64,000 nt of DNA, from assembly GCF_030848575.1 (NCBI RefSeq), contig NZ_JAVDDX010000001.1, forward strand, positions 558,001-622,000. Reading direction: 5' to 3'. Both the position numbers and the translations under genes were made by a program. Source of the stretch: Haloarcula sp. H-GB4. GTDB taxonomy: Archaea > Halobacteriota > Halobacteria > Halobacteriales > Haloarculaceae. The notes beneath the pieces are model-generated. The model saw only the letters and a list, made by a program, of their open reading frames with translations, searched no databases and was not told where the DNA came from. Shown here piece after piece: positions 1 through 64,000 of this stretch (the stretch's first letter is position 1; each line of letters opens with the position of its first letter).

Positions 1-1
1 C

Positions 2-265
2 ACCCGCGACGCATTCGAATACACCGGCGACGACATTGACGCCGTCCGCGAGGAGGGCGTCGACGTGATTCACTGGGCACCGGCTGATGGGCCAAAGTTC
101 CGCTTGCGCACGATGGACGGCGACGTGTCTGGCGTGGCGGAATCTGGACTACTCGATTACGACGCCGACAAAGTCGTTCAGTTCGAGCGTATCGGGTTCG
201 CCCGACTCGACGAGATCGCGGACGACTCAGACGCGGAGTCTGTCGCGTACTTCACACATCCCTGA
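2..265 (+). CDS. gltX: Glutamate--tRNA ligase, C-terminal end (partial)
   Basis: The window opens inside an open frame whose last 87 residues read through to TGA at 263-265. The text (VIHWAP, RLRTMDGD, VSGVAESGLLDYDADKVVQFERIGFARLD, split here for brevity) is the C-terminal beta-barrel anticodon-binding part of archaeal class I glutamyl-tRNA synthetase, which charges tRNA-Glu and, in archaea, also tRNA-Gln for later amidation. The catalytic domain lies outside the window, so its motifs cannot be checked. The gene runs in the same direction as the next two genes but is 150 nt from them, so it is probably a separate unit. Confidence 0.85.
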   Translation, partial: TRDAFEYTGDDIDAVREEGVDVIHWAPADGPKFRLRTMDGDVSGVAESGLLDYDADKVVQFERIGFARLDEIADDSDAESVAYFTHP

Positions 266-417
266 CACGGGCGAACCGCTGGCTCTGCTGGCCTAATACC
301 GCTTTCTGTACCGCAACGACTCGCTTACGTTCTATCTGTCGTATGGCATCAGTTAACATGATTGGGGATTTTTTACGAACCACAACAATAGTGTCAAATA
401 GATGGGGGTGATGGCCA

Positions 418-624
418 ATGGCACTGCCAACAACCACACCGAGTTCATCGATGCGCGGTCTCGACCTCTCGTCCCGCTTGTTCGAAACCGGTAGTGACGA
501 CTACGAACTGTACGAGGAAGACGAGGGAATCGCTGCGAACTACATGAACGGTATCCTCGAAGTGCGCCTACCCGTTGAGACGGGCGCGACAGCCCGTGGC
601 AAGCAGATCGAGGTCGAAGGCTGA
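418..624 (+). CDS. Small heat-shock protein Hsp20-like, apparently internally deleted
   Basis: A 68-residue frame. The N-terminus (SSRLFETGSDDYELYEEDEG) and the C-terminus (YMNGILEVRLPV, then TGATARGKQIEVEG) both match ends of haloarchaeal Hsp20 chaperones of about 110-140 residues, but the alpha-crystallin core strands that should lie between them are absent. After EEDEG the text jumps directly to IAANYMNG. I infer an in-frame internal deletion that leaves a mini-protein with only the last core strand and tail. A Shine-Dalgarno-like GGTGAT (408-413) precedes the ATG, and a T-rich TATA candidate sits near 369-375. Whether it still binds clients is doubtful; it could also be a pseudogene remnant. 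Confidence 0.6.
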   Translation: MALPTTTPSSSMRGLDLSSRLFETGSDDYELYEEDEGIAANYMNGILEVRLPVETGATARGKQIEVEG

Positions 625-780
625 CCGTCGGGCCACAGACGCACCGCCCGAGAGCCGACCTTTTTCACTTCGTTCGGAGGGAGGCAACTGACGATCAAGC
701 CAGTCCCAACAGACCACGGTGGGATAGCGATGCCGACGCGTCGTTCAACTCCGGGACCGAGAGCTGATAGCGTCGGGCTT

Positions 781-1764
781 ATGTCCGCGACGGCCCGACC
801 AATGCCCGTGACAGAACGCGCCCCGGAGTCAGTGACAGTGCAGCGCGACATTCCGTTCCATGAGGCGGGTGGCGAGACGCTGACGCTCGACCTGTACGAC
901 GCAACGGCGGCCAGCGGCCCGAAGCCGGTTGCCGTGCTCGTCCGAGGTGGCGCGTTCACGTCTGGCGACAAGGGCGAGTTCGCCCGGCACGCGCTTGATC
1001 TCGCCGCGGACGGCTTTCTGGTCATCGAGCCGCAGTATCGGCTCGCACCGGAATGGACGTTCCCAGCGGCGCTGATCGACGTGAAGGCCGCTATCGAGTG
1101 GGCACGGACGGAGGGAGAGAGCTACGGCGCGGACACCGACCGAGTTGTCGGCATCGGCCACTCCGCGGGCGCAAACCTCGTTGTTCTGGCCGCGCTGACG
1201 GCAGATGAGCCCGGATTCGAACCCGAACTGTACCCCGGTTCGTCCTCGGCACTGTCAGTCGTCGTCGGCTATGCTGGCGTCTACGACTTCCACGCGCTCG
1301 ACACTGCCACTGACGTCCCAGCGGGTGAGGGCCATCGAGCGTATCTCGGCGGCGGGCCCGACGGTGAACCCGCAGCCTACGACCTCGCCTCGCCGGTCGC
1401 ACAGGTGGATATCGACGCCCCGCCGACGCTGCTGCTCCATGGGACCCACGACGACGTCGTGCCGCCGGCACAGTCCGAATTGCTGGCTGATGCCCTCGGT
1501 CCCATGACCGATGTGGTCCACGAGACGGTGCCGTCGGACCACGGGTTCCCGTTCCACGGCGCTCACTACGACGACGTGTACGAACGGACCGTCGAGTTCA
1601 TTCGGCGAATCGGAACCGACAGTCCGGGCACTGACGGCCCAGGGGGCACAGGCGAGGACACCGGCTTGCCCGACAGCAATCTGCCAGGATCGACCGACCG
1701 CATTGACGACCTCGGGTCGGGGGATATTCGCGGCTCGGATCGCCGCAACGGCCCCGGATTCTGA
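781..1764 (+). CDS. Alpha/beta-hydrolase fold esterase (acetyl-esterase/lipase type)
   Basis: Predicted cytoplasmic serine hydrolase. The nucleophile elbow is GHSAG, the acid is likely in LLHGTHDDVVP and the catalytic His in SDHGFPFHG. The oxyanion-hole motif, usually HGGG(F/W), reads RGGAF, an unusual His-to-Arg change. The fold occupies roughly the first 280 residues; about 50 Gly/Asp/Pro-rich residues follow and look disordered. Start is uncertain: ATG codons exist at 730, 781 and 802. A TATA-like CTTATG at 779-784 favours 802, while 730 would add 17 residues. Substrate is unknown; carboxyl-ester or acetyl-ester cleavage is the family activity. Confidence 0.75.
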   Translation: MSATARPMPVTERAPESVTVQRDIPFHEAGGETLTLDLYDATAASGPKPVAVLVRGGAFTSGDKGEFARHALDLAADGFLVIEPQYRLAPEWTFPAALIDVKAAIEWARTEGESYGADTDRVVGIGHSAGANLVVLAALTADEPGFEPELYPGSSSALSVVVGYAGVYDFHALDTATDVPAGEGHRAYLGGGPDGEPAAYDLASPVAQVDIDAPPTLLLHGTHDDVVPPAQSELLADALGPMTDVVHETVPSDHGFPFHGAHYDDVYERTVEFIRRIGTDSPGTDGPGGTGEDTGLPDSNLPGSTDRIDDLGSGDIRGSDRRNGPGF

Positions 1765-1780
1765 CGGGGCAGGTCGAAAA

Positions 1781-1788
1781 GTTAAGTA
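1781..1788 (+). promoter_or_regulatory. TATA box and upstream BRE-like A-run for ferredoxin gene
   Basis: TTAAGTA lies about 30 nt before the ATG at 1815 and is preceded by a purine-rich CGAAAA, the arrangement of a haloarchaeal box A with BRE and leaderless transcription. Position only; the transcription start is inferred. Confidence 0.5.
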
Positions 1789-1802
1789 GCTCCCAAAAGT
1801 GA

Positions 1803-2144
<342 letters not shown>

Positions 2145-2300
2145 AGCTACCAAACTCCTGTTTTCGCGGGATTGCAGTATTCTACACCTCGAATACATAC
2201 GACCTGTAGCTATCGGCCCGTCGACATACTGCGCATTGCCCGGACTCTACCTCCCCTGAGATGGAGCCGCCGACCTGTCACTCGGATTTGTAAACATACA

Positions 2301-2333
2301 TTTATTATAGATTCTTGTGTGAGATACACTCAC
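2301..2333 (+). promoter_or_regulatory. etfB promoter with inverted repeat at the start site
   Basis: An AT-rich TTTATTATA (2301-2309) lies 40-48 nt before the etfB ATG (2349), predicting a start of transcription near 2331. The inverted repeat GTGAG-ATACA-CTCAC (2319-2333) overlaps that predicted start and could be an operator for a dimeric regulator. TATA assignment is good; the operator role is inference. Confidence 0.5.
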
Positions 2334-2348
2334 GAGGGTCATGGTACC

Positions 2349-3203
2349 ATGCACACAGTTGTTATGACAAAGGGCGTTCCGGACTTCCGTGAGGGACAGG
2401 TATCGTTCGACGAGGAGGGCCATCTCGAACGGGGAAAGACACCGACGGTGATGAACCCCAACGACAAGCACGCACTCCGTGCGGCGTTCCAGACGAAAGT
2501 CCGCAACGGCGGCCACGTCTCGCTGATGAGCATGGGGCCGCCGGGATACAAAGAGGTCCTGCAAGAAGGAATGCGGGACGTGTACGCAGACGACCTATAC
2601 CTCCTCTCGGACCGCGAGATGGGGGCCGCGGACACCTGGGCGACTGCAATGACTGTCGCCACCGGCCTCCAGAATCTCGATGAGCAGCCCGATCTGGTGT
2701 TTGCTGGATTCAAGACGGCCGACGGCGAAACGGGCCACACCGGCCCACAGACCTGCTGGTGTCTGGACTGGCCGATAATCACCCACGTTCTCTCGCTCGA
2801 TATCGACGAGGATGCTGGCACCGTCCGGGCGAAGCGGCTGGTCGACGGCGACATCTCCGAGATTGAAACGGTCGAAGCGCCAATGCCGTGTTTCATTGTC
2901 GCCGACCCCGAGTTCGAACCGACCTATCGGAAGGCGAGCCACCGACTGAAACACAAGGACCTCCGTGAAGAGACTCAGGAGCGGGCCACGGGGTACGAAG
3001 AGTACCTCACGGTCTGGGACCACGAGGATCTCAACCTCGACCCGGACTACATCGGTCTCGACGGGTCGCCGACCATCGTCTCCGGCGTCGACCCGATTCC
3101 AAAGGCTCCCTCGGAGCGAGAGGCGACGGTTATCGAAGCCGACGAACGCGAGGCACTGGAACCGGTACTGGACGAACTCACGCCGTACGCGGCGGGTGAC
3201 TAA
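2349..3203 (+). CDS. etfB: Electron transfer flavoprotein beta subunit (FixA type)
   Basis: A 284-residue EtfB/FixA. The N-terminus MHTVVMTKGVPDF and the segments NPNDKHALRAAF, MGPPGYKEVL and AMTVATGLQN are those of the ETF beta fold, which binds AMP and pairs with EtfA to hold the FAD. The frame is open upstream to 2172, but ETF beta proteins begin at a short beta strand, so the ATG at 2349 is chosen; 2364 is an alternative. It is followed after only 2 nt by etfA and then an overlapping fixC, a three-gene operon passing electrons from dehydrogenases to quinone. The promoter is at 2301-2309. Confidence 0.9.
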   Translation: MHTVVMTKGVPDFREGQVSFDEEGHLERGKTPTVMNPNDKHALRAAFQTKVRNGGHVSLMSMGPPGYKEVLQEGMRDVYADDLYLLSDREMGAADTWATAMTVATGLQNLDEQPDLVFAGFKTADGETGHTGPQTCWCLDWPIITHVLSLDIDEDAGTVRAKRLVDGDISEIETVEAPMPCFIVADPEFEPTYRKASHRLKHKDLREETQERATGYEEYLTVWDHEDLNLDPDYIGLDGSPTIVSGVDPIPKAPSEREATVIEADEREALEPVLDELTPYAAGD

Positions 3204-3205
3204 CC

Positions 3206-4870
3206 ATGCCTGATATCGACCCCACAGAACACGAAATCGCCGAGCTCGGGCCGAAACTCAAAGATGTCGATGATGCCGACGAACTGCGGGCGATGCTGGC
3301 GCTGGAGGAAGATGGTGAGGACCGAATGCCCGTCAAGACGCTCATCGAGGACCGTATCGAGAAGGTCGAAAGCGACGACGACGGCGAGACCGACCCGGAA
3401 AGCGTCGACCTCTCCGACCTCACCGTCGCTGACGTGGCGAACATGGTCAGGGACGTCGATGACGCCGATGTGCTCCGGGACCTGATCGAACGCGAGAAAG
3501 CAGGCCAGGACCGGAAGACAGCGAAATCCCAGATAGAGAGTCGAATCGAATCGGTCGAGGGAACCGAGGAGGCCGAAGGCGAGGAGGTGACAGAGGTCGA
3601 GTACGTCCCACCGGAGGAGAAGTACCCCGAACTCGACCACCCGACCAACGACAAGCAGTGGGTTGAGGGCACAGTCGGCGCAGAGTACCGCGATATGTGG
3701 GTGTACTGCGAGACGCAGGCCGGCGACTTGGTGGACGTTTCGAAGGAGATGCTCGGGAAGGCTCGCGAACTGATGGACGACTACAACGCAGCGTACGACG
3801 AGGAGGAGCGTGTCGTCGCCGTGCTCATCGGGGCCGACGCCAGCGACCACATCGACGATGTCATCGCCTGCGGCGCGGATCTCGTCGTCTATCACGAGGA
3901 CGACCGCCTCGAGCGCTTCCGCCATCAGCCCTACACCGAAATCATCTGTGACATGGCTCGTGCCGGTGGCGACCTCGCTACCGAGGGGCGAGAGGAAATC
4001 GAATGGAAGGACTACCACGAACCGCGGTATGCCGTCTTCCCGGCGACGAACAACGGTCGGGACCTCTCGGCGCTCGTTCAGGGTGAACTCGACTCCGGAT
4101 TAGCGTCGGACTGTTCGGGGTTGTACATCGAGAGCGCGATGATCTCAAACCCCGCGAAGGTCGGCACCGCCGGCGACAAGAAGGAGTTCGAACGGGTGCT
4201 ACATATGAAGCGCCCGGACTTCTCCGGGTTCGAGTACTCGACGATTCTCTGCATCGACAAACCCCACCGGGATTTCCACCCACAAGGGGCGTCGGTGATT
4301 CCGGGGAGCTTCGAGATGCCTGACCCCGACTACGAGCGCGACGGCGAGGTCATCGACTACGAGATGGACCTCGATGACAACTGGTTCACAGTCGAAGTCG
4401 AGGAGTACGATCGCCTCTCCGGCGGCGTCGACCTCACCGGCAACGACGTTATCGTCGCCGTGGGTCGCGGTATCGGTGACGATCCGACGCGGGGCATCGA
4501 GCAGGCACTGGACCTCGTTGACGCCTTCGAGGACGCCGACCTTGGGCTCTCGCGTGGCGTCATCACTTCGTCGTACTCCTTCGACGGCCACGTCGAGCAG
4601 TACGTCACCGAGGAGCGCCAGATCGGCGAGTCCGGGCAGGAGGTCGAACCGGACGTGTACATCGCGGCGGGCATCTCCGGCGCGATACAGCACAAGGTCG
4701 GCTGCGACGAGTCCGACACGATCATCGCAATCAACACTGACCCGGACGCCGATATCCGCGACTTCTCGGACTATCTCATCGAGGGCGACTTATTCGAGGT
4801 GTTGCCGCAGTTGACCGAGGCGGTCGAGGCCGGTGAACTGGGTGCGATGATGGAGGCCAGCGATGACTGA
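3206..4870 (+). CDS. etfA: Electron transfer flavoprotein alpha subunit with duplicated acidic N-terminal extension
   Basis: A 554-residue EtfA, far longer than the usual 310-330. Residues from about 155 on form the ETF alpha fold; the C-terminal FAD domain is clear (AVGRGIG, GAIQHKVGC, IAINTDPDADI). The first 150 residues are extra and contain two similar modules, about residues 11-55 and 74-118, each with the pattern (L/V)(K/R)DVDDAD(E/V)LR...(G)(E/Q)DR...K..IE(D/S)RIE.VE, joined by acidic linkers. They look helical and may be a docking element; function unknown. It shares the operon with etfB (2 nt upstream) and fixC (8 nt overlap). Confidence 0.9.
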   Translation: MPDIDPTEHEIAELGPKLKDVDDADELRAMLALEEDGEDRMPVKTLIEDRIEKVESDDDGETDPESVDLSDLTVADVANMVRDVDDADVLRDLIEREKAGQDRKTAKSQIESRIESVEGTEEAEGEEVTEVEYVPPEEKYPELDHPTNDKQWVEGTVGAEYRDMWVYCETQAGDLVDVSKEMLGKARELMDDYNAAYDEEERVVAVLIGADASDHIDDVIACGADLVVYHEDDRLERFRHQPYTEIICDMARAGGDLATEGREEIEWKDYHEPRYAVFPATNNGRDLSALVQGELDSGLASDCSGLYIESAMISNPAKVGTAGDKKEFERVLHMKRPDFSGFEYSTILCIDKPHRDFHPQGASVIPGSFEMPDPDYERDGEVIDYEMDLDDNWFTVEVEEYDRLSGGVDLTGNDVIVAVGRGIGDDPTRGIEQALDLVDAFEDADLGLSRGVITSSYSFDGHVEQYVTEERQIGESGQEVEPDVYIAAGISGAIQHKVGCDESDTIIAINTDPDADIRDFSDYLIEGDLFEVLPQLTEAVEAGELGAMMEASDD

Positions 4871-6524
4871 CGCCGTTGAGGAGTACGAGGCCGTCGTCGT
4901 TGGCTGTGGTCCGGGCGGGGCCGCCGCGGCGGCGACACTCGCGCGGAACGACGTCGAGACGCTCGTCCTCGAACGCGGCGTCGATGCCGGCTCGAAGAAC
5001 GTCTCTGGCGGGCTCATATACGCCGAAGAATCGGCCCCATACACTATCGACGGGCTGTTCCCGGACTTCCGCGAGGAGGCGACCGAGCGGCCGGTGACAG
5101 AGAATATGATTCACAACATCGCCGGCGACAAGGTGAAATCCTTCGACATCGGCGACCTGCACCACCACGACACGGCGTGGGCCGACGCAGTGCTCCGTCG
5201 GAAGATGGACTCGTGGCTCGCCCAGCAGGTCCACGAGCGCACCCGCGAGACCGGCGGCGGATTGCTGACCGAGGTCCATGTCACCGGCTTGCTCCGCGAA
5301 CGGGGCGAAATCGTCGGCGTGACGACCGAGGAGCTAGACCCCATCAAAGCCGACATCGTCGTGGCGGCCGACGGCGTCAACTCCGAACTCGCCCGGGACG
5401 CCGGGCTGATGGACTGGGACGAGCCCGAGGAATGGTTCCAGGGCGTCAAAGCGGTCGTCGACATGGAGCCGGAGGTCATCAACGACCGCTTCGACGTGGC
5501 TCCCGATGACGGCGCGGCCCACCTGTTCTCCGGCGACCTGTTCGACGGCGTCCGCGGCGGTGGCTTCCTCTACACCAACGAGTCCTCGCTGTCTATCGGC
5601 ACTGTGTTCCACCTCGATTCTATCGCCGAGGAGCGGGCGGAGCCCCACGAACTGCTCGACAGCCTGCTCACGCATCCGCTCATGGCCCAGTGGCTCGGTG
5701 ACGAATACGACGAGCGCGAGTACAGCGCGAAACTTGTCCCGGACTCGAAGAAAGCGGCCCATCCCTCGCCACACAAGGACCGGCTCGTGCTGGTCGGCGA
5801 CGCCGCCGGCCAGATGCAGGCCCAGGGCCCCATTATCAAGGGGATGAACCATGCGGTCACTGCCGGGGCGCTGGCCGCCGAGGCCTTCGCCGACGCGAGG
5901 GCACGAGACGATCCGTCTCAGGCCGGCGACCTGTACGAGAAGAAACTCCACGACGAGGGCGTGATGGACAAGCTCCGGCCGACCGGGTACAGGGTGTTCG
6001 GGCAGCTCGGCGAACTCGGCCCCGTCGACGACTTCTCGAACGCTATCGCCGACTCCGCCGTCGGCCGGTTCGGGGTCCGCGCGGCAGCCGGACTGCTTGA
6101 ACGGGCCTACTCGTCGCCGCGCATGGTGTCGATGATTCCTGACACTAAACTTCCCTACGTGACGCTACCGACTGTCATTGCCGAGGAGCTCGGCGAGCCG
6201 GTAACCGATGAGAACACCGTCTCACCACCTGACCTGGGTGACCGCATCGGCGACTTGACCTACGACGTAGACGACCCGCACATCGAACTGGTCGACAAGT
6301 CATTCGAAGCCTCGGGCACCGCCGTGACGGCCTGCCCGGTCAGCGCCGAGGACTTCGGCGGCGGCTGTTACCGCGACGAGATGGTCCAGACCAACGGAAG
6401 CGAGGAACACCTCGTGAGCCTCGACACCCAGCCCTGCGTCGAGTGTGGTACCTGCGCCATCGTCGCCGACACCGAGTGGGAACACCCTGCCGGCGGGAAA
6501 GGCGTGGAGTTCAACCAGGGGTGA
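4863..6524 (+). CDS. fixC: ETF:quinone oxidoreductase, FixC-FixX fusion
   Basis: A 553-residue flavoprotein that oxidises ETF and reduces membrane quinone. An N-terminal dinucleotide-binding motif GCGPGGAAAA (about residue 14) binds FAD; VLVGDAAGQMQ is the second FAD motif. The last 80 residues carry a FixX-like ferredoxin segment with four cysteines (ACPVSAEDF, then CVECGTC) and the closing W..P.GGKGV.F..G pattern. In many bacteria FixX is a separate protein, so this is a fusion. The start overlaps the end of etfA by 8 nt, implying translational coupling. Confidence 0.9.
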   Translation: MTDAVEEYEAVVVGCGPGGAAAAATLARNDVETLVLERGVDAGSKNVSGGLIYAEESAPYTIDGLFPDFREEATERPVTENMIHNIAGDKVKSFDIGDLHHHDTAWADAVLRRKMDSWLAQQVHERTRETGGGLLTEVHVTGLLRERGEIVGVTTEELDPIKADIVVAADGVNSELARDAGLMDWDEPEEWFQGVKAVVDMEPEVINDRFDVAPDDGAAHLFSGDLFDGVRGGGFLYTNESSLSIGTVFHLDSIAEERAEPHELLDSLLTHPLMAQWLGDEYDEREYSAKLVPDSKKAAHPSPHKDRLVLVGDAAGQMQAQGPIIKGMNHAVTAGALAAEAFADARARDDPSQAGDLYEKKLHDEGVMDKLRPTGYRVFGQLGELGPVDDFSNAIADSAVGRFGVRAAAGLLERAYSSPRMVSMIPDTKLPYVTLPTVIAEELGEPVTDENTVSPPDLGDRIGDLTYDVDDPHIELVDKSFEASGTAVTACPVSAEDFGGGCYRDEMVQTNGSEEHLVSLDTQPCVECGTCAIVADTEWEHPAGGKGVEFNQG

Positions 6525-6535
6525 CCCGGTCGGTG

Positions 6536-6895
6536 ATGAGCGGCCAGTACGACGACCGTGTTCGGGCGCTCGCGCGCCGGGCCGAACAGGTCCACGAGTC
6601 GCTGGACCCCGACCCGCCAGACGAGGAGCGCGCGATGGAAATCCTTCGGGACGGGTTCGGACCCACGGTAGCGCTATACTGTGAGGCCCGGACCGGCGGG
6701 TCGTGGGTCCGGTTCTCCGAAGCGGAATTCGAGCGGCTGGAACGGGCGATGAACGACTGGCTTGACTGCTACGCCGCCTGCTACGGCGTGGAGTTAGCCG
6801 GCACCTACAGCGTCAGAGCGGCCGCAGAACTGCTCGTCGATACCCATAACGCCCGTGACGTGGCAGTCCTTTTGACCGGTGTTCCGGAGCAGTAG
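6536..6895 (+). CDS. Conserved hypothetical protein at the end of the ETF operon
   Basis: A 119-residue soluble, acidic, helix-rich protein that I do not recognise. It begins 11 nt after the fixC stop, so it is probably co-transcribed with etfB-etfA-fixC. Two Cys close together (LDCYAACYG) stand out, but there is no metal motif. GTG at 6533 and upstream in-frame codons are alternative starts; ATG 6536 is chosen because the frame upstream overlaps FixC. A role linked to ETF is only suggested by position. Confidence 0.65.
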   Translation: MSGQYDDRVRALARRAEQVHESLDPDPPDEERAMEILRDGFGPTVALYCEARTGGSWVRFSEAEFERLERAMNDWLDCYAACYGVELAGTYSVRAAAELLVDTHNARDVAVLLTGVPEQ

Positions 6896-6963
6896 CTGCC
6901 GTTTACTGAGATATACATGGTTTTTGATAAAGGATTAAGTACTGTGTCGTGGTAGCAGATAAC

Positions 6964-7695
6964 ATGGAGTTAACAGAGCCACTGCATTTCGATCACGAGG
7001 ACCGACGGGACATCTACGAGTACGTCGAATCGCACGGGTCTGTGGAGCCGCGAGCCGCTCGCTCGGCGCTACAGATGGACCCGCGACCGTTCGGCCACCA
7101 CGTTGCGATACTCAAACGCGACGGCGTACTGGAGGAAATCGACGGTCAACTCCGCGTCGCCTACAACGATACCGTCGAGGAAGAGTTCGAAGCCGACGAC
7201 ATCGAGTTCACCATCCGTCAGGCGCGACAGGAGGACCTGACCGGTCTCGTTGGGGCCATCCGGGCCGCGATCGGCGGCGGTGAGTACGTCGATGCGGAGA
7301 CCGTCGCCGACGTAGTGGACAGCGAGGGCGTGTTGCTCCGGCACAACGAACTGGAGTCGCGCATCTTCTTCGTCGCCTGCATCAACGACGACGTGGTCGG
7401 ATGGGTCCATCTCAAACATCCCGAAGTTGAGAAGCTCAGCCACACGGCAGAGCTGACGCTTGGCGTCCTTGACCGGTATCGAGGCCACGGCATCGGCTCG
7501 CAGTTGCTTGCCCGGGGCACCGAGTGGGCGGCGTCGAACGGCTACGAGAAACTGTACAACTCTGTCCCATCGACGAACGAGGATGCGATCGAGTTCCTTG
7601 AAGGCCACGGGTGGGACACTGACGCCATCCGCGAGGACCACTACAAGTTCGGCGACGAGTACGCCGACGAGGTGATGATGGAGATCGACCTTTAA
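6964..7695 (+). CDS. GNAT N-acetyltransferase with N-terminal winged-helix domain
   Basis: A 243-residue protein in two parts. Residues about 1-70 (DRRDIYEYVESHGSV, then HHVAILKRDGVLEEI) look like a winged helix-turn-helix; residues about 75-243 are a GNAT fold with the acetyl-CoA motif A DRYRGHGIGSQLL and motif B FLEGHGW. Acetyl acceptor unknown; the HTH part may bind DNA or serve as a dimer scaffold. Promoter: the T/A-rich stretch at 6918-6940. The gene converges on the next one, their last 4 bases overlapping. GTG at 6949 would add five residues. Confidence 0.8.
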   Translation: MELTEPLHFDHEDRRDIYEYVESHGSVEPRAARSALQMDPRPFGHHVAILKRDGVLEEIDGQLRVAYNDTVEEEFEADDIEFTIRQARQEDLTGLVGAIRAAIGGGEYVDAETVADVVDSEGVLLRHNELESRIFFVACINDDVVGWVHLKHPEVEKLSHTAELTLGVLDRYRGHGIGSQLLARGTEWAASNGYEKLYNSVPSTNEDAIEFLEGHGWDTDAIREDHYKFGDEYADEVMMEIDL

Positions 7696-8666
7696 TTCGG
7701 CCCCAGCGCCCGAATCGTCATCCGAGCCAGCTCCCCGTCGACCTGCTGTGGCACAGTTAGCAAAAGCCGGTCGATGACATCCCTGTCCGCAATCTTATCC
7801 CGTTTCTCCCGCGCCTGTTCCGGCGTCCCAGCGATGCCGAGGTCGGCCGTCATTTCGTCGGTGACGAGCTCCGTCGCCTCGCCGCGGTCACCCGCCTGCC
7901 AGGCGTCGGCGATGCGCTCCGCCCGGTCCGGATACGTCTCCGCAACAGCCCGGCGGTACCCCTCGCCGCTGCCGACGTAGTAGGCGATGTGCTGTCGGAG
8001 CTCCTCGGTCGCCTGGTCGGGGTCCTCATGGACCACTGCCGGCACGTACGGCGCGACGGTGATGTCGTCCGGGTCGCGGTCAGCGTCGCGTGCTGTCTCC
8101 GCAATGTAATCGAACGCCGACTCCAGTTCGGAGAACGCAATCATGTGCGGCAGCCAGCCGTCGGCGAGTCTGGCGACAACACGCCTGTTCGCCGGCCCGA
8201 GCGCGGCGTGGTACACCGGTACGTCACGGTCTAGCGGCGGAACCCCCCTCACCGATACTACCTCGCCGTCGTAGGTCACTCGCTCGTCGCTCGTCATGAG
8301 CCGTTTGATGATATCGATTGTCTCGTGGGCGCGACGGACGGGGCGCTCGAACTCTGTGCTGTGCATGTTCTCGATGGACCGGGCTGTGCTCGTCCCCAGC
8401 CCCAGCACTGCTCGTCCGTCCGACACCCTGTCGAGGGTCGTCGCTGTCATCGCCAGCACGGCCGGTGACCGCGAGAAGACGTTGAGTATCGCGCTGCCAA
8501 TTTCGATATCGTCGGTCCGTGTCGCGATATCCGTGAGTTCGACGACGGAGCTAGCGCCCCACAGTTCGTTTAGCCAGACCGAATCGTAGCCGTGGTCTTC
8601 GGCTTCGACGGCCAGGTCGATTGTGCTGTGGTCATCAACGCGTGGCACGACGACTCCTAGATGCAT
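7692..8666 (-). CDS. Luciferase-like (LLM class) F420-dependent oxidoreductase
   Basis: A 324-residue TIM-barrel protein of the luciferase-like monooxygenase / methylene-tetrahydromethanopterin reductase superfamily. Typical segments are MHLGVVVPR, SVWLNELWG, GRAVLGLGTS and the barrel strand DGWLPHMIA. Haloarchaea have abundant coenzyme F420, so F420H2 or F420 is the likely cofactor; the substrate is unknown. Leaderless: TTTATTA (antisense of 8690-8698) is about 27 nt before the ATG. It is convergent with the upstream GNAT gene. Confidence 0.85.
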   Translation of the reverse strand: MHLGVVVPRVDDHSTIDLAVEAEDHGYDSVWLNELWGASSVVELTDIATRTDDIEIGSAILNVFSRSPAVLAMTATTLDRVSDGRAVLGLGTSTARSIENMHSTEFERPVRRAHETIDIIKRLMTSDERVTYDGEVVSVRGVPPLDRDVPVYHAALGPANRRVVARLADGWLPHMIAFSELESAFDYIAETARDADRDPDDITVAPYVPAVVHEDPDQATEELRQHIAYYVGSGEGYRRAVAETYPDRAERIADAWQAGDRGEATELVTDEMTADLGIAGTPEQAREKRDKIADRDVIDRLLLTVPQQVDGELARMTIRALGPN

Positions 8667-8741
8667 GCTGTGACCGACTGCTGGAAACCTAATAAAGAAT
8701 CGTGTTGGTTCTGTTCCACTACTTCACAGCTACCGCCGCGC

Positions 8742-10343
8742 TCACTCCTGCCCGATCATCCGCTCCTGCTCTTGCCAGTACTCCTCTCGGAGTTCGTACT
8801 TCTGGATCTTCCCGGTCGCTGTTTCAGGAAGCGAGTCACGGAAATCGATGCCTGCGGGGACCTTGTAGCTCGCAACGCGTTCTCTGAGGAATTCGAGAAT
8901 ATCCTGTTCGGTCGCGTCGCTGTCGGCCGTTGGGACGACAATTGCCATCGGCGTCTCGCCCCAGTCCTCACTCGGTGCCGGAATGACCGCGGCTTTCAGC
9001 ACATCGGGGTGATCGTACAGTTCGTCCTCTAGTTCGATCGAGGAGATGTTCTCGCCGCCGGAGATGATGATGTCCTTCCGGCGGTCCATGATCTGTATCA
9101 TCCCGTCCTCGTCCCACGTCGCGAGGTCGCCAGTGTGGAAGTACCCTTCGACGCGGTCGTTGAACGCCTCCTCGGTAATATCGGGCTTGTTGAGATAGCG
9201 GTCCATCACCTGGTTGCCCTGAACCACGATCTCACCGATGGCCGTCCCATCGCGTGGCACGTCGGTGCCGTCCTCGTCGACGACCCTGATGTCGGTACAC
9301 AGCGCCTGAGACCCCTGCTTGACCTTGATCTCACGGCCCCGTTCAGCGATACGCCGCGGGGAGTTGCTGGTCGTGATGATCGGGGCCGTCTCGGTCAGGC
9401 CGTAGATGTGGATGATGCGCCAGCCGAACTCGTCTTCGACGCGGTCGATGGTCGCCGTCGCCGGAGCACTGCCGGCTGTCGCGATTCGCACGTCGCGGTC
9501 ACCCTGCGTCACTACGTCGCCGTCGTTGGCCCGGTAGTGCTGGATGAGCTTGTTCAGCACCGTCGGCGCGCCACACATGAACGACACGTCGTACTCGCGG
9601 ACCCGGCGGAAGGTATCCGCAGCGTCGAAGGTCCGCTGGCAGACGTGCGTCCCGCCGGTCCCGGTGATGGCGTAGGTGTGGCCCCAGCCGTTGCAGTGGA
9701 ACATCGGGAGTGTCCAGAGGTACGTGTCATCGTCGCGTATCTCCATATGCTGATTGAGGACCAGCGAGTGCCAGCTTTCGGTCCGATGGGTCCTGACCAC
9801 GCCCTTCGGGTCCCCCGTCGTTCCGGACGTGTAGTTGATGCTGGCGTCGTCGTCCTCGGTCATGTCCGGTCGGTCCGGTTCGGCAGTCGGCTGCCCGTCA
9901 AGGACATCGCTGTACCCCTCCCATTCCCCATCGATACGGTCGGGCTCGTAGCCGATGAACGTCTCCGCAGGGATGTCATCCCGTACTGGCTGGATCTTCT
10001 CCGCGAAGTCGTAGTCGGCGATTACTGTCGCGGCTTCACAGTCATTCAGAATGTACTCGATTTTTGCGGGATCGAGTCGGTAGTTCAGCGGGACAAAGAC
10101 TGCGCCGAGTTTATTCGTCGCGTACAGCGTCTCGATGAAGTAGTGTGTGTTCGGCGCGAGGAGAGCCACGCGACTCCCCTTCGAGACGCCCCGGTCCGAC
10201 AGCGCGTGTGCCAGCCGGTTGACCCGTTCGTTCACCTCCGCGTACGTGTACTCGGTGCCGTCATGGGCGATGATCCCGGTAACGTCGTCGTATATGTCTG
10301 CTGCACGGTCGATGAAGTCGGTGGTGAGCATCTCGCGTTTCAT
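8742..10343 (-). CDS. AMP-forming acyl-CoA synthetase (long/medium-chain fatty acid type)
   Basis: A 533-residue ANL-superfamily enzyme that activates a carboxylic acid to the acyl-adenylate and then the CoA thioester. The P-loop motif YTSGTTGDPKGV, the A5 motif YGLTET, the GYFHTGDLA hinge region and the C-terminal catalytic Lys in TATGKIQKYEL are all present. The start at 10343 (MKREML) is preferred over an upstream codon at 10358. An AT-rich box A (10379-10393, read on the minus strand as AATATAATAATAA) lies about 40 nt upstream. Stands alone, so the substrate cannot be assigned; fatty acid is likely. Confidence 0.9.
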   Translation of the reverse strand: MKREMLTTDFIDRAADIYDDVTGIIAHDGTEYTYAEVNERVNRLAHALSDRGVSKGSRVALLAPNTHYFIETLYATNKLGAVFVPLNYRLDPAKIEYILNDCEAATVIADYDFAEKIQPVRDDIPAETFIGYEPDRIDGEWEGYSDVLDGQPTAEPDRPDMTEDDDASINYTSGTTGDPKGVVRTHRTESWHSLVLNQHMEIRDDDTYLWTLPMFHCNGWGHTYAITGTGGTHVCQRTFDAADTFRRVREYDVSFMCGAPTVLNKLIQHYRANDGDVVTQGDRDVRIATAGSAPATATIDRVEDEFGWRIIHIYGLTETAPIITTSNSPRRIAERGREIKVKQGSQALCTDIRVVDEDGTDVPRDGTAIGEIVVQGNQVMDRYLNKPDITEEAFNDRVEGYFHTGDLATWDEDGMIQIMDRRKDIIISGGENISSIELEDELYDHPDVLKAAVIPAPSEDWGETPMAIVVPTADSDATEQDILEFLRERVASYKVPAGIDFRDSLPETATGKIQKYELREEYWQEQERMIGQE

Positions 10344-10466
10344 GATAACACGCCTCAATTGTCGTATTCAAACCCAATTATTATTATATTTTCTTCGTGA
10401 ACGGTTGACAACCTGTTGATTCGATACCCACGTGTAAATTAAATCGTCAATTCCGACGACAGCGGT

Positions 10467-10631
10467 CTATGGCCACCTGTCTTCGTGGCCGTCCATCGGC
10501 GCTGGGACGACGCCGTCCTTCTGCGCCCAGACGCGAGCGTGGGCCGGACACACTTCTCGGTTCGCCTCCCAAGGGATGTGGAGTTCGACCGCGGCCTCAT
10601 TCTCGCAGCTGTCCTCCGCACACTGTGTCAT
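10467..10631 (-). CDS. 54-residue putative zinc-binding mini-protein
   Basis: Short frame MTQCAEDSCENEAAVELHIP and on, ending GHEDRWP. The C-x4-C near the N-terminus and C-x2-H (VCPAHA) near residue 28 could make a one-zinc finger like those of other haloarchaeal mini-proteins. The start codon overlaps the stop of the DUF456 gene in an ATGA, so it is almost certainly the third gene of the tmcA operon. The longer reading of this frame upstream is only a shadow of the DUF456 gene. Function unknown. Confidence 0.7.
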   Translation of the reverse strand: MTQCAEDSCENEAAVELHIPWEANREVCPAHARVWAQKDGVVPAPMDGHEDRWP

Positions 10632-11125
10632 AGGAGCGCGACGGCAATCATGGTAACCAGTATCGACGCCGTCAGCAGGGCCTGAACGACGCCGGAGGCC
10701 AGCATCCCGACGGTGGTTACCAGCGCGGCCTTCGCGCTCCCCCTTGCGTCCTCCTGCCGATAGAACTCGACGACGAACACCGTTCCAGCGACGCCCAGCA
10801 GGATGCCGAGCGGGCCGGTGACGAAAAAGAGGACGAGCGCCACGACGCCGGCGAGGGCTGCTGTCCAGTTCGACGCCCCGCCGACGCGCGCGGCGACGGC
10901 TCCGCCCGCGATGTCGACGGCCCACGTCAGCAGGCCGACCAGCGTCAACAGGGCCAGTAAGAGCGTTCCGGGGTCGGTCATGCCGCTGGCGATCCAGTAC
11001 AGGTACACGCCGGCGAGCGAGACGAGCGCGCCGGGAACCTGGGGCGTGAGGCTACCGATGACACCGCCGACCAGTAGGGCGAACGCGAGTACAAACAACA
11101 GCGTTTCGAGGCCAAGCAGGCTCAT
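10628..11125 (-). CDS. DUF456 family membrane protein
   Basis: A 165-residue integral membrane protein with about four to five hydrophobic segments (LLFVLAFALLVGGVIG, ALVSLAGVYLYW, LLALLTLVGLLTW, VVALVLFFVTGPLGILLG, MLASGVVQALLTASILV). The pattern of a small Gly-rich helical protein with GxxGxxxG fits DUF456, a family of unknown function. It overlaps tmcA upstream and the mini zinc protein downstream by 4 nt each, so all three are translationally coupled. Confidence 0.8.
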   Translation of the reverse strand: MSLLGLETLLFVLAFALLVGGVIGSLTPQVPGALVSLAGVYLYWIASGMTDPGTLLLALLTLVGLLTWAVDIAGGAVAARVGGASNWTAALAGVVALVLFFVTGPLGILLGVAGTVFVVEFYRQEDARGSAKAALVTTVGMLASGVVQALLTASILVTMIAVALL

Positions 11126-13359
11126 AGGTGTCTATCGAGTTCCTCCTGTACCCAAGGGTCGCCGTACAGACGCGTCAACCTTTCGACTATTCCGCCGAGC
11201 GTGCGCATGCACTCACGCTCAGAGACGAACGCCAGTTCCTCGGTGACAGTTGACCATGGATGTGCCTGCAAGACCTTTCGGACAAGCAGGCGTTTCTCCC
11301 GCGGCGAGAGCGCGGTCGCGTCGGCTGGGTGCGACAGGTGTCGACGGGTGAGTTGACGGAACGGCTTCGGGTTCGTGTCGAGGACCGACGCGCCACCGGG
11401 GACGCCGGCGACCAGCCGCCATTCCCACTCCGAGAGCGATACCGGCCGCTCGCCGTCGGTCGCTCGAAGCACGGCCCGAACCACGTCGGGGTCACAGTCG
11501 TCGAGTGGGTCCGACAGCACCGCCGCGATTCGGTTCTGAAACCACTCCCCGTGGCGCGCCGCGAGCGCCGCCCCGTCGTCGGAACAGGGGTCGAGCATTA
11601 CCACGGAGTACTCGCCGCTGGTCGCGTTCCGCGAGGTTGCGAGGTGGACGGTGTTGTAGCCGTTGTCCGCCCAGAAACGGACGAGTTCCGGCGTCGCACC
11701 GTAGCTGACCCCGAGCCAGTCCACATGGTCGGCGAACTCCGCTCTGATTTCCGAGAGGAGTTCGGACCCGAGTCCGCGGGACCGGACCGCAGCGTGGGTC
11801 GCGATGCGGAGGACCCGCTGACCGACCGGGATTCCGGCAGCTTCGTCCCGGAGTTGCGTCGACAGCACGTCCGGGAGCATGTTCCCGCGGACCCGTCCAC
11901 CCTCGTACATCGTGGCCCGCGTGTCAGCCGAGAGGCCGCCCTCCTGTGCCAGCAACGCCACTGCAACGACGTGGCCTTCGTGGGTTAGCGCCCGGACAGT
12001 GAGATTGGGGGCGTCGAGCAGTCGGGCCAGGTCCGAGGGTTCCGTCCGGTAGTGCGCCAGCACGAGCAGGCCGAAGACCTCCCGGAGCAGGTGCTCGTCA
12101 GCGAGCAGGTCGGCTGCCGAGAGCCGGCGGTACTCCACGGTCTCTGGCGTCGCATCTGCGATAAGCTGGTCGACCGGCGGGCGAGCGTCCAGCAACAGCG
12201 CCCGGAACGCCCACACCTCCACGGGGTCGGCGTCCCCGTATCGAATGGGCGTCGTCATCGACACGTCGGTGACGGCGAGGTCGCTTTCCGCGAGGCGGTC
12301 ACGGAACCGGACGGAGAAGCCCCGGCCTGCCCCCTCGTAGCCGTGGACGGTCGTGGTGAAGGCGACCGCCGGCGCGTCGAGGAACTGTTCGAGTCGCCGG
12401 ACCGGCAGGGCCGCGGCCTCGTCGACGATGACCACGTCGGGACCATCCGGAAGCGATGCCGCTTCGTCCGGTGGCGCGTACCGCACACAGCCCGCCCCTG
12501 CAACGCTGAGCCGCTGGGGGTCTGACGAACGGTCGCGCGTCAAGGCGACGCCGAGCGTCTCCAGCAGATGTCCCGCCCGCGCGAACACCTCGGCGGCGCT
12601 CCGGTACTGCGGCCCGGTCACCAGTACGTCCCTGTCCGCCGCGGCGAGGTTTCCGGCGGCCAGCCCGGCGGCACTTGACTTCCCCCGCCCTCGGTCCGCC
12701 TCGACCACGACTGCCTCGCCGTCGTCCCGCAGGGATTCGAATGCCTGGACCGCGTCCCGCTGGTCGTCGGTGAGACACTGAGCGTAGGTCTCGGAGCAGA
12801 ACCACGCGTCGGTGGGTAGTGTCGGGCGCGGAACCGGACGGCTCGGTGGCGGGTCCGTCAGGCCGTCCTGCTCGATAGTGCCCGTGTCGGCGTCGACGAT
12901 GGCAACACCTCGGTGTGCTTGCAGTGTCTCGACGAACCGACGGCGGAAGTGCCCGCTCACGTCCTCGACGCCGAAGGGCGGGACTGCGAGCGAGGCGTCG
13001 AACCCGTCGCTTTCTTCGGGCCACGTTTCCAGTGGTGGCGCGAGGAGGACGTAGAGGCCGCCACCGTCGACGGCACCGACGGTGCGCCCGACCGCATCCG
13101 GTCGTAGTTCCTCGTGCGCATCGATGATGACAGCCGTCCGCGTCCGACCGAGAAGCTCCTCGGCGCGGGACTGCTCGTGGTGTTCACAGTCGAGAAACGA
13201 TTCCGGGCCGACGACAGTCGTTTCGGCGCTGGAGATGCCTGCCGCGTCAAGCGCTGCTGCCGCTCGCTCCCGCGTCCGGTCGGGGTCGCCCGCCAGCACG
13301 AGCAGCCGGCGCTCGTTCGCACGGCGGGCCTCCGCTCGGAGCGAGCGCGCGATGTCCAT
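11122..13359 (-). CDS. tmcA: tRNA(Met) cytidine acetyltransferase TmcA
   Basis: A 745-residue TmcA/Kre33-type enzyme making N4-acetylcytidine in RNA using acetyl-CoA and ATP. Domain order: N-terminal DUF1726-like region, helicase-like ATPase with Walker A EADRGRGKSS (about residue 225) and Walker B VIVDEAAALP, GNAT domain with RIATHAAVRSRGLGSELL, and a C-terminal tRNA-binding tail. The start MDIARSLRAEARR at 13359 is chosen; the frame stays open further upstream only because it lies opposite the next gene. It heads an overlapping operon with DUF456 and the zinc mini-protein. Confidence 0.9.
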   Translation of the reverse strand: MDIARSLRAEARRANERRLLVLAGDPDRTRERAAAALDAAGISSAETTVVGPESFLDCEHHEQSRAEELLGRTRTAVIIDAHEELRPDAVGRTVGAVDGGGLYVLLAPPLETWPEESDGFDASLAVPPFGVEDVSGHFRRRFVETLQAHRGVAIVDADTGTIEQDGLTDPPPSRPVPRPTLPTDAWFCSETYAQCLTDDQRDAVQAFESLRDDGEAVVVEADRGRGKSSAAGLAAGNLAAADRDVLVTGPQYRSAAEVFARAGHLLETLGVALTRDRSSDPQRLSVAGAGCVRYAPPDEAASLPDGPDVVIVDEAAALPVRRLEQFLDAPAVAFTTTVHGYEGAGRGFSVRFRDRLAESDLAVTDVSMTTPIRYGDADPVEVWAFRALLLDARPPVDQLIADATPETVEYRRLSAADLLADEHLLREVFGLLVLAHYRTEPSDLARLLDAPNLTVRALTHEGHVVAVALLAQEGGLSADTRATMYEGGRVRGNMLPDVLSTQLRDEAAGIPVGQRVLRIATHAAVRSRGLGSELLSEIRAEFADHVDWLGVSYGATPELVRFWADNGYNTVHLATSRNATSGEYSVVMLDPCSDDGAALAARHGEWFQNRIAAVLSDPLDDCDPDVVRAVLRATDGERPVSLSEWEWRLVAGVPGGASVLDTNPKPFRQLTRRHLSHPADATALSPREKRLLVRKVLQAHPWSTVTEELAFVSERECMRTLGGIVERLTRLYGDPWVQEELDRHL

Positions 13360-13447
13360 ACCGGTGGTGGCGGACGAGCCAGTATGGACCTGACGGTCAC
13401 GGTGCTCTCCAGGTACGCTTTTTATTGGACCGGACACAGTCGCCGGC

Positions 13448-14461
13448 ATGGCTCCCCTCCAGACCCCGCTCTGTTCCGAGATCGGTATCGACCACCCAGT
13501 CGTGCAGGCACCGGTCGGGAGTGTCTCGACACCGTCCCTGGCCGCGGCAGTCGCGGACGCGGGCGGCTTCGGGATGCTGGCGATGTCGTGGCGTGAGGCC
13601 GACGCGATCCGTGACGCGTACACGGACGCTGCAAACGCGACTGACGGCGTGGTCGGCGTCAACGTCGTCCTCGACGAATCGACGGGCGTGCTCTCGCCGT
13701 CGGCGTGTCTCGATGCCTGTCTGGACGCGGGCGCGTCGGTCGTCTCCTTCTCGTTTGGCGATGCCGGGCCGTACATCGACCGGGTCCACGAGGTCGGCGG
13801 GACGGTGATGGTCACGGTTGCCAGCGCTGCCGAGGCCGGGGCCGCCGTCGACGCCGGGGCCGACGTAGTGGTCGCTCAGGGCCGGGAGGCTGGTGGCCAC
13901 GTCCAGAGCGACGTGACGACTTTCGCGTTGCTCCCGCGGGTGGCTGACGCGGTTCCAGTCCCGGTCGTTGCGGCCGGCGGTCTCGGCGACGGGCGTGGGC
14001 TTGCGGCGGCGCTGACGCTCGGAGCCGATGGCGGCTGGTTCGGCACTCGGTTTGTGGCGACCGAGGAATCGGGCGCGCACGAGACATATCGGCAGCGAAT
14101 CGTTGACGCGCCTGAGACGGCGACACGGTTTACCGACCTGTTCGACCGGGGCTGGCCGGACCAACCACACCGAGTCCTCGAAACCGACGAGGTTCGACAA
14201 CAGGCCGGACACGACTCGGATGAACTGGACGACGCCAGCGACCCCGAACAAATTGCACAGATGCCCGACGGCGAGCCGATTAGTCGGATTGCTGATATGC
14301 CCCCGCTTGCGGGGATGTCCGGCGATGTCGAGGCCCTGCCACACTACGCCGGCCAGAGCACTGGCCTCACACAGGACGTACGGCCCGCCGGTGAGGTGGT
14401 GGCCCGTCTCGTCTCGGACGCGCGGGCCGCGCTGGTCGATGCGTCGGCGGCCGCAGAATAG
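13448..14461 (+). CDS. Nitronate monooxygenase / 2-nitropropane dioxygenase-like flavoenzyme
   Basis: A 337-residue FMN-binding TIM barrel. The family landmarks are HPVVQAPVGS at the first strand, VVAQGREAGGHV (the substrate-side GxEAGGH motif) and VPVVAAGGLGDGRG plus GADGGWFGTRF for the FMN phosphate. The family oxidises alkyl nitronates; some members are instead enoyl-ACP reductase or quinone reductase-like. It is divergent from tmcA (88 nt apart). The C-terminal 70 residues are variable and acidic. No close pathway partner is visible. Confidence 0.85.
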   Translation: MAPLQTPLCSEIGIDHPVVQAPVGSVSTPSLAAAVADAGGFGMLAMSWREADAIRDAYTDAANATDGVVGVNVVLDESTGVLSPSACLDACLDAGASVVSFSFGDAGPYIDRVHEVGGTVMVTVASAAEAGAAVDAGADVVVAQGREAGGHVQSDVTTFALLPRVADAVPVPVVAAGGLGDGRGLAAALTLGADGGWFGTRFVATEESGAHETYRQRIVDAPETATRFTDLFDRGWPDQPHRVLETDEVRQQAGHDSDELDDASDPEQIAQMPDGEPISRIADMPPLAGMSGDVEALPHYAGQSTGLTQDVRPAGEVVARLVSDARAALVDASAAAE

Positions 14462-14520
14462 GCAGACCCCCCGACAGCACCTGTGTGGCGGGCTGGCACG
14501 CGATTTCGGCTTCGAAAGCG

Positions 14521-14528
14521 CTTTTAGG
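14521..14528 (+). promoter_or_regulatory. TATA box of the rpl7ae operon
   Basis: CTTTTAGG preceded by CGAAAG (BRE-like). A start of transcription about 26 nt downstream, near 14550, would produce a leader beginning just before the structured element at 14557-14655. Confidence 0.5.
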
Positions 14529-14556
14529 GCCGGTAGCACAGAATGGTGTACAGCCT

Positions 14557-14655
14557 GCGCCGAGTTGATGATGCTCCCAGCCTTTTCAGGATACACACCA
14601 TCACGGTGTGACGGGCCTCGCGGCCCGGACACGGCGGGGGAGCCTGAGCTCGCGC
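14557..14655 (+). promoter_or_regulatory. Structured mRNA leader with box C/D-like kink-turn before rpl7ae
   Basis: Seen directly: outer stem GCGC-(C)-GAG (14557-14564) with CTC-GCGC (14649-14655); an asymmetric loop with box C-like TGATGA (14566-14571) facing box D-like CTGA (14644-14647); inner stem GCTCCC (14573-14578) with GGGAGC (14638-14643); and two back-to-back hairpins, CACACC/GGTGTG (14594-14610) and CGGGCC/GGCCCG (14612-14627). L7Ae binds kink-turns with tandem G-A pairs of this kind, and its own mRNA leader has been reported as a target in Sulfolobus. The Shine-Dalgarno begins 4 nt after the outer stem, so binding could block ribosome entry. Autoregulation is inference. Confidence 0.6.
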
Positions 14656-14658
14656 GCA

Positions 14659-14666
14659 GGAGGTGA
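14659..14666 (+). promoter_or_regulatory. Strong Shine-Dalgarno of rpl7ae
   Basis: GGAGGTGA, a near-perfect anti-16S match, ends 8 nt before the ATG at 14675 and fixes that start rather than the in-frame ATG at 14663, which lies within the site. Such a site is notable because many genes here are leaderless. Confidence 0.8.
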
Positions 14667-14674
14667 ACATACAA

Positions 14675-15037
14675 ATGCCAGTATACGTAGATTTCGACGT
14701 TCCCGCGGACCTCGAAGACGACGCCCTTGAGGCGCTCGAGGTTGCCCGGGACACAGGCGCAGTAAAGAAGGGTACAAACGAGACGACCAAGTCCATCGAG
14801 CGCGGCTCCGCCGAGCTCGTCTTTGTCGCTGAAGATGTCCAGCCCGAGGAAATCGTCATGCACATTCCGGAGCTTGCCGACGAGAAGGGCGTTCCCTTCA
14901 TCTTCGTCGAGCAGCAGGACGACCTCGGACACGCCGCCGGGCTCGAAGTCGGCTCGGCCGCCGCAGCCGTCACCGACGCCGGTGAGGCTGACGCCGATGT
15001 CGAGGACATCGCCGACAAGGTCGAGGAGCTTCGGTGA
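14675..15037 (+). CDS. rpl7ae: Ribosomal protein L7Ae
   Basis: A 120-residue L7Ae. It binds kink-turns in 23S rRNA, box C/D and H/ACA guide RNAs and archaeal RNase P RNA. The RNA-binding signature [20 protein letters not shown] and the segment [16 protein letters not shown] are intact; the C-terminus is acidic. The start MPVYVDFDV is set by the SD at 14659-14666. It leads an operon with rps28e (11 nt gap), rpl24e and ndk, and is preceded by a structured leader that its own product may recognise. Confidence 0.95.
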
Positions 15038-15048
15038 GGTGACCTCGG

Positions 15049-15276
15049 ATGAGCGCTGAGGAATCCGAAAGCAGCGGTTCCACGCCCGCCGAGGTTATCG
15101 AAGTCGTGGGCCGGACGGGGATGCACGGCGAGGCCATGCAGGTCAAGTGCCGCATCCGCGAAGGCGAGAACCAGGGGCGCATCATCACGCGCAACGTTCT
15201 CGGCCCGGTCCGCGAAGGTGACGTGCTCCAGCTCCGCGAGACGGCTCGCGAGGCCGACACCATCGGAGGGCAGTAA
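15049..15276 (+). CDS. rps28e: Ribosomal protein S28e
   Basis: A 75-residue S28e of the small subunit. The conserved body [20 protein letters not shown] and [22 protein letters not shown] matches archaeal/eukaryotic S28e, an OB-fold protein at the mRNA exit region. An acidic Ser/Glu-rich N-terminus is a haloarchaeal extension. A GAGGTGA ribosome-binding site overlaps the end of rpl7ae. Order L7Ae-S28e-L24e-Ndk is the standard archaeal cluster. Confidence 0.95.
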
Positions 15277-15278
15277 CC

Positions 15279-15635
15279 ATGCCCCGGACACGCGAATGTG
15301 ACTACTGCGGCACGGACATCGAACCCGGCACGGGCACGATGTTCGTCCACAAGGACGGCGCGACCACGCACTTCTGTTCCTCGAAGTGCGAGAACAACGC
15401 CGACCTGGGCCGCGAGGCCCGCAACCTTGAATGGACTGACACCGCACGCGGTGACGCCGGTGCGGTCGAGGACGAGGCTGAAGACGTCGAAGCTGACGCT
15501 GACGAGGCAGAAGCGGACGCTGAGGCGGCTGCGGACGAGGAAGCAGACGCTGAAGAAGCTGCTGCCGACGCCGACGAGGCCGACGCAGATGCTGAAGACG
15601 AGGCGGACGAGGAAGCTGAGGAGGCCGAGGCCTGA
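15279..15635 (+). CDS. rpl24e: Ribosomal protein L24e with long acidic tail
   Basis: The first ~60 residues are L24e with a zinc ribbon (CDYCG, then CSSKCENN) that sits in the large subunit near the L3/L14 surface. Residues about 61-118 are an almost pure Ala/Asp/Glu tail, nearly doubling the usual ~60-residue length. The tail is encoded by GCN/GAN triplets, which also create a long shadow frame on the opposite strand. It starts 2 nt after rps28e and its TGA overlaps the ATG of ndk by one base. Confidence 0.95.
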
Positions 15636-16099
15636 TGTCCGAGCACGAGCGCACGTTCGTGATGGTCAAGCCTGACGGCGTCCAGCGCGGCCTCATAGGA
15701 GATATCGTCTCCCGCTTCGAGGACCGCGGCTTGAAGATGGTCGGTGGCAAGTTCATGCAGATCGACCAGGAGCTCGCCGAGGAGCACTACGGCGAGCACG
15801 AGGACAAGCCGTTCTTCGACGGGCTTGTCGACTTCATCACCTCCGGGCCCGTGTTCGCGATGGTCTGGGAAGGTCAGGACGCGACCCGGCAGGTCCGAAA
15901 CATGATGGGCGAGACTGACCCCGCCGAATCGGCTCCCGGCACCATTCGTGGTGACTACGGGCTCGACCTCGGTCGGAACGTCATCCACGGCTCCGACCAC
16001 GAGGACGAGGGCGCAAACGAGCGCGAAATCGAGCTGTTCTTCGACGAGGGCGAACTCGTCGACTGGGACCAGATCGACTCGTCCTGGCTGTACGAGTAA
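15635..16099 (+). CDS. ndk: Nucleoside diphosphate kinase
   Basis: A 154-residue NDK transferring the gamma phosphate of ATP to other NDPs through a phospho-His intermediate. The family signature is present: [12 protein letters not shown] at the N-terminus and the active-site His in [23 protein letters not shown] (split: RNVIHGSD, then ANREREI-like region [10 protein letters not shown]). Length is normal. Coupled to rpl24e by a one-base stop/start overlap. A T6 run at 16119-16124 likely ends the operon. Confidence 0.95.
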
Positions 16100-16118
16100 C
16101 GTCAGGTCGACCGCTGCG

Positions 16119-16124
16119 TTTTTT
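16119..16124 (+). terminator. Oligo-T terminator of the ribosomal operon
   Basis: A run of six T, preceded by GC-rich DNA, 20 nt after the ndk stop. Archaeal termination occurs at U-runs, helped by FttA, which is itself encoded at 52976-54892. Confidence 0.5.
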
Positions 16125-16165
16125 CGAGCACAACCACCTTGAGGGCGGCGTCCGTACCGCTCAGT

Positions 16166-16423
16166 ATGAGCCTGACGCTCTACCAGCTCGACGGCTGTCC
16201 GTATTGTGAGAAAGTCGCCGACCGACTGGACGAACTCGGCATCGATTACGACAGCGTCTGGGTCGAGGCGTTGCACTCGAAACGCGACGAGGTGAAGCGG
16301 GTCTCCGGTCAGCGGGGGGTCCCGGTTCTGGTTGATGAGGACCGCGGCGTCACGATGGCCGAGTCCGACCGTATCCTCGAGCTTATTGAGACGACTTACG
16401 CGCCCGAAGCCCAGTCAGCGTAG
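16166..16423 (+). CDS. Glutaredoxin-like thiol oxidoreductase
   Basis: An 85-residue thioredoxin-fold protein with the active site CPYC at residues about 10-13, the cis-Pro in RGVPVLVDEDRG, and LYQLDGCPYCEKVADRL at the start. In haloarchaea, which use gamma-glutamylcysteine rather than glutathione, such proteins reduce disulfides with other thiols. ATG 16166 gives a start at the first beta strand; an in-frame codon at 16139 is too early. The 3' end overlaps the convergent membrane-protein gene by 28 nt. Confidence 0.85.
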   Translation: MSLTLYQLDGCPYCEKVADRLDELGIDYDSVWVEALHSKRDEVKRVSGQRGVPVLVDEDRGVTMAESDRILELIETTYAPEAQSA

Positions 16424-17130
16424 AGATAGCGAGCGGCCGCGCCGAGGCTCGCAAATACCAGCGGGAGGAAAAACAGCAGAATGAGAAGCCACAGCACTGC
16501 CGGTGCAGCCTGCCCTTCGCCCCCACCATCGAACATGACCGTCCGAACAAACACGAAGCTCCCGATAAACCCAGTGACGACGTAGCCAAAGCCGATACCA
16601 GTCCCGACGAGCGCCGCTTCCTCGAGCAGGCTGTCCGACCGGGCATCGCCGCGATAGCGCTCGAACAGCGCGCCGACGACGAGCAGCGAGACAATCGGAA
16701 TCAGGAAATAGACTATCGGCGGGATGCTTGCACCCTGTGCGCCGTACAGGACGTTCCGTGCGGCCGAGCCGTACACCTCTGCGTCCGATGCCGTCACCAG
16801 CGTCGGCACGTGGTGGGCGTTGTACAGCACGAACCCGTACTGGACTAGTCGGTCCGACAGTTCCGGCAGGTCGACCGACGACGGGCCGACGAGAAACAGC
16901 AGGGCGACGAGCAGATACTCGACAGCCAGCGTCCCGACTGCGACGCCGGCGGCGCGGAGCCACGGAAACGTTCGGAGGCTCTCAGCTAGCAGGTGACTCT
17001 CCGGCTGTGGCTGTTCGGCGGTCGCAGTCGGTGGTTCGTCGACCAGCGACTCGTCGACCGATGCTCCGGCCCCGTCGTCGCCCGCCTCGTCGGTCCCATG
17101 TTCAGTCACGTCTAGCCGTATCAACTTCAA
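16396..17130 (-). CDS. Haloarchaeal multi-pass membrane protein of unknown function
   Basis: A 244-residue protein: an acidic N-terminus of about 55 residues, then hydrophobic segments at AAGVAVGTLAVEYLLVALLFL, IPPIVYFLIPIVSLLVVGAL (each about 20), GTGIGFGYVVTGFIGSFVF and VLWLLILLFFLPLVFASLG. Four to five membrane spans with no recognised motif. The extracellular loop contains the QYGFVLYNAHHVPTLV segment. It overlaps the end of the glutaredoxin gene tail-to-tail. I cannot assign a function. Confidence 0.7.
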   Translation of the reverse strand: MKLIRLDVTEHGTDEAGDDGAGASVDESLVDEPPTATAEQPQPESHLLAESLRTFPWLRAAGVAVGTLAVEYLLVALLFLVGPSSVDLPELSDRLVQYGFVLYNAHHVPTLVTASDAEVYGSAARNVLYGAQGASIPPIVYFLIPIVSLLVVGALFERYRGDARSDSLLEEAALVGTGIGFGYVVTGFIGSFVFVRTVMFDGGGEGQAAPAVLWLLILLFFLPLVFASLGAAARYLYADWASGA

Positions 17131-17135
17131 TGACG

Positions 17136-17142
17136 AAAAAAA
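17136..17142 (-). terminator. Oligo-T terminator of msrB
   Basis: Seven A on the plus strand give a U7 run 16-22 nt after the msrB stop on the minus strand, and just before the start of the next gene in that direction. Confidence 0.45.
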
Positions 17143-17157
17143 GGGTTCCGGTGGTTG

Positions 17158-17562
17158 CTACTCTGACTCGAAGTCAAGCGCCGCGCCGTTGATGCAGTAC
17201 CGCTTCCCGCTTGGCTCCGGTCCATCATCGAACACGTGACCCAGATGACCGCCACACTCGGCACAGATGACTTCTGTTCGCTCCATCCCGTGGCTGTTGT
17301 CCGCCCGTGTTTCGACGTTGCCTTCCTGATACACGTCCCAGAAGCTCGGCCAGCCAGTTTCTGATTCGAATTTCCTGTCGCTATCGAATAGTTCTGTCCC
17401 GCAGCCGGCACAGGTGAATACGCCCTCGTCCTCTACATCGATAAGTTCGCTGCTGAACCGCGGCTCTGTTCCAGACTCGCGGAGGATTCGGTACTCTTCG
17501 TCGGAGAGTATGTCGCGCCACTCTTCGTCGTTGTCCGGGAGTTCTTCTTCGGATTCACTCAT
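17158..17562 (-). CDS. msrB: Peptide-methionine (R)-S-oxide reductase
   Basis: A 134-residue MsrB that repairs methionine-R-sulfoxide. Two zinc CxxC motifs (CAGCG and CAECGG), the ETGWPSFWD substrate loop and the catalytic cysteine in KRYCINGAAL are all present. The start MSESEEELPDN is at 17562; the frame is open upstream only through the tRNA. Promoter: GCTTTTAC (minus strand, about 17586-17593) is 27 nt before the start, just downstream of tRNA-Thr. Confidence 0.95.
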   Translation of the reverse strand: MSESEEELPDNDEEWRDILSDEEYRILRESGTEPRFSSELIDVEDEGVFTCAGCGTELFDSDRKFESETGWPSFWDVYQEGNVETRADNSHGMERTEVICAECGGHLGHVFDDGPEPSGKRYCINGAALDFESE

Positions 17563-17597
17563 GCTCTGCCGTACGCCCTCCAGCGGTAAAAGCGTAA

Positions 17598-17671
17598 AGC
17601 CAGGGGTGGGATTTGAACCCACGAACTCTCGATTACAAGTCGAGTGCTTGGACCACCCAAGCTCCCCTGGC
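17598..17671 (-). tRNA. tRNA-Thr (anticodon TGT)
   Basis: Reverse complement begins GCCAGGG and ends CCCTGGC plus discriminator T, a perfect 7-bp acceptor stem. D arm GCTT/AAGC, anticodon stem CTCGA/TCGAG around loop CTTGTAA, T arm GTGGG-TTCAAAT-CCCAC. The anticodon TGT reads ACA/ACG Thr codons. No intron, and CCA is not encoded. It lies 35 nt upstream of msrB in the same direction. Confidence 0.95.
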
Positions 17672-17703
17672 ACGGTTGCATACCTGCGTTGTGTGGGGAC
17701 CGT

Positions 17704-18171
17704 TTAGAGAGTATCGTTTTCGGTCGGCTTTTCGAGCTCGATCCGGTGTGGTGCGTAGCCGTGTGCGCGGTAGAACTGTCGGGCGGACTCGTTGTCTGCC
17801 ATCGCTTCCAGCGCAAGGATATCTGCACCGGCCTGGTGGAGTAGCTCTTCTCCTGTAGCGAGCAGTTCGCTGCCGATTCCCTGGTTCCTGTGGACCGGTT
17901 CGACGAAGATATTCTCGATGATACCCCGCGTCTCGTCTTGTTCGTACCGGCCGCTGTCGATGGTCACCATGACGAACCCGACGACGTGCCGGTCTATGCG
18001 AGCCAGACAGACGTTCTCGGCGACAACGCGCTGTACGACTGTCTCTCGGACCGCGGTTCGGTTCCGGTCTCCGAACAGATGTGATCCGTGAGCACGCTGG
18101 CTCTCCGCCAAGTGGACCCACAGGTCAACGATGGTGTCCACGTCATCCATCGAGGCGGTGGCGATTTCCAC
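17704..18171 (-). CDS. GNAT family N-acetyltransferase
   Basis: A 155-residue single-domain GNAT. Motif A (IFVEPVHRNQGIGSELLATG) and motif B (NESARQFYRAHGY) are clear, which places acetyl-CoA binding near residues 95-110. The protein resembles stand-alone small-molecule or N-terminal acetylases; acceptor unknown. It precedes the tRNA-Thr on the same strand with 32 nt between. Confidence 0.85.
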   Translation of the reverse strand: MEIATASMDDVDTIVDLWVHLAESQRAHGSHLFGDRNRTAVRETVVQRVVAENVCLARIDRHVVGFVMVTIDSGRYEQDETRGIIENIFVEPVHRNQGIGSELLATGEELLHQAGADILALEAMADNESARQFYRAHGYAPHRIELEKPTENDTL

Positions 18172-18257
18172 AATGTTACTCCGTGTCGTACGGTCAAAAC
18201 AGTTCGGCTACGCCGTCGTATCCGTCCGCTGCAGTGAGGGAGACCGGTTGAAGTGGC

Positions 18258-18833
18258 TCAGACGTCCCGGCAGTCCGCACAGAGAAGCTGCCCGTTGAAC
18301 GAGGCCAGATCCCGTGTAAACGTGCTGCAGGCGGAACAGATGCCCTGACTGTCGAACGAATCCTCGGCGGCGGACTGCATTCCGTCGGTTGTGGCTTCCT
18401 GACCGGTCGTCGCAACTGTCGAGGTCTGTTCGACGACCTCTGTCGACTCGCTCTCTAATCTCGCAGTCGAGAGGATATCGTGCTCGGTCAGTGTCCCGAG
18501 CGGCTCTCCGTCAGCCGTTACCAGAAGGAACTCGGCGGAGCGTGTCGCCATCCGGTCCCGTGCCGCCGGGAGTCCAGCATCGGGACCGATTGTCGGAATG
18601 GATTCACGCATCACGTCACCGACAGTGGCAGTCTCCGGGTCACCACCGTCAACGATATATGCCAGCACGTCTCTGTCCGTCGCGACGCCGACTGGTTCGT
18701 TCCCCCGTAATACGAGAATCGGGTGCTGATCCTCTCGGATCAGCAGCTCCGTCGTTTCAAGGAGGTCGTCGGACTCGCTTGCGCCGACGTACTCTCTATT
18801 CATAACCTCCCGCACAGTGACCTCACCGTTCAT
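18258..18833 (-). CDS. CBS-pair protein with C-terminal zinc ribbon
   Basis: A 191-residue soluble protein. Two CBS motifs (residues about 5-120: VREVMNREYV, PILVLRGNEPVGVATDRDVL and VGDVMRESIPTI, LLVTADGEPLGTLTEHDIL) form a Bateman module that typically binds adenosyl nucleotides. A linker is followed by a zinc ribbon (CSACSTF...CADC) at the C-terminus, a combination suggesting a nucleotide-sensing regulator. ATG 18833 fits a TATA box CTTTTAG 28 nt upstream; a GTG at 18848 is an alternative. Confidence 0.85.
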   Translation of the reverse strand: MNGEVTVREVMNREYVGASESDDLLETTELLIREDQHPILVLRGNEPVGVATDRDVLAYIVDGGDPETATVGDVMRESIPTIGPDAGLPAARDRMATRSAEFLLVTADGEPLGTLTEHDILSTARLESESTEVVEQTSTVATTGQEATTDGMQSAAEDSFDSQGICSACSTFTRDLASFNGQLLCADCRDV

Positions 18834-18900
18834 GTGTGTAGTTACCACATGACCGGTCTAAAAGATACCTCCACTACGTTTATATCGCGTGGTTCACAAG

Positions 18901-19674
18901 TTATTCACTTGTCTCGGTTTCGATGGTGACGGCCTCGCCAGTCGCTCGACAGGTTTCTAGCGCATGCTTGGCGTCCATCCCGGCCGTCGCTGCCGTCCGC
19001 CCGCGTCCGACACCGACTTTCAACTCTACGTCGACCGCTTCACGAACGTGATTAATTGCGTCGTGGTAGTCGGCTTCATCCAAGTCCGGACAGACTGCGA
19101 TGACGTTGTCGCCGCCGACGAAAAACGACAGCGAGTCGTGGGCCTCGCGCATATATTTCATGAGCGCTGCATACCCCTGTTCGATCTGAATGAACGTGTC
19201 GAACTCGTTGAGCTGGTCGGTGTATTTCTCGGTGGCGTCATCGACATCGAAATGCGCGAGTTGTACGTCTGTGGGCTTCTGGAACTGCTCGTCGATCGTC
19301 TGGCCGCGTAGCACTTCTCGTCGACCCTTGTCCTGGGCACTACCGGCCTCCTGAAGTTGTTCCGTCGCCGTTCCCAGCGCCGAGACGGGTGTCGTTCCCG
19401 TCGCGACAGAGAGGCTCATCGTCACCGGGTAGCGATTGCCGACGGATTCCTGAATGAGCGCGTGTGCGGCCTCATCCAGTCCATTCGTCACGGCAATCAT
19501 GTTGTCGAACCGCGAGAAGAAGATGTAGCCGTCGCGGTTCCCGACCAACTGTGCGAGGTCAGCGTACAACCGGGACTGGAGCGTCTGCAAGTCGACTTCA
19601 CGGCGGGGCTCAGGCGTCACAGTCCACGGCCCGTAATTATCAATCTGTATATGGGTGATTTGGGTGTTGGTCAC
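18901..19674 (-). CDS. gch3: GTP cyclohydrolase III (archaeal FAPy nucleotide-forming)
   Basis: A 257-residue GTP cyclohydrolase III (ArfA type), which converts GTP to the formamidopyrimidine nucleotide, the first step to riboflavin and coenzyme F420 in archaea. The N-terminus TNTQITHIQIDNYGPWTVTP and the GGDN motif (FFVGGDNVIAVCPD) are diagnostic; the fold is related to GGDEF cyclases. The start is a GTG at 19674. The F420-type enzyme at 7692-8666 uses a product of this pathway. Confidence 0.95.
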   Translation of the reverse strand: MTNTQITHIQIDNYGPWTVTPEPRREVDLQTLQSRLYADLAQLVGNRDGYIFFSRFDNMIAVTNGLDEAAHALIQESVGNRYPVTMSLSVATGTTPVSALGTATEQLQEAGSAQDKGRREVLRGQTIDEQFQKPTDVQLAHFDVDDATEKYTDQLNEFDTFIQIEQGYAALMKYMREAHDSLSFFVGGDNVIAVCPDLDEADYHDAINHVREAVDVELKVGVGRGRTAATAGMDAKHALETCRATGEAVTIETETSE

Positions 19675-19782
19675 TGTCCATCGTTCGTTTAGAAGCAACG
19701 GGTATTGCTCTGTCGAAATTAACCGGCAGAATGGACTGAAGGCCGGTCCGACCGGTGTTGGATTCCAGATATGCGAGCCGAT

Positions 19783-20121
19783 TCAACGGGGGTCAGTCGC
19801 TACTGCATCACGTCGCTGGATCTCGACAGTTCCGACCATCGAATCGTACGCGACAATATCTGTTGCCGTCAGTTTCGGGAGGTGATCGGTAAACAGTTCC
19901 TCGGTGAGTTCGTCCCTGTCAGTGTCTGGGATCGCCGCTGGTTCGGTGTCACGCTCGGCCGCCAGAACCGCTGCTGCGAGGTCTGACACGACCACTGGCT
20001 CATCGCGGTCAGCCAGTATTGAGAGCGCCTGCCGGCGAGTGTTGTCCGACAACAGGTCAGCAACAACCTCTTCGGGAAGTCCCTGCTCGGTGCGGTCGCC
20101 GCTTGAAGATGTCGTCGCCAT
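19783..20121 (-). CDS. Haloarchaeal winged-helix protein (DUF7344-like)
   Basis: A 112-residue protein. LLSDNTRRQALSILADRDEPV and LPKLTATDIVAYD are typical of the haloarchaeal small HTH family with the wing strand at the end. It probably binds DNA as a regulator. The true start is MATTSSSGDR at 20121; the longer upstream frame lies over a neighbouring gene. Another member is at 38237-38611, where it is paired with a DICT sensor. Confidence 0.7.
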   Translation of the reverse strand: MATTSSSGDRTEQGLPEEVVADLLSDNTRRQALSILADRDEPVVVSDLAAAVLAAERDTEPAAIPDTDRDELTEELFTDHLPKLTATDIVAYDSMVGTVEIQRRDAVATDPR

Positions 20122-20176
20122 ACGCGACGCTACACCGGCCTCCCACAAGTATGTGTCGTGCCCACACACTACACAA

Positions 20177-20476
20177 TCAGGCCTGTTCGAGTCTGTACGG
20201 CCACCAGTCTGCCTCGCGCAGCGCGCGCCCAAGCGATTTGTGGAAGTCCGGGAAGTCCTTGAACTCCTCTTGGTCGACGTATTCGAAGATGTCCGCCACG
20301 CTGACGACCGTCTCGTAATCGATCCGAACCGGGTGATCTCCGTACTGTTCGACATACTCCTCGGCGGTCAGCGGGAAGTCCTCGTCCTCGTCAACTTTCT
20401 TCGCCAGCACAGCGTGGCCGTACTTTCGCCGGCCCTCGCTTCCTTCCTCGCCGTCCGGATCGTGTGGCCAATCCAT
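20177..20476 (-). CDS. Conserved haloarchaeal protein (DUF5785-like)
   Basis: A 99-residue acidic protein beginning MDWPHDPDGEEGSEGRRKYG, with LTAEEYVEQYGDHPVRIDY and a C-terminal DWWPYRL. I recognise the pattern as a small, widespread haloarchaeal family without known function (DUF5785 by memory). No signal peptide or membrane segment. It is in line with the preceding HTH gene. Confidence 0.7.
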   Translation of the reverse strand: MDWPHDPDGEEGSEGRRKYGHAVLAKKVDEDEDFPLTAEEYVEQYGDHPVRIDYETVVSVADIFEYVDQEEFKDFPDFHKSLGRALREADWWPYRLEQA

Positions 20477-20521
20477 ACGCGACTCTCTGGACACTGGCAC
20501 AAAAAGGGTTTCTCTCCCCGC

Positions 20522-21904
20522 CTACAGTTCGAAGCCGCTGTCGTTCCGGCTGCCACCTCGTCGGAGGAGCGCGATGACGACACCGAACAGCAGCAACGCA
20601 CCGAGAAGTCCGCCGATGACCAGCATCGTATTGATGCCCATGATTGTGCCCGGGAGCGGCCCGAGTCCGCCGTCACCGTCAACCGCTGGTTCGGTCTGGG
20701 CCGCTGGCTCTGTTCCCGTCGGCTCCGGATTCGGCTCGGCGCCGCCGTCTTCGCCGGTCTGGACCTGACTCTCGGTTACCTGAATCTCGCCGGCGTTGAC
20801 ATCGTTGAAGTTGATCTGGAACGTCCCTGGCGTTGTTATGACCGTCGACAGCGTCACCGTCTGTTCGGTGTCCGCTGGTACAGTCACAGATGTTCGATTG
20901 ACGACCGCATCGTCCACCCGCATCTGTGCGTCGTAGGAGCCCTCGATACCGCCGCCGTTGGAAACCGTTGCCTCAACGACGACTCGTTGCCCCTCAGGAA
21001 CCTGTTCGCTGACAACTGCGGTTCGCGTGATGCTGAATGCAGGCTCGATCTGCCCAATCGCGTAGGCCGATGCGCCCGCCGTGTCCGCTTCGTAGACGAC
21101 TTGATTAGGCCGCTCGTCAACAACGCTTGTTTCGGCGGCTTGCCATGACCCGTTCACACGGTGGTACACGCGGACCGCCGAAGCATCGATGCCAGCCGAT
21201 TGAAGATTCGAGCGGTTCAATATGAACTGCATCGACGACGGTTGGACCCCCGCCGATGATCCGACGGTAACCACACCGAACACCGATGCATCGTCGTCAT
21301 CGGGTACTGTGATACCTGCGTCCGCGGGGTCTGTATATTCGGTCACGTCCTGTGTGAACGATCGCTGGGATGCGTTTACAGTCCACGACTGGACTGCGAA
21401 CGTCCGGTTCATCGCACCCGGCATCTCGACTTCGTATGGCTTCGCCGTTGGCACTGCGCCGCCACGGACCTCGGTTTGTCGGCTGGTTGCATCCTGTCGT
21501 CTCATCGTTGCAGTCGCCTTCTTGACCTGAAGGCGTCCAGCCGACCGCTCTGGACCTTTAACCGTAATCTGATATGTCCCAGGCGTGTTAAACGTTAGTG
21601 CCCGTGTCTGCTTGGCCGATGACCCGGAATCGACGGCCACCCGCTCAGTCGCTTTCGTCGTTCCGTTCGCTATGTACTCAACTCTCATCGCGCCCCCGGA
21701 GCTCCCGGTGTTCTTGACCGTCGCGGTGACGTTTACCGATTCACCGGCCAGTATCGTGTCTACCTCTTTCGATGCGCCGGATACGAACAGTCGTGGTGCA
21801 GCAGCAACAGGACCTGCCACCGTCGCTGCGAGGAGGAGGGCAACGACACAGACCGCGAGGAGGCTCGGAAGATGCTGCTTTGGGGACCTCTCTTCACGTA
21901 CCAT
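20522..21904 (-). CDS. Secreted, membrane-anchored CARDB-like surface protein
   Basis: A 460-residue extracellular protein. Residues 1-36 form a signal peptide (LLAVCVVALLLAATVAGPVAAA). Then come two immunoglobulin-like CARDB-type domains (ILAGESVNVTATVKNTG and VPEGQRVVVEATVSNGGG) separated by a region with several N-glycosylation sequons. A Pro/Glu/Thr-rich stalk and one C-terminal membrane helix (MLVIGGLLGALLLFGVVIALL) followed by RRGGSRN anchor it to the cytoplasmic membrane. Likely an S-layer-associated or adhesion protein; ligand unknown. The TATA box TTTTATG is about 30 nt upstream. Confidence 0.8.
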   Translation of the reverse strand: MVREERSPKQHLPSLLAVCVVALLLAATVAGPVAAAPRLFVSGASKEVDTILAGESVNVTATVKNTGSSGGAMRVEYIANGTTKATERVAVDSGSSAKQTRALTFNTPGTYQITVKGPERSAGRLQVKKATATMRRQDATSRQTEVRGGAVPTAKPYEVEMPGAMNRTFAVQSWTVNASQRSFTQDVTEYTDPADAGITVPDDDDASVFGVVTVGSSAGVQPSSMQFILNRSNLQSAGIDASAVRVYHRVNGSWQAAETSVVDERPNQVVYEADTAGASAYAIGQIEPAFSITRTAVVSEQVPEGQRVVVEATVSNGGGIEGSYDAQMRVDDAVVNRTSVTVPADTEQTVTLSTVITTPGTFQINFNDVNAGEIQVTESQVQTGEDGGAEPNPEPTGTEPAAQTEPAVDGDGGLGPLPGTIMGINTMLVIGGLLGALLLFGVVIALLRRGGSRNDSGFEL

Positions 21905-22154
21905 TACTCAAATATAATCCAGACCATCGACATAAAACCGCCCGATTGCCTCGATTCGGTAAACGGTCCCTACGAGTCAGAAGGCAGCGAATTCTGTATC
22001 TTCCCGTTGCAGCGTCTGTTACTCGTGCAGTCGGCTGCGACGGGTTTCAGCTTTCCAGACAAGGCGATCACACTCACCGCGTTCTGCGTGGACTTGCAAG
22101 GCTCAAATCGCCAATGCGTACCGGTGGCTCCTCGCGTATTCGCTCGGAGCAATA

Positions 22155-22238
22155 CGGTGGGACTGGGATTTGAACCCAGGAATCCGTGAGGATACCTGCT
22201 TTCAAGGCAGGCGCAATAGGCCGCTCTGCCATCCCACC
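22155..22238 (-). tRNA. tRNA-Ser (anticodon TGA)
   Basis: An 84-nt gene with acceptor GGTGGGA/TCCCACC, discriminator G, anticodon stem CCTGC/GCAGG around loop CTTGAAA (anticodon TGA, reading TCA/TCG), a long variable arm typical of class II tRNA-Ser, and T arm CTGGG-TTCAAAT-CCCAG. No intron. CCA is not encoded. It follows the gene at 22265-23017 by 26 nt. Confidence 0.95.
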
Positions 22239-22264
22239 GCAGTCAAGCATATTCGGTGGGCCTT

Positions 22265-23017
22265 CTAAGACCTGTCGGTCTCTCGGACCACGCTCGGCTC
22301 GCCGTCGTCGTCGACAACACGTATTCCGAGGTCATCGAGGAACGCCGTCGTCTGTTGCGGTACGACCCGACCAGCCCGGCTCCGGGCTCGGAGCAGCGGC
22401 ACGATGGTCTCAAGATCCGCTCGCGTTTCGAGAACGGCTGACGGCGGGAGAAAGTCCACGTCGAGGCCGGCATCCGCAGCACGCTCGCCGATCGTTTCGA
22501 CCGTCGGGGTGGCGTAGCTGTCCTCGAAATCAATCGGCTCGCCGAACCCGGCGTAGTAGACGCGGCCGCCGGCAGCGGGGCCGAGAACCACGCCGCTGGA
22601 CCGGAGTTTCATCGCCGCGCTGTCGATAAGTTGCCGATTCAGCAGCGCTGCTGTCGGTTTGACGGCGGCGACAGTTGCGACATCTTCTTGATCAAGGAGG
22701 TGCGTCACCGTGTTCCCGACCCGACCGGCGAACGTCGAACCGACCTGAACCTCGAACCGGGCGTTATCCGGTGATTCAAGAGCTTCTGTCACTGGCTCCC
22801 GCACCGCAGCTTCGGGGTCGACGTCGTCCGGGACCTGTTCCGAGGGACGGTAGTTCACCAACAACTCGGCACCGCTGATCTCCACCGCACGACAAACGTC
22901 AAGCAGCATGGCTTCGTATAGCTCGGCGGCCTCGGCGTCGTCTACAATGCCGCCCGCCAGTTCCTGTAACACGAACCCTTCGACTGGCGGGTCAGCCAGC
23001 ACAGTTACCGTAGTCAT
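22265..23017 (-). CDS. GT-A fold glycosyl/nucleotidyltransferase-like protein (DUF2064-like)
   Basis: A 250-residue protein. LLDVCRAVEISGAELLVNYRP, VAAVKPTAALLNRQLIDSA and VLGPAAGGRVYYAGF resemble the DUF2064 nucleotide-diphospho-sugar transferase fold, in which VLGPaxDGGyyL is typical. The DGG is changed here to AGGR, so activity is uncertain. It precedes tRNA-Ser in the same direction and may be transcribed with it. Function not assigned. Confidence 0.65.
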   Translation of the reverse strand: MTTVTVLADPPVEGFVLQELAGGIVDDAEAAELYEAMLLDVCRAVEISGAELLVNYRPSEQVPDDVDPEAAVREPVTEALESPDNARFEVQVGSTFAGRVGNTVTHLLDQEDVATVAAVKPTAALLNRQLIDSAAMKLRSSGVVLGPAAGGRVYYAGFGEPIDFEDSYATPTVETIGERAADAGLDVDFLPPSAVLETRADLETIVPLLRARSRAGRVVPQQTTAFLDDLGIRVVDDDGEPSVVRETDRS

Positions 23018-23117
23018 ACTGTCTTCTCGGCCCGACTGTGATTAGTCGCTTGTGTTCCGGTGTAGGCACAGAACAATTATATCACATGGGGGATAATTGA
23101 TAAGTAAGAGAATCTAT

Positions 23118-23660
23118 ATGGAGCAATCCCAGACCTACAGATGCGATGGATGTGGGTCGGAGTATCGGGTACTTGGAGATCCACAACCGAAAGTCGTGTG
23201 TCGCGACTGCGACCGCCAAGCGACGTTATCCGGGACGGCGGCAGCACAGCGGGCATATCGTATCGGCTACACACGGTATCGCGAGGCGCGCCGCCAGCTA
23301 TCGGACGCGCTGGCGACCGTCGAAGACGGGGAGTTGGCGCTCGCTCGTGGTGGGTTCGACAGTGCCGCGTCGGATTTCGAGGACAGCGTCGAGGAGTTCA
23401 CGACGGCTGTTCGCGAAGCGAACGACGACACGCTGGCCGAGCTATCGGAACGAGCACGCAAGAAAGCGACCTGCCTCTGGCAAGCCGCCGAATGGCTCAG
23501 CGGCATGACCTATGCCAGCGAACAGGGTGAGTCGACACAGGCGAGCCAGTACCGCCACGACGCCGAGAACCGTCTACAGGCAGCAACAGAGTACGGAACA
23601 GTGTCGAGCCCGAAAGAGTTACCTCAGGCCGCTGCGACTGAAGTCCAGTCTGACACCTGA
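23118..23660 (+). CDS. Zinc-ribbon protein with helical C-terminal domain
   Basis: A 180-residue protein with an N-terminal zinc ribbon: CDGCGSEY and CRDCDRQ (two CxxC, residues about 7-30). The rest is a helical region with repeated Ala/Glu/Arg pattern and a heptad-like look, perhaps a TPR-like or coiled-coil bundle. An AT-rich tract (ATTATAT near 23075, GATAATTGATAAG near 23090-23104) sits upstream. The ATG at 23118 is chosen because it directly precedes the ribbon. It converges with the glycosylase-like gene at the stop (adjacent bases). Function unknown. Confidence 0.65.
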   Translation: MEQSQTYRCDGCGSEYRVLGDPQPKVVCRDCDRQATLSGTAAAQRAYRIGYTRYREARRQLSDALATVEDGELALARGGFDSAASDFEDSVEEFTTAVREANDDTLAELSERARKKATCLWQAAEWLSGMTYASEQGESTQASQYRHDAENRLQAATEYGTVSSPKELPQAAATEVQSDT

Positions 23661-24287
23661 CTACCGCCCGCGTCGGCCCTTCGTCTGGCGGTAGTCCTGT
23701 CCAAGCGTCTCGCTGAAGTGTTCCAGAAACGCCGTCCGTTCCGCGTCAGTCTGTTCGCTCGGTGGAATCATCGGGAGGATCTCGAACCCGCGGCCGCGGA
23801 TCGTCGTCGCGTGGCGGTCCTCGATGTCGAGTTCGTCCTCGCTCATCGTCGTGTACTCGAAGGCCAATTCTTCGAGTGGCCGTTGTCCGACCGGCAGCAG
23901 GATCTCGGGGTTAATCATCCGTATCTCGCTGTTGAGATACGGCTCGCAGTTAACGACCTCCTCGTCAGTCGCATCCCTGTCGGGATGGCGACAGCGGGTG
24001 ACGTAGGTCAGGAAGGTGTTCTGTAGCTGTGGTCTGTCAGCGTCCGGGTCTGAACACATATCGACCGCGGCGAGGATGTCGAGCAGTTCGCGCTCGCTCT
24101 CCCCGGTGAAGGGGAGACCGGACTCGTTGGCGCCGACTGCGGGCGAGTCACCGAGAACGATGAACTCTGCGCCCACGTCGCCGTAGCCGTGAACGACGTT
24201 CTCGCGCGTCTCACACAGCGCAGGGCAGTTCTGGCATTCTTCATCCATCCCGAAGGGGTTCGACTTGGACTCCTGTTGTGCGTCCAT
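23661..24287 (-). CDS. Uracil-DNA glycosylase superfamily protein (family 4/5-like)
   Basis: A 208-residue protein. The 4Fe-4S cysteines appear (CQNCPALC, TRCRHP, EEVVNCEPYL), and FIVLGDSPAVGANESGLPFTGESEREL is the motif-1 region of family 4 UDG (normally GEAPGxxEDxxGxPFVGxAG). The second motif, usually HPS or HPA, reads MIPPSEQ, lacking the His, so catalysis may be altered. It would remove uracil from DNA in base excision repair. It starts just 1 nt after the aroC stop. Confidence 0.7.
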   Translation of the reverse strand: MDAQQESKSNPFGMDEECQNCPALCETRENVVHGYGDVGAEFIVLGDSPAVGANESGLPFTGESERELLDILAAVDMCSDPDADRPQLQNTFLTYVTRCRHPDRDATDEEVVNCEPYLNSEIRMINPEILLPVGQRPLEELAFEYTTMSEDELDIEDRHATTIRGRGFEILPMIPPSEQTDAERTAFLEHFSETLGQDYRQTKGRRGR

Positions 24288-24288
24288 G

Positions 24289-25488
24289 TTAGTCGTCGTC
24301 GATGGTTTTTGCGTGGGTGTCCGCATCCTCGGGGTCGTTCTGCGGGCTGGACGGGTGGTAGTCGGTGTCGTATTCGCCTGGCCGGCCGTCGAGCCGGTCG
24401 GGATTGATGCGGCCGCCAAGCAGCATGAAATCGAGCACCGTACAGGCGAGCATGGCCTCGACGACTGGGACCGCCCGCGGCGGCAGGACCGGGTCGTGGC
24501 GACCGGTGACGGTAATTTCCTTGCCTTCGCCGGTCTCCCAGTCGACGGTCTCCTGGGTCTTTGGAATCGACACCGGCGCGTGCCACGACACTTCGCCGTA
24601 GATGGGCTGGCCTGTTGTGATGCCGCCCTGGATTCCGCCGTGGTCGTTGCCGACAGGCGTAGGGTGACCGTCCTCGTTGAACTCCCAGTTCTCGGTGTAC
24701 TCGCTGCCCTTGGTTGTCCGGGCTTCACGGCCGATACCGTACTCGAAGTCATTGACCGCCGGGATGGAGTACATTGCCTGTCCGAGCCGGGACGGGAAGC
24801 TATCGAACCGCGGCGCTCCGAGGCCGGACGGGACGCCGCGACATTCGAAGTAAATCGCGCCGCCAATGGAGTCACCCTCCTTCTGGTGCTGGTCGGCCAC
24901 GTCGCGCATCTCGTCGGCGGCTTCGGGGTCGGCACAGCGGACCTCGTTTTCCTCACTGTGTTCGAGCATATCCTCAAAGGTCACCGGACCGGCCTCCACG
25001 TCACCGATCTGGCAGACGTGGGCCTTGATCTGAACATCGTGGTCGGACTGTTCGAGCACCTGCTTGGCGACGCCGCCGGCAGCGACCCAGTTCACCGTCT
25101 CGCGGGCAGAGGAGCGGCCGCCGCCGCCCCAGTTTCGGGTCCCGAACTTCGCGGAGTAGGTGTAGTCGCCGTGTGACGGCCGCGGAGCTGTGATGAAAGG
25201 TTCGTACTTGCCCGACCGGGCATCCTTGTTCTGGATGACCATCCCGATAGGCGTGCCCGTGGTGTAGCCGTCCTGAATCCCGGAGTTGATCGTTATCTTG
25301 TCCGGTTCCCCTCTGGAGGTGGTAATCATCGACTGCCCGGGTTTGCGTCGGTCAAGGTCTTTCTGTATCTCTTCCTCCGAGAGTTCGACGCCCGCTGGAA
25401 CGCCGGAGACGGTGCAGCCCATCGCCTCCCCGTGAGACTCGCCGTAGGTCGTCATGCGGAACAGACGACCGAACTCGTTACCGTTCAT
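24289..25488 (-). CDS. aroC: Chorismate synthase
   Basis: A 399-residue AroC, which makes chorismate from 5-enolpyruvylshikimate-3-phosphate with reduced FMN. The signatures GESHGEAMGCTVSGVPAG, the flavin-binding ARETVNWVAAGG, and the HDPVLPPRAVPVVEAM segment are intact. The last ~30 residues are an acidic, disordered tail. The aroA gene for the previous step is 550 nt upstream on the same strand, with a receiver-like gene between them. Confidence 0.95.
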   Translation of the reverse strand: MNGNEFGRLFRMTTYGESHGEAMGCTVSGVPAGVELSEEEIQKDLDRRKPGQSMITTSRGEPDKITINSGIQDGYTTGTPIGMVIQNKDARSGKYEPFITAPRPSHGDYTYSAKFGTRNWGGGGRSSARETVNWVAAGGVAKQVLEQSDHDVQIKAHVCQIGDVEAGPVTFEDMLEHSEENEVRCADPEAADEMRDVADQHQKEGDSIGGAIYFECRGVPSGLGAPRFDSFPSRLGQAMYSIPAVNDFEYGIGREARTTKGSEYTENWEFNEDGHPTPVGNDHGGIQGGITTGQPIYGEVSWHAPVSIPKTQETVDWETGEGKEITVTGRHDPVLPPRAVPVVEAMLACTVLDFMLLGGRINPDRLDGRPGEYDTDYHPSSPQNDPEDADTHAKTIDDD

Positions 25489-25536
25489 TACAGTGGTGTC
25501 GGGGTTGGGGGCATTTGAACCTTGTAGATGCTCCTG

Positions 25537-25932
25537 TCAGTCGTCGAGCCACCTGACACGGTCGAGGAACTGCACCGTCTCCGCCGCCCTGATCTGTTTT
25601 TCAAGGACCGCATCGAACACCTCGTCTGCGTCGTCAGACCAGGGCTCCCAGGTGTACCGTACCAGTGTCGTGTCCGTATACTTCGTGTTGACCGTACGGG
25701 CAAAGTTGCCCACTGAGGAGGCAGTACGCCGGCGTCCAACCACCACGCAGTCGAATTCGCGGTCGGTCAGCAGTGTCATCGCCCGGTCGGTGTTTGGTGT
25801 CGTTACTAGTTCGACTGCCTCACGCTCGTCGGCGATATCGGCCTGCAAATCAAGCAACAACTGGTCGTCATCGACGTAGAGGACTGTCGTGGGGTCCGCA
25901 GTAGACTGTTCGGAAGCGCTCGTCTGATTCAC
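25537..25932 (-). CDS. Degenerate response-regulator receiver-like protein
   Basis: A 131-residue protein with a receiver fold at residues about 15-120. The acidic pocket LYVDDDQ is present, but where the phospho-acceptor Asp should be the sequence reads FDCVVVGRRR instead of DxxxP(G). TTLVRYTWEPWSDDADEVF replaces the usual T/S and K switch region with an unusual loop. It may therefore work without phosphorylation. The TATA box CTTATACG is about 34 nt upstream. It sits between aroA and aroC; a link to their regulation is only positional. Confidence 0.65.
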   Translation of the reverse strand: MNQTSASEQSTADPTTVLYVDDDQLLLDLQADIADEREAVELVTTPNTDRAMTLLTDREFDCVVVGRRRTASSVGNFARTVNTKYTDTTLVRYTWEPWSDDADEVFDAVLEKQIRAAETVQFLDRVRWLDD

Positions 25933-25990
25933 AACGTGTGTTGTAAATACTTCTCGAAACGTATAAGCTCACTCATCTATCAAATCAACA

Positions 25991-26005
25991 GTACTATTTC
26001 AGTAC
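25991..26005. repeat. Short inverted repeat GTACT-ATTTC-AGTAC
   Basis: A perfect 5-bp palindromic repeat with a 5-nt spacer, in the gap between the aroA stop and the receiver-like gene start. It could be an aroA terminator hairpin or an operator for the receiver-like gene. No T-run follows on the minus strand. Confidence 0.35.
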
Positions 26006-26034
26006 AAAACCTGACGCGCTGGTGACCCGATGCC

Positions 26035-27324
26035 TTACTGCTCGACAGCAGCGCCGAGCGATTCGAGTACGTCGAAGAAGTCCGGGAAGGACACGTCGAC
26101 GTGCTCCGCGCCCATCACCGTCGTTTCGCCGTCGGCGACGAGGCCGGCGACGGCCAGCGACATGATGATGCGGTGGTCTGCACGGCCCTCGACGGTCGTG
26201 CCGGCGAGGTCGCTGTCCGCGCCGTAAACGAACAGTTTGTCCTGGTGTTCCTCTACTTCCGCGCCCATCTTCGTGAGTTCCTCGGCCATCGCGCTCACGC
26301 GGTCAGTCTCCTTGTACCGGACGTGTTCGGCGTCGGTAATCCGGGTGACGCCGTCGGCAGCGGCCCCCAGCGTTGCGATGGTCGGAAGGAGGTCCGGCGT
26401 GTCTTCGACACCGATCTCGATGCCGGTCAGATCTGACTGTGAGACGGTGATTTCGCCGTTTTCCTCGTCCCAGTCGAGGTCGGCCCCCATCCGGTCGAGG
26501 ATGTCGACGATTGCGGCGTCACCCTGAGCGCTTGGGAACGCCGACGTGACCTGCAGGCCGTCCTCGGCGGCGAGCGCGCCGGCTGCGAGCAGATAGCTCA
26601 TCGACGAGAAGTCCCCGGGGACGTTGTAGTCGCCGCCGTCGGGGACGTAGGTCTGGCCGCCGTCGACGGTGAACCCGGTGTCGGTTTTCTGGGTGTCGAC
26701 GCCGAACGCGTCCAGCACCTCCAGCGTGATGTCGACGTACGGCGACGACTTCAGTTCGGTCGTCAGGTCGATGTCGATGCCGTCCGGCGAGACGGCACCG
26801 GCCATCAGCAGCGCAGTGATGTACTGCGAGGATACGTCGCCGGGGATTTCCACTGCGCCGCCGTCGATGCCGCCGCCGACCACAAGCGGGGCCTGCCCGT
26901 TCCGGCGCGTCGACTCGGCGTCGCCGTCCAACTGTCCGATAGCATCCAGCAGCGGCCCCTGCGGGCGCGACCGGAGTGACTCGTCACCAGTCAGCACCGC
27001 GAGGTCGTCCTGTAGCGCAGCCGTAGCGGTGACCAGTCGCATCGTCGTCCCGCTGTTGGCGCAGTCGATGATGTCAGCCGGCGTTTCCGGACGCCCGTCG
27101 AAGCCCGTAACCTCGACCGTCGATTCGTCGTCGGCCAGCGAAACACTGCCGCCGTAGGCCTCGACGGCTCGCATCGTGGCCTTCGTGTCCGCACTCACGA
27201 GCGGGTCGCGGACGACTGCGCCGTCAGCGTAGCCCGCGGCCAGCACTGCCCGGTGCGTGTAGCTCTTCGACGGCGGCGCCTGTGCCGTCCCCTTGACCGT
27301 CGACTCGGTAATCGTGATGTCCAT
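26035..27324 (-). CDS. aroA: 3-phosphoshikimate 1-carboxyvinyltransferase (EPSP synthase)
   Basis: A 429-residue EPSP synthase, joining PEP and shikimate-3-phosphate. It carries [10 protein letters not shown] at the N-terminus (substrate Lys/Ser), [24 protein letters not shown], the KETDR motif and [13 protein letters not shown]. Very acidic, as expected for halophiles. The start at 27324 (MDITITES) is chosen; the open frame upstream is opposite the promoter region. It is divergent from the SDR gene with 107 nt between, and upstream of aroC. Confidence 0.95.
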
Positions 27325-27431
27325 GCCCGGTCGGTAGCGGGCGTTCGACAAGAGACTACCGCTCCCACTCAACAGGGGGTGAGAGCAACGACCTTGTGGC
27401 TGGCACCGGTACCACCGCCATGGTCCCAGCG

Positions 27432-28124
27432 ATGGACAGCGCAACCGCTGTTGTCACGGGTGCGAGTAGAGGTATCGGCGAGCAGATAGCCCATGCGGTA
27501 GCGGCCGCAGGCGCACATACGGTCATCTGTGCCCGCGATGCCGAGGCGCTTGAGCGGGTCGAAGCTGCTATCCGGGACGCGGGTGGCTCCGTGACTGCAA
27601 TTCGCACGGACGTACGCGATGAGTACGACGTTGAACGGCTGGTCGAAACTGCCATGCGGGAAGGAGATGCAATACAGTACGTTGTCGCCAACGCCGGTGT
27701 CTACCACGGCACCGCCGGCGAGACGCCGCTCACCGAGGAATCCTACACCGCGTTCGACGACCACATCCGGACGAACGCCCGCGGCGTGTTCTCAACGATT
27801 CGTGAAGCGGTCCCACACCTCGGTTCGGACGCCCGCATCGTCGTCCCGACGGGCGTCGTCGCGCGTGAGGGAATGCCCGGGTACGGTTCTTATGCCGTCT
27901 CAAAGGCCGCCGCGGAGGCTGTTGCCCGCGGGTTCGCCGCCGAACTTGATATTCCGGTCGGTGCAGTCGACCCCGGACAGGTCGCGACGGACCTCTCCGG
28001 TGACGGCGGACGCGATCCAGAATCCGTCGCTGAAATGGTTCTCTGGGCACTCCGGGACGCTGATCCGTCAGCACTGGACGGCGGGGTCCTCGACTGGGGC
28101 GACTATCGGTCAGCGACGCGGTGA
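27432..28124 (+). CDS. Short-chain dehydrogenase/reductase
   Basis: A 230-residue SDR. The Rossmann motif TGASRGIG, the NAG motif (VVANAGVY), and a YxxxK active site ([11 protein letters not shown]) with the preceding catalytic position [10 protein letters not shown] (Thr in place of the usual Ser) are present. NADP or NAD specificity and substrate cannot be given; [14 protein letters not shown] replaces the usual PG.v.T pattern as [12 protein letters not shown] codons at 27420 and 27432 are both possible; 27432 starts at the first strand. Confidence 0.85.
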
Positions 28125-28135
28125 CCGCCACCGAT

Positions 28136-28144
28136 GGGTTTATT
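28136..28144 (+). promoter_or_regulatory. TATA box of ZIP transporter
   Basis: GTTTATTGG lies about 30 nt before ATG 28170, a typical leaderless haloarchaeal promoter. Confidence 0.45.
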
Positions 28145-28169
28145 GGCAACAGGCCGGTGATTGTAGATA

Positions 28170-29036
28170 ATGTCTATTAACTCAACCTCAATTTTTAATA
28201 ACAATGGGCGGGTGTCCGCCGCTGGTATCGCGGGTGCCGTCGGCTTGGTAGTCCTGTCAGCCGTCGCATTCACTGCCGGGGCGGGCAAAGTCCTCGTTAT
28301 CTCCTGGGTCGCATTCGTCGCAATGGCAATGGGCGCGTGGCTCGGTGCGCGGGCCGACGAGACAAACCCGTACCGACTGGTCTGGGGGTACGGCCTCGCG
28401 AGCGGAGCGATGGTTGCGTCAGCAGCCATGTTCCTCGTCCCGCAGGCGATGGGGCTTGGCGGTCAGGCTGGCGCAGCGCGAATCGGCGGCGTCGGTATCG
28501 CCGCCGGACTGGTCACCGGCTACGGCACCCACACTATCGGCCACCGACTGACACACATTGAGACGTCCTTCGACATAACGACACTCGCCATCGCTGCCCA
28601 CGCGCTCTCGGCCGGACTGGTCATCGGACTGGTCTACGCTTCGATGCCGGAACTGGGCATCCTGCTCGGTCTCGCCATCGTTTCGCACAAAGGGCCGGCC
28701 GGCTACGCTGCTGCCCGGCGGCTCGGACGTAGCGGCAAGTCCGCAACTGCCCTGTTGCTCCCCGCGGCCGGCGTTGGCCTGACGGCGATCCCGGCAGCGC
28801 TGCTTCCAGTACCGGAGTCAGCGCTTCTCAACGCAGTTATCTTCGGATTCGCCGCTGGCATCTTCCTCCACGTCGCAATGGACTTCCTGCCGAACTGCGA
28901 AGCCGGCAGTGAGATCGATGAGGTCTGTGAACTCCACGACCACTCTCACGACCTGCTCGACGAACTCCGGACGCACGCTGTCGGGTCAACGGTGGTCGGC
29001 GCTGCCGTCATTGTCCTGGCATGGGCCGCCATCTGA
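28170..29036 (+). CDS. ZIP family divalent metal transporter
   Basis: A 288-residue membrane protein with about eight hydrophobic helices. The TM4 motif, usually HNxPEG, appears as SHKGPAGYAAARRLG, and TM5 reads GIFLHVAMDFLPNCE with His and Asp positions; a His/Asp-rich loop CELHDHSHDLLDE precedes the last helix. Predicted metal uptake or exchange (zinc, iron or manganese) in the cytoplasmic membrane. Convergent with the histidine kinase. The N-terminus has an Asn-rich stretch (SINSTSIFNNN). Confidence 0.8.
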   Translation: MSINSTSIFNNNGRVSAAGIAGAVGLVVLSAVAFTAGAGKVLVISWVAFVAMAMGAWLGARADETNPYRLVWGYGLASGAMVASAAMFLVPQAMGLGGQAGAARIGGVGIAAGLVTGYGTHTIGHRLTHIETSFDITTLAIAAHALSAGLVIGLVYASMPELGILLGLAIVSHKGPAGYAAARRLGRSGKSATALLLPAAGVGLTAIPAALLPVPESALLNAVIFGFAAGIFLHVAMDFLPNCEAGSEIDEVCELHDHSHDLLDELRTHAVGSTVVGAAVIVLAWAAI

Positions 29037-29050
29037 GCGTGTGTTCGCCG

Positions 29051-30451
29051 TCACCGCACGGGCATCATCACGGAAATACTCGTCCCGTCACTATGGGTCT
29101 GAATGTCGATATCGCCACCGATGTAGCTGATAAGCCAGTACGCGAACCACAGCCCCAGCCCGGACCCGTGTTCAAGCGGCTTTTCTTCCGCTGCTTCGAT
29201 GACCTGGCGCTCCTGGTCCGGGACGCCTGGTCCATTGTCTGAAATCGTCACTGTCGCTGTCGTGTCGTGGCGCTTCGCCCGGATGGTCACTCGCGGTGCC
29301 GATGCGTCGGAGTGCTTGATACCGTTCTCGATGAGTTCCTGCAACGCCGGAACAACCTTTGCATCTATCGTCGATGACGGGAGTGAATCGACCTCGACGA
29401 CGAACTCGGCGTCGGGGTATGCTGCAGCCAGTCCGTCTGTGATATCACCGAGGGCAGTTTCGAGTTCGCGCTCGACATCGTCAGTCAGTGAGTCCGCGAG
29501 CAGTTCCTGCACGTGGTGGGCTTTCTCGCTGATATCGAGCAGGGACTGAACGTTTCTTTTGATGGTCTCAAGATGGGCGAGCGCGTCATCGTCGTCGACT
29601 AGTTCTGAGAGAATATCCGCACGTCCGCTGATCGTCGTTCCGTTGTTACGGAGATTATGTCGGAGTATCCGGTGAAAAACGGTGAGCTGTTGCTCACGTA
29701 GCCGACGACCGGTAATTTCGTCCTGAATCCCAACAAACCCTTGGATCGTCCCGTCTGCGTCCTGAATCGGGGCGATGGTCTGGTTGATAATGAATCGCTC
29801 TCCGGACTTTCGCTCGTTTACAATTTCGCTCGTCCAGACCTCGCCACGGCAAATCGTGTCCCAGAGCTGTTCGTAGAACTGTTCGCCCTGTTCGCCGGAC
29901 TTGAGTATCCGCGGCGTCCGACCGATTGCTTCTTCGGCACTGAATCCAGTTAACTCCTCGAACGCCGGATTAACGTACTCGATGATGCCGTACGTGTTTG
30001 TTATCAGAATCGCGTGCCCTCCGTGCTCGACAGCGTTTCTGAACCGCCGGAGTTCGTTGTGTTGCTCCCTGAGGTTTTTAGCAAGGTCCTCGGTGTGACT
30101 GCGCCGCGCGAGGAGGTTCGCGATGGTTCGGAAGAGTGCCTGCGTGTCCAGCGGCACTGTCATGATATCGTCGACGACGAGTGGCTGTTCGGCCGCGTCG
30201 ATATCGGGGAGATCGATCCTGCCCGGAGTCTCCTCGCGACGGACCAGAATCACGGGGCAGAACACCGGATCTGCCCGATGTTTGTACTGCTCTATCGCTT
30301 CTCTGTATTGCGGAAACGACGACTCGTCGACGATGTGGAGGTCTGCCTCCCGGAACTCGCCGTCCGTGATCGCCGTGTGGTGTTCGGCGACGACGGAGGC
30401 GAGTGCGTCCCGGTTGCCATCGCCGGCCAGCAGTAACTGGATGTCGGCCAT
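29051..30451 (-). CDS. PAS-domain sensor histidine kinase with receiver-like N-terminus
   Basis: A 466-residue soluble kinase: residues 1-120 look like an unphosphorylatable receiver or HTR-like module, 140-255 a PAS domain (GIIEYVNPAFEELTGFSAEEA with a PAC extension), and 260-466 HisKA_7TM-like H-box (FHRILRHNLRNN) and HATPase (LIENGIKH, SDNGPGVP, GSGLGLWF). No membrane span. It lies 6 nt after the KaiC-like gene on the same strand, so the two form an operon. Confidence 0.85.
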   Translation of the reverse strand: MADIQLLLAGDGNRDALASVVAEHHTAITDGEFREADLHIVDESSFPQYREAIEQYKHRADPVFCPVILVRREETPGRIDLPDIDAAEQPLVVDDIMTVPLDTQALFRTIANLLARRSHTEDLAKNLREQHNELRRFRNAVEHGGHAILITNTYGIIEYVNPAFEELTGFSAEEAIGRTPRILKSGEQGEQFYEQLWDTICRGEVWTSEIVNERKSGERFIINQTIAPIQDADGTIQGFVGIQDEITGRRLREQQLTVFHRILRHNLRNNGTTISGRADILSELVDDDDALAHLETIKRNVQSLLDISEKAHHVQELLADSLTDDVERELETALGDITDGLAAAYPDAEFVVEVDSLPSSTIDAKVVPALQELIENGIKHSDASAPRVTIRAKRHDTTATVTISDNGPGVPDQERQVIEAAEEKPLEHGSGLGLWFAYWLISYIGGDIDIQTHSDGTSISVMMPVR

Positions 30452-30457
30452 CGGTGG

Positions 30458-31948
30458 TTAGCGAGTGGACGACTGATTGGTGTTGTCGCCGCGCTGTTCG
30501 GGAACGCCCTCGAACACGCCGTGCATCCCTGAGACGGGGGCACCGACCTGTAGGCCGTCGGCCGTTATTTCGAATCGGCGCGGGACTGTCTCGAACCCGC
30601 CGACGCGCTTTTTCAGTGCGCCGACGACGCGCTGGAGTTCGCCCGCAACCTCGATGTAGTTCTCGAAGACGATGTTGTCAGCGAGGTAGCTGACGTTCTC
30701 GCTCGTCGGCTCGTGCAACCCGGTCACGTCTCTTCGCTGGTCAATCAGGATTACGGCCGTGTTCCCGCGAGAGAGATGCTGTGTCAGGGCGTGGAGTCGC
30801 CGACGCAGTTCCACGTCGTCTTGGCCGCGCTTGATCGCGTTCTTGTAGCCTGCGATGCCGTCGATAACGACGAGTTCGGCCCCCCGCTCCTCGGACTGGG
30901 TCTTGACGCGGTTCGCGAACTCCTCGGGCGACAGCGCCAGCGATTCGACCTCCTCGACGAGAAGTGTCCCCTCGTCACGTAACTCCGAGAGTGGTATCCC
31001 GAACGTCTCACAGCGGTGGCTGAACGTGTCGATTGACTCGTCGAACAGGTACGCGAGCGCCGGGGACCCGTCTGCCGCTGCGGAGGCCAGGAACTCCGTC
31101 GCTGTCGTCGACTTGCCGACACCGGAGGGGCCACTAAGAATCGTCACTGTCCCGCGTTCGAGTCCCCCATCGAGGAGCGAATCCAGTTCCGGAACCCCCG
31201 CGGAAAACTGCGTGGGGTCGAACGACCGCGTCCGCTGTTCCGGTTCGAGCGCCGGATACACTTCGACGCCGGAGTCGCGGATTTCCATCCCGTGTGAGCC
31301 GTCCTGTTGGCCGATGCCGCGATGCTTGCGCAATCGAATCCGTCGACCTGCCTTCTCGTCGCCGTAGCTGAGCGAGATGATGCCGTCGCTGAGCGACCTG
31401 AGCTGGCTGTCCATCTGATTGCTCGGCGTCTTGGTCGCCAGCACGGTCGTCTCCCTGTCCTGCAGGAAGCGTGCGAAAGAGATGACGCGCTTGCGAAACT
31501 GGTACTCGGTCGGTTCAAGATACTGGAAATGCGTGATGGGGTCGATGAGAACGCGGTCCGGGTCGACCCGCTCGATAGCCTCGCGGATATCCGAAATCAG
31601 GTGGCCGTCCTCGACGTCTTGGGGTTTGACAACGTCGTACGACTCAGCCTCTTCGAAGAACTCTGAGTCGGGGCCAACGTCGAGAAACGTCGCGTCGCTG
31701 ATATCAATGCCGAGTTCGGCAGTGTTCGCCAGCAGGTCGGAAGCAGATTCTTCGGCATGAATGAACAGTACGTCGTCGCCAGCTTCGAGTCCTGCTTCGA
31801 GAAACTGCGTGCCAAGCAGTGTTTTGCCAGTTCCGGGCGGCCCGATAACGAGATAGAGTCGCCCTTCTACCAGTCCACCTCTGAGAAGCGAATCAAGGCC
31901 GGAAATACCGCTAGAAAGCTGCACGAACTGCCGCTCGGAAGAGAACAT
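30458..31948 (-). CDS. KaiC-like RecA-superfamily ATPase (double-domain)
   Basis: A 496-residue protein with two RecA/KaiC domains. Domain 1 has Walker A GPPGTGKT (about residue 35), EES catalytic Glu region (IHAEES), and Walker B RVLIDPITHF; domain 2 has GPSGVGKS, FDESIDTF and LVVIDGIAGY. Bacterial KaiC is a clock ATPase, but haloarchaeal homologues usually accompany signalling proteins. The start MFSSERQF at 31948 is chosen over an upstream frame at 32056. The partner kinase follows at 6 nt. Confidence 0.85.
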   Translation of the reverse strand: MFSSERQFVQLSSGISGLDSLLRGGLVEGRLYLVIGPPGTGKTLLGTQFLEAGLEAGDDVLFIHAEESASDLLANTAELGIDISDATFLDVGPDSEFFEEAESYDVVKPQDVEDGHLISDIREAIERVDPDRVLIDPITHFQYLEPTEYQFRKRVISFARFLQDRETTVLATKTPSNQMDSQLRSLSDGIISLSYGDEKAGRRIRLRKHRGIGQQDGSHGMEIRDSGVEVYPALEPEQRTRSFDPTQFSAGVPELDSLLDGGLERGTVTILSGPSGVGKSTTATEFLASAAADGSPALAYLFDESIDTFSHRCETFGIPLSELRDEGTLLVEEVESLALSPEEFANRVKTQSEERGAELVVIDGIAGYKNAIKRGQDDVELRRRLHALTQHLSRGNTAVILIDQRRDVTGLHEPTSENVSYLADNIVFENYIEVAGELQRVVGALKKRVGGFETVPRRFEITADGLQVGAPVSGMHGVFEGVPEQRGDNTNQSSTR

Positions 31949-32076
31949 AGACGGACTATCGGATGGCCGGTAATAAGCATCTCGCGAGAACACGGGCGTG
32001 ACAACCGAGGACAGTCCACGAATCACCGATTCGCGTCTCCTCGCTTGTTCGCTCACTCGCGCCGCTCGTGGTCGAC

Positions 32077-33306
32077 CTAGTCCTCGCCAAGCAACTGTCT
32101 CGCCAGAATCGGGACAAAGGTACCGATATCGGTGACCATCCCGACTGCCTGTGCGGAGCCGCGATCAAGGAGTTGTGTCACCGTCGCGGGGTTGATGTCG
32201 ACGCAGACGACCCGTGTCGTCGAGGGGAGGCAGTTTCCGACGGCGACCGAGTGCAGCAGGGTCGAGAGCATCAGCACCATGTCGGCTTCGTGGGCCTGCT
32301 CTCGGATGGCGTTCTGGGCCTCGACGGCGTCGGTAATCGTGTCTGGGAGCGGGCCGTCGTCGCGGATCGATCCCGCGAGCACGAACGGACGGTCGTTATC
32401 GATACACTCGTACATGACGCCAGACTCGATGGTTCCGGACTCGACGGCCTCCTCGATGCCGCCCTCGCGGATGACCTCGCTGATGGTGTAGATGTGGTGT
32501 TTGTGGCCGTGGCGGGGGTGATCAAGGCTTTCGGTATCCATCCCGAGCGACGTGCCGTAGATATCCCGCTCGATGTCGTGGACTGCAAAGCCGTTGCCGG
32601 CCGAGAGCATGTCGACGTAGCCCTCTCGGACAAGGCGAGCGAGGTCCTCACGTGCCCCGGAGTGGATGAGCGCCGGCCCACAGACCGCCATCACCTTGCC
32701 GCCCTCTTTTTTCGTCTCCTCGATCGCGTTTGCGATTTTGCGGATTGTCGACTCTGACGGCCGCTCCGAGGAGACGCCACCTTGCATGAAGCCGAACGCG
32801 CCACCTGAGTCACGGGGCCGCTCCGGCGGCTGGACCTTGATGCCCGTTTCGTCGGTGACGACCATGTCGCCCTCTTCGATGGCGTTGAGAACTTTCGTGT
32901 AGGCCCGGGGGGAGTCACCGTCTTCGACAACCACAGCGCAGTCCATCTCCACGTCCTCGACTTCTATCCACTCGCCGTTGTGGCGGATGAACGTCGGATG
33001 GTTCGTCGTCGAGTAGAAGCCATGTGGGACGACTTGGTCGTCGGGCGCGGGGACGAGCGTGGCGTCTTTCGGGTCTGAGGGGTTGACGCCGTGCTGGTGG
33101 AGTTCGTGGACGATCGACTGTAGTTGGGCCTCATCGTCGGCTTCGACGAGCATTCGGGCGTAGGACTCCTCGTCTTTGTGGCGGCCGATATCGAACTCTT
33201 GGACGGAGAAGGAACCGCCCAGATCCATGATGATACCGAAACAGGACTGCATCATCCCGGAGTCGATGATGTGGCCCTCTAGCTCGACTTCGCGAGAGAC
33301 GGTCAT
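32077..33306 (-). CDS. Archaeal ornithine cyclodeaminase-like (TIGR00300 / LOR-SDH) protein
   Basis: A 409-residue protein of the TIGR00300 family, which in archaea includes an ornithine cyclodeaminase unrelated to bacterial ones. The N-terminal LOR/SDH-like domain (EGHIIDSGMMQSCFGIIMD) and a Rossmann-like C-terminal part (VMAVCGPALIHSG, SAGNGFAVHDIE, TRVVCVDINPATVTQLLDRG) are clear. It would convert ornithine to proline plus ammonia with NAD. The upstream frame is a shadow; MTVSREVELEG is the start. Confidence 0.8.
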   Translation of the reverse strand: MTVSREVELEGHIIDSGMMQSCFGIIMDLGGSFSVQEFDIGRHKDEESYARMLVEADDEAQLQSIVHELHQHGVNPSDPKDATLVPAPDDQVVPHGFYSTTNHPTFIRHNGEWIEVEDVEMDCAVVVEDGDSPRAYTKVLNAIEEGDMVVTDETGIKVQPPERPRDSGGAFGFMQGGVSSERPSESTIRKIANAIEETKKEGGKVMAVCGPALIHSGAREDLARLVREGYVDMLSAGNGFAVHDIERDIYGTSLGMDTESLDHPRHGHKHHIYTISEVIREGGIEEAVESGTIESGVMYECIDNDRPFVLAGSIRDDGPLPDTITDAVEAQNAIREQAHEADMVLMLSTLLHSVAVGNCLPSTTRVVCVDINPATVTQLLDRGSAQAVGMVTDIGTFVPILARQLLGED

Positions 33307-33368
33307 GGCCAAGACATGGAGGCAGGTGTGTAAGACGGTTTTGGGTCTGCGTGACCCCGGCGGTCCGG

Positions 33369-33755
33369 CTACTGTCCGTCGACGTGTCGTTGCACGGCCC
33401 ACGACACCCCCGCGCTGGTCTCACACAGGCGCTCAAAGAAACGCTGTAGCCCGTCGGATTCCGTGGTCGGCAGGACGTGCAATCGCACCGTTCCGTCGCG
33501 GACCGCGACGCGGAACACATCGGCTGTTTCCTCGTCGCGGACCAGCCACAGCGGCATCGGCAGGTCGTGGAAATCACCGTAGCGGTACGGCCCAGCCGCA
33601 AGAATGTCGACGACTGTCTCGGCGAGTTCCGGCGTCGCCTGCTCCTGTTCCGGGATGAGTCGGAATTCCGTCCCGCCCTCGTATTCGACCCCGCTTCCGT
33701 GGGGAAAGCGCCGTTGTGGGTGTGCGGGGATGCTGAACGAGGGGTCCGTGGTCAT
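33369..33755 (-). CDS. Conserved haloarchaeal hypothetical protein
   Basis: A 128-residue acidic protein with no membrane segment. GVEYEGGTEFRLIPEQEQAT, YRYGDFHDLPMPLWLVRDEET and VRLHVLPTTESDGLQRFF suggest a small alpha/beta fold. It lies 62 nt upstream of the ornithine cyclodeaminase-like gene and may share a transcript. I do not recognise the family and assign no function. Confidence 0.6.
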   Translation of the reverse strand: MTTDPSFSIPAHPQRRFPHGSGVEYEGGTEFRLIPEQEQATPELAETVVDILAAGPYRYGDFHDLPMPLWLVRDEETADVFRVAVRDGTVRLHVLPTTESDGLQRFFERLCETSAGVSWAVQRHVDGQ

Positions 33756-33920
33756 CTGTCACGTAGTTGGGCGCTTTCGGATTTAAATTCGCGGGCCGTG
33801 CAGGGCCCAGTAGTATCTTCTCCTCTGCGGCTGTGGCGACCCGATGTGGTCTGGGGTCTAGCATGGCCGGCGGCGAACTAAAGTCATGAGAGTGAATTGT
33901 CTTCGGAGTGAGGAATCAGT

Positions 33921-35570
33921 ATGCGCGTTAGTCTGGCGGTGGTAGACCGTCTCGTCGCGAACGGCATCGATACCGTCTTCGGAATCCCGGGGAAGCAGTC
34001 CCTCCCGCTGAACGAGGCCATCGGCAACCGGGACGACATCCGATTCGTCGTAGCCCGACACGAAACTGCGGTCTCACATCAGGCCTGGGGCTATGCAGAA
34101 ACGAGCGGGGAGATAGCGAGCACGGTTGTCGTCCCCGGCCCGGGCGATATGAACGCGATGAACGGCCTGAAAAACGCGCTGAACGACTGCACGCCGCTGG
34201 TGCATTTCGCCATCGAAACCGAGCCGGCGCTCCGGGGCGGCGATGCGATTCACGAAACACCACCGGACACCTACGACAACGTCGTCAAAGAGAACATATT
34301 ACTGAAAAACCCCGAAACGACAGCGGCGACAATCGACCGGGCAGTACAGATCGCGCAAACACCCCCGAAGGGCCCAGTCAGAGTCGGGCTTCCGAAGAAT
34401 TATCTACAGATGGATGTCCCGCTCGCCGGTGCAAGCACACCGTCGGCTCCGTCCGCAAGCACCGTCCCGGAGCAAGAGGTTTCGACAGCCGCCGAGCACC
34501 TGCTCACGGCCGAGCGGCCGCTTATTCTGGCCGGTGGTGGTGTGCGAGCGTCGGGTGGGACGGCGGCGCTCCGAAGCCTCGCCGAGCGAATCGACGCGCC
34601 CGTCGTAACGACGTACAAAGGCAAAGGCGTGCTCTCGGAGGACCACGACCTCAGTGCCGGCGTGTTGGCTGGAAGCGCGAGCCCGGAGCTACTGGACTGT
34701 CTCGCCGACTCCGATGCCGTGCTCGCCGTCGGCTCCGATCTTGACGCACATGGAACACGCGGGTGGTCCGTCGAACTGCCTGAGACGCTCGTTCACGTCA
34801 CCATTGACGCTGACGACCTCGGCACGGGCTATGACCCGACCGTCGGCATCCTCGCAGATGCCGCGGACGCGATGACAGCGATTGAGGACAGAATCGCGGC
34901 GGCTGACATCGCTCCCGCTTCAAAGGCGGACGGCACCGACCGCGCACAGGCTGTCCGTGCTGCCACTGCGCGTCGAATCGAACCGCTCGTCGACTCGGAA
35001 CCACCGCTCACCTCCGTCCATGTGCTGCAACTCCTTCGAGACGTACTCCCTTCGGACGCCATCACAGCCGCCGACGCCGGTGGATTTCGCGTCTGGGCGC
35101 TGAACACGTTCGAGGCGCACGGACCACGCAGCTACGTCAACCCCGGGTCGTGGGCGACGATGGGAACCGGACTACCGTCGGCGATTGGGGCACAGCTAGC
35201 GAATCCGGACACGCCGGTCGTTGCACTGACCGGTGATGGTGGCCTCATGATGTGCGTCCACGAGCTTCATACTGCGGTCGCTGAGAATCTCCCAATTACC
35301 GTCGTTGTCCTCAACAACGACGATTACGCGATTATCAGCGAGGAGGCCGGGCGCAGCTACGATCTCGACCACCAGGCGTACGGATGGGACAGGACGCCGA
35401 TCGATTTCGGAACTGTCGCTGCCGGGATGGGGATGGAAGCCATGCAAGCCGACACACCGTCCGAGATCCGCGCGGCGGTTCGTGAAGCGGTGCAGACGGA
35501 CGCGCCGACGCTCGTTGAGGTCAGGACCGACCCGGCGGAGCCACAGGCAAGCGAGTGGATGCGCGAGTAG
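33921..35570 (+). CDS. Thiamine-diphosphate-dependent enzyme (acetolactate synthase-like)
   Basis: A 549-residue ThDP enzyme of the acetolactate synthase / benzoylformate decarboxylase family. Domain order: PYR (residues 1-170; catalytic Glu in VARHETAVSHQ), central Rossmann-like (PLILAGGGVRASGG), PP domain with the ThDP-Mg motif ALTGDGGLMMCVHELHTA...NNDDY (about residues 430-470). Similar to IlvB-like decarboxylases, but no small subunit (IlvN) is nearby, so a 2-oxoacid decarboxylase or another lyase is possible. A thiamine-type importer lies 10 kb away. Confidence 0.8.
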   Translation: MRVSLAVVDRLVANGIDTVFGIPGKQSLPLNEAIGNRDDIRFVVARHETAVSHQAWGYAETSGEIASTVVVPGPGDMNAMNGLKNALNDCTPLVHFAIETEPALRGGDAIHETPPDTYDNVVKENILLKNPETTAATIDRAVQIAQTPPKGPVRVGLPKNYLQMDVPLAGASTPSAPSASTVPEQEVSTAAEHLLTAERPLILAGGGVRASGGTAALRSLAERIDAPVVTTYKGKGVLSEDHDLSAGVLAGSASPELLDCLADSDAVLAVGSDLDAHGTRGWSVELPETLVHVTIDADDLGTGYDPTVGILADAADAMTAIEDRIAAADIAPASKADGTDRAQAVRAATARRIEPLVDSEPPLTSVHVLQLLRDVLPSDAITAADAGGFRVWALNTFEAHGPRSYVNPGSWATMGTGLPSAIGAQLANPDTPVVALTGDGGLMMCVHELHTAVAENLPITVVVLNNDDYAIISEEAGRSYDLDHQAYGWDRTPIDFGTVAAGMGMEAMQADTPSEIRAAVREAVQTDAPTLVEVRTDPAEPQASEWMRE

Positions 35571-35604
35571 TGGATTTATCCAGCGGGAACGCCAAACACA
35601 GGTC

Positions 35605-36306
35605 ATGTGTGGCCGCTACAGTTTGTTCTCCCCCCGCGAAGAAATTGAGACGCGATTCGACGCCGAGTTTTCCGTCGACCACGAGTCTCGATACAACGCC
35701 GCTCCGAGTCAGGACCTGCCGGTCATCACCGACGAGTCGCCCGGGACAATCCAGCGGATGGAGTGGGGCCTGATTCCGACTTGGGCCGACAACCGAACGG
35801 ACCACGGGCACATCAACGCCCGCGCCGAGACCTTGACCGAGAAACGCTCGTTCGCCGAGGCCTACGAGTCCCGGCGCTGTCTGGTCCCCGCTGATGGGTT
35901 CTACGAGTGGGTCGAGACGAGCGGCGGCAAGCAACCGTACCGCGTGGCGCTGCCGGACGACGACCTGTTTGCGATGGCGGGGCTGTACGAGCGATGGGAG
36001 CCGCCACAGCGACAGGCCGGGCTGGGCGAGTTCGGTGCAAGCGGCGGCGATTCGGGTGGAGAAGACGATATCGTCGAGTCGTTCACGATTGTGACGACCG
36101 AACCGAACGAGGCCGTTGCCGACCTCCATCACCGGATGGCCGTCATTCTGGCCCCCTCAGAGGAGTCGACGTGGCTGCACGGCAGCGCCGACGACGTGGG
36201 CACACTGCTTGACCCGTACGACGGGCCCATGCAGACCTATCCGATTTCGTCAGCGGTCAACAGCCCCGCCAACGACTCATCAGAACTCATCGAACCGGTC
36301 GGATAG
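35605..36306 (+). CDS. SRAP (HMCES/YedK) abasic-site DNA-protein crosslinking protein
   Basis: A 233-residue SRAP protein starting MCGRYS; the initiator Met is removed so that Cys2 forms a thiazolidine with abasic sites in single-stranded DNA. Conserved features seen: NARAETLTEKRSF, RCLVPADGFYEW, the active-site His in DLHHRMAVIL, and PYRVALPD. It protects replication forks. Contains an acidic Ser/Gly insertion near residue 145. Starts 34 nt after the ThDP enzyme. Confidence 0.9.
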   Translation: MCGRYSLFSPREEIETRFDAEFSVDHESRYNAAPSQDLPVITDESPGTIQRMEWGLIPTWADNRTDHGHINARAETLTEKRSFAEAYESRRCLVPADGFYEWVETSGGKQPYRVALPDDDLFAMAGLYERWEPPQRQAGLGEFGASGGDSGGEDDIVESFTIVTTEPNEAVADLHHRMAVILAPSEESTWLHGSADDVGTLLDPYDGPMQTYPISSAVNSPANDSSELIEPVG

Positions 36307-36314
36307 CAACGGCG

Positions 36315-36440
36315 TTACTCGCTTGGCGTGTTCTGGCGCTTGAACTGGTGCAGCATCTTCCAGAGCGTGTCTTCCTCGACCTTATCTTCGGCGGCGGATA
36401 GCTGGCGGTACAGGCCCTCAGAGACAGTAATCTCAGGCAT
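36315..36440 (-). CDS. 41-residue haloarchaeal mini-protein
   Basis: A short frame MPEITVSEGLYRQLSAAEDK followed by VEEDTLWKMLHQFKRQNTPSE. The opening beta strand and helix pattern resembles RHH-like or antitoxin-like mini-proteins common in haloarchaea. A TATA box GCTTATG (minus strand near 36465) lies 27 nt before the ATG, supporting leaderless expression. It is convergent with the SRAP gene (8 nt between stops). Too short for firm homology; function unknown. Confidence 0.6.
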   Translation of the reverse strand: MPEITVSEGLYRQLSAAEDKVEEDTLWKMLHQFKRQNTPSE

Positions 36441-36559
36441 TACTGAAACGATTGGATGGGGACAACATAAGCTTCTGGAGACTCGGAACCGAGTGAATGT
36501 ATTCGACCCACAGTATTCGGGGCACTCTGTTACGGGGACCAATCGTCTTCTCCCGATGT

Positions 36560-37492
36560 ATGCAGTCGTACGCCCAGCGAGATGATGATGACGGCACTGT
36601 CGCAGCTAGCGTGACTGACCTCATCGGCGACACGCCGCTGGTCTGTCTCGACAGTTTCGCAGGCAATCTGCTCGCGAAGGTCGAAGCGGCCAACCCCTAC
36701 TCGGTGAAGGACCGCGTCGCGCTGTACATGGTTGAGGCGGCCGCCGAATCCGGGGACCTCCCCGACGACGGAACGGTCGTCGAAGCGACCAGTGGTAACA
36801 CCGGCATCGGGCTGGCCGCTGTCTGTGCTGCACGGGGCTATGACTGCGTGCTGACGATGCCCGAATCGATGAGCGAGGAGCGCCGGCAGTTGCTCTCGGG
36901 ATTCGGCGCGGACCTCGAACTCACACCGGCCGACGGCGGGATGAGCGGCGCAATCGAGCGCGCGAACGAACTCGCGGATGCGCCGGGCACTATCCGTGCC
37001 CGGCAGTTCGAGAACGAGGCGAACCCGCGGGCCCACCGCGAGACGACCGGCCCGGAAATCTGGGCTGATACCGACGGCCACGTAGACACGGTCGTCGCCG
37101 GCGTCGGGACCGGCGGCACAATCACCGGCATCTCGGAGTACATCGAGGAGGCGGTCGGTGCAGACCTCACCTCAGTTGCTGTTGAGCCGGAACAGTCCAA
37201 ACTGCTCTCGGCGGACGACCCCGATAGCCACGATATCCAGGGCATCGGTCCCGGGTTCGTACCGGACATTCTCCGGCGTGACCTCGTCGATGAGGTTCGG
37301 ACCGTGAGCAAGGCGGAATCTATCGACGCGACCCACCGACTTGCCAGCGAAGAGGGAATCATGGTTGGAATCTCCTCGGGTGCGGCGTTGCACGCGGCCG
37401 CCGAATATGCCCGAAAGAACCCCGAGGAAACGGTCGTCGTCATCCTGCCTGACACCGGCGAACGATACCTCTCGACGGATCTCTGGGAATAA
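36560..37492 (+). CDS. cysK: Cysteine synthase (O-acetylserine sulfhydrylase type)
   Basis: A 310-residue PLP enzyme. The Lys in NPYSVKDRVA forms the Schiff base; TSGNTGIGLA binds substrate and GVGTGGTITG the phosphate of PLP. It combines an activated serine with sulfide or thiosulfate to give cysteine. An Asp-rich N-terminus (QRDDDDGTVAAS) precedes the fold. The start at 36560 follows family length; an open frame exists upstream to 36497. Confidence 0.9.
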   Translation: MQSYAQRDDDDGTVAASVTDLIGDTPLVCLDSFAGNLLAKVEAANPYSVKDRVALYMVEAAAESGDLPDDGTVVEATSGNTGIGLAAVCAARGYDCVLTMPESMSEERRQLLSGFGADLELTPADGGMSGAIERANELADAPGTIRARQFENEANPRAHRETTGPEIWADTDGHVDTVVAGVGTGGTITGISEYIEEAVGADLTSVAVEPEQSKLLSADDPDSHDIQGIGPGFVPDILRRDLVDEVRTVSKAESIDATHRLASEEGIMVGISSGAALHAAAEYARKNPEETVVVILPDTGERYLSTDLWE

Positions 37493-37527
37493 GGAAGAAA
37501 CGTAACTGCGCCGCGGAGAAGCTTCCT

Positions 37528-38139
37528 TCAGGCGACTCGACCGAACGCCAGCGTGCCGCTGATGCTCTCGATGTAGGCTTCGACAACCTGGCCTTCGCGC
37601 GCTCCGGAGACGAAGATTGTGTACTTCCCTTTCTCGGCGACGCCGTCGCCCTCGCGGCCGGTGCCGGTGATCTTGACCTCGTAGGTCTCGCCCTCTTCGA
37701 GCGTCGGTCGGTCCTGCTGTGTGTTCGAACTCGCACCCTTGGCAACCGGGCGGAACGCACCACAGGCCTGACAGCGAAGCATATCGACGCCGTCCTCGTT
37801 CTTGAGGACGGTGTCGGGCAGGCCACACTCGGAACAGGTGACGTACTCGGCGACGTACGCGTCAATGGCAGCCTCGAAATCGCTGGTATCGAACGAGCCG
37901 TTGTAACGGGCTTCACCGCCGTCGAACTGCCCGTTGGTCCCGAACTCGCGCTGGATGGCCCGGTGGAGGTGCTGTGCGTCCCGTGAGACGGCGTCAGCGA
38001 TTGCCTCTAAGTTTGTCAGGCGTGTGAACGCCCCGTCTGTCTGACCTTCCGGGTCCGGAATCGAGAGCCGTTCACCGGCTTCCCGGGGCTGGTCTGGTAG
38101 CACGTCGTACGCACGCTGTAGAGCGGACTCGTAGTTCAT
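37528..38139 (-). CDS. Translation initiation factor eIF2-beta with TRAM domain
   Basis: A 203-residue protein: eIF2-beta core (ARYNGSFDTSDFEAAIDAYV) with a zinc ribbon CSECGLP...CQACGAF, and a C-terminal TRAM domain (YEVKITGTGREGDGVAEKGKYTIFV). This architecture is normal for haloarchaea; plain archaeal eIF2-beta lacks TRAM. Part of the heterotrimer that brings Met-tRNAi to the ribosome; TRAM may add RNA binding. Convergent with cysK (35 nt). Confidence 0.9.
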   Translation of the reverse strand: MNYESALQRAYDVLPDQPREAGERLSIPDPEGQTDGAFTRLTNLEAIADAVSRDAQHLHRAIQREFGTNGQFDGGEARYNGSFDTSDFEAAIDAYVAEYVTCSECGLPDTVLKNEDGVDMLRCQACGAFRPVAKGASSNTQQDRPTLEEGETYEVKITGTGREGDGVAEKGKYTIFVSGAREGQVVEAYIESISGTLAFGRVA

Positions 38140-38236
38140 ACGTTTTAGACGGTGCTGGCACGTAAATGGATTCCGTCACATCTGTGACTAACTACTGCCA
38201 AATGATATTAATACTGAGAGTGGATAATTGGTTGAC

Positions 38237-38611
38237 ATGGATCAACACGAACAGCCTGCGGAGACATCGGGATCATCATCCGAGCGACTCGATACGCTCC
38301 TACGGGCGCTGGCAGCTGAGCCCCGACGGATGATATGCACCTACCTCGCCGAACACGATTCGGCCACAGTTACGGAACTCACTGATGTGGTCGTAGGCTG
38401 GCTCAAAACGCGTGGGCGGGACGCCTGCAACTGGGACGATACCCGCACTGCGCTCCACCACCAGCACCTCCCCATTCTCGATGACGCTGGCATCGTTACC
38501 TACGATGCTGACCAGCAGACGGCAACGCTGGCATCGCTGCCGCCGTCAGCGACCGAGATTCTTGCAACGATAACCGATCTGGATCCCGCTGAGACAGACC
38601 ACGAAGGCTAA
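38237..38611 (+). CDS. Haloarchaeal winged-helix regulator (DUF7344-like) upstream of DICT sensor
   Basis: A 124-residue protein. ALAAEPRRMICTYLAEHDSATVTELTDVVVGW looks like helix-turn-helix, followed by HHQHLPILDDAGIVTYDADQQTATL as the wing. A probable DNA-binding regulator. ATG 38237 is chosen over a TTG at 38228; a TATA-like TGATATTAATAC is at 38202-38213. Its stop is 10 nt before the DICT gene, so they are likely co-expressed as a sensor-regulator pair. Confidence 0.75.
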   Translation: MDQHEQPAETSGSSSERLDTLLRALAAEPRRMICTYLAEHDSATVTELTDVVVGWLKTRGRDACNWDDTRTALHHQHLPILDDAGIVTYDADQQTATLASLPPSATEILATITDLDPAETDHEG

Positions 38612-38621
38612 CTATGGGCCG

Positions 38622-39341
38622 ATGACAGTCAGCACGCTCCTCCGACGGTTTGAGGGCTCGGACGTAGCGATGACTGTGTACGGTCCGCCTGCATCGACAA
38701 CTATAGTTGAGCGTCTAGCAGGCCAGGGAATCGACGCCACGTGGCGGAAACTCCCGACCGGCCACAAAGATGCGTTCGTCGTCATCCGTCGGGATGGCGC
38801 GTTCGCAGAGACAGTCCCACTCACCATCCTGCAGGCGTTCCTGTGCAAGCCGACGATCGGTTCCGACGAACGCGGACCGCCTGACAGTGACCCGGGCCGA
38901 CAGTTGCTCTACTCGGCACTCGCAAACACGCTCCTCTCATCGCTCACACCGGCACAGTTGCTCGAAACGTCCCACGAGTTCGAGGACAGAGCCTACCGCG
39001 TCGGGGAGGGAACCCTTCGAGTGAGCTTCCAGTCGCTGTCGATTTTCCGCTCTCAGCGCGCCCGGTATGAGACGCTTGCCAGCGACACGGCCCTCGACAT
39101 TCACGTGTACGGACAGGCGGACTGGGATCCGCCGACGATTCCCGGAATCACGTTCCATCCGCTCACAGACACCGCCCTCGAACAGGTGTGGTTGCTGGCG
39201 TTCGACGCCGCCGGTGACGACCAGAACAAGTGTGCGCTCGTTGCTGAGGAAACAGTTGACGGACCGTTCCGGGGCCTCTGGACGTACAGCCCGCGACTGG
39301 TCGACGATATCATGACCGCAGTTGTCGCTGTCGAGGAGTAG
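38622..39341 (+). CDS. DICT-domain sensory protein
   Basis: A 239-residue soluble protein matching the DICT sensory domain: LLRRFEGSDVAMTVYGPP, then GTLRVSFQSLSIFRSQRARYETLASDTALDIHVYG and the C-terminal half VWLLAFDAAGDDQNKCALVAEE. DICT domains are found with diguanylate cyclases and two-component proteins; their ligand is not known to me. Occurs as a stand-alone unit, 10 nt after an HTH protein, suggesting joint gene regulation. Confidence 0.75.
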   Translation: MTVSTLLRRFEGSDVAMTVYGPPASTTIVERLAGQGIDATWRKLPTGHKDAFVVIRRDGAFAETVPLTILQAFLCKPTIGSDERGPPDSDPGRQLLYSALANTLLSSLTPAQLLETSHEFEDRAYRVGEGTLRVSFQSLSIFRSQRARYETLASDTALDIHVYGQADWDPPTIPGITFHPLTDTALEQVWLLAFDAAGDDQNKCALVAEETVDGPFRGLWTYSPRLVDDIMTAVVAVEE

Positions 39342-39437
39342 CCGTCGAAGCCGCGCCGATTTGAAAGACACCACAGCGGATGCTATGCTGACACGACAGC
39401 GGAGCCAAAACCACGAGCCTATCACCGTTTGATTAGT

Positions 39438-39454
39438 GCTCGAAAAGGCCGAGC
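39438..39454. terminator. Hairpin between convergent DICT and flavoprotein genes
   Basis: GCTCG-AAAAGGC-CGAGC, a 5-bp stem, 7-nt loop, in the 131-nt gap between two convergent stops. Without a T-run this is a weak terminator call, possibly bidirectional. Confidence 0.35.
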
Positions 39455-39472
39455 CCGTCCTCGAAGTGTCCC

Positions 39473-41299
39473 CTACTCAAGATGGTGATAGTCGAGTTCG
39501 TAGCCGACATCGACCGCCTCGCTGACTGCGTCGCTCGGCTCGGCGACCCCGCGGGTCGTCAGTTCGAGCCCGGTGTCTCCGCGGTTCACGAGGATGTTCC
39601 GCCGCCAGTCGGGGTCCACATCGGGCGCATCGGTGCGGTAGTGTGCGCCGCGGGACTCGTCACGCTTGCGCGCACCCAGCAGTAGCGCTTCGGCCACCGT
39701 GAGGCTGAACGAGAGGTCGACAGCGAGTTCGAACGACAGACTGGTCCGGTCGCCGTCGACGCTGATGTTCCCCGTCCGCTCGCGGAGGTTTCGGAGCTTC
39801 TCCAGCCCTGCCGACACCGACTCGTCAGTGCGGAGGATACCAGCGTGCTCCCACAGCAGGTCGCCGAGGTCTGCGAGGAGCTGCTCGGGCGTTTCGTCGC
39901 CATCGGTGGCCTCTAGTTCCCGCAGCGACCGGAACTCACGCTCGGCGATAGCGCGCTGTCCATCCGGCAAGGCCCCGTTGCGGTCGTCGCCTGTCACCTG
40001 CGCCGCGACGTGGTCGCCGACGAGCGCGCCGATGGCGACCGTCTCCGCGAGCGAGTTCCCGCCAAGGCGGTTCGCACCGTGAACGCCTGCTACTGTCTCG
40101 CCGACGGCATAGAGCCCACCAACGCCGGTTTCGCCGGTCTCGAAGCTGATGTCGACGCCGCCCATCGAGTAGTGGGCGGTCGGCGCGACTTCCATCGGCT
40201 CCTCGGTGATGTCGACGCCGAGGTCCATGAACCGCTCGTACATCCGCGGGAGCCGCGATTTGATGTACTCGTCGTCGCGGTGGGAGATATCCAGATAGAC
40301 ACCTCCGTTCTCGGTTCCGCGGCCTTCACGGAGCTCCTGTGCGATGGCGCGGGCCACCACGTCCCGCGCGTCGAGTTCCATCTGATCCGGCGAGTACTCT
40401 TCCATGAACCGCTTGCCGTTGGCGTTGAGCAGCCGACCGCCTTCGCCGCGAACCGCCTCGGTGACGAGTCGGCCGTCCCAGTCCTCGCCGTAGCGGTTGC
40501 CGACCATCCCCGTCGGGTGGAACTGAACGAACTCCATGTCCATCAGCGACGCGCCGGCTTCGAGTGCCAGCGCCGGGCCGTCACCGTTGTTCTCCTCATC
40601 ACGCGAGGAGTGGCGGTTGTAGAGGGCGGAGGAGCCACCCGCCGCCAGGACGACGTGGTCGGACTCGAAGAGGATGAACTCGCCGCTCTCCATGTCGTAG
40701 CCGGCCGCGCCGTAGATCTGGTCGCCATCCGAGAGCAAGCGGGTAATCATCACGTTGTCGCGGTAGGGAATCTCGAGACTCTGGGCCTTGTCGACGAGCG
40801 TATCAAGCATCGCCTCGCCCGTCCGGTCACCGACGAAGCAGGTCCGACGGAACGACTGCGCGCCGAAGTACCGCTGATTGATTTTGCCGTCCTCGGTGCG
40901 GTCAAACGGCATTCCCCACTCGTCGAGTTCCCGGATGCGGTCGGGCATGTGCTTAGCCGTCAACTCGACCGCTTTCGGGTCGTTGATGAAATGACCCTCG
41001 TCCAGCGTATCCGCCGCATGGATGGTCCAGTCGTCCTCAGGGTCGAGCGACCCAAGCGAGGCGTTGATGCCACCGGCCGCCCAGGTCGTATGCGCATCGC
41101 CGTGGTCCCGCTTGCCAATGACCAGCGGTTCGACACCGTTCTCGGCGAGTCCGATCGCGACCCGCGCCCCGGCAGCGCCAGCGCCGACGACCAGCACTGG
41201 GACCGACACCGTCTCGTAGTCGACCGCCGGGCCCGCGTCGCTCGCCCGACCGTCGGCAGCCTGCTCGCCGTCAGCGGATGGCTTCTGTGGTGTCATCAT
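39473..41299 (-). CDS. FAD-binding fumarate reductase/succinate dehydrogenase-like flavoprotein (or L-aspartate oxidase)
   Basis: A 608-residue flavoprotein: FAD Rossmann motif VVGAGAAGARVA (about residue 36), the FAD-His-type region HTTWAAGGIN, the active-site QFHPTGM and YSMGGVDI, and HGANRLGGNSLAE near the end of the FAD part. Both SdhA/FrdA and NadB share these. No iron-sulfur subunit or cytochrome gene follows, so it is not in an sdh operon; L-aspartate oxidase or a fumarate-linked enzyme are the options. An N-terminal acidic tail of ~30 residues is present. Confidence 0.8.
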   Translation of the reverse strand: MMTPQKPSADGEQAADGRASDAGPAVDYETVSVPVLVVGAGAAGARVAIGLAENGVEPLVIGKRDHGDAHTTWAAGGINASLGSLDPEDDWTIHAADTLDEGHFINDPKAVELTAKHMPDRIRELDEWGMPFDRTEDGKINQRYFGAQSFRRTCFVGDRTGEAMLDTLVDKAQSLEIPYRDNVMITRLLSDGDQIYGAAGYDMESGEFILFESDHVVLAAGGSSALYNRHSSRDEENNGDGPALALEAGASLMDMEFVQFHPTGMVGNRYGEDWDGRLVTEAVRGEGGRLLNANGKRFMEEYSPDQMELDARDVVARAIAQELREGRGTENGGVYLDISHRDDEYIKSRLPRMYERFMDLGVDITEEPMEVAPTAHYSMGGVDISFETGETGVGGLYAVGETVAGVHGANRLGGNSLAETVAIGALVGDHVAAQVTGDDRNGALPDGQRAIAEREFRSLRELEATDGDETPEQLLADLGDLLWEHAGILRTDESVSAGLEKLRNLRERTGNISVDGDRTSLSFELAVDLSFSLTVAEALLLGARKRDESRGAHYRTDAPDVDPDWRRNILVNRGDTGLELTTRGVAEPSDAVSEAVDVGYELDYHHLE

Positions 41300-41436
41300 T
41301 TAATGTAGGGGCTGTGGACTTATCAGGGCTTCGCGCGCACACGCGCACGCGGACCCCGAGACGGTTTTCAGACATCGTCAGAAGATGACTTCCAGATGTC
41401 GTCACGTATCCGCTACTGCGGGCGGTTCGGGGCCGA

Positions 41437-42915
41437 TTAGTCCTCGCCCGCTGCCACCGATCCGGCACCACCGGGCCCCGTGGCCGGCTCTTCGCTGTCG
41501 GTTCGGTCCGCATAGACGATCTGCCAGCCGGTCACCCCGATGAACAGGAGCACGAGCGGCGAGAGGAAGCCGAAGAAGTAGTACGGCGCGTACTCCAGTG
41601 TTGGAACGCCGAGCGTTCCGGCCATGAACAGTCCGCCGCTGCTCCACGGGATAAGGGCACTCGTCGTCGTTCCCGACGCTTCGATGGCCCGGGAGAGGTT
41701 CTGACTCTTGAGCCCCTGTTCGTTGTACAGATTCCCGAGTGTCATCCCCGGCACCACGATACTCACGTACTGTTCCGCCGCAAGAATGTTCATCGAGATG
41801 GCGGACACAGCGGTCACGCCCGTGAGACTCGCGACGCTGTGGCAGAGTCGCCCGAGATGGTGGGAGAGCACCGCGAGCACGCCGGCCCGTTCGAGCAGGC
41901 CGCCCAGTGCGAGCGCGGCAATCGCGATCGTCACAATCCACGCGCCGCCGGTCAGCCCACCGCTCTCTAGGAGCCCGTTGACGAGTTCCATCCCAGTTTC
42001 CGGGGCTGTTCCGGACTGTGCCGCCGACCAGGCAGCGCCAAATCCGGTTCCCTGCACGAACATCGCGGTCCCAACGCCCGCGAAGACGCCCGTCCCGAGC
42101 GTCGGCAGTGCGGGGATGCCACGCAGCGCAAGCCCAAAGGTCACGACGATTGGCAGAAACACGAGCGGCGAGACGACGTATGTACTCTCGATCGCCGCTT
42201 GGATGGACGCAACGCGGTCAGCGGGAATGGCCCCAGCGGCCCGCAGTCCGAGGCCAGCGTACAGGACGATGGCGATCGTGAACGCGACGAGCGTCCCGGC
42301 CCGCATCGCGTTGATGTGCTCGTACAGGTCTGTGTCCGTCACTGCGGCGGCCAGATTCGTCGTATCCGAGAGCGGGGACTGCTTATCTCCCGTGTAGGCC
42401 CCGCTGAGAATCGCGCCGGCAGTCATCGGCTCTGAAATACCCAGTCCCGACCCGATCCCGATGAGCGCGACCCCGAGCGTCCCGGCCGTCGTCCACGAGG
42501 AGCCGACGGCGAAAGAGATTATCGCCGAGAGAATAGCCGCTACTGGGAGAAACACCGTGGGCGTGAACAGCTCCAGCCCGAAGTACATGAGGCTGGGAAT
42601 CGTGCCCGCCTGAATCCACGACGCGATGAGCGCATAGACGGTGAACATGATGAGAATTACCCGCATGCCCATGAGCAGGCTACTGGCAATGCCGTCATAC
42701 AGTTCCGTCCACGACAGCCCGAGATGGTACCGTGCGAACAGGCCGGTGAAGGCAATCCCCCAGAAAAGCGGGAACTGTGGGTCCAGATCGAAGGCGACGA
42801 GGCCCACGCTGAGGAACACGATCATTCCCGCGATTGGCACGAGTGCGGCACCCAACGAGGGCCGTTCAGACGGATCGATCTCGTCGAACAGCCGAGGTTC
42901 GAACTCGACCATCAC
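41437..42915 (-). CDS. nhaC: Na+/H+ antiporter NhaC family protein
   Basis: A 492-residue membrane protein with about 11-12 spans. Segments SGAYTGDKQSPLSDTTNLAAA, SMNILAAEQYVSIVVPGM and ASGTTTSALIPWSSGG match NhaC. It exchanges sodium for protons across the cytoplasmic membrane, valuable in a high-sodium habitat. The cytoplasmic N-terminus carries FEPRLFDEIDPSERPSL. The C-terminal tail is acidic. There is a 199-nt gap to the importer genes, containing a likely NhaC promoter (GATATAAC region near 43045). Confidence 0.9.
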   Translation of the reverse strand: MMVEFEPRLFDEIDPSERPSLGAALVPIAGMIVFLSVGLVAFDLDPQFPLFWGIAFTGLFARYHLGLSWTELYDGIASSLLMGMRVILIMFTVYALIASWIQAGTIPSLMYFGLELFTPTVFLPVAAILSAIISFAVGSSWTTAGTLGVALIGIGSGLGISEPMTAGAILSGAYTGDKQSPLSDTTNLAAAVTDTDLYEHINAMRAGTLVAFTIAIVLYAGLGLRAAGAIPADRVASIQAAIESTYVVSPLVFLPIVVTFGLALRGIPALPTLGTGVFAGVGTAMFVQGTGFGAAWSAAQSGTAPETGMELVNGLLESGGLTGGAWIVTIAIAALALGGLLERAGVLAVLSHHLGRLCHSVASLTGVTAVSAISMNILAAEQYVSIVVPGMTLGNLYNEQGLKSQNLSRAIEASGTTTSALIPWSSGGLFMAGTLGVPTLEYAPYYFFGFLSPLVLLFIGVTGWQIVYADRTDSEEPATGPGGAGSVAAGED

Positions 42916-43114
42916 TGCACCCCGTCGCGCCTATCTGACCGGACTCCGGCAGGATTCCGGTCTGGGGATGGAGATTCCCGCCAGCCCTGTCGACACGCAC
43001 CGATACGCCTCTTCTGACCACTTGCGACGGCACCGCGTGTCATAGTTATATCGGCGATAACCACAGGCGGGTTAAAACAGACTTCATTCCAGTGTCGGCG
43101 TGGGGAATGGTAGC

Positions 43115-44239
43115 TTACGACTGCTTATCGACAATGTGTGCGTCCGCCGGGTCAAAGCCGACTGTCACGGTCCCGGTTGGCGGGTCTTCGGCTCGCAACA
43201 GGAGTTCGCGTCCCTCCCAGTCGAGATGAACGCGCGTGGTCTCTCCGAGGAACTCCGCGCTCGTGACCGTCGCCGTCACCGCGTTTCGGTCAGCGTCGAC
43301 AGCAAGCCGTTCCGGGCGCACACAGAATGTGAGCCGGTCTCCGGACGAAACAGCCGGGGTCGGGTCGCTGTCACCGTTCAGGGCCACTGAGAGCGTGGTG
43401 TCGTCGACCGTCACGTCTGCGATGGAGTGACCACTATCACCGCCAGAGTTGTCGGCATCCTCGGCACTGACGGTTGACCGTACCGCTGTCACCTCGCCGC
43501 TGAGAACATTGTTGTCGCCGACGAAGGTGGCGACAAACTCCGTCGCCGGCTCGCGGTAGATAGTCCGCGGCGGCGCGACTTGCTCTGGCGTCCCGTCGCG
43601 CATGACCGCCACGCGGTCAGATACGGCCAGGGCCTCTTCCTGGTCGTGGGTGACGTAAATCGTCGTAATTCCCAGTTCCTGCTGAATCTCGCGGACCTGC
43701 ACGCGGAGGCGCTCCCGGAGTTTCGCGTCAAGGGCGCTCATCGGCTCGTCGAGCAAGAGCACGTCGGGGCCGGGGGCCAGTGCGCGGGCCATCGCCACTC
43801 GCTGTTGCTGGCCGCCGGAAAGCGTGTCCGGGTCCCGGTCCACCATGCCGCCGAGGTCAACCAGTTCAAGCAGTTCACGCACCCGTGCCTCGGCGCTGCC
43901 GCCGCCCGGCGGGTCGGCGAATCGGAGTCCGTAGGCGACGTTCTCCCCGACGGTCATGTGGGGGAACAGCGCGTAGTTCTGGAAGACGACGCCCACGTCG
44001 CGGTCCTCCGGTGGGACGCCAGTGATGGACGTGCCGCCGAATCGGACTTTGCCTTGCGTCGGGTCCTCGAAGCCGGCGATGAGACGGAGCGTCGTCGTCT
44101 TCCCACAGCCGGAGGGCCCGACCAGCGTGAAGAACTCGCCGTCCCGAACCGACAGCGAAAGGTCATCGACGGCGGTCGTCTCGCCGTAGCGTCTGGTGAC
44201 ACCGTCGAGTTCAACAGCCGGCAGGGCGGTCCGGTTCAC
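43115..44239 (-). CDS. ABC importer ATP-binding subunit (thiamine/iron-type)
   Basis: A 374-residue ABC ATPase: Walker A GPSGCGKTTT, Q-loop FQNYALFPHM, signature LSGGQQQR, Walker B VLLLDEPMSALD, H-loop THDQEEA, then a C-terminal TOBE-like regulatory domain (SGDRLTFCVRPERLAVDADRN). Bacterial ThiQ lacks this tail, so it resembles PotA/FbpC in length. The start is a GTG at 44239, 25 nt after the permease gene; the longer frame upstream is a shadow. Partner of the permease and binding protein that follow upstream. Confidence 0.9.
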   Translation of the reverse strand: MNRTALPAVELDGVTRRYGETTAVDDLSLSVRDGEFFTLVGPSGCGKTTTLRLIAGFEDPTQGKVRFGGTSITGVPPEDRDVGVVFQNYALFPHMTVGENVAYGLRFADPPGGGSAEARVRELLELVDLGGMVDRDPDTLSGGQQQRVAMARALAPGPDVLLLDEPMSALDAKLRERLRVQVREIQQELGITTIYVTHDQEEALAVSDRVAVMRDGTPEQVAPPRTIYREPATEFVATFVGDNNVLSGEVTAVRSTVSAEDADNSGGDSGHSIADVTVDDTTLSVALNGDSDPTPAVSSGDRLTFCVRPERLAVDADRNAVTATVTSAEFLGETTRVHLDWEGRELLLRAEDPPTGTVTVGFDPADAHIVDKQS

Positions 44240-44264
44240 GGCAGCCCTGTCTGCTGGGGGCTCC

Positions 44265-46121
44265 TTAGAACCCAACCTCGTCACCCCCGAGCCGGTCGAT
44301 GAGCAGGAAGCTCGCGCTGGTGACCACGAGCAGGACGACCCCCATTGCCGTCGCGGGACCGAGTCGCCGGCCGATGAACCGCTCGATGGCGATGGGCATC
44401 GTGAACTGGTTCGTCCCGGAGGCAAGGACAATCGTCGCTGAGAACTCCCCGATAGAGATAGCGAACGCGAAGGCCGATCCAGCGATGACGGCTGGCCACA
44501 CGAGCGGCAGTTCGATGTCGAGGAGCACTCGAGCACGCGGTGCGCCGAGTGCGCGGGCGGATTCGACCAGCGTGTGGTCGACCCCCTCCAGTCCGGGCGC
44601 GACCGTCCGAACGACGAACGGGTAACCGGCGACAGCGTGGGCGGCGATGATAGCGAGACCGCCACCGACGGCGAAGCGGGACCCGCCGACTTCGACGCCG
44701 AAGACGAGGCCACGAAGCAGGCCGAGGCCGACGACGATGCCCGACACGGCGAGCGGAGCCATTGCGACGGCGTCAACGAGCTTCCGACCGCGGTAGTCCC
44801 GAGTCGTGAGGACGGCCACGACGACACCCATCGGCAGGGCAACGGCGAGCGAGGCGACCCCGAACAGGAGTGAGTTCCTGACCGCATCCCACGGCTGGAC
44901 CTGGAACGACGCGCCGGTCGTCTGGCGGTCGATGAGGAACTGATAGTTCGCCAGCGTCAAACCCTCCGGCCCGCTGAAGCTAGCCAGAATCATGCTCGCT
45001 ATCGGCGCGACAAACACCGCCAGCGCGACGATGGCGTAGACGGCGATCCCCATCCGTGGAAGCAGTTCCCGAACCGAGAGCGACGGCGGCGTCAGCGGCC
45101 GCCGCGGGAGCGGCCGAATCCCTCGTGACTGGACAGTATGTTTGACCTCGTACCGGAGATACGCGTACAGCAGCCCCAGCGAGATGCCGAGTTCAATCAG
45201 CGCGAGGGCGGCCGCCTCGGCGTATTCCAAGTCGCGGATGAGCCGATAGACGAACACCTCGACGGTGGCCAGCTGGAACCCACCCAGCGCGAGGACGATG
45301 GGGAACGTACTGAAGGTGAACACGAAGGTAAGCGCCGCACCCATCAGCACCGACGGATACAGTTGCGGGGCGACCACGTCGCGGAACGCTCGGAAGGGGC
45401 TCGCGCCGAGGCTCCGGGCCGTCTCGACCGCGCTGGCGTCGACGGACTCCCAGGCGGCGGTGGTCACCCGCGCCACGAGGGGGGCGTTGTAGAACGCGTG
45501 AGCGATGACGACAGCCTCCAGCGTGAACAAGAGATCCACCTGTCCTATCCCGATCGCACCGAGAACGGCGTTGAGCGTTCCGTTTTGGCCGAATGTTGCG
45601 ACGAAGCCCACTCCGACCATTATCGATGGGAGGACGAACGGAAGAATCGTCAGCGACCGGAGCGTTCGCCGACCGGGGAACTCGTAGCGCGCCAGCAGAT
45701 ACGCCGCCGGCAGGCCGAGTGCGACGCTGGCAACGGTTGAGAGGGCCGCCTGATAGGCCGTGAAGCCGATGACGCCAAGCCGCCGGTCCGGCGACAGAAC
45801 ACTCTCGATGACGGCACCTACTGGCTCGCCTGCGAGGAATCGCGCGGGCTCCCCGAAATAGAACGGGTCCTGCAGTATCGAGACAAACACCCGGCCAGTC
45901 CAGCGGCTGTCGACGAGAACGCTGTCGATAAAGACTGTCGCCACCGGGTAGTAGAAAATGCCGAGCAACAGCGCGATAGTGACGACTGCAAGTCCGACGA
46001 TTGCCCGGCGTTCGATAGTATTTCGGACGGTCCGGCCTCGCTCGCGGGACGGACTGCTCGCTGTCCCTGTCGCTGTTTCGCTGTCGGAATCATCTACGCC
46101 GCCGTCGAAATCTCGGGCCAC
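44265..46121 (-). CDS. ABC importer permease, fused double permease (ThiP/FbpB-like)
   Basis: A 618-residue protein with two permease halves, each containing an EAA loop: ETARSLGASPFRAFRDVVAP in half 1 and ESARALGAPRARVLLDIELP in half 2. About 12 membrane helices. Such tandem fusions are typical of thiamine (ThiP) and ferric-iron (FbpB) importers. The first ~40 residues are a hydrophilic Ser/Asp-rich lead. The gene is 12 nt after the binding-protein gene and 25 nt before the ATPase gene, forming a complete three-part operon. Confidence 0.9.
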   Translation of the reverse strand: MARDFDGGVDDSDSETATGTASSPSRERGRTVRNTIERRAIVGLAVVTIALLLGIFYYPVATVFIDSVLVDSRWTGRVFVSILQDPFYFGEPARFLAGEPVGAVIESVLSPDRRLGVIGFTAYQAALSTVASVALGLPAAYLLARYEFPGRRTLRSLTILPFVLPSIMVGVGFVATFGQNGTLNAVLGAIGIGQVDLLFTLEAVVIAHAFYNAPLVARVTTAAWESVDASAVETARSLGASPFRAFRDVVAPQLYPSVLMGAALTFVFTFSTFPIVLALGGFQLATVEVFVYRLIRDLEYAEAAALALIELGISLGLLYAYLRYEVKHTVQSRGIRPLPRRPLTPPSLSVRELLPRMGIAVYAIVALAVFVAPIASMILASFSGPEGLTLANYQFLIDRQTTGASFQVQPWDAVRNSLLFGVASLAVALPMGVVVAVLTTRDYRGRKLVDAVAMAPLAVSGIVVGLGLLRGLVFGVEVGGSRFAVGGGLAIIAAHAVAGYPFVVRTVAPGLEGVDHTLVESARALGAPRARVLLDIELPLVWPAVIAGSAFAFAISIGEFSATIVLASGTNQFTMPIAIERFIGRRLGPATAMGVVLLVVTSASFLLIDRLGGDEVGF

Positions 46122-46133
46122 AGTCCGTCGTCG

Positions 46134-47258
46134 TTAGTTCGAGGCGAACTGCCGTTCCCAGTCAGAAATCCAGCCCGAGACGGAGCCCTTGAGTTCGTCG
46201 TAGCCGAACGTGACCGGCTCAGGTGGCTCTTGGGCCAGTTCGGCGTAGTCCTCGGGGAGGTCGGCTGACTCAGTCGCCGGGAACTGGACGTTCCGGACGG
46301 CGATTTCGCCCTGGATTTCCGGGCGCAGCAGGAAGCCCATGAACTCCCGGGCGAGGTCGGGCGTGTCCGCCCCGTCGAAGATCGCCATCCCTTCCGGGTT
46401 GGCGTAGCCCTGGTCGTTCAGGAAGCGGATCTGGTGTTTCTCCATGTTCGCGTCGTTCTGGTCGGCAAACACCTGGTCAGTGGAGTAGGAGACGACCATC
46501 GGCGCTTCGCCGCCCGACCAGGCGCTGTAGGCGTCGCTCCAGGAGCCAAGCACCCGAACGTCGTTGTCCTGCAGGTCGCTCCAGTAGTCCAGATAGCCGT
46601 CCGGGCCGAACTGCTTGACCGTGTGCAGCAGGAACGCCCGCCCGGTCGCTGAACTGGCAGGGTTCTGTGTGATGAGGTCGCCAGCGTGTTCCTCGGCAAG
46701 GAGGCCGTCGAACGTCTCCGGCGCCGTAGTCGCTGTCCCGTCGAACACTAGGCTGATGTAGCCGGTGTCGTAGGGGATCGCCCGGCCGTCGGGATCGAAC
46801 TGCAGGCCAGATTTGATGTCGTTCTGCCCCGCCACGTCGCCGACATCGGCGAACAGGCTGTCGTCGAGGTTCTCGTCGACTCGGACGAGGTGGTCCGTGT
46901 TCAGTCCGAGGTACATATCGGCCTCGATGTCGACGCCAGCGTTCCGGCGCTCGATGTAGTGGTTGACCTCATTGCTTGGTGTCTGCCAGATCAGGCGAGC
47001 GTCGAACTCCTCTTCGAAGCGCTGTTTCACCCATGCGCCCGGGCTCGTCGACGGCGAGTCGACGAACGCGCTGTAGGTCCCAACGACCAGCGTCTCGTCG
47101 GCACTGCCGGCGTCGCCGGTACTTGTCCCGGTGGCGGTTGATTCGTCCGTGCTCGACGCCTCAGTGCTCGCTTCGTCGCTGCCACCCAGTCCGGCACAGC
47201 CGGCAAACGAGACGGACACCGTCGCGCCGGCCGCTGTCAGGAAAGAACGTCTATCCAT
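46134..47258 (-). CDS. Thiamine-type ABC importer substrate-binding lipoprotein (ThiB/TbpA-like)
   Basis: A 374-residue protein with Tat motif DRRSFLTAAGATVSVS and lipobox FAGC: exported by Tat and lipid-anchored. The Thr/Ser-rich linker is followed by a binding-protein fold: LVVGTYSAFVDSPSTSPGAW, MYLGLNTDHLV and LGSWSDAYSAWSGGEAPMVV match thiamine-binding TbpA (TbpA family DxxLGL..). Thiamine or its phosphates are the best substrate guess; ferric iron less likely. TTAAGTA (minus, ~47283) is 27 nt before the ATG. Confidence 0.85.
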   Translation of the reverse strand: MDRRSFLTAAGATVSVSFAGCAGLGGSDEASTEASSTDESTATGTSTGDAGSADETLVVGTYSAFVDSPSTSPGAWVKQRFEEEFDARLIWQTPSNEVNHYIERRNAGVDIEADMYLGLNTDHLVRVDENLDDSLFADVGDVAGQNDIKSGLQFDPDGRAIPYDTGYISLVFDGTATTAPETFDGLLAEEHAGDLITQNPASSATGRAFLLHTVKQFGPDGYLDYWSDLQDNDVRVLGSWSDAYSAWSGGEAPMVVSYSTDQVFADQNDANMEKHQIRFLNDQGYANPEGMAIFDGADTPDLAREFMGFLLRPEIQGEIAVRNVQFPATESADLPEDYAELAQEPPEPVTFGYDELKGSVSGWISDWERQFASN

Positions 47259-47322
47259 TACACCGTGGTCACACCCAGTGGTACTTAATCCCGCTGTTCC
47301 TGAATTCTAAGGCTTCAGCGCT

Positions 47323-47739
47323 TCAGATGCCCGCAAAAGCCGTTATTACCCCGCGGTACTGCAGGATGGTGACTGAGTTGTAGGCGACGACCATGAGTGT
47401 CACCACGGCAAACAGGGCAAGAAAGATCGTCGCGTTGCGCTCGGAGAGCAGTCGCCACCCGGCGACCAGCCACAGCATCGCCCCGAACTTCACCAGCCAG
47501 AGGCCAGCCAGCCCGAACTCCGCAAGCATCGTGCTGACGACGGCGTTCCCCTCCTGTAGGCCGACCGTGAGCCCAGTCATTGTCAGGAGGATATCTCCGA
47601 CTGTTGCGACGAGGATGACGGTCCAGAGCACCGCATGAGTGTGCGATAGGTGGTGATCCGGCCAGAGCGTCACCCGCTCACTGTCTGCCGCTGGCCCCTC
47701 TTTGCCGAGCATCATGAATACGTTGGGCGGACACGCCAT
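47323..47739 (-). CDS. Small membrane protein (DUF5658-like)
   Basis: A 138-residue protein with four hydrophobic segments (HAVLWTVILVATVGDILLTMTG, LAEFGLAGLWLVKFGAMLWLVAG, ATIFLALFAVVTLMVVAYNSV). It is preceded by a Pro/His-rich N-terminus. This layout is a widespread haloarchaeal small membrane family, unknown in function. GTG/ATG alternatives at 47715 and 47712 (MMLGKE) are possible. 64 nt upstream of the importer operon, same strand. Confidence 0.65.
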   Translation of the reverse strand: MACPPNVFMMLGKEGPAADSERVTLWPDHHLSHTHAVLWTVILVATVGDILLTMTGLTVGLQEGNAVVSTMLAEFGLAGLWLVKFGAMLWLVAGWRLLSERNATIFLALFAVVTLMVVAYNSVTILQYRGVITAFAGI

Positions 47740-47791
47740 GAATTATACGGCTCAGTTATGCTAATGAAGGGACTGTTTTATTTTCGCCGTC

Positions 47792-48463
47792 GTGAAAATC
47801 ACGATAATGAATCTTGTCGGCAAGTGCCCGCCGACCCCGGCCAAGCTAGACGCCGCGGCCGATCGGGGCTTTGATAGCGTAGAACTTCACTTGCGGCCGT
47901 CAGACCTCGATGACGTACCGGCTACAGCGGCAACGGTCGAAGAGTCACCCGTCTCCGCGACGTCGGTCCACACGCTTCATGCCCGCCCGGATGACCCGGA
48001 CCCGTTCCGCCAGAGCGATGCATTGGCCCAGCGACTCGACGCCTATCTCGTGGTCCACAGCCAGTACGCACAGCACACGCATACTACCCAACTGGACAGC
48101 TACGACTTCACCGCTCCCTGCGGCTACGAGAACAATCCCGGCGCGAGTCAGTTCTCGCTGGCAAACCTCCTGCTCGACCGTGGCCACGACCTGGTGCTCG
48201 ATACAGCGCACCTGTTCATGTCCGAGCCAGCCTATCTGGAGTCGCTGACAACCCTCCTGAGAGACTACGGCGACCAGATTCAAGTCGTTCACTTCACCGA
48301 CAGCACAGTACTGACGGACGGGCTGGCATTCGGCGATGGTGACATTCCGCTCGAACCAACTGCCGGTGTTCTCAATACCCACTTCGACGGCGCCGTCGTC
48401 CTCGAAGTGATGCCCGACGATCAGGCTGACGCCCGTCGGCGCGTGTTGGAGTGGCTTGGCTGA
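47792..48463 (+). CDS. Xylose-isomerase-like TIM-barrel protein
   Basis: A 223-residue sugar phosphate isomerase/epimerase-type TIM barrel. Metal ligands are likely Glu/His/Asp in GFDSVELHLRP, VVHSQYAQH, LVLDTAHLF, QVVHFTDS and VVLEVMPDD. Substrate unknown; the family includes endonuclease IV and sugar epimerases. GTG 47792 is the open start; ATG 47807 (MNLVGK) is an alternative. Divergent from the DUF5658-like gene. Confidence 0.75.
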   Translation: MKITIMNLVGKCPPTPAKLDAAADRGFDSVELHLRPSDLDDVPATAATVEESPVSATSVHTLHARPDDPDPFRQSDALAQRLDAYLVVHSQYAQHTHTTQLDSYDFTAPCGYENNPGASQFSLANLLLDRGHDLVLDTAHLFMSEPAYLESLTTLLRDYGDQIQVVHFTDSTVLTDGLAFGDGDIPLEPTAGVLNTHFDGAVVLEVMPDDQADARRRVLEWLG

Positions 48464-48514
48464 CCGGAGCCGAACACAGCTTTTTGACGGTCCTCTCCGA
48501 GTGTAGGGTACGAA

Positions 48515-49627
48515 ATGACACAGGACGTTCTCAATCGGGCGCCCGACGACCGGGTACAGGCGCTCGATTCAGACGGTGAGATCGTCGAACCAGACCTCAT
48601 TCCGGACCTGTCCGATGAGTCACTGGTGTCGATGTACCGCGATATTCGCTTTGCCCGCCGGTTTGACGAGCGGATGATAAGCCTCCAGCGGCAGGGCCGG
48701 CTCGGGACCTACTCATCGCTGGCGGGCCAGGAGGGGTCACAGATCGGGTCGACGTACGCGCTGGCCGACGAGGACACTATCTTCTATCAGTACCGGGAAC
48801 ACGGCGCGCTCGTCGCCCGCGGGCTCCCCTGGGAGTACGTCCTCTACTGGATGGGCCACGAAGCGGGTAACGCCGCTCTCGGCGACGTGAACGTGTTCCC
48901 GCTGAACATCTCCATCGGCGCACACCTGCCCCACGCCGTCGGCTGGTCGTGGGCGGCAAAGCGCAAGGGCGACGAGCGGGCAGGCGTCGTCCACTTCGGC
49001 GACGGGGCCACCAGCGAGGGGGATTTCCACGAGGCGATGAACTTTGCCGGCGTGTTCGAGACACCGACGGTGTTCTTCTGCAACAACAATCAGTGGGCCA
49101 TCTCCGTCCCGCGGGAGCGCCAGACTGCCAGCCAGACGCTGGCGCAGAAAGCCGACGCGTACGGCTTCGACGGCGTGCAGGTCGACGGGATGGACCCGCT
49201 GGCGACCTACTCCGTCACCGAGGCCGCCAGAGAGCGGGCCGTAGGAGCAAACGGCGAAGATCAGGAGCCAATTTTCATCGAGGCCGTCCAGTACCGCTTT
49301 GGCGCGCACACGACCGCCGACGACCCGGACGTATACCGGGACGACGCAGAGGTCGAGGAGTGGCGCGAACGCGACCCGCTGGACCGCATGGAGGCATTCC
49401 TCAGAAACTGCAATCTGCTGGACGACGGGAAAATCGACGTGATGGACGACACCATCGACGAGCGCCTTGGCGAAATCATCGACAACGCTGAGGCCCACGC
49501 ACCGGACCCGACGGACCTCTTTACCGACGTGTACGATGAATCGACATCGAACATCGACGAGCAGCGCGAGTACTTCGAGGGACTCCGCGAGCGCCACGGT
49601 GACGATGCGCTCCTAGAGTCCGAGTAG
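48515..49627 (+). CDS. 2-oxoacid dehydrogenase E1 alpha subunit (pyruvate/branched-chain type)
   Basis: A 370-residue E1 alpha subunit. The ThDP-Mg signature GDGATSEGDFHEAMNFAGVFETPTVFFCNNNQWAIS (positions about 165-200, split as GDGATSEGD and NNNQWAIS) and VARGLPWEYVLYWMG fit PdhA/BkdA1. It needs an E1 beta partner plus E2 and E3, none of which is here, so either they are elsewhere or the complex is split. TATA GCTTTTT (48479-48485) is about 30 nt before ATG. Confidence 0.9.
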   Translation: MTQDVLNRAPDDRVQALDSDGEIVEPDLIPDLSDESLVSMYRDIRFARRFDERMISLQRQGRLGTYSSLAGQEGSQIGSTYALADEDTIFYQYREHGALVARGLPWEYVLYWMGHEAGNAALGDVNVFPLNISIGAHLPHAVGWSWAAKRKGDERAGVVHFGDGATSEGDFHEAMNFAGVFETPTVFFCNNNQWAISVPRERQTASQTLAQKADAYGFDGVQVDGMDPLATYSVTEAARERAVGANGEDQEPIFIEAVQYRFGAHTTADDPDVYRDDAEVEEWRERDPLDRMEAFLRNCNLLDDGKIDVMDDTIDERLGEIIDNAEAHAPDPTDLFTDVYDESTSNIDEQREYFEGLRERHGDDALLESE

Positions 49628-49669
49628 CCGACCGAGCCTGTTATTGCCGTCCCGTCGCTTCCGTCTACT

Positions 49670-50392
49670 GTGACAGAGTGGCCACCGGTGGACCCCGCCG
49701 ACGCAACGGCCGTTGCACAGCAGCGTGACGAACTGGTCGCGGCGGTCCGGGACCACGCCGGACAGGTCGCCTACCAGCTCGCCCGACTGGAGGGCGGCGA
49801 CTACGGACAGGCGGATATCGAGACCGACCGCGGCGAGTGGACGGTGAAGTACGAGGGTGGCGATCTGGAGTACCTCCGGTTCTCCCCCTCGCGCGGCTCC
49901 GATACCTACGTCATCTCGACCAAACAGCCACCAGAGCCGGAGCCGCTGGCGGCCGCGCTCGCCGACTACGATGCCTTCGTCGAGGGATTCAACAACTACG
50001 TCGCGTCGCTCGACGGTGTTCTCGACGACGTGTCGACGGAATTCCCGGAAATCGAGACGACCGACGGCGTTGTGGCCGAACGAGACCGTGTCCTCGGCCG
50101 TATCCGCGAGATATGCGACCAGATCGCGCGGGAACTCCAGCGCTACGAGGGCGGCGACTACGGCACCTTCACCGACCGAATCGGCGGCACGCGCTGGGAA
50201 CTGAAGTGGGACACCGACGGGGCGTCGTACCTCCGGGTCGGCGGGAGCAACGGGCTCTATCTCCTCTCGCAGTACGAACCCCCTTCGGCAGCCGACATCC
50301 GTGAGTACGCCCCGCAGTTCGAGGATTTCGTCGACGCGTACAACGACCACGTCGACGAACTGGAATCGGACCTCGGGACCGTCGAACTCTGA
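49670..50392 (+). CDS. Internally duplicated acidic haloarchaeal protein
   Basis: A 240-residue protein beginning with GTG 49670. Residues about 30-110 and 148-235 are a duplicated unit: RLEGGDYGQADIETDRGEW...YLRFSPSRGSDTYVIS and RYEGGDYGTFTDRIGGTRW...YLRVGGSNGLYLLS, each followed by a helical Y..FV..(F/Y)N.(Y/H)V segment. Soluble, very acidic. It lies 42 nt after the E1 alpha gene. Function unknown. Confidence 0.7.
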   Translation: MTEWPPVDPADATAVAQQRDELVAAVRDHAGQVAYQLARLEGGDYGQADIETDRGEWTVKYEGGDLEYLRFSPSRGSDTYVISTKQPPEPEPLAAALADYDAFVEGFNNYVASLDGVLDDVSTEFPEIETTDGVVAERDRVLGRIREICDQIARELQRYEGGDYGTFTDRIGGTRWELKWDTDGASYLRVGGSNGLYLLSQYEPPSAADIREYAPQFEDFVDAYNDHVDELESDLGTVEL

Positions 50393-50523
50393 GTCAGCGC
50401 AGTCTGGACTCCTTCTGGTAGCGTTCCGCCCGGTGAGCGCGTGATATACTAATTCCGCAGAGCTTCCATTTCCGCATAATCGCTGTACAGCAACCGAATT
50501 ACCGTAGAATACCACCGAACAAT

Positions 50524-51891
50524 ATGTCGGCAGTGTTTTCAGGGGGCCTCACCCAAGCCGGAGGTATGAGTTCGACCGAAACCGTCGACAGTTCGGCTGT
50601 TAGCAGCGGGACAATCAGTGACTACGTCGAAGCGATGGGACCATCCTGGATCGCGGGCGCGATTGCTGCCGGCCCAGCGACGATAGCCAGCCTCGTTACC
50701 GCGGGCGGTGCCTTCGGCTACAGTCTCCTGTGGGTCGTCGTCCTCTCCGCAGGGGCGGGAGCGCTGGCGCAGTATCTCGCGATGCGGCTGGGACTGCTGA
50801 CCGAGCGTGGCATCGTCGCCGTTGTCGAGGATCACCTCGGCGAAACGTGGGCGTGGTTGCTTGTCGGCGACGCGGTACTCGCTGCCGGCGTGGCACAGTT
50901 GGTCATCATGAAGACCGTCGCCACGGTTTCGGCGACGGTGACGGGTATCGACGCGCGTATCTGGGGCGTCGTCTGGGCGCTCATCCTCGCAGCGGGGCTG
51001 GCGGGCGGGGGCTACCGGTTCCTCGAACTGGCCGCGAAAGTGCTCGTCCTGCTGGTCGTCGTCGCGTTCGTCGCCAGTCTATTCGTCGTGCCCATCGACG
51101 CCGGTGCGGCGGTGACAGGACTGGTCCCGTCTGTCCCATCCGGAAGCGCACTGGTCGCGGCCGGCATCCTCGGTGGCGCGGTCCACATCACGCTCATTAC
51201 GATGCACTCCTACACAATGCGGGCACGCGGCTGGACCCGCGAGGACTACGACCTCGCGACGGTCGACGTGGGGGCGTCGATGCTGGTGGCCTTCGGCATC
51301 TACAGCCTCGCCATCTTTCTGGTGACGGCGAGCGTGCTCACTTCGGGCGACCTTACCACGGTCGGCGCTGCTGAGGCCCTCGGTCCGCTGGTCGGCGACA
51401 GCGCCCGCTGGCTGTTCCTGCTCGGTCTGTGGGGCGCTGCTGTGTCGACGCTCGGAGGCAACACCATCGTCCCGCCGTTCCTGCTCGCGGACAAACTCGG
51501 CTGGGGCACCACTATCGAGGACAACCGCTACCGCGGCCTGCTCGTCGCTGTTGCGCTGCTGTCCGCGCCGGGCGCGTTCATCGGCGGGAACGTCCTCGGC
51601 CAACTCGTCCTCGTGCTCGCGCTCGGCACCGTCGGCACGCCGTTCGTCATCGCCCTCGTCCTCTATCTCCTGAATTCTGATGCGGTCCCGGAGTCCAACT
51701 CGCTGCTCGCCAACGTCGGCGGGCTGGCACTCATCGCTGTTTCGGGCGGGCTGGCCGCGAACTTCGTTGTCGAACAGATCGGCGGCGGTGTCGGCCCGCT
51801 TTCCGGGTTCGTGCTGGCGTTCGCTGTCGCGCTCGGCCTCGCCATGGCTGGCCTCGGCGGGAAATTCCTCCGGGAGGAACTCCTCGCGTGA
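50524..51891 (+). CDS. Nramp-family transporter lacking canonical metal motifs
   Basis: A 455-residue protein with 11 to 12 helices and the Nramp fold: AMGPSWIAGAIAAGPATIAS in TM1 and GGAVHITLITMHSYTM in TM6. Canonical Nramp has DPGN in TM1 and MPH in TM6; here the DPGN position is AAGPA and MPH is TMH. Metal selectivity may therefore be different, perhaps magnesium or an uncharacterised substrate. Start at 50524 or 50566. The stop overlaps the GTG of the next gene by 4 nt. Confidence 0.8.
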   Translation: MSAVFSGGLTQAGGMSSTETVDSSAVSSGTISDYVEAMGPSWIAGAIAAGPATIASLVTAGGAFGYSLLWVVVLSAGAGALAQYLAMRLGLLTERGIVAVVEDHLGETWAWLLVGDAVLAAGVAQLVIMKTVATVSATVTGIDARIWGVVWALILAAGLAGGGYRFLELAAKVLVLLVVVAFVASLFVVPIDAGAAVTGLVPSVPSGSALVAAGILGGAVHITLITMHSYTMRARGWTREDYDLATVDVGASMLVAFGIYSLAIFLVTASVLTSGDLTTVGAAEALGPLVGDSARWLFLLGLWGAAVSTLGGNTIVPPFLLADKLGWGTTIEDNRYRGLLVAVALLSAPGAFIGGNVLGQLVLVLALGTVGTPFVIALVLYLLNSDAVPESNSLLANVGGLALIAVSGGLAANFVVEQIGGGVGPLSGFVLAFAVALGLAMAGLGGKFLREELLA

Positions 51892-52445
51892 CCGGCCTCC
51901 AGTTCCCGCTCTCGGGGTCGACGCTGGTCACCGGTCCCTCGAACGCCGGCAAGACGCGGACAACTGCGACCGCCCTTGACGCCTGGCTCGACAGCGAGGG
52001 ACCCGCAGGCGTCGTCGTCCTCGATTTCGCACCCGAACTCGAACGGGACGGGACCATTCTGGGCGGTCGCCTCGACCGATTCATCACTGTGCCGGAGGCG
52101 GTCTGGCTCGACCGGGTTGACGCCAACGCTCCCCGTGCCGAGAGCGAGACAGCCGAGCAGGCGGTCGCGCTCGCCCGGGAAAACGCTCGCCGTGCCGAGC
52201 AACAGCTGGACGCGCTCCCGGAGACTCCCCGGGCGGTGTTCATCAACGACGCGACGATTCCATTCCAGCACGATACCATTTCGGTCAGCCGGCTCACGGA
52301 ATACTGTGAGAAGGCGGACGTAGCCGTCCTCAACGCTTTCGATAGCGACGAGCTGGGCGTCGACGACCCGGTATCACGGGCTGAGCGGGACGCGCTCGAT
52401 CGGCTTCGGCGCTGGGCCGACCGAACTGTCGACCTGTCGGAGTGA
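51888..52445 (+). CDS. P-loop NTPase-like protein coupled to Nramp-like transporter
   Basis: A 185-residue protein with Walker A GPSNAGKT (about residue 16-23) and Walker B-like VVVLDFAPELE. Later AVFINDATIPFQ and ADVAVLNAFDSDE suggest further P-loop strands. It resembles a small cytosolic kinase/ATPase with no assigned family. Starts with GTG and overlaps the transporter gene by 4 nt, so it is very likely to be produced with it. Could regulate or energise it. Confidence 0.6.
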   Translation: MTGLQFPLSGSTLVTGPSNAGKTRTTATALDAWLDSEGPAGVVVLDFAPELERDGTILGGRLDRFITVPEAVWLDRVDANAPRAESETAEQAVALARENARRAEQQLDALPETPRAVFINDATIPFQHDTISVSRLTEYCEKADVAVLNAFDSDELGVDDPVSRAERDALDRLRRWADRTVDLSE

Positions 52446-52479
52446 CGGTCGACCACTGCCCGGACGCGTCAGCGGCTGG

Positions 52480-52728
52480 CTACGACCCACCGCGTTTCCG
52501 GAACCAGACGCGCTCGCCGACCGGACTTTCGTTGTCGCCGATGTCCAGTCGACTGACGAACAGGTCCCGAATAGCCATGGTGACGACGAGTTCCGTCGGC
52601 TCGCCGGCCCCGTCTTCGACAGTGACGACACAGTGGCCGTCTTGCTCCGCTATCTCGGTGATTGTGCCGACCGTCCAGCGGTCGCGGTGGTGTGACGGTT
52701 CCTGTGCGTGAATGCGGTCGTGATTCAT
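52480..52728 (-). CDS. Conserved haloarchaeal small protein (OB-like)
   Basis: An 82-residue protein; WTVGTITEIAEQDGHCVVTVEDGAGEPTELVVT (split at GEP) looks like an OB or SH3-like beta barrel, followed by IRDLFVSRLDIGD. I do not recognise a named family. It converges on the P-loop gene (34-nt gap). A 51-residue membrane gene lies immediately upstream. Confidence 0.6.
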   Translation of the reverse strand: MNHDRIHAQEPSHHRDRWTVGTITEIAEQDGHCVVTVEDGAGEPTELVVTMAIRDLFVSRLDIGDNESPVGERVWFRKRGGS

Positions 52729-52747
52729 GACGACTACCCGAGTTATC

Positions 52748-52903
52748 TCAGCGGTTCCACTCGTAGAACCACCACGCGCCGCCGAGCACCATCAGGCCGA
52801 TTCCGAGTGTCGATGTCGCAGGTTCCGGGATAATAAACAGCACGAGTCCAATGAGTACCATCCCGACCGGTTCGAGTTCATCGAGATACTGGGTGATGTT
52901 CAT
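52748..52903 (-). CDS. 51-residue single-domain membrane mini-protein
   Basis: Read on the minus strand from ATG at 52903: MNITQYLDELEPVGMVLIGL then VLFIIPEPATSTLGIG, LMVLGGAWWFYEWNR, and TGA. Two hydrophobic segments separated by PEPATS suggest a hairpin membrane protein; the acidic first ten residues and a final WWFYEWNR are typical of real haloarchaeal mini-proteins. The ORF is under 60 codons. It is 19 nt upstream of the 82-residue gene on the same strand, and downstream of fttA. Confidence 0.65.
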   Translation of the reverse strand: MNITQYLDELEPVGMVLIGLVLFIIPEPATSTLGIGLMVLGGAWWFYEWNR

Positions 52904-52975
52904 ACGTGTTGCTTCACCCGCCTGCAGTATAGAGGTTTGTCTGATTACTGATAGCGAATCGAGAACAGCGACCGG

Positions 52976-54892
52976 TCAGCGGAAGCGGAACGTTTCGAGG
53001 TTCTCCGGCGCGAAGGTCCGGATGTTCTGGTCGTGGTACAGCGACGAAGAGAGGTCCTGTGTCGCGGATTCATCGCCGTGCACGCAGAGGATTTTCTCGG
53101 GCCGGGGGTTCATCGTCTTCACGAAGTTCTCCAGCCCCTGCCGGTCGGCGTGCCCGGAGAAGCCGTCGACCGTTCCGACGGTCATCTCCAGCGGAACCTT
53201 CTCGCTGCGTCCCTTGCCGCCGACGGGCACCTCGTCGATGCCGCGCTGGATTCGCTTGCCGAGCGTTCCCTGTGCCTGATAGCCAACGAAGGTGAGCGTC
53301 GAATCCGGGTCGGGGCCGAGCTGTTCGAGCCAGGACATGGCTGGGCCACCGGTGAGCATCCCAGACGTGGAGAGGATGATAGAGGAATCACCGTCGGCAA
53401 TTTCCTCTCGCTCCTCGTCACCGCCGTCGATAGGGTTGAACTGGTCGGCCAGGAACGGATTCTTGTCTTCGTCGAAGATGCGGTCCTGCAGACCGTCACG
53501 GAGATACTCGGGGTAGGTCGTATGGACGGCTGTCGCCTCCCAGATCATCCCGTCGAGGTGGACCGGCATCTCGGGGATATCACCGTTCCGCATCGCCTCT
53601 TCGAGGACGAGCATGAGTTCCTGGGCCCGTCCCACGGCGAAGGTCGGAATGAGGACCTTCCCGTCGCGGTCGTAGGCGTTCTGGATGATCTGTTTGAGCT
53701 TTCGCTCCGAGTCTTCCTGGTCGGTCTGGTAGTCGTTGCGGCCGCCGTAAGTCGACTCTAGCACGAGCGTCTCGACGCGCGGGAAGTCGTTGACCGCGCC
53801 GTCGAACAGGCGCGTGTCGTCGTAGTGGATGTCACCGGAGAAAGCGACGTTGTACAGGCCGTCACCGACGTGGAAGTGACACACCGACGAGCCCAGAATG
53901 TGGCCGGCGTTGTGCAGTGTCAGCTTGATATCGGGCGCGATATCGGTCACGTCGCCGTACTCCAGCGGGATGGTGTGTTTGATCGCCTCACGGACCATCT
54001 CGGAGTCGTACGGCGGGGTGCGGCCGTCGTCCGCGGCGGTATCGAGGTGATCGAGCGTCAGCAGTCCCATCAGGTCCCGCGTCGGCTCGGTACAGTAGAT
54101 GGGGCCGTCGTAGCCGTACTCGAACAGCAGCGGGACCAGTGCTGAGTGGTCGAGATGCGCGTGGGTCAGAACGACAGCGTCGATACCATTGGTTCCAGCC
54201 CCGAACGCCTCCGGAATGTCCAGATACGGCTTCTCGCCGTTCGAGCCGGGCTTGTTGCCACAGTCGATGAGGATTCGCGTGTCCGGCGTCGAGAGGATGA
54301 ACGCGGCGCGACCAACCTCCCGACAGCAGCCTAGCGTCGTAATACGGACGTACTCATCGTCCGACATCGGCTCGCGGTGGATCTGCCGACCCACGCGTTC
54401 GAGGACGTCGCGGCGGTCCTCGCGCTCCTGTTTGAGGAAGTTTCGGACATTCTCGACCGTTGAGGACTCGATGGGTGGCGTCCGAACGACTTCGGGCGTC
54501 CACCCGACCGCCTGCGTGATCTCACGCAGGGTCGAGCCGCGCCGGCCGATGACGACGCCGGGCTTCTGTGCCTGAACGACGACTTCGCCGGTGTCAGCGT
54601 GGAAATTCAGGTCCATGACGCCGGCTTCCTCGGGGATGAGGTCCCGGATTGCCTCTTCGGCCTCGGCTGGCGGGGCCAGTACGTCCGGGTCCGGGCGGAC
54701 CGTGATACGCTTCCGGAGCTTCGATGCGAGCCGGCGAACGAGGTCGCTGTTCGCGGCAAACTCCTTCGGGTCCCGCGTGTATATGACGAGTTCCGGTCCC
54801 TCGTACGTGACATCCGAGACGGAGATACGGCGCGGGACTTCCTCGTCGATCGTTGCCTTCACGTCTTCGAGTTGCTTGTCTACAGTGCTCAT
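52976..54892 (-). CDS. fttA: Archaeal transcription termination factor FttA / aCPSF1 (beta-CASP ribonuclease)
   Basis: A 638-residue protein: two KH domains in residues about 1-170 (including KPGVVIGRRGSTL), then a metallo-beta-lactamase domain with the metal motif THAHLDHSALVP and a GHILGSS site, and a beta-CASP domain ending in TVDGFSGHADRQGLENFV. This is the archaeal CPSF73 homologue that cleaves nascent RNA and triggers termination. Overall length matches the aCPSF1 family. It is divergent from the 160-residue gene at 55158 with a long 265-nt gap holding likely TATA boxes. Confidence 0.95.
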   Translation of the reverse strand: MSTVDKQLEDVKATIDEEVPRRISVSDVTYEGPELVIYTRDPKEFAANSDLVRRLASKLRKRITVRPDPDVLAPPAEAEEAIRDLIPEEAGVMDLNFHADTGEVVVQAQKPGVVIGRRGSTLREITQAVGWTPEVVRTPPIESSTVENVRNFLKQEREDRRDVLERVGRQIHREPMSDDEYVRITTLGCCREVGRAAFILSTPDTRILIDCGNKPGSNGEKPYLDIPEAFGAGTNGIDAVVLTHAHLDHSALVPLLFEYGYDGPIYCTEPTRDLMGLLTLDHLDTAADDGRTPPYDSEMVREAIKHTIPLEYGDVTDIAPDIKLTLHNAGHILGSSVCHFHVGDGLYNVAFSGDIHYDDTRLFDGAVNDFPRVETLVLESTYGGRNDYQTDQEDSERKLKQIIQNAYDRDGKVLIPTFAVGRAQELMLVLEEAMRNGDIPEMPVHLDGMIWEATAVHTTYPEYLRDGLQDRIFDEDKNPFLADQFNPIDGGDEEREEIADGDSSIILSTSGMLTGGPAMSWLEQLGPDPDSTLTFVGYQAQGTLGKRIQRGIDEVPVGGKGRSEKVPLEMTVGTVDGFSGHADRQGLENFVKTMNPRPEKILCVHGDESATQDLSSSLYHDQNIRTFAPENLETFRFR

Positions 54893-55157
54893 AGCTCAAA
54901 ACGGGTCATCCCGGTAGCGGGGCCGTCCACGGCTGGTGCGGGTCGACCTGGTGCCGCGGGATGTACGCTCTCTAATAAAGTCATCAGTTATCGGTGAGTT
55001 GCCTCCGGACGTGGAGAGATGTCCGGAAAACCGTCCTCTATTTCTCAGTATTCCCCTCGCGTTATAAAAGCCTTCGCAATACGGAGGTCGGAACTGTCCC
55101 GCAGTCGCCGCTGTGTGTGCCCACAAACGGTAAGCGGCCGCCACGTGAGACGCCGGC

Positions 55158-55640
55158 ATGCGATTGACACCTGAAACCGTCCGTGAGGAGTACGACTGGG
55201 TCCAGAAACGGGGCGACGACGTTGTCCCGCTAATAAATGAAACGCGAGCCTTCCTCGGTTCCCAGTTTGCTGTCGACGTTGACACGCTCACAGACGACGC
55301 CTATACGGCTGCTATCGACGAGGTGTTCGCCGACGGCGACCGAGCGGTCAACGTCGCCGCGCTGGTTCGCTTGCTCCGAGGCCTGGACGTCACAGGCGAT
55401 TACCCAGGCTTTGTCGTCGACGAACTCCTCGGCCGCGAGCTTGCGGCTATGATCGCCGGTGAGCAACCGCTCCGGCTGCTCGCGGAGGCGACCTTCCACG
55501 TTGCGGACGTACGAACCCACGGTGACGACACGGCCGCCGCGGGTGCCGACGACCTCGATGCCGCGCTTGCGGCGGGGGTCCAGACACGGGTCCCGGGCTG
55601 GCCGTGGCAACAGGCAGAGAGTCCGTTCGCTGTGGAGTGA
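55158..55640 (+). CDS. Haloarchaeal hypothetical protein
   Basis: A 160-residue soluble protein. LTPETVREEYDWVQKRGDDVVPLINETRAFL and LAEATFHVADVRTHGDDTAA suggest an alpha-helical fold; no motif known to me. A TATA-like TTATAAAA is at 55064-55071 (+). It is divergent from fttA and preceded by a 265-nt gap in which I see no other gene. Confidence 0.6.
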   Translation: MRLTPETVREEYDWVQKRGDDVVPLINETRAFLGSQFAVDVDTLTDDAYTAAIDEVFADGDRAVNVAALVRLLRGLDVTGDYPGFVVDELLGRELAAMIAGEQPLRLLAEATFHVADVRTHGDDTAAAGADDLDAALAAGVQTRVPGWPWQQAESPFAVE

Positions 55641-55763
55641 TTCGGCTATCGGATTCGACCCGACTCTGCCGTTCTATACGTGGTACTATCTCACAACATA
55701 TTATTCTGGAAAACAAATATTAGTGTGCATGAAAATCTGGTAACTATACGGACTGTATTACTC

Positions 55764-55919
55764 ATGTTCAGTGAGCAAGTCCCGGGCCAGTGTCCAGAAT
55801 GTGGGTCGGTGAATGTCCAGATAAACAGGGTCGCACCGTCGTCACACGAGCGCGGAGATGACTGGAGCATCCGTGCCGAGTGCCGCGACTGTGACGAGTA
55901 CACAGATTGGTTCGATTAG
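55764..55919 (+). CDS. 51-residue zinc-ribbon mini-protein
   Basis: MFSEQVPGQCPECGSVNVQI followed by an acidic middle and ECRDCDEYTDWFD. Two CxxC motifs (CPEC and CRDC) about 30 residues apart form a rubredoxin-like zinc ribbon. The preceding 55641-55763 gap is AT-rich with promoter-like TATTATTC and AAATATTAG near 55699-55723. Downstream 55920-56098 (179 nt) shows no convincing gene. Function unknown; such mini-proteins are common in haloarchaea. Confidence 0.75.
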   Translation: MFSEQVPGQCPECGSVNVQINRVAPSSHERGDDWSIRAECRDCDEYTDWFD

Positions 55920-56098
55920 GTGCCAGACTGCAACGCTATTCGGATCGGTCGCGGAGGGTCATTCAGGCCGCCGAAGGCATCGCCTCGACAGATGTCTCAT
56001 GCCGAGGCGTTACTCTCGGTGTCCCTCAGCGATCATCACCGACGGATTTCGACCGGTCGAACCCTATCGGGCGTCTGGTCTCAATCGAGCGGAAGCGG

Positions 56099-57157
56099 TC
56101 AGTTACCCGAAAACGAGAACGAGGGCGTCGTCAGGAACGCTGTCTCGTATCCCTCATGACGGGACACCTGTGGCGGGGCGACGACATCGATGCCGACCGA
56201 TGGCTCTTGTACTGCCGTCCCGACGATTGCGCCGTAGTGATACCCGAGTTCGGGGTGGACTGCGGCGGTCAGCGCGTCTTCAAACACTGTCTCGCCGTCG
56301 GCATCCACGGTTCCGTCGAGAGACATCATCGGGAGGGGAACGCGGTTGTATGGCGTCCGAGCTGAGACGGCGAGATACGACTCACCGTCGGCGAGGAACG
56401 CGGCGTCCTGAAGCCACGTAACCGCGTAGACGCCGTCGTTTCCTTTGTCCGTCCCGAGGACCGTTCCGGGCAGCGCCGACACTTCGGGGACCTGCGAGGT
56501 CGGCACCATGTCCATGTTCATCAGGTCGATTGCTGCACGCTCGCCCTGTGAGTCCGGGAACTGCTCAAAGGAGAGCTGGTCGCGGGTGCTCTGTGCGAAA
56601 TCGAATTCGACCGTCGCCTCGCCGGCCTCGTTGAACCGGCCTTCGAGGGCACCCAGTCGGCGTTCACCCATCCCGTTGACGCGGACCGAGAGCTGATAGA
56701 CGCCGTCGCCGTCAAGCGCGTAGTTGTCGCCGTAGTGAAACCCCATGTTCTGGGAGATCATCGGCCACGGAGACTTGTCAGCGACCGTCTCCCCGTCGCG
56801 CTCAACGGTGATTGAGAGGCCGGCGGACACCGGGAGGACCATCTCGGTCTCGGGGTCCCAGACAGTCGCCATCAGGTGAACGCTGTCCTCACTCCGGATG
56901 TCGACCTTTTCGGCCGTCGTCCCAGTGACCGTCCAGAAGCGGTGGGGAAAGGAGTAGCTCAGTCCGACCATGTACTCGCCCGCCTGTGCAATCCCGGCCA
57001 TTCCCATCCCCTCTGCGTGGGTGGGCCGGTACGTGGCGTCGGGGCGGTTCTCGACCAGCGGTGGAGCGCGTGTCGACTGGGAACTCAGCGAACCACACCC
57101 CGCTAGGACTGTCGTGCCGGCGAAACCGGCACTGGCGAGGAACTGTCGTCGATTCAT
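56099..57157 (-). CDS. P19/Tp34-like metal-binding lipoprotein, internally repeated
   Basis: A 352-residue lipoprotein with the Tat/lipobox start MNRRQFLASAGFAGTTVLAGC. Two similar blocks contain a HYG motif: NMGFHYGDNYALDGDGVY near residue 150 and ELGYHYGAIVGTAV near 315. This HYGxN pattern resembles periplasmic P19/Tp34 iron-binding proteins, whose Met/His ligands lie nearby (VHLMATVW, MVPTSQVPE). Probable extracellular divalent metal binding. The partner permease is not in the window. Confidence 0.65.
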   Translation of the reverse strand: MNRRQFLASAGFAGTTVLAGCGSLSSQSTRAPPLVENRPDATYRPTHAEGMGMAGIAQAGEYMVGLSYSFPHRFWTVTGTTAEKVDIRSEDSVHLMATVWDPETEMVLPVSAGLSITVERDGETVADKSPWPMISQNMGFHYGDNYALDGDGVYQLSVRVNGMGERRLGALEGRFNEAGEATVEFDFAQSTRDQLSFEQFPDSQGERAAIDLMNMDMVPTSQVPEVSALPGTVLGTDKGNDGVYAVTWLQDAAFLADGESYLAVSARTPYNRVPLPMMSLDGTVDADGETVFEDALTAAVHPELGYHYGAIVGTAVQEPSVGIDVVAPPQVSRHEGYETAFLTTPSFSFSGN

Positions 57158-57267
57158 GAACCGCCTTTGGGTCCTCGTCTGAAAGACCGTTCTGGTACGG
57201 CGGCCGAATATCGTGGCGGGAACTGGACGGCACAAGACACTTGTTATTGGTCAGCACATTCCGGGAT

Positions 57268-57750
57268 ATGCCCTCCCTAACGCTTCGAGTTGTAGTCCTC
57301 GGTTTCGTCGTCCTGACCGCAGGCTGTTTCGGTGCGCCGTCGCCGGAGTCACCGGCCCCGTCGGAAGCAGCGACGACCGCTCCGTCCCCAACAGGGACCG
57401 TCGAGTTTCGGGACGGTCCGAAGGAACGGCCGAACCGGCCCGCGACGCTGAACGAGTCCTCCGTCCGTGAGTTCGTGTCCGAGTACCAGTACCGGCACGT
57501 CTACAACGGTCTGTGGCAGGGTGAATACACCGAAATGAGCCTCGACTGCCGCGTTGATACTGTTACCGAGCGGTCGTGGGGGTACGATGTCGTCGTCACC
57601 TGTACGGGATCTTCGACGACTGACCCGCCGGCCGGATCAACGGCGACAGAAGGACCGATATCCGACTATTTCACCCAGTCGTACCGCTACAGCGTCAGCG
57701 CCGACGCCCTCACCCGTGAATCAGTCGAGAACCGCGACCCGGTATCCTGA
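57268..57750 (+). CDS. Small lipoprotein
   Basis: A 160-residue protein: signal peptide LTLRVVVLGFVVLTAGC with lipobox, a Pro/Ser/Thr linker (PSPESPAPSEAATTAPSPTG), then a compact region with YQYRHVYNGLWQGEYTEMSLDC and Cys pair C-x..-C. The single domain may be stabilised by a disulfide. It is convergent with the DyP-like gene and divergent from the P19-like gene. Role unknown; location suggests a part of the same surface module. Confidence 0.65.
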   Translation: MPSLTLRVVVLGFVVLTAGCFGAPSPESPAPSEAATTAPSPTGTVEFRDGPKERPNRPATLNESSVREFVSEYQYRHVYNGLWQGEYTEMSLDCRVDTVTERSWGYDVVVTCTGSSTTDPPAGSTATEGPISDYFTQSYRYSVSADALTRESVENRDPVS

Positions 57751-57764
57751 CGACGCCAGAACCG

Positions 57765-59030
57765 TCAGGCTGGATCGGCCGGCGGGAGCGCCCGCAGGTC
57801 ACGTGGCGGGAGCAGGTAGTTCCCACGTCGCGTAACCGTCATGTACTGGAGGATCCCGTTGTTCACCCGCTGGCCGACGGCGGAGTCGTTAGCGACATCT
57901 GTTCCGTTCATCGCCTGTTTCGTCGCGACGAAGTCGGCGATAGAGCGTTGCAGCGCGAGGAAGTGCAGTCCCGCTTCACCGCCGTCGGTCGAATCAAAGT
58001 CCCGGCGGAGAATGGTCGGCGTCCCGTCTTCCCTGACGCGGGACATCTTCTGTGCGTGGCCAACGACACCCTCCCGCCGGCCGCTGTCGACCACATCCTC
58101 GGGGCATTCGCCGGCACCGTTGTCAGTGCCGAGGTTCTCGCCGACGCCTTCAACCTTGTCCTCGGCGGCGTGGGCCGGACAGAACATCTTCGAGACGCGC
58201 TGGTCCCGAGAGTCCTGTTCGTACCACTGCTGGAGTTGCAGCCGGATTTTCGAGAGGTGCTGGGTCGCGCCGCCGGCGAACGGCCCTGAATCGACCGTTA
58301 CCCGGTCCTCGGAGGCCTGGTTCTCCTTGAATCCTGACTTGAAGCCCATGAACAGCGGGGCCTCTTCCGGGACTGGCTCGGAGTCCGGAACCCCGTCGAC
58401 GTCCTGATTCTCGGCGGGCAGACCGGCCCCGACGAATCCCGTCCGGCGCTCCGCCTCGCGCAGCACACCCTCGAAGGTAGCGCTCATCTCGTGGTCGTTT
58501 ACCGTGTCTCGGTTGCCTTTCACCGCTTCCTCGGCTGCAATAACGGCCCGCTCGTCGTCGCTCGCGAGGTGTAGCAGTGCGTCGGGCGTGTCGAGTTCTG
58601 GGTCTTCGAAGGGGGCAAGCGCCATTGGCTCGGGCAGGTCGACGCCGGCTACGTCGGCCTCGAAGCGGTCGAAGTAGGTCGGACTGTACCCGAGCGTGAA
58701 CAGCAGTCCCTCGTTGCTCCACTCGTAGGCCCGTTCGAGGTCTCGAAGCGCAGTCTCGACCTGCTCGCGGTCGGCATCGGCCGGCGTTCCGTCGCCAGTG
58801 TAGTCCAGCAACAAGAGGACGTGGTGGCGCGACAGTCGGTGGTTCCCCGCGTCGTCAGTGGCCAGCGACGCGTCCCAGGCGTGCTGGCGCTCCGGGAGGG
58901 ACGAGGGGTCATCGGTTCCCTTGGGTACCGTTCCCGATCCGCGATCAAGACAGGCGGCCAGTGCCGCGGTGCCGCCGATGGCGACGGCACTCTTGGCGAA
59001 CTCGCGTCGGGAAATGCCGCGTTCAGTCAT
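57765..59030 (-). CDS. DyP-type peroxidase-like Tat lipoprotein with altered GxxDG motif
   Basis: A 421-residue protein exported by Tat (SRREFAKSAVAIGG then AALAAC lipobox). The DyP core is recognisable: FMGFKSGFKENQASEDRV, FAGGATQHLSKIRLQLQQW, GHAQKMSR with likely proximal heme His, ILRRDFD with the distal Arg, and GLHFLALQRSI near the end. The catalytic GxxDG reads GFKSG (229-233), so Asp is Ser. Acts at the outer face, possibly in heme/iron handling as EfeB does. Start MTERGISRR is at 59030. Confidence 0.75.
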   Translation of the reverse strand: MTERGISRREFAKSAVAIGGTAALAACLDRGSGTVPKGTDDPSSLPERQHAWDASLATDDAGNHRLSRHHVLLLLDYTGDGTPADADREQVETALRDLERAYEWSNEGLLFTLGYSPTYFDRFEADVAGVDLPEPMALAPFEDPELDTPDALLHLASDDERAVIAAEEAVKGNRDTVNDHEMSATFEGVLREAERRTGFVGAGLPAENQDVDGVPDSEPVPEEAPLFMGFKSGFKENQASEDRVTVDSGPFAGGATQHLSKIRLQLQQWYEQDSRDQRVSKMFCPAHAAEDKVEGVGENLGTDNGAGECPEDVVDSGRREGVVGHAQKMSRVREDGTPTILRRDFDSTDGGEAGLHFLALQRSIADFVATKQAMNGTDVANDSAVGQRVNNGILQYMTVTRRGNYLLPPRDLRALPPADPA

Positions 59031-59106
59031 CACCCACACTATGGGCTGCCCGTGCAATTGGGTTGTGGTACAAGACTCGAAAGCACCGCTGCCCGCAGAA
59101 ACTGAG

Positions 59107-59610
59107 CTACTCGCTCTCGAACAGCCTGTCAAGTAACCGGGTGAAGCGATCCGACAGGCGGTCGGGGCCCGTGGGCTCCACTGCCGCGAGCAGTTCGACC
59201 GTCAGGTCCGGCCGACAGAGCGCCAGCGTCACTCGTCCCTCGCTCCGGCGCTTTTCGACGATATCGTGCTCGACCAGCCCGCTGAGGTGGTGTTCGAGCG
59301 TGCTCCGTGCGATATCGAGATGGCCGGCCACCTCGCCGGGGCGAGCAGTTTCGCGCTGTATGAGCGTAACAAGAATGTCTCTCGCCGTCTCGCGACGGAG
59401 GAAGGCGATAGCATGGCGCTCCCAGGGGTCAAACGACGACGCGTAGTAGTGTGTACGCCCATTGACCGACTCGCTGTGAACGCGGTCAAGTCTGGCCAGG
59501 TGGTGCTGGACCTGTCCCGTCGCGAGGTCCAGCGCCCGTGTTAGTTCTCGGAAGTGAACGCCCGGATTCGACTCGATATGCTGGTGGATTCTGGCTCTGG
59601 TGTCGCTCAT
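59107..59610 (-). CDS. Two-domain winged-helix transcription regulator
   Basis: A 167-residue DNA-binding protein with two wHTH units: residues about 1-60 (NPGVHFRELTRALDLATGQVQHHLARLDRV) and 75-130 (RPGEVAGHLDIARSTLEHHLSGLVEHDIVEKR). Each contains HHL-type recognition helices. No metal motif is obvious. It precedes the DyP-like gene (76 nt) and is coupled by a 4-nt overlap to the membrane gene, and may regulate this cluster. Confidence 0.8.
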   Translation of the reverse strand: MSDTRARIHQHIESNPGVHFRELTRALDLATGQVQHHLARLDRVHSESVNGRTHYYASSFDPWERHAIAFLRRETARDILVTLIQRETARPGEVAGHLDIARSTLEHHLSGLVEHDIVEKRRSEGRVTLALCRPDLTVELLAAVEPTGPDRLSDRFTRLLDRLFESE

Positions 59611-59942
59611 AGTCCCTCCTCATCGAGGCGTTTCTCGACTGTCCGGGCGTAGTACACTGCACCGAGGACGAGGACGACAAAGACGGTATCGAGCGCGTGT
59701 TCGAGGAGATGGTGAGTCGGTGCTGAAACCACTGAAAACCCCGACAACAGCGCGATGAGCGGGCGGGCAAACAGCGCGGTGAGTGCGAGCGCAATCAGCA
59801 GGTACGCGCGCGTTCCGCGTTGTCGGTACGCGGCCAGGGCGAGCCCACACAGGATTGCTCCGGCTACGGCGGAGAGGACAACGACGGCGACGATATCCCA
59901 GCTCTCAGCGCCGGAGTGCCCCCCAATACTGAGCAGCTTCAT
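59607..59942 (-). CDS. Small three-helix membrane protein (DUF7471-like)
   Basis: A 111-residue membrane protein: DIVAVVVLSAVAGAILCGLALAAY, AYLLIALALTALFARPLIALLS and LDTVFVVLVLGAVYYARTV. The loop SAPTHHLLEHALDT carries several His, which might bind metal or heme. The ATG is at 59942; the longer frame upstream is a shadow. Its stop overlaps the regulator start by 4 nt, pairing a membrane sensor-like protein with a DNA-binding regulator. Confidence 0.75.
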   Translation of the reverse strand: MKLLSIGGHSGAESWDIVAVVVLSAVAGAILCGLALAAYRQRGTRAYLLIALALTALFARPLIALLSGFSVVSAPTHHLLEHALDTVFVVLVLGAVYYARTVEKRLDEEGL

Positions 59943-59993
59943 CAGACCACTACTTCGAAACCACGGTGCCTCAGTCGTTCGGTTTTGCGCGAC

Positions 59994-60000
59994 TTTTTTA
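59994..60000 (+). promoter_or_regulatory. TATA box of ATP-grasp-like gene
   Basis: TTTTTTA lies about 27 nt before ATG 60024, a leaderless promoter in the divergent gap. Confidence 0.5.
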
Positions 60001-60023
60001 TCGGACCGCTGAGACGTGGCGGT

Positions 60024-60746
60024 ATGGACTGCATCGGCTTCATCTGCGAGCCTGAACACCCGGTGTTTGGTGCCGTCGCAGAACGGCTCTCCGCTCGGGG
60101 GTTCGACGTCCAGTTTCTCCGCCCCGGAAACCCGGTGGCCAAAGCCGATATCGACGACCTGGCCGCACTCGTCAATACGACGCTCGGGCCGGAGTCGTTC
60201 AGCGCCCTTCGATACGCTGACAGCGTTGGCGTTGAGACGTGGAACGGGTTCCTGCCGACGACGGCGCTTGCCTGCCGACTTGTCGCCCTGAACGGGTTGG
60301 AACAGGTCGGCTGTAAGGTGCCGACCGTCTGGTTCGAAAAGCCAGAGTGCGATTACATCCCTCGCACCCGCTACTCCTGGGACGGTGTGCCGGCAAATAG
60401 CGACGAGGGCGATTTCTATCAGGCCTGTGTTCGGGAGGAGCCGGTGGAGTACAAGTACTTCGCCGTCAACGACGGCCGCGAAACCCATCTGCGAGCGATT
60501 CAGGTTCGGTCGGAAGTGTCCGGGCTGGACCACGTCATCAGCGAGGAGACTGTTGAGGTGACGCTCGCGGCCCGTGTCCGGGAGTTACTGGACCGCTTCG
60601 GCGCGCGGGCGCTCTGTGTCGAGTTTGTCGAAGGCGAATCACAGTTCTACGCACAGGCTGTCGACCCCGTGCCGGGATTCGCTGGGACGGGGATGGAGCG
60701 CCGCGTCGCCGACTCTATCGCCTCGCTGACAACAATCGGTGCCTGA
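60024..60746 (+). CDS. ATP-grasp/RimK-like protein, short
   Basis: A 240-residue protein. The N-terminus MDCIGFICEPEHPVFGAVAE and NGFLPTTALACRLVALNGLEQVGCKVPTV looks like the pre-ATP-grasp domain of RimK/ITPK enzymes, and EYKYFAVNDGRETHLRAIQVRSE and ALCVEFVEGESQFYAQAVDPVPGF (split at GES) resemble the metal/ATP-binding strands. The segment is shorter than a complete ATP-grasp, so it may be a lineage variant. Substrate unknown. Confidence 0.6.
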   Translation: MDCIGFICEPEHPVFGAVAERLSARGFDVQFLRPGNPVAKADIDDLAALVNTTLGPESFSALRYADSVGVETWNGFLPTTALACRLVALNGLEQVGCKVPTVWFEKPECDYIPRTRYSWDGVPANSDEGDFYQACVREEPVEYKYFAVNDGRETHLRAIQVRSEVSGLDHVISEETVEVTLAARVRELLDRFGARALCVEFVEGESQFYAQAVDPVPGFAGTGMERRVADSIASLTTIGA

Positions 60747-60842
60747 GTGCCGGCGTCGTCAGGGACGTTCGATAATCCTATATCTGGTACCAAGGCACAA
60801 GATTATACAGGCGTACCGACGTGGTAACGACCGGAGCATCAT

Positions 60843-61628
60843 ATGAGCACGTTCGTTCATCTTATCGCGGATTACGGCCCGGCCGACCCGGCCTTCTCAG
60901 AGGTCGTCCACCGTCTCACTGCTGCCAACCCGACGATGACCGTCCAGTCGACCGAGGTCAAGCCGTTCTCGACGGTCGCCACGGGGTTCTGGATCGCGCA
61001 GCTCGGCATCCACAATCCGTCGTTCGACGACCTGTTGATTTACTCGAACACGGCCCCACGAACAACGGAATCGACACCGGAGCGGCCCGACACCGGCGGG
61101 GCGCTCTGTTACCTCGAACTGGACAACGGTGTCCCCGTCGTCGCCGTCGACGCCGGCTACAACCTCTCGTTTATCGCCGACCACGCCACGACCTTCCGTG
61201 AGATCGAACTCCCGGCGGACACGGGCCAGTTCCGCTCGCGGGACGTGTTTCCCCGGCGAGTCGTCGAAATCGCAAATGGGAATCACTCGTCCCTCGGCGT
61301 GGAGCGGTCACTCGACGACGTGCCGGCCCCGCCCGAGTCCGTGGTCTGTCACGTCGACGGCTACGGGAACGTCAAGACCTCGATCCGCCATTCGGCGTTC
61401 GCACCGGGGAGTGACACAGTCACTGTCGAACTCAACGACGAGTCCCATGAAGTCGCCGTCAGAGATGCTGTGTCGAACGTTTCGGAAGGGTCCCTTGCTA
61501 TCGTCCCGGGGTCGGCAGGTGGGGGCGACCCGTATCAGGAACTGTTCCTTCGCGGCGGGTCCGCGGCGTCAGCCTTCGGCAATCCGGAGCCCGGAGATTC
61601 TCTCTCTATTCGGGCGGAACAAGCCTGA
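60843..61628 (+). CDS. SAM hydroxide adenosyltransferase (DUF62 / chlorinase-fluorinase family)
   Basis: A 261-residue protein. The first-domain motif VHLIADYGPADPAFSEVV (usually TDFG..D) and the second-domain HVDGYGNVKTSI (usually IDxFGNxxTN) plus IVPGSAGGGDPYQELF fit this family, which cleaves S-adenosylmethionine to adenosine and methionine with water. It may also be a nucleoside-salvage or stress enzyme. An AGATTATACAGG box is near 60798-60809. Confidence 0.85.
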   Translation: MSTFVHLIADYGPADPAFSEVVHRLTAANPTMTVQSTEVKPFSTVATGFWIAQLGIHNPSFDDLLIYSNTAPRTTESTPERPDTGGALCYLELDNGVPVVAVDAGYNLSFIADHATTFREIELPADTGQFRSRDVFPRRVVEIANGNHSSLGVERSLDDVPAPPESVVCHVDGYGNVKTSIRHSAFAPGSDTVTVELNDESHEVAVRDAVSNVSEGSLAIVPGSAGGGDPYQELFLRGGSAASAFGNPEPGDSLSIRAEQA

Positions 61629-61745
61629 GATCGCCCATACAATGGTCTCGCAGCGCGGAGCAGGGATCGAACTGGTCCGGTCGGCGTGCCAGCGGCTCAC
61701 CACCCTTCGGGGAGTTTATTAGCGCCGTGGGCCACGACACACCTA

Positions 61746-63200
61746 ATGAGTGGCGAGCAGGAACTCGGCATCACCGAGAGCAAGGAGCATTCACCCGGCG
61801 AGTGGTACGCCGAGGTCGTCCAGAAGGCCGGCCTCGCGGACTACGCCCCCATGGGCGGGTTCATCGTCACGCGCCCACGCGGCTACGCTATCTGGGAGCG
61901 TATCCAGAACAATCTCGACGGCTGGTTCAAGGACACCGGCGTGCAGAACGCCTACTTCCCCATGTTTATCCCCGAAGAGTATCTGGAGAAGGAGAAAGAC
62001 GTCGTCGAAGGGTTCGACCCCGAGGTGGCATGGGTAACCCATGGTGGCCACGACGAACTCGAAGAACGCCTCGCCGTCCGGCCCACCAGCGAGTCCATCA
62101 TCGCGCCGTTCATGGCCCAGTGGACTCGCTCGCACCGGGACCTCCCGATGCGGCTGAACCAGTGGTGTTCGGTCGTCCGATGGGAGGCCACCGAGACGAA
62201 GCCGTTCTTCCGCACCAAGGAGTTCCTCTGGCAGGAGGGCCACACCGCCCACGCCGACAAGGACGGCGCGTGGGAGGAGACGATGACCCGTCTGGATCAG
62301 TACGCCCGCCTCTACGAGGAGGTCATGGCGATGCCGCCGCTGAAGGGACGCAAGCCGCCCCACGACAAGTTCCCCGGCGCGCACACGACGACGACCATCG
62401 AGACGCTGATGCCCGACGGTAAGACCGTGCAGGCTGCCACCTCCCACTACCTCGGGACCTCCTTCGGCGAGGCGTTCGACATCACCTACGCCGACGCCGA
62501 CGAGGAGGAGAACACGGCCCACACGACCTCGTGGGGACTGTCCTGGCGCGCGATGGGTGCGCTCATCATGACCCACTCGGATGACCAGGGCCTCGTGCTC
62601 CCGCCCGCACTCGCGCCTGACCAAGTCGTGGTCGTCCCCATCTGGCAGGAGGACAACAAGGACGAAGTCATTGACTACGCCGCCGACCTCGCTGCCGAAC
62701 TCGACGAGGCCGGCGTCCGCGTCGAACTCGATGACCGCGAACACCGCAATCCCGGCTTCAAATACAACGAACACGAACTCCACGGCGTTCCCCTCCGGGT
62801 CGAAATCGGCCCCCACGAGGTTGAGGACGGGGAAGCCACGCTGGTCCACCGGCCCGACGGCGAAACCGAGACGGTCGACCGCGACGGTATCGCCGACACC
62901 GTTACCGACCACCTCGACACCGTCCACGCCAAGCTATATGCCAGCGCTGAGGAGACGCTGGAAGGCGAAATCCGTGAGGCTGAGTCCCGCGAGGAAATCC
63001 TCGGCACCATCGGCCAGCACGGCGGCTACGTGAAGTGTGGTTGGTGTGGTGACGAGGACTGCGAGGAGCCGATCAAGGACGCTATCGCGGCCGAAATCGT
63101 GATGGTGCCCCTTGACCGCGACGAGGAGCCAATCCACGACGATTGCGCCATCTGTGGCGAGGACGCCGAGGAGACGGCGTACTTCGCGAAGAGCTACTGA
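61746..63200 (+). CDS. proS: Prolyl-tRNA synthetase (archaeal type)
   Basis: A 484-residue class II synthetase. Motif 2 and 3 regions (FFRTKEFLWQEGHTAHA and GLSWRAMGALIMTHSDDQGLVLPP, here divided as SWRAMG and DDQGLVLPP) are present, the INS editing domain is absent, and the C-terminus carries a zinc-binding cluster (CGWCGDEDCEE, CAICGEDAEE) and ends AKSY as in archaeal/eukaryotic ProS. The leaderless TATA GTTTATTA (61712-61719) is about 30 nt before ATG 61746. Confidence 0.95.
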   Translation: MSGEQELGITESKEHSPGEWYAEVVQKAGLADYAPMGGFIVTRPRGYAIWERIQNNLDGWFKDTGVQNAYFPMFIPEEYLEKEKDVVEGFDPEVAWVTHGGHDELEERLAVRPTSESIIAPFMAQWTRSHRDLPMRLNQWCSVVRWEATETKPFFRTKEFLWQEGHTAHADKDGAWEETMTRLDQYARLYEEVMAMPPLKGRKPPHDKFPGAHTTTTIETLMPDGKTVQAATSHYLGTSFGEAFDITYADADEEENTAHTTSWGLSWRAMGALIMTHSDDQGLVLPPALAPDQVVVVPIWQEDNKDEVIDYAADLAAELDEAGVRVELDDREHRNPGFKYNEHELHGVPLRVEIGPHEVEDGEATLVHRPDGETETVDRDGIADTVTDHLDTVHAKLYASAEETLEGEIREAESREEILGTIGQHGGYVKCGWCGDEDCEEPIKDAIAAEIVMVPLDRDEEPIHDDCAICGEDAEETAYFAKSY

Positions 63201-64000
63201 CCAGACGGTTCGGTTGCTTTCTCCGGCACCCGCTCCAGAAACGCGTCCGCTTCGGCTCGGCCCGTTTCGATGAGATCCTCGATAAACCGAGGGTCGCGGT
63301 CGCGTTTCGAGGCTGCTGTCAGCTTTTCATCGAGTTTCAGTCGCCGTATCTCCACGTGTTTGAAATCGTCCGGGAGATACCCTTTGTCCACCCATTCGTT
63401 GACCTTCCGGACGAAGAACAGCTCCTGATTCAGCGAAAGATTCCCGGATAGCTCCTGCCGGCGGTCGGTGATCTCTGCCAGCGATGTCGGACGGTCATCG
63501 CGGGTCTGTGGCTCGATCTGGATAACCCAGATCTCGTCCGGTTTTGGCCGGTCACTGGTCAGGAACTCCCGGATCGGCGGGTTCTGTGAGAACAGGCCGT
63601 CCCAATGCCAGTGGCCGTTCAGTTCGACAGCCTCGTACAGCAGCGGGAACGCAGCCGAGGCCAGCACCGCCTTCGGTGTGATGGCATCGTCGGTGAACGT
63701 CTCGAACACGCCGCTGTTGACGTTGACTGTGCCGACGGTCACGTGTGGCGGCGCCCTGTCAGCGAGGCTGTCGAACTCGTCGAACGCGATGTGGCGGTCA
63801 AGCAGCGACAGATACCAGTCGTGGCCGACTGCTCCCGGCGTCGCGTAGGGCGAGATATCGGCCGCAGGGAGCATGCGGTTCTGCAGTCGCTTGCGCCACA
63901 CGAGCGACTCGTTCAGCAGGAACGAGGGCGTCGTCGTGGCGGCGACATCACACCAGACATCCTCCAGTAGTTCCCCGGCGTAGTCGTGGCCGTCACTGAG
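63194..64000 (-). CDS. Patatin-like phospholipase, C-terminal part (partial)
   Basis: The minus-strand frame is open from its TAG at 63194 to the window edge without a stop, so the gene's 5' end lies outside. TPKAVLASAAFPLLYEAVELNG and WHWDGLFSQNPPIREFL contain the catalytic Asp of the patatin Ser-Asp dyad in the DGLF motif; the GxSxG Ser is upstream of the edge. Acts as a lipid acyl hydrolase. The C-terminus is acidic/basic mixed, and the stop overlaps proS by 7 nt tail-to-tail. Confidence 0.8.
   Translation of the reverse strand, partial: LSDGHDYAGELLEDVWCDVAATTTPSFLLNESLVWRKRLQNRMLPAADISPYATPGAVGHDWYLSLLDRHIAFDEFDSLADRAPPHVTVGTVNVNSGVFETFTDDAITPKAVLASAAFPLLYEAVELNGHWHWDGLFSQNPPIREFLTSDRPKPDEIWVIQIEPQTRDDRPTSLAEITDRRQELSGNLSLNQELFFVRKVNEWVDKGYLPDDFKHVEIRRLKLDEKLTAASKRDRDPRFIEDLIETGRAEADAFLERVPEKATEPSGQ

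Follow-up and report, generated by a model that had tools for sequence, protein, structure and literature searches.

A P19-like and DyP-like lipoprotein pair as a candidate extracytoplasmic copper/iron redox module in haloarchaea

P19 and DyP systems and the Haloarcula locus

P19 proteins are known partners of FTR1, and they bind copper while serving iron uptake. EfeB is an iron-uptake peroxidase (this is also the title of 6jbn), and the DyP superfamily is catalytically diverse. Bacterial P19 (FetP) has been described as an iron-uptake protein (PMC6083913, PMC10783030). The fetMP-fetABCDEF system of C. jejuni includes the ABC permeases FetB and FetC together with the ATPase FetD (PMC6083913, PMC10783030). 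The locus described here lies in the window, the whole stretch of 64,000 nucleotides of Haloarcula sp. H-GB4 DNA that was analysed, and encodes a P19-like and a DyP-like lipoprotein. We will use the term P19L to define the former.

P19L resembles P19, FetP, FtrA, Tp34 and HftA (PF10634) in the fold of its N-terminal domain, its His-Met-His residues and its extracytoplasmic place. Unlike P19/FetP, it has two P19 domains per chain and a DyP-like partner, and its ligands differ in that Glu44 has become Met, an extra Met138 is present and the fourth His is lost. The DyP-like protein has a complete DyP fold (Z ~27) and Tat export in common with EfeB and the DyP-type peroxidases, and an invariant proximal His and distal Arg in common with EfeB. 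It differs from them in the replacement of the GxxDG Asp in 55/55 sequences, in an Asp or His at the position of DypB Asn246 and in being a lipoprotein. The setting is different as well, in that the order is without the FTR1 (FetM) of fetMP systems and the DyP-like protein occurs without the EfeU or EfeO of EfeUOB. The four module proteins score over the Pfam cut-offs of DUF7405, DUF7350, DUF7471 and HTH_HVO_0163_N. A literature search found no publication on DUF7350 or DUF7405, and a survey of copper in Haloferax mediterranei leaves P19 and DyP unmentioned. The P19 and DyP folds are known, while a tandem P19 with changed ligands, a modified DyP and their pairing without FTR1 appear to be undescribed in the literature searched.

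A preliminary description of this DNA proposed a module of five adjacent genes. All five open reading frames are real (Table 1), but the conserved unit is one of four genes, and its core is the pair formed by P19L (DUF7350) and the DyP-like protein (DUF7405). The four genes share the minus strand, where the DUF7471 membrane protein comes first and the winged-helix (wHTH) regulator, the DyP-like lipoprotein and P19L follow. The gene of the small lipoprotein sits between the last two on the opposite strand, and therefore outside the operon. It has tblastn matches in close Haloarcula relatives only (79-88% conserved), and where it is present in Haloarcula it puts ~600 nt between the DyP and P19L genes. 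It has been treated as an insertion and not as a member of the module. The core pair and the regulator pair are syntenic in relatives. The proposed Tat lipoproteins, and the two-wHTH regulator overlapping a His-containing membrane protein by 4 nt, are borne out by the signals, Pfam matches and coordinates.

Two further genes have been observed close to the module. A 51-codon open reading frame (55764-55919, plus strand) has two CxxC pairs (CPEC and CRDC) and likely encodes a small zinc-finger protein. A 240-aa protein without a Pfam match is encoded divergently from the module (60024-60746, plus strand) and is syntenic across Haloarculaceae.

Table 1. Features of the locus, in window coordinates
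Feature	Position	Strand	Remarks
P19L Tat lipoprotein	56099..57157	-	Signal MNRRQFL...LAGC; two tandem P19-type domains
Small Sec-type lipoprotein	57268..57750	+	No match in Pfam and NCBIfam searches
DyP-like Tat lipoprotein (DUF7405)	57765..59030	-	Signal SRREF...AAC
Two-domain winged-helix regulator	59107..59610	-	Pfam HTH_HVO_0163_N and HTH_5
Three-TM membrane protein DUF7471	59607..59942	-	HHxxEH motif; 4-nt overlap with regulator
ACCGAACGACTGAGG (ACCGAAN6AGG)	59969..59983	-	Just upstream of the membrane-protein/regulator pair; conserved in Haloarculaceae

The P19-like and DyP-like lipoproteins

P19L matches Pfam DUF7350 (2.6e-51) and scores 20.9 bits against Iron_transport (PF10634), for which the gathering cut-off is 21. 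A profile built from 41 homologues matches FtrA/P19 sequences (E 3e-5). The AF2 model (pLDDT 90.7) superposes on FetP, HftA, Tp34, FtrA and P19 with VIA Z scores of 12.4-13.3 over ~135 residues, and the comparison with FetP (Z 13.3, 2.6 A, 136 residues) confirms the P19 beta-sandwich fold. After the P19 group, the closest folds are DUF4426 and CrdA (Z 9-10). CrdA, a copper resistance determinant of H. pylori for which an Ag-bound structure is listed, comes behind DUF4426 in rank (Z 9.2). It has a similar small beta-sandwich fold, but its identity to P19L is low (12%) and the likeness is one of fold.

The duplicated HYG blocks reported earlier as like those of P19/Tp34 (residues 141-143 and 307-309) have held up. 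The N-terminal domain spans residues ~48-193 and the C-terminal domain (DUF7350) ~228-349, and the profiles of the two halves match each other with an hhalign probability of 96% and an E of 1e-9, with cross-hits in 41/41 members. This shows DUF7350 to be a degenerate second P19-type domain and the HYG blocks to be a real duplication. The degenerate domain would make a single P19L chain resemble a pseudo-dimer.

The metal ligands of P19 are H42, E44, M88, H95 and H132. Variants E44Q and M88I are listed in the PDB titles among the P19 structures, which implies a role for Glu44. In the alignment of P19L with the bacterial P19 of Azospirillum, VHLM pairs with VHLE and MGFHYG pairs with DGPHYG. H42, M88 and H95 have their equivalents in H94, M133 and H141 (41/41), and the position of Glu44 is occupied by Met in 41/41 homologues; H94, M96, M133, M138 and H141 are each invariant (41/41). 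The GRH of the H132 region is GRF in P19L, with Phe at position 175 in 35/41 sequences and His not among the residues listed there. Judged from these alignments, the N-terminal domain keeps the His-Met-His ligands and gains a Met, which gives a soft, Cu(I)-like set, and the five invariant residues would form a single predicted metal site. Sets of two His and three Met are typical of Cu(I) sites generally.

The preliminary description suggested that the locus may be an unassigned haloarchaeal system for acquiring metal or heme. Being softer than that of P19, the ligand set of P19L points to copper more than to the acquisition of heme or of iron as such, and there is nothing that specifically backs a heme system. 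The main rival explanation is nevertheless iron acquisition, in which the pair would act like P19 plus EfeB and iron would be oxidised or bound and passed to a non-FTR1 permease. The iron-uptake role of EfeB counts for this explanation, and a copper-like site in P19L is compatible with an iron role because bacterial P19 binds copper yet serves iron uptake. The assignment of FetP as a bacterial iron-uptake protein points the same way (PMC6083913, PMC10783030), but two of the P19 ligands, Glu44 and the fourth His, are replaced in P19L.

The DyP-like protein matches Pfam DUF7405 (3.6e-166) and also Dyp_perox_C (25.2 bits, cut-off 20). Its AF2 model (pLDDT 90.2) matches DyP peroxidases in Foldseek (8e-17) and, EfeB structures included, in VIA (Z 27.5 over 295 residues), which establishes the DyP fold and agrees with the DyP homologue first proposed. 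The predicted models, which contain neither metal nor heme, thus match both of the folds, P19 and DyP, that had been named. BURRH repeats also appeared among the PDB profile matches of the DyP alignment and were discarded, as these matches cover the signal peptide only.

The active-site residues have been mapped by alignment with E. coli EfeB, for which the HHalign statistics are weak and the motifs coincide. The proximal heme ligand His329 of EfeB corresponds to His324 (55/55), and Arg347 corresponds to the distal Arg341; both Arg341 and Arg342 are present in 55/55 sequences. Asp235 of EfeB (GFKDG), the Asp of the GxxDG motif, corresponds to Ser231, a position held by Ser in 43 sequences, Ala in 10, Thr in 1 and Asn in 1. 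The catalytic Asp of GxxDG was found in 0/55 aligned sequences, and for this reason the protein has not been filed as a canonical DyP peroxidase. Position 343, two residues past the distal Arg, is by our mapping equivalent to Asn246 of DypB, and 45 of the 55 sequences have Asp there and 10 have His. The coupling between the two positions is perfect, Ala231 occurring with His343 (10) and Ser, Thr or Asn231 with Asp343 (45), which suggests two active-site subtypes. We read this pattern as a probable move of the distal acid from GxxDG to the DypB-Asn246 position.

The fold and the conserved proximal His, as modelled, would imply heme binding, and this is the point in favour of a heme acquisition system in which the DyP-like protein would bind heme from outside the cell or strip it from its carrier. 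The heme of DyP proteins is normally a cofactor, however, and no heme ABC transporter occurs among the neighbours scanned, although a TANGO2-family gene lies further along in Natrialbaceae-type loci. We regard heme acquisition as very improbable.

Distribution, permease search and neighbouring genes

DUF7405 is present in 126/146 and DUF7350 in 120/146 genomes of the order. Both occur in 120 genomes, DUF7405 only in 6, DUF7350 only in 0 and neither in 20, a nested pattern with a hypergeometric p of ~1e-19, uncorrected for relatedness. In the phylum sample, DUF7405 matches are limited to the window's own order. The DyP and P19L genes are adjacent on the same strand at 66 loci, with a median gap of 58 nt and 12 overlaps; loci L001-L092 were retrieved via the DyP protein, so adjacency counts there are conditioned on it. 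The two genes are mostly close or overlapping where the small lipoprotein gene is absent. The conservation of the pair is far above chance. Haloferax volcanii, included as a control row, carries both families. The four genomes that are >=98% complete and without a heme-copper oxidase (G010, G012, G039 and G101) all have neither protein (p 6e-5, uncorrected, from genomes that are few and partly related); G019, oxidase-less and 63% complete, has both.

Additional copies have been identified. A second DyP-P19L pair adjoins an enolase-superfamily gene in the Haloarcula genome itself (G000:C1:53232-55539, L104), which also has a third, divergent and solitary DUF7405 copy (G000:C2:72495-73478, L105) and a third DUF7350 match. 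A MAG contig labelled Candidatus Bipolaricaulota (L089:7558-9188) carries a divergent DUF7405 copy and a P19-like sequence, from either haloarchaeal contamination or transfer.

The catalytic diversity of the DyP superfamily, the 6 genomes with DUF7405 and without DUF7350 and the solitary copy at C2:72495 would fit another explanation, in which organic compounds are the substrates of the DyP-like protein, a general peroxidase or oxidase of the cell surface, and P19L is an unconnected metal protein encoded in the same operon. Against it stand the strict nesting (0 genomes with DUF7350 and without DUF7405) and the frequent translational overlap across families, and we consider it unlikely.

The preliminary description found no permease in the window, and none is nearby. 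The absence reaches beyond the window and is order-wide: FTR1 was detected in 0/122 high-quality haloarchaeal genomes and EfeO/M75 in 0/146 genomes of the order, and the positive controls were detected in both searches. The module is therefore neither EfeUOB nor FetMP. Among the neighbours of the module loci there is no constant permease or ABC partner, and the neighbours differ by lineage. Downstream of the pair, Halobacterium has genes for an ABC ATPase and a MacB/FtsX permease (L055:7986-12468, L145:6062-10448), an arrangement like FetBCD of C. jejuni; the H. salinarum locus (L058) has a short permease frame and no called P19L. Other transporter neighbours are ZnuABC (L064), a phosphonate ABC system (L087) and ABC-2 (L146).

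These observations bear on iron acquisition in both directions. The continuation of the Halobacterium operon into ABC genes, which recalls FetB/FetC/FetD, and the ferritin-like neighbours at some loci would suit it. On the other hand, FTR1 and EfeO are missing from the order, no permease is constantly linked and, among the genomes sampled, the ABC/MacB link is seen in just a few that are related to one another. Overall, we hold iron acquisition to be possible but rather doubtful.

Natrialbaceae-type loci have a cohesin-like gene of ~250 aa as a third operon-like member (27 loci, all operon-like) and often add menaquinone-type genes. At L077:6872-16261 and similar loci, the pair lies within a group of MenB-like (enoyl-CoA hydratase family), cohesin-like, UbiA, MR_MLE, AMP-ligase and TANGO2 genes. 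An HMA-type P-type ATPase gene and a CDF (cation-efflux) gene lie beside the module in two genomes (L106 and L109); these copper-type genes may be one transferred island, and L109 contains a transposase. In L118 (6331-9500), L119 and L120, a P19L paralogue is divergent from genes for SCO1, a redoxin and a CcdA-like TM protein, which we read as probable CcdA despite the lack of a Pfam hit. Ferritin-like and HIPIP-like proteins are encoded near P19L in some loci. Taken together, the neighbour genes favour redox-metal handling and seem to lean to copper. Counter to the copper reading, copper-type neighbours occur in few lineages, and ferritin-like and ZnuABC genes are found beside the module elsewhere.

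The regulator pair and the proposed role

The regulator combines an HVO_0163-type N-domain (HTH_HVO_0163_N, 2.5e-31) with an ArsR-like wHTH (HTH_5, 1e-9). Against the ArsR/SmtB metalloregulator model NF033788 it scores 41.4 bits, under the NCBIfam cut-off of 55. HVO_0163 itself reportedly appears once in an acetylome paper. The membrane protein matches DUF7471 (8.3e-27) and has three predicted TM segments. An HHxxEH-type motif is present in the 24 linked DUF7471 copies aligned; as unlinked DUF7471 copies also carry it, it is a signature of DUF7471 as a whole and has been ruled out as a module-specific sensor motif.

The wHTH/DUF7471 pair adjoins DyP or P19L in Haloarculaceae, and the regulator stands beside one of them in several families. 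The pair lies beside DyP or P19L in other arrangements at, for example, L007, L015, L028, L046, L047, L060-L062 and L090, and further such loci are L139, L146 and L108, L110, L111 and L113, the last four with P19L and with DyP not in the stretch. By eye, about one third of the listed DUF7471 copies have a match to DUF7405 or DUF7350 no more than ~7 kb away. The element ACCGAAN6AGG upstream of the pair has one match in the window against 0.48 expected, and in other loci the matches close before called genes all precede DUF7471 genes. As a weak lead, it may be a candidate operator or promoter of the wHTH/DUF7471 pair.

We give an even chance to the explanation that the locus is a permease-independent extracytoplasmic copper/iron redox module run by the wHTH/membrane-protein pair, in which we infer the identity of the metal and the direction of its transfer. 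At the cell surface, P19L would bind a soft metal ion (Cu(I) being the most likely) through its His2Met3 set (H94, M96, M133, M138 and H141). The DyP-superfamily heme protein would clear surface peroxide, oxidise the metal carried by P19L, or both, so that copper (and indirectly iron) would be kept and handed on without Fenton chemistry in the oxic, high-salt exterior. The overlapping wHTH regulator and DUF7471 may switch the operon upon an extracytoplasmic signal. An FTR1-type permease would play no part, and onward transport, where present, would fall to different lineage-specific partners. Heme binding, peroxidase activity, signalling and the role of the module in detoxification, delivery or uptake are likewise what we infer. 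More tentatively, and with a chance well short of even, the module may consist of a single-chain tandem-P19 Cu(I) carrier and a heme peroxidase with a relocated distal acid, together making up a surface system that needs no permease and by which aerobic haloarchaea have uncoupled P19 from FTR1 iron uptake.

In most oxygen-respiring haloarchaea, the P19L/DyP pair occurs without an iron permease and looks like a route, so far unstudied, by which redox metals are dealt with extracellularly. More than 80% of the haloarchaeal genomes sampled have the pair, and the well-assembled genomes without an oxidase lack it. It appears to be uncharacterised; Haloferax volcanii, which holds both families, is genetically tractable. 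The DyP variant tests if a protein of this fold needs the GxxDG Asp or can use a substitute. A whole archaeal order with a P19 relative but no detectable FTR1 is also a natural experiment on the role of the P19 fold by itself.
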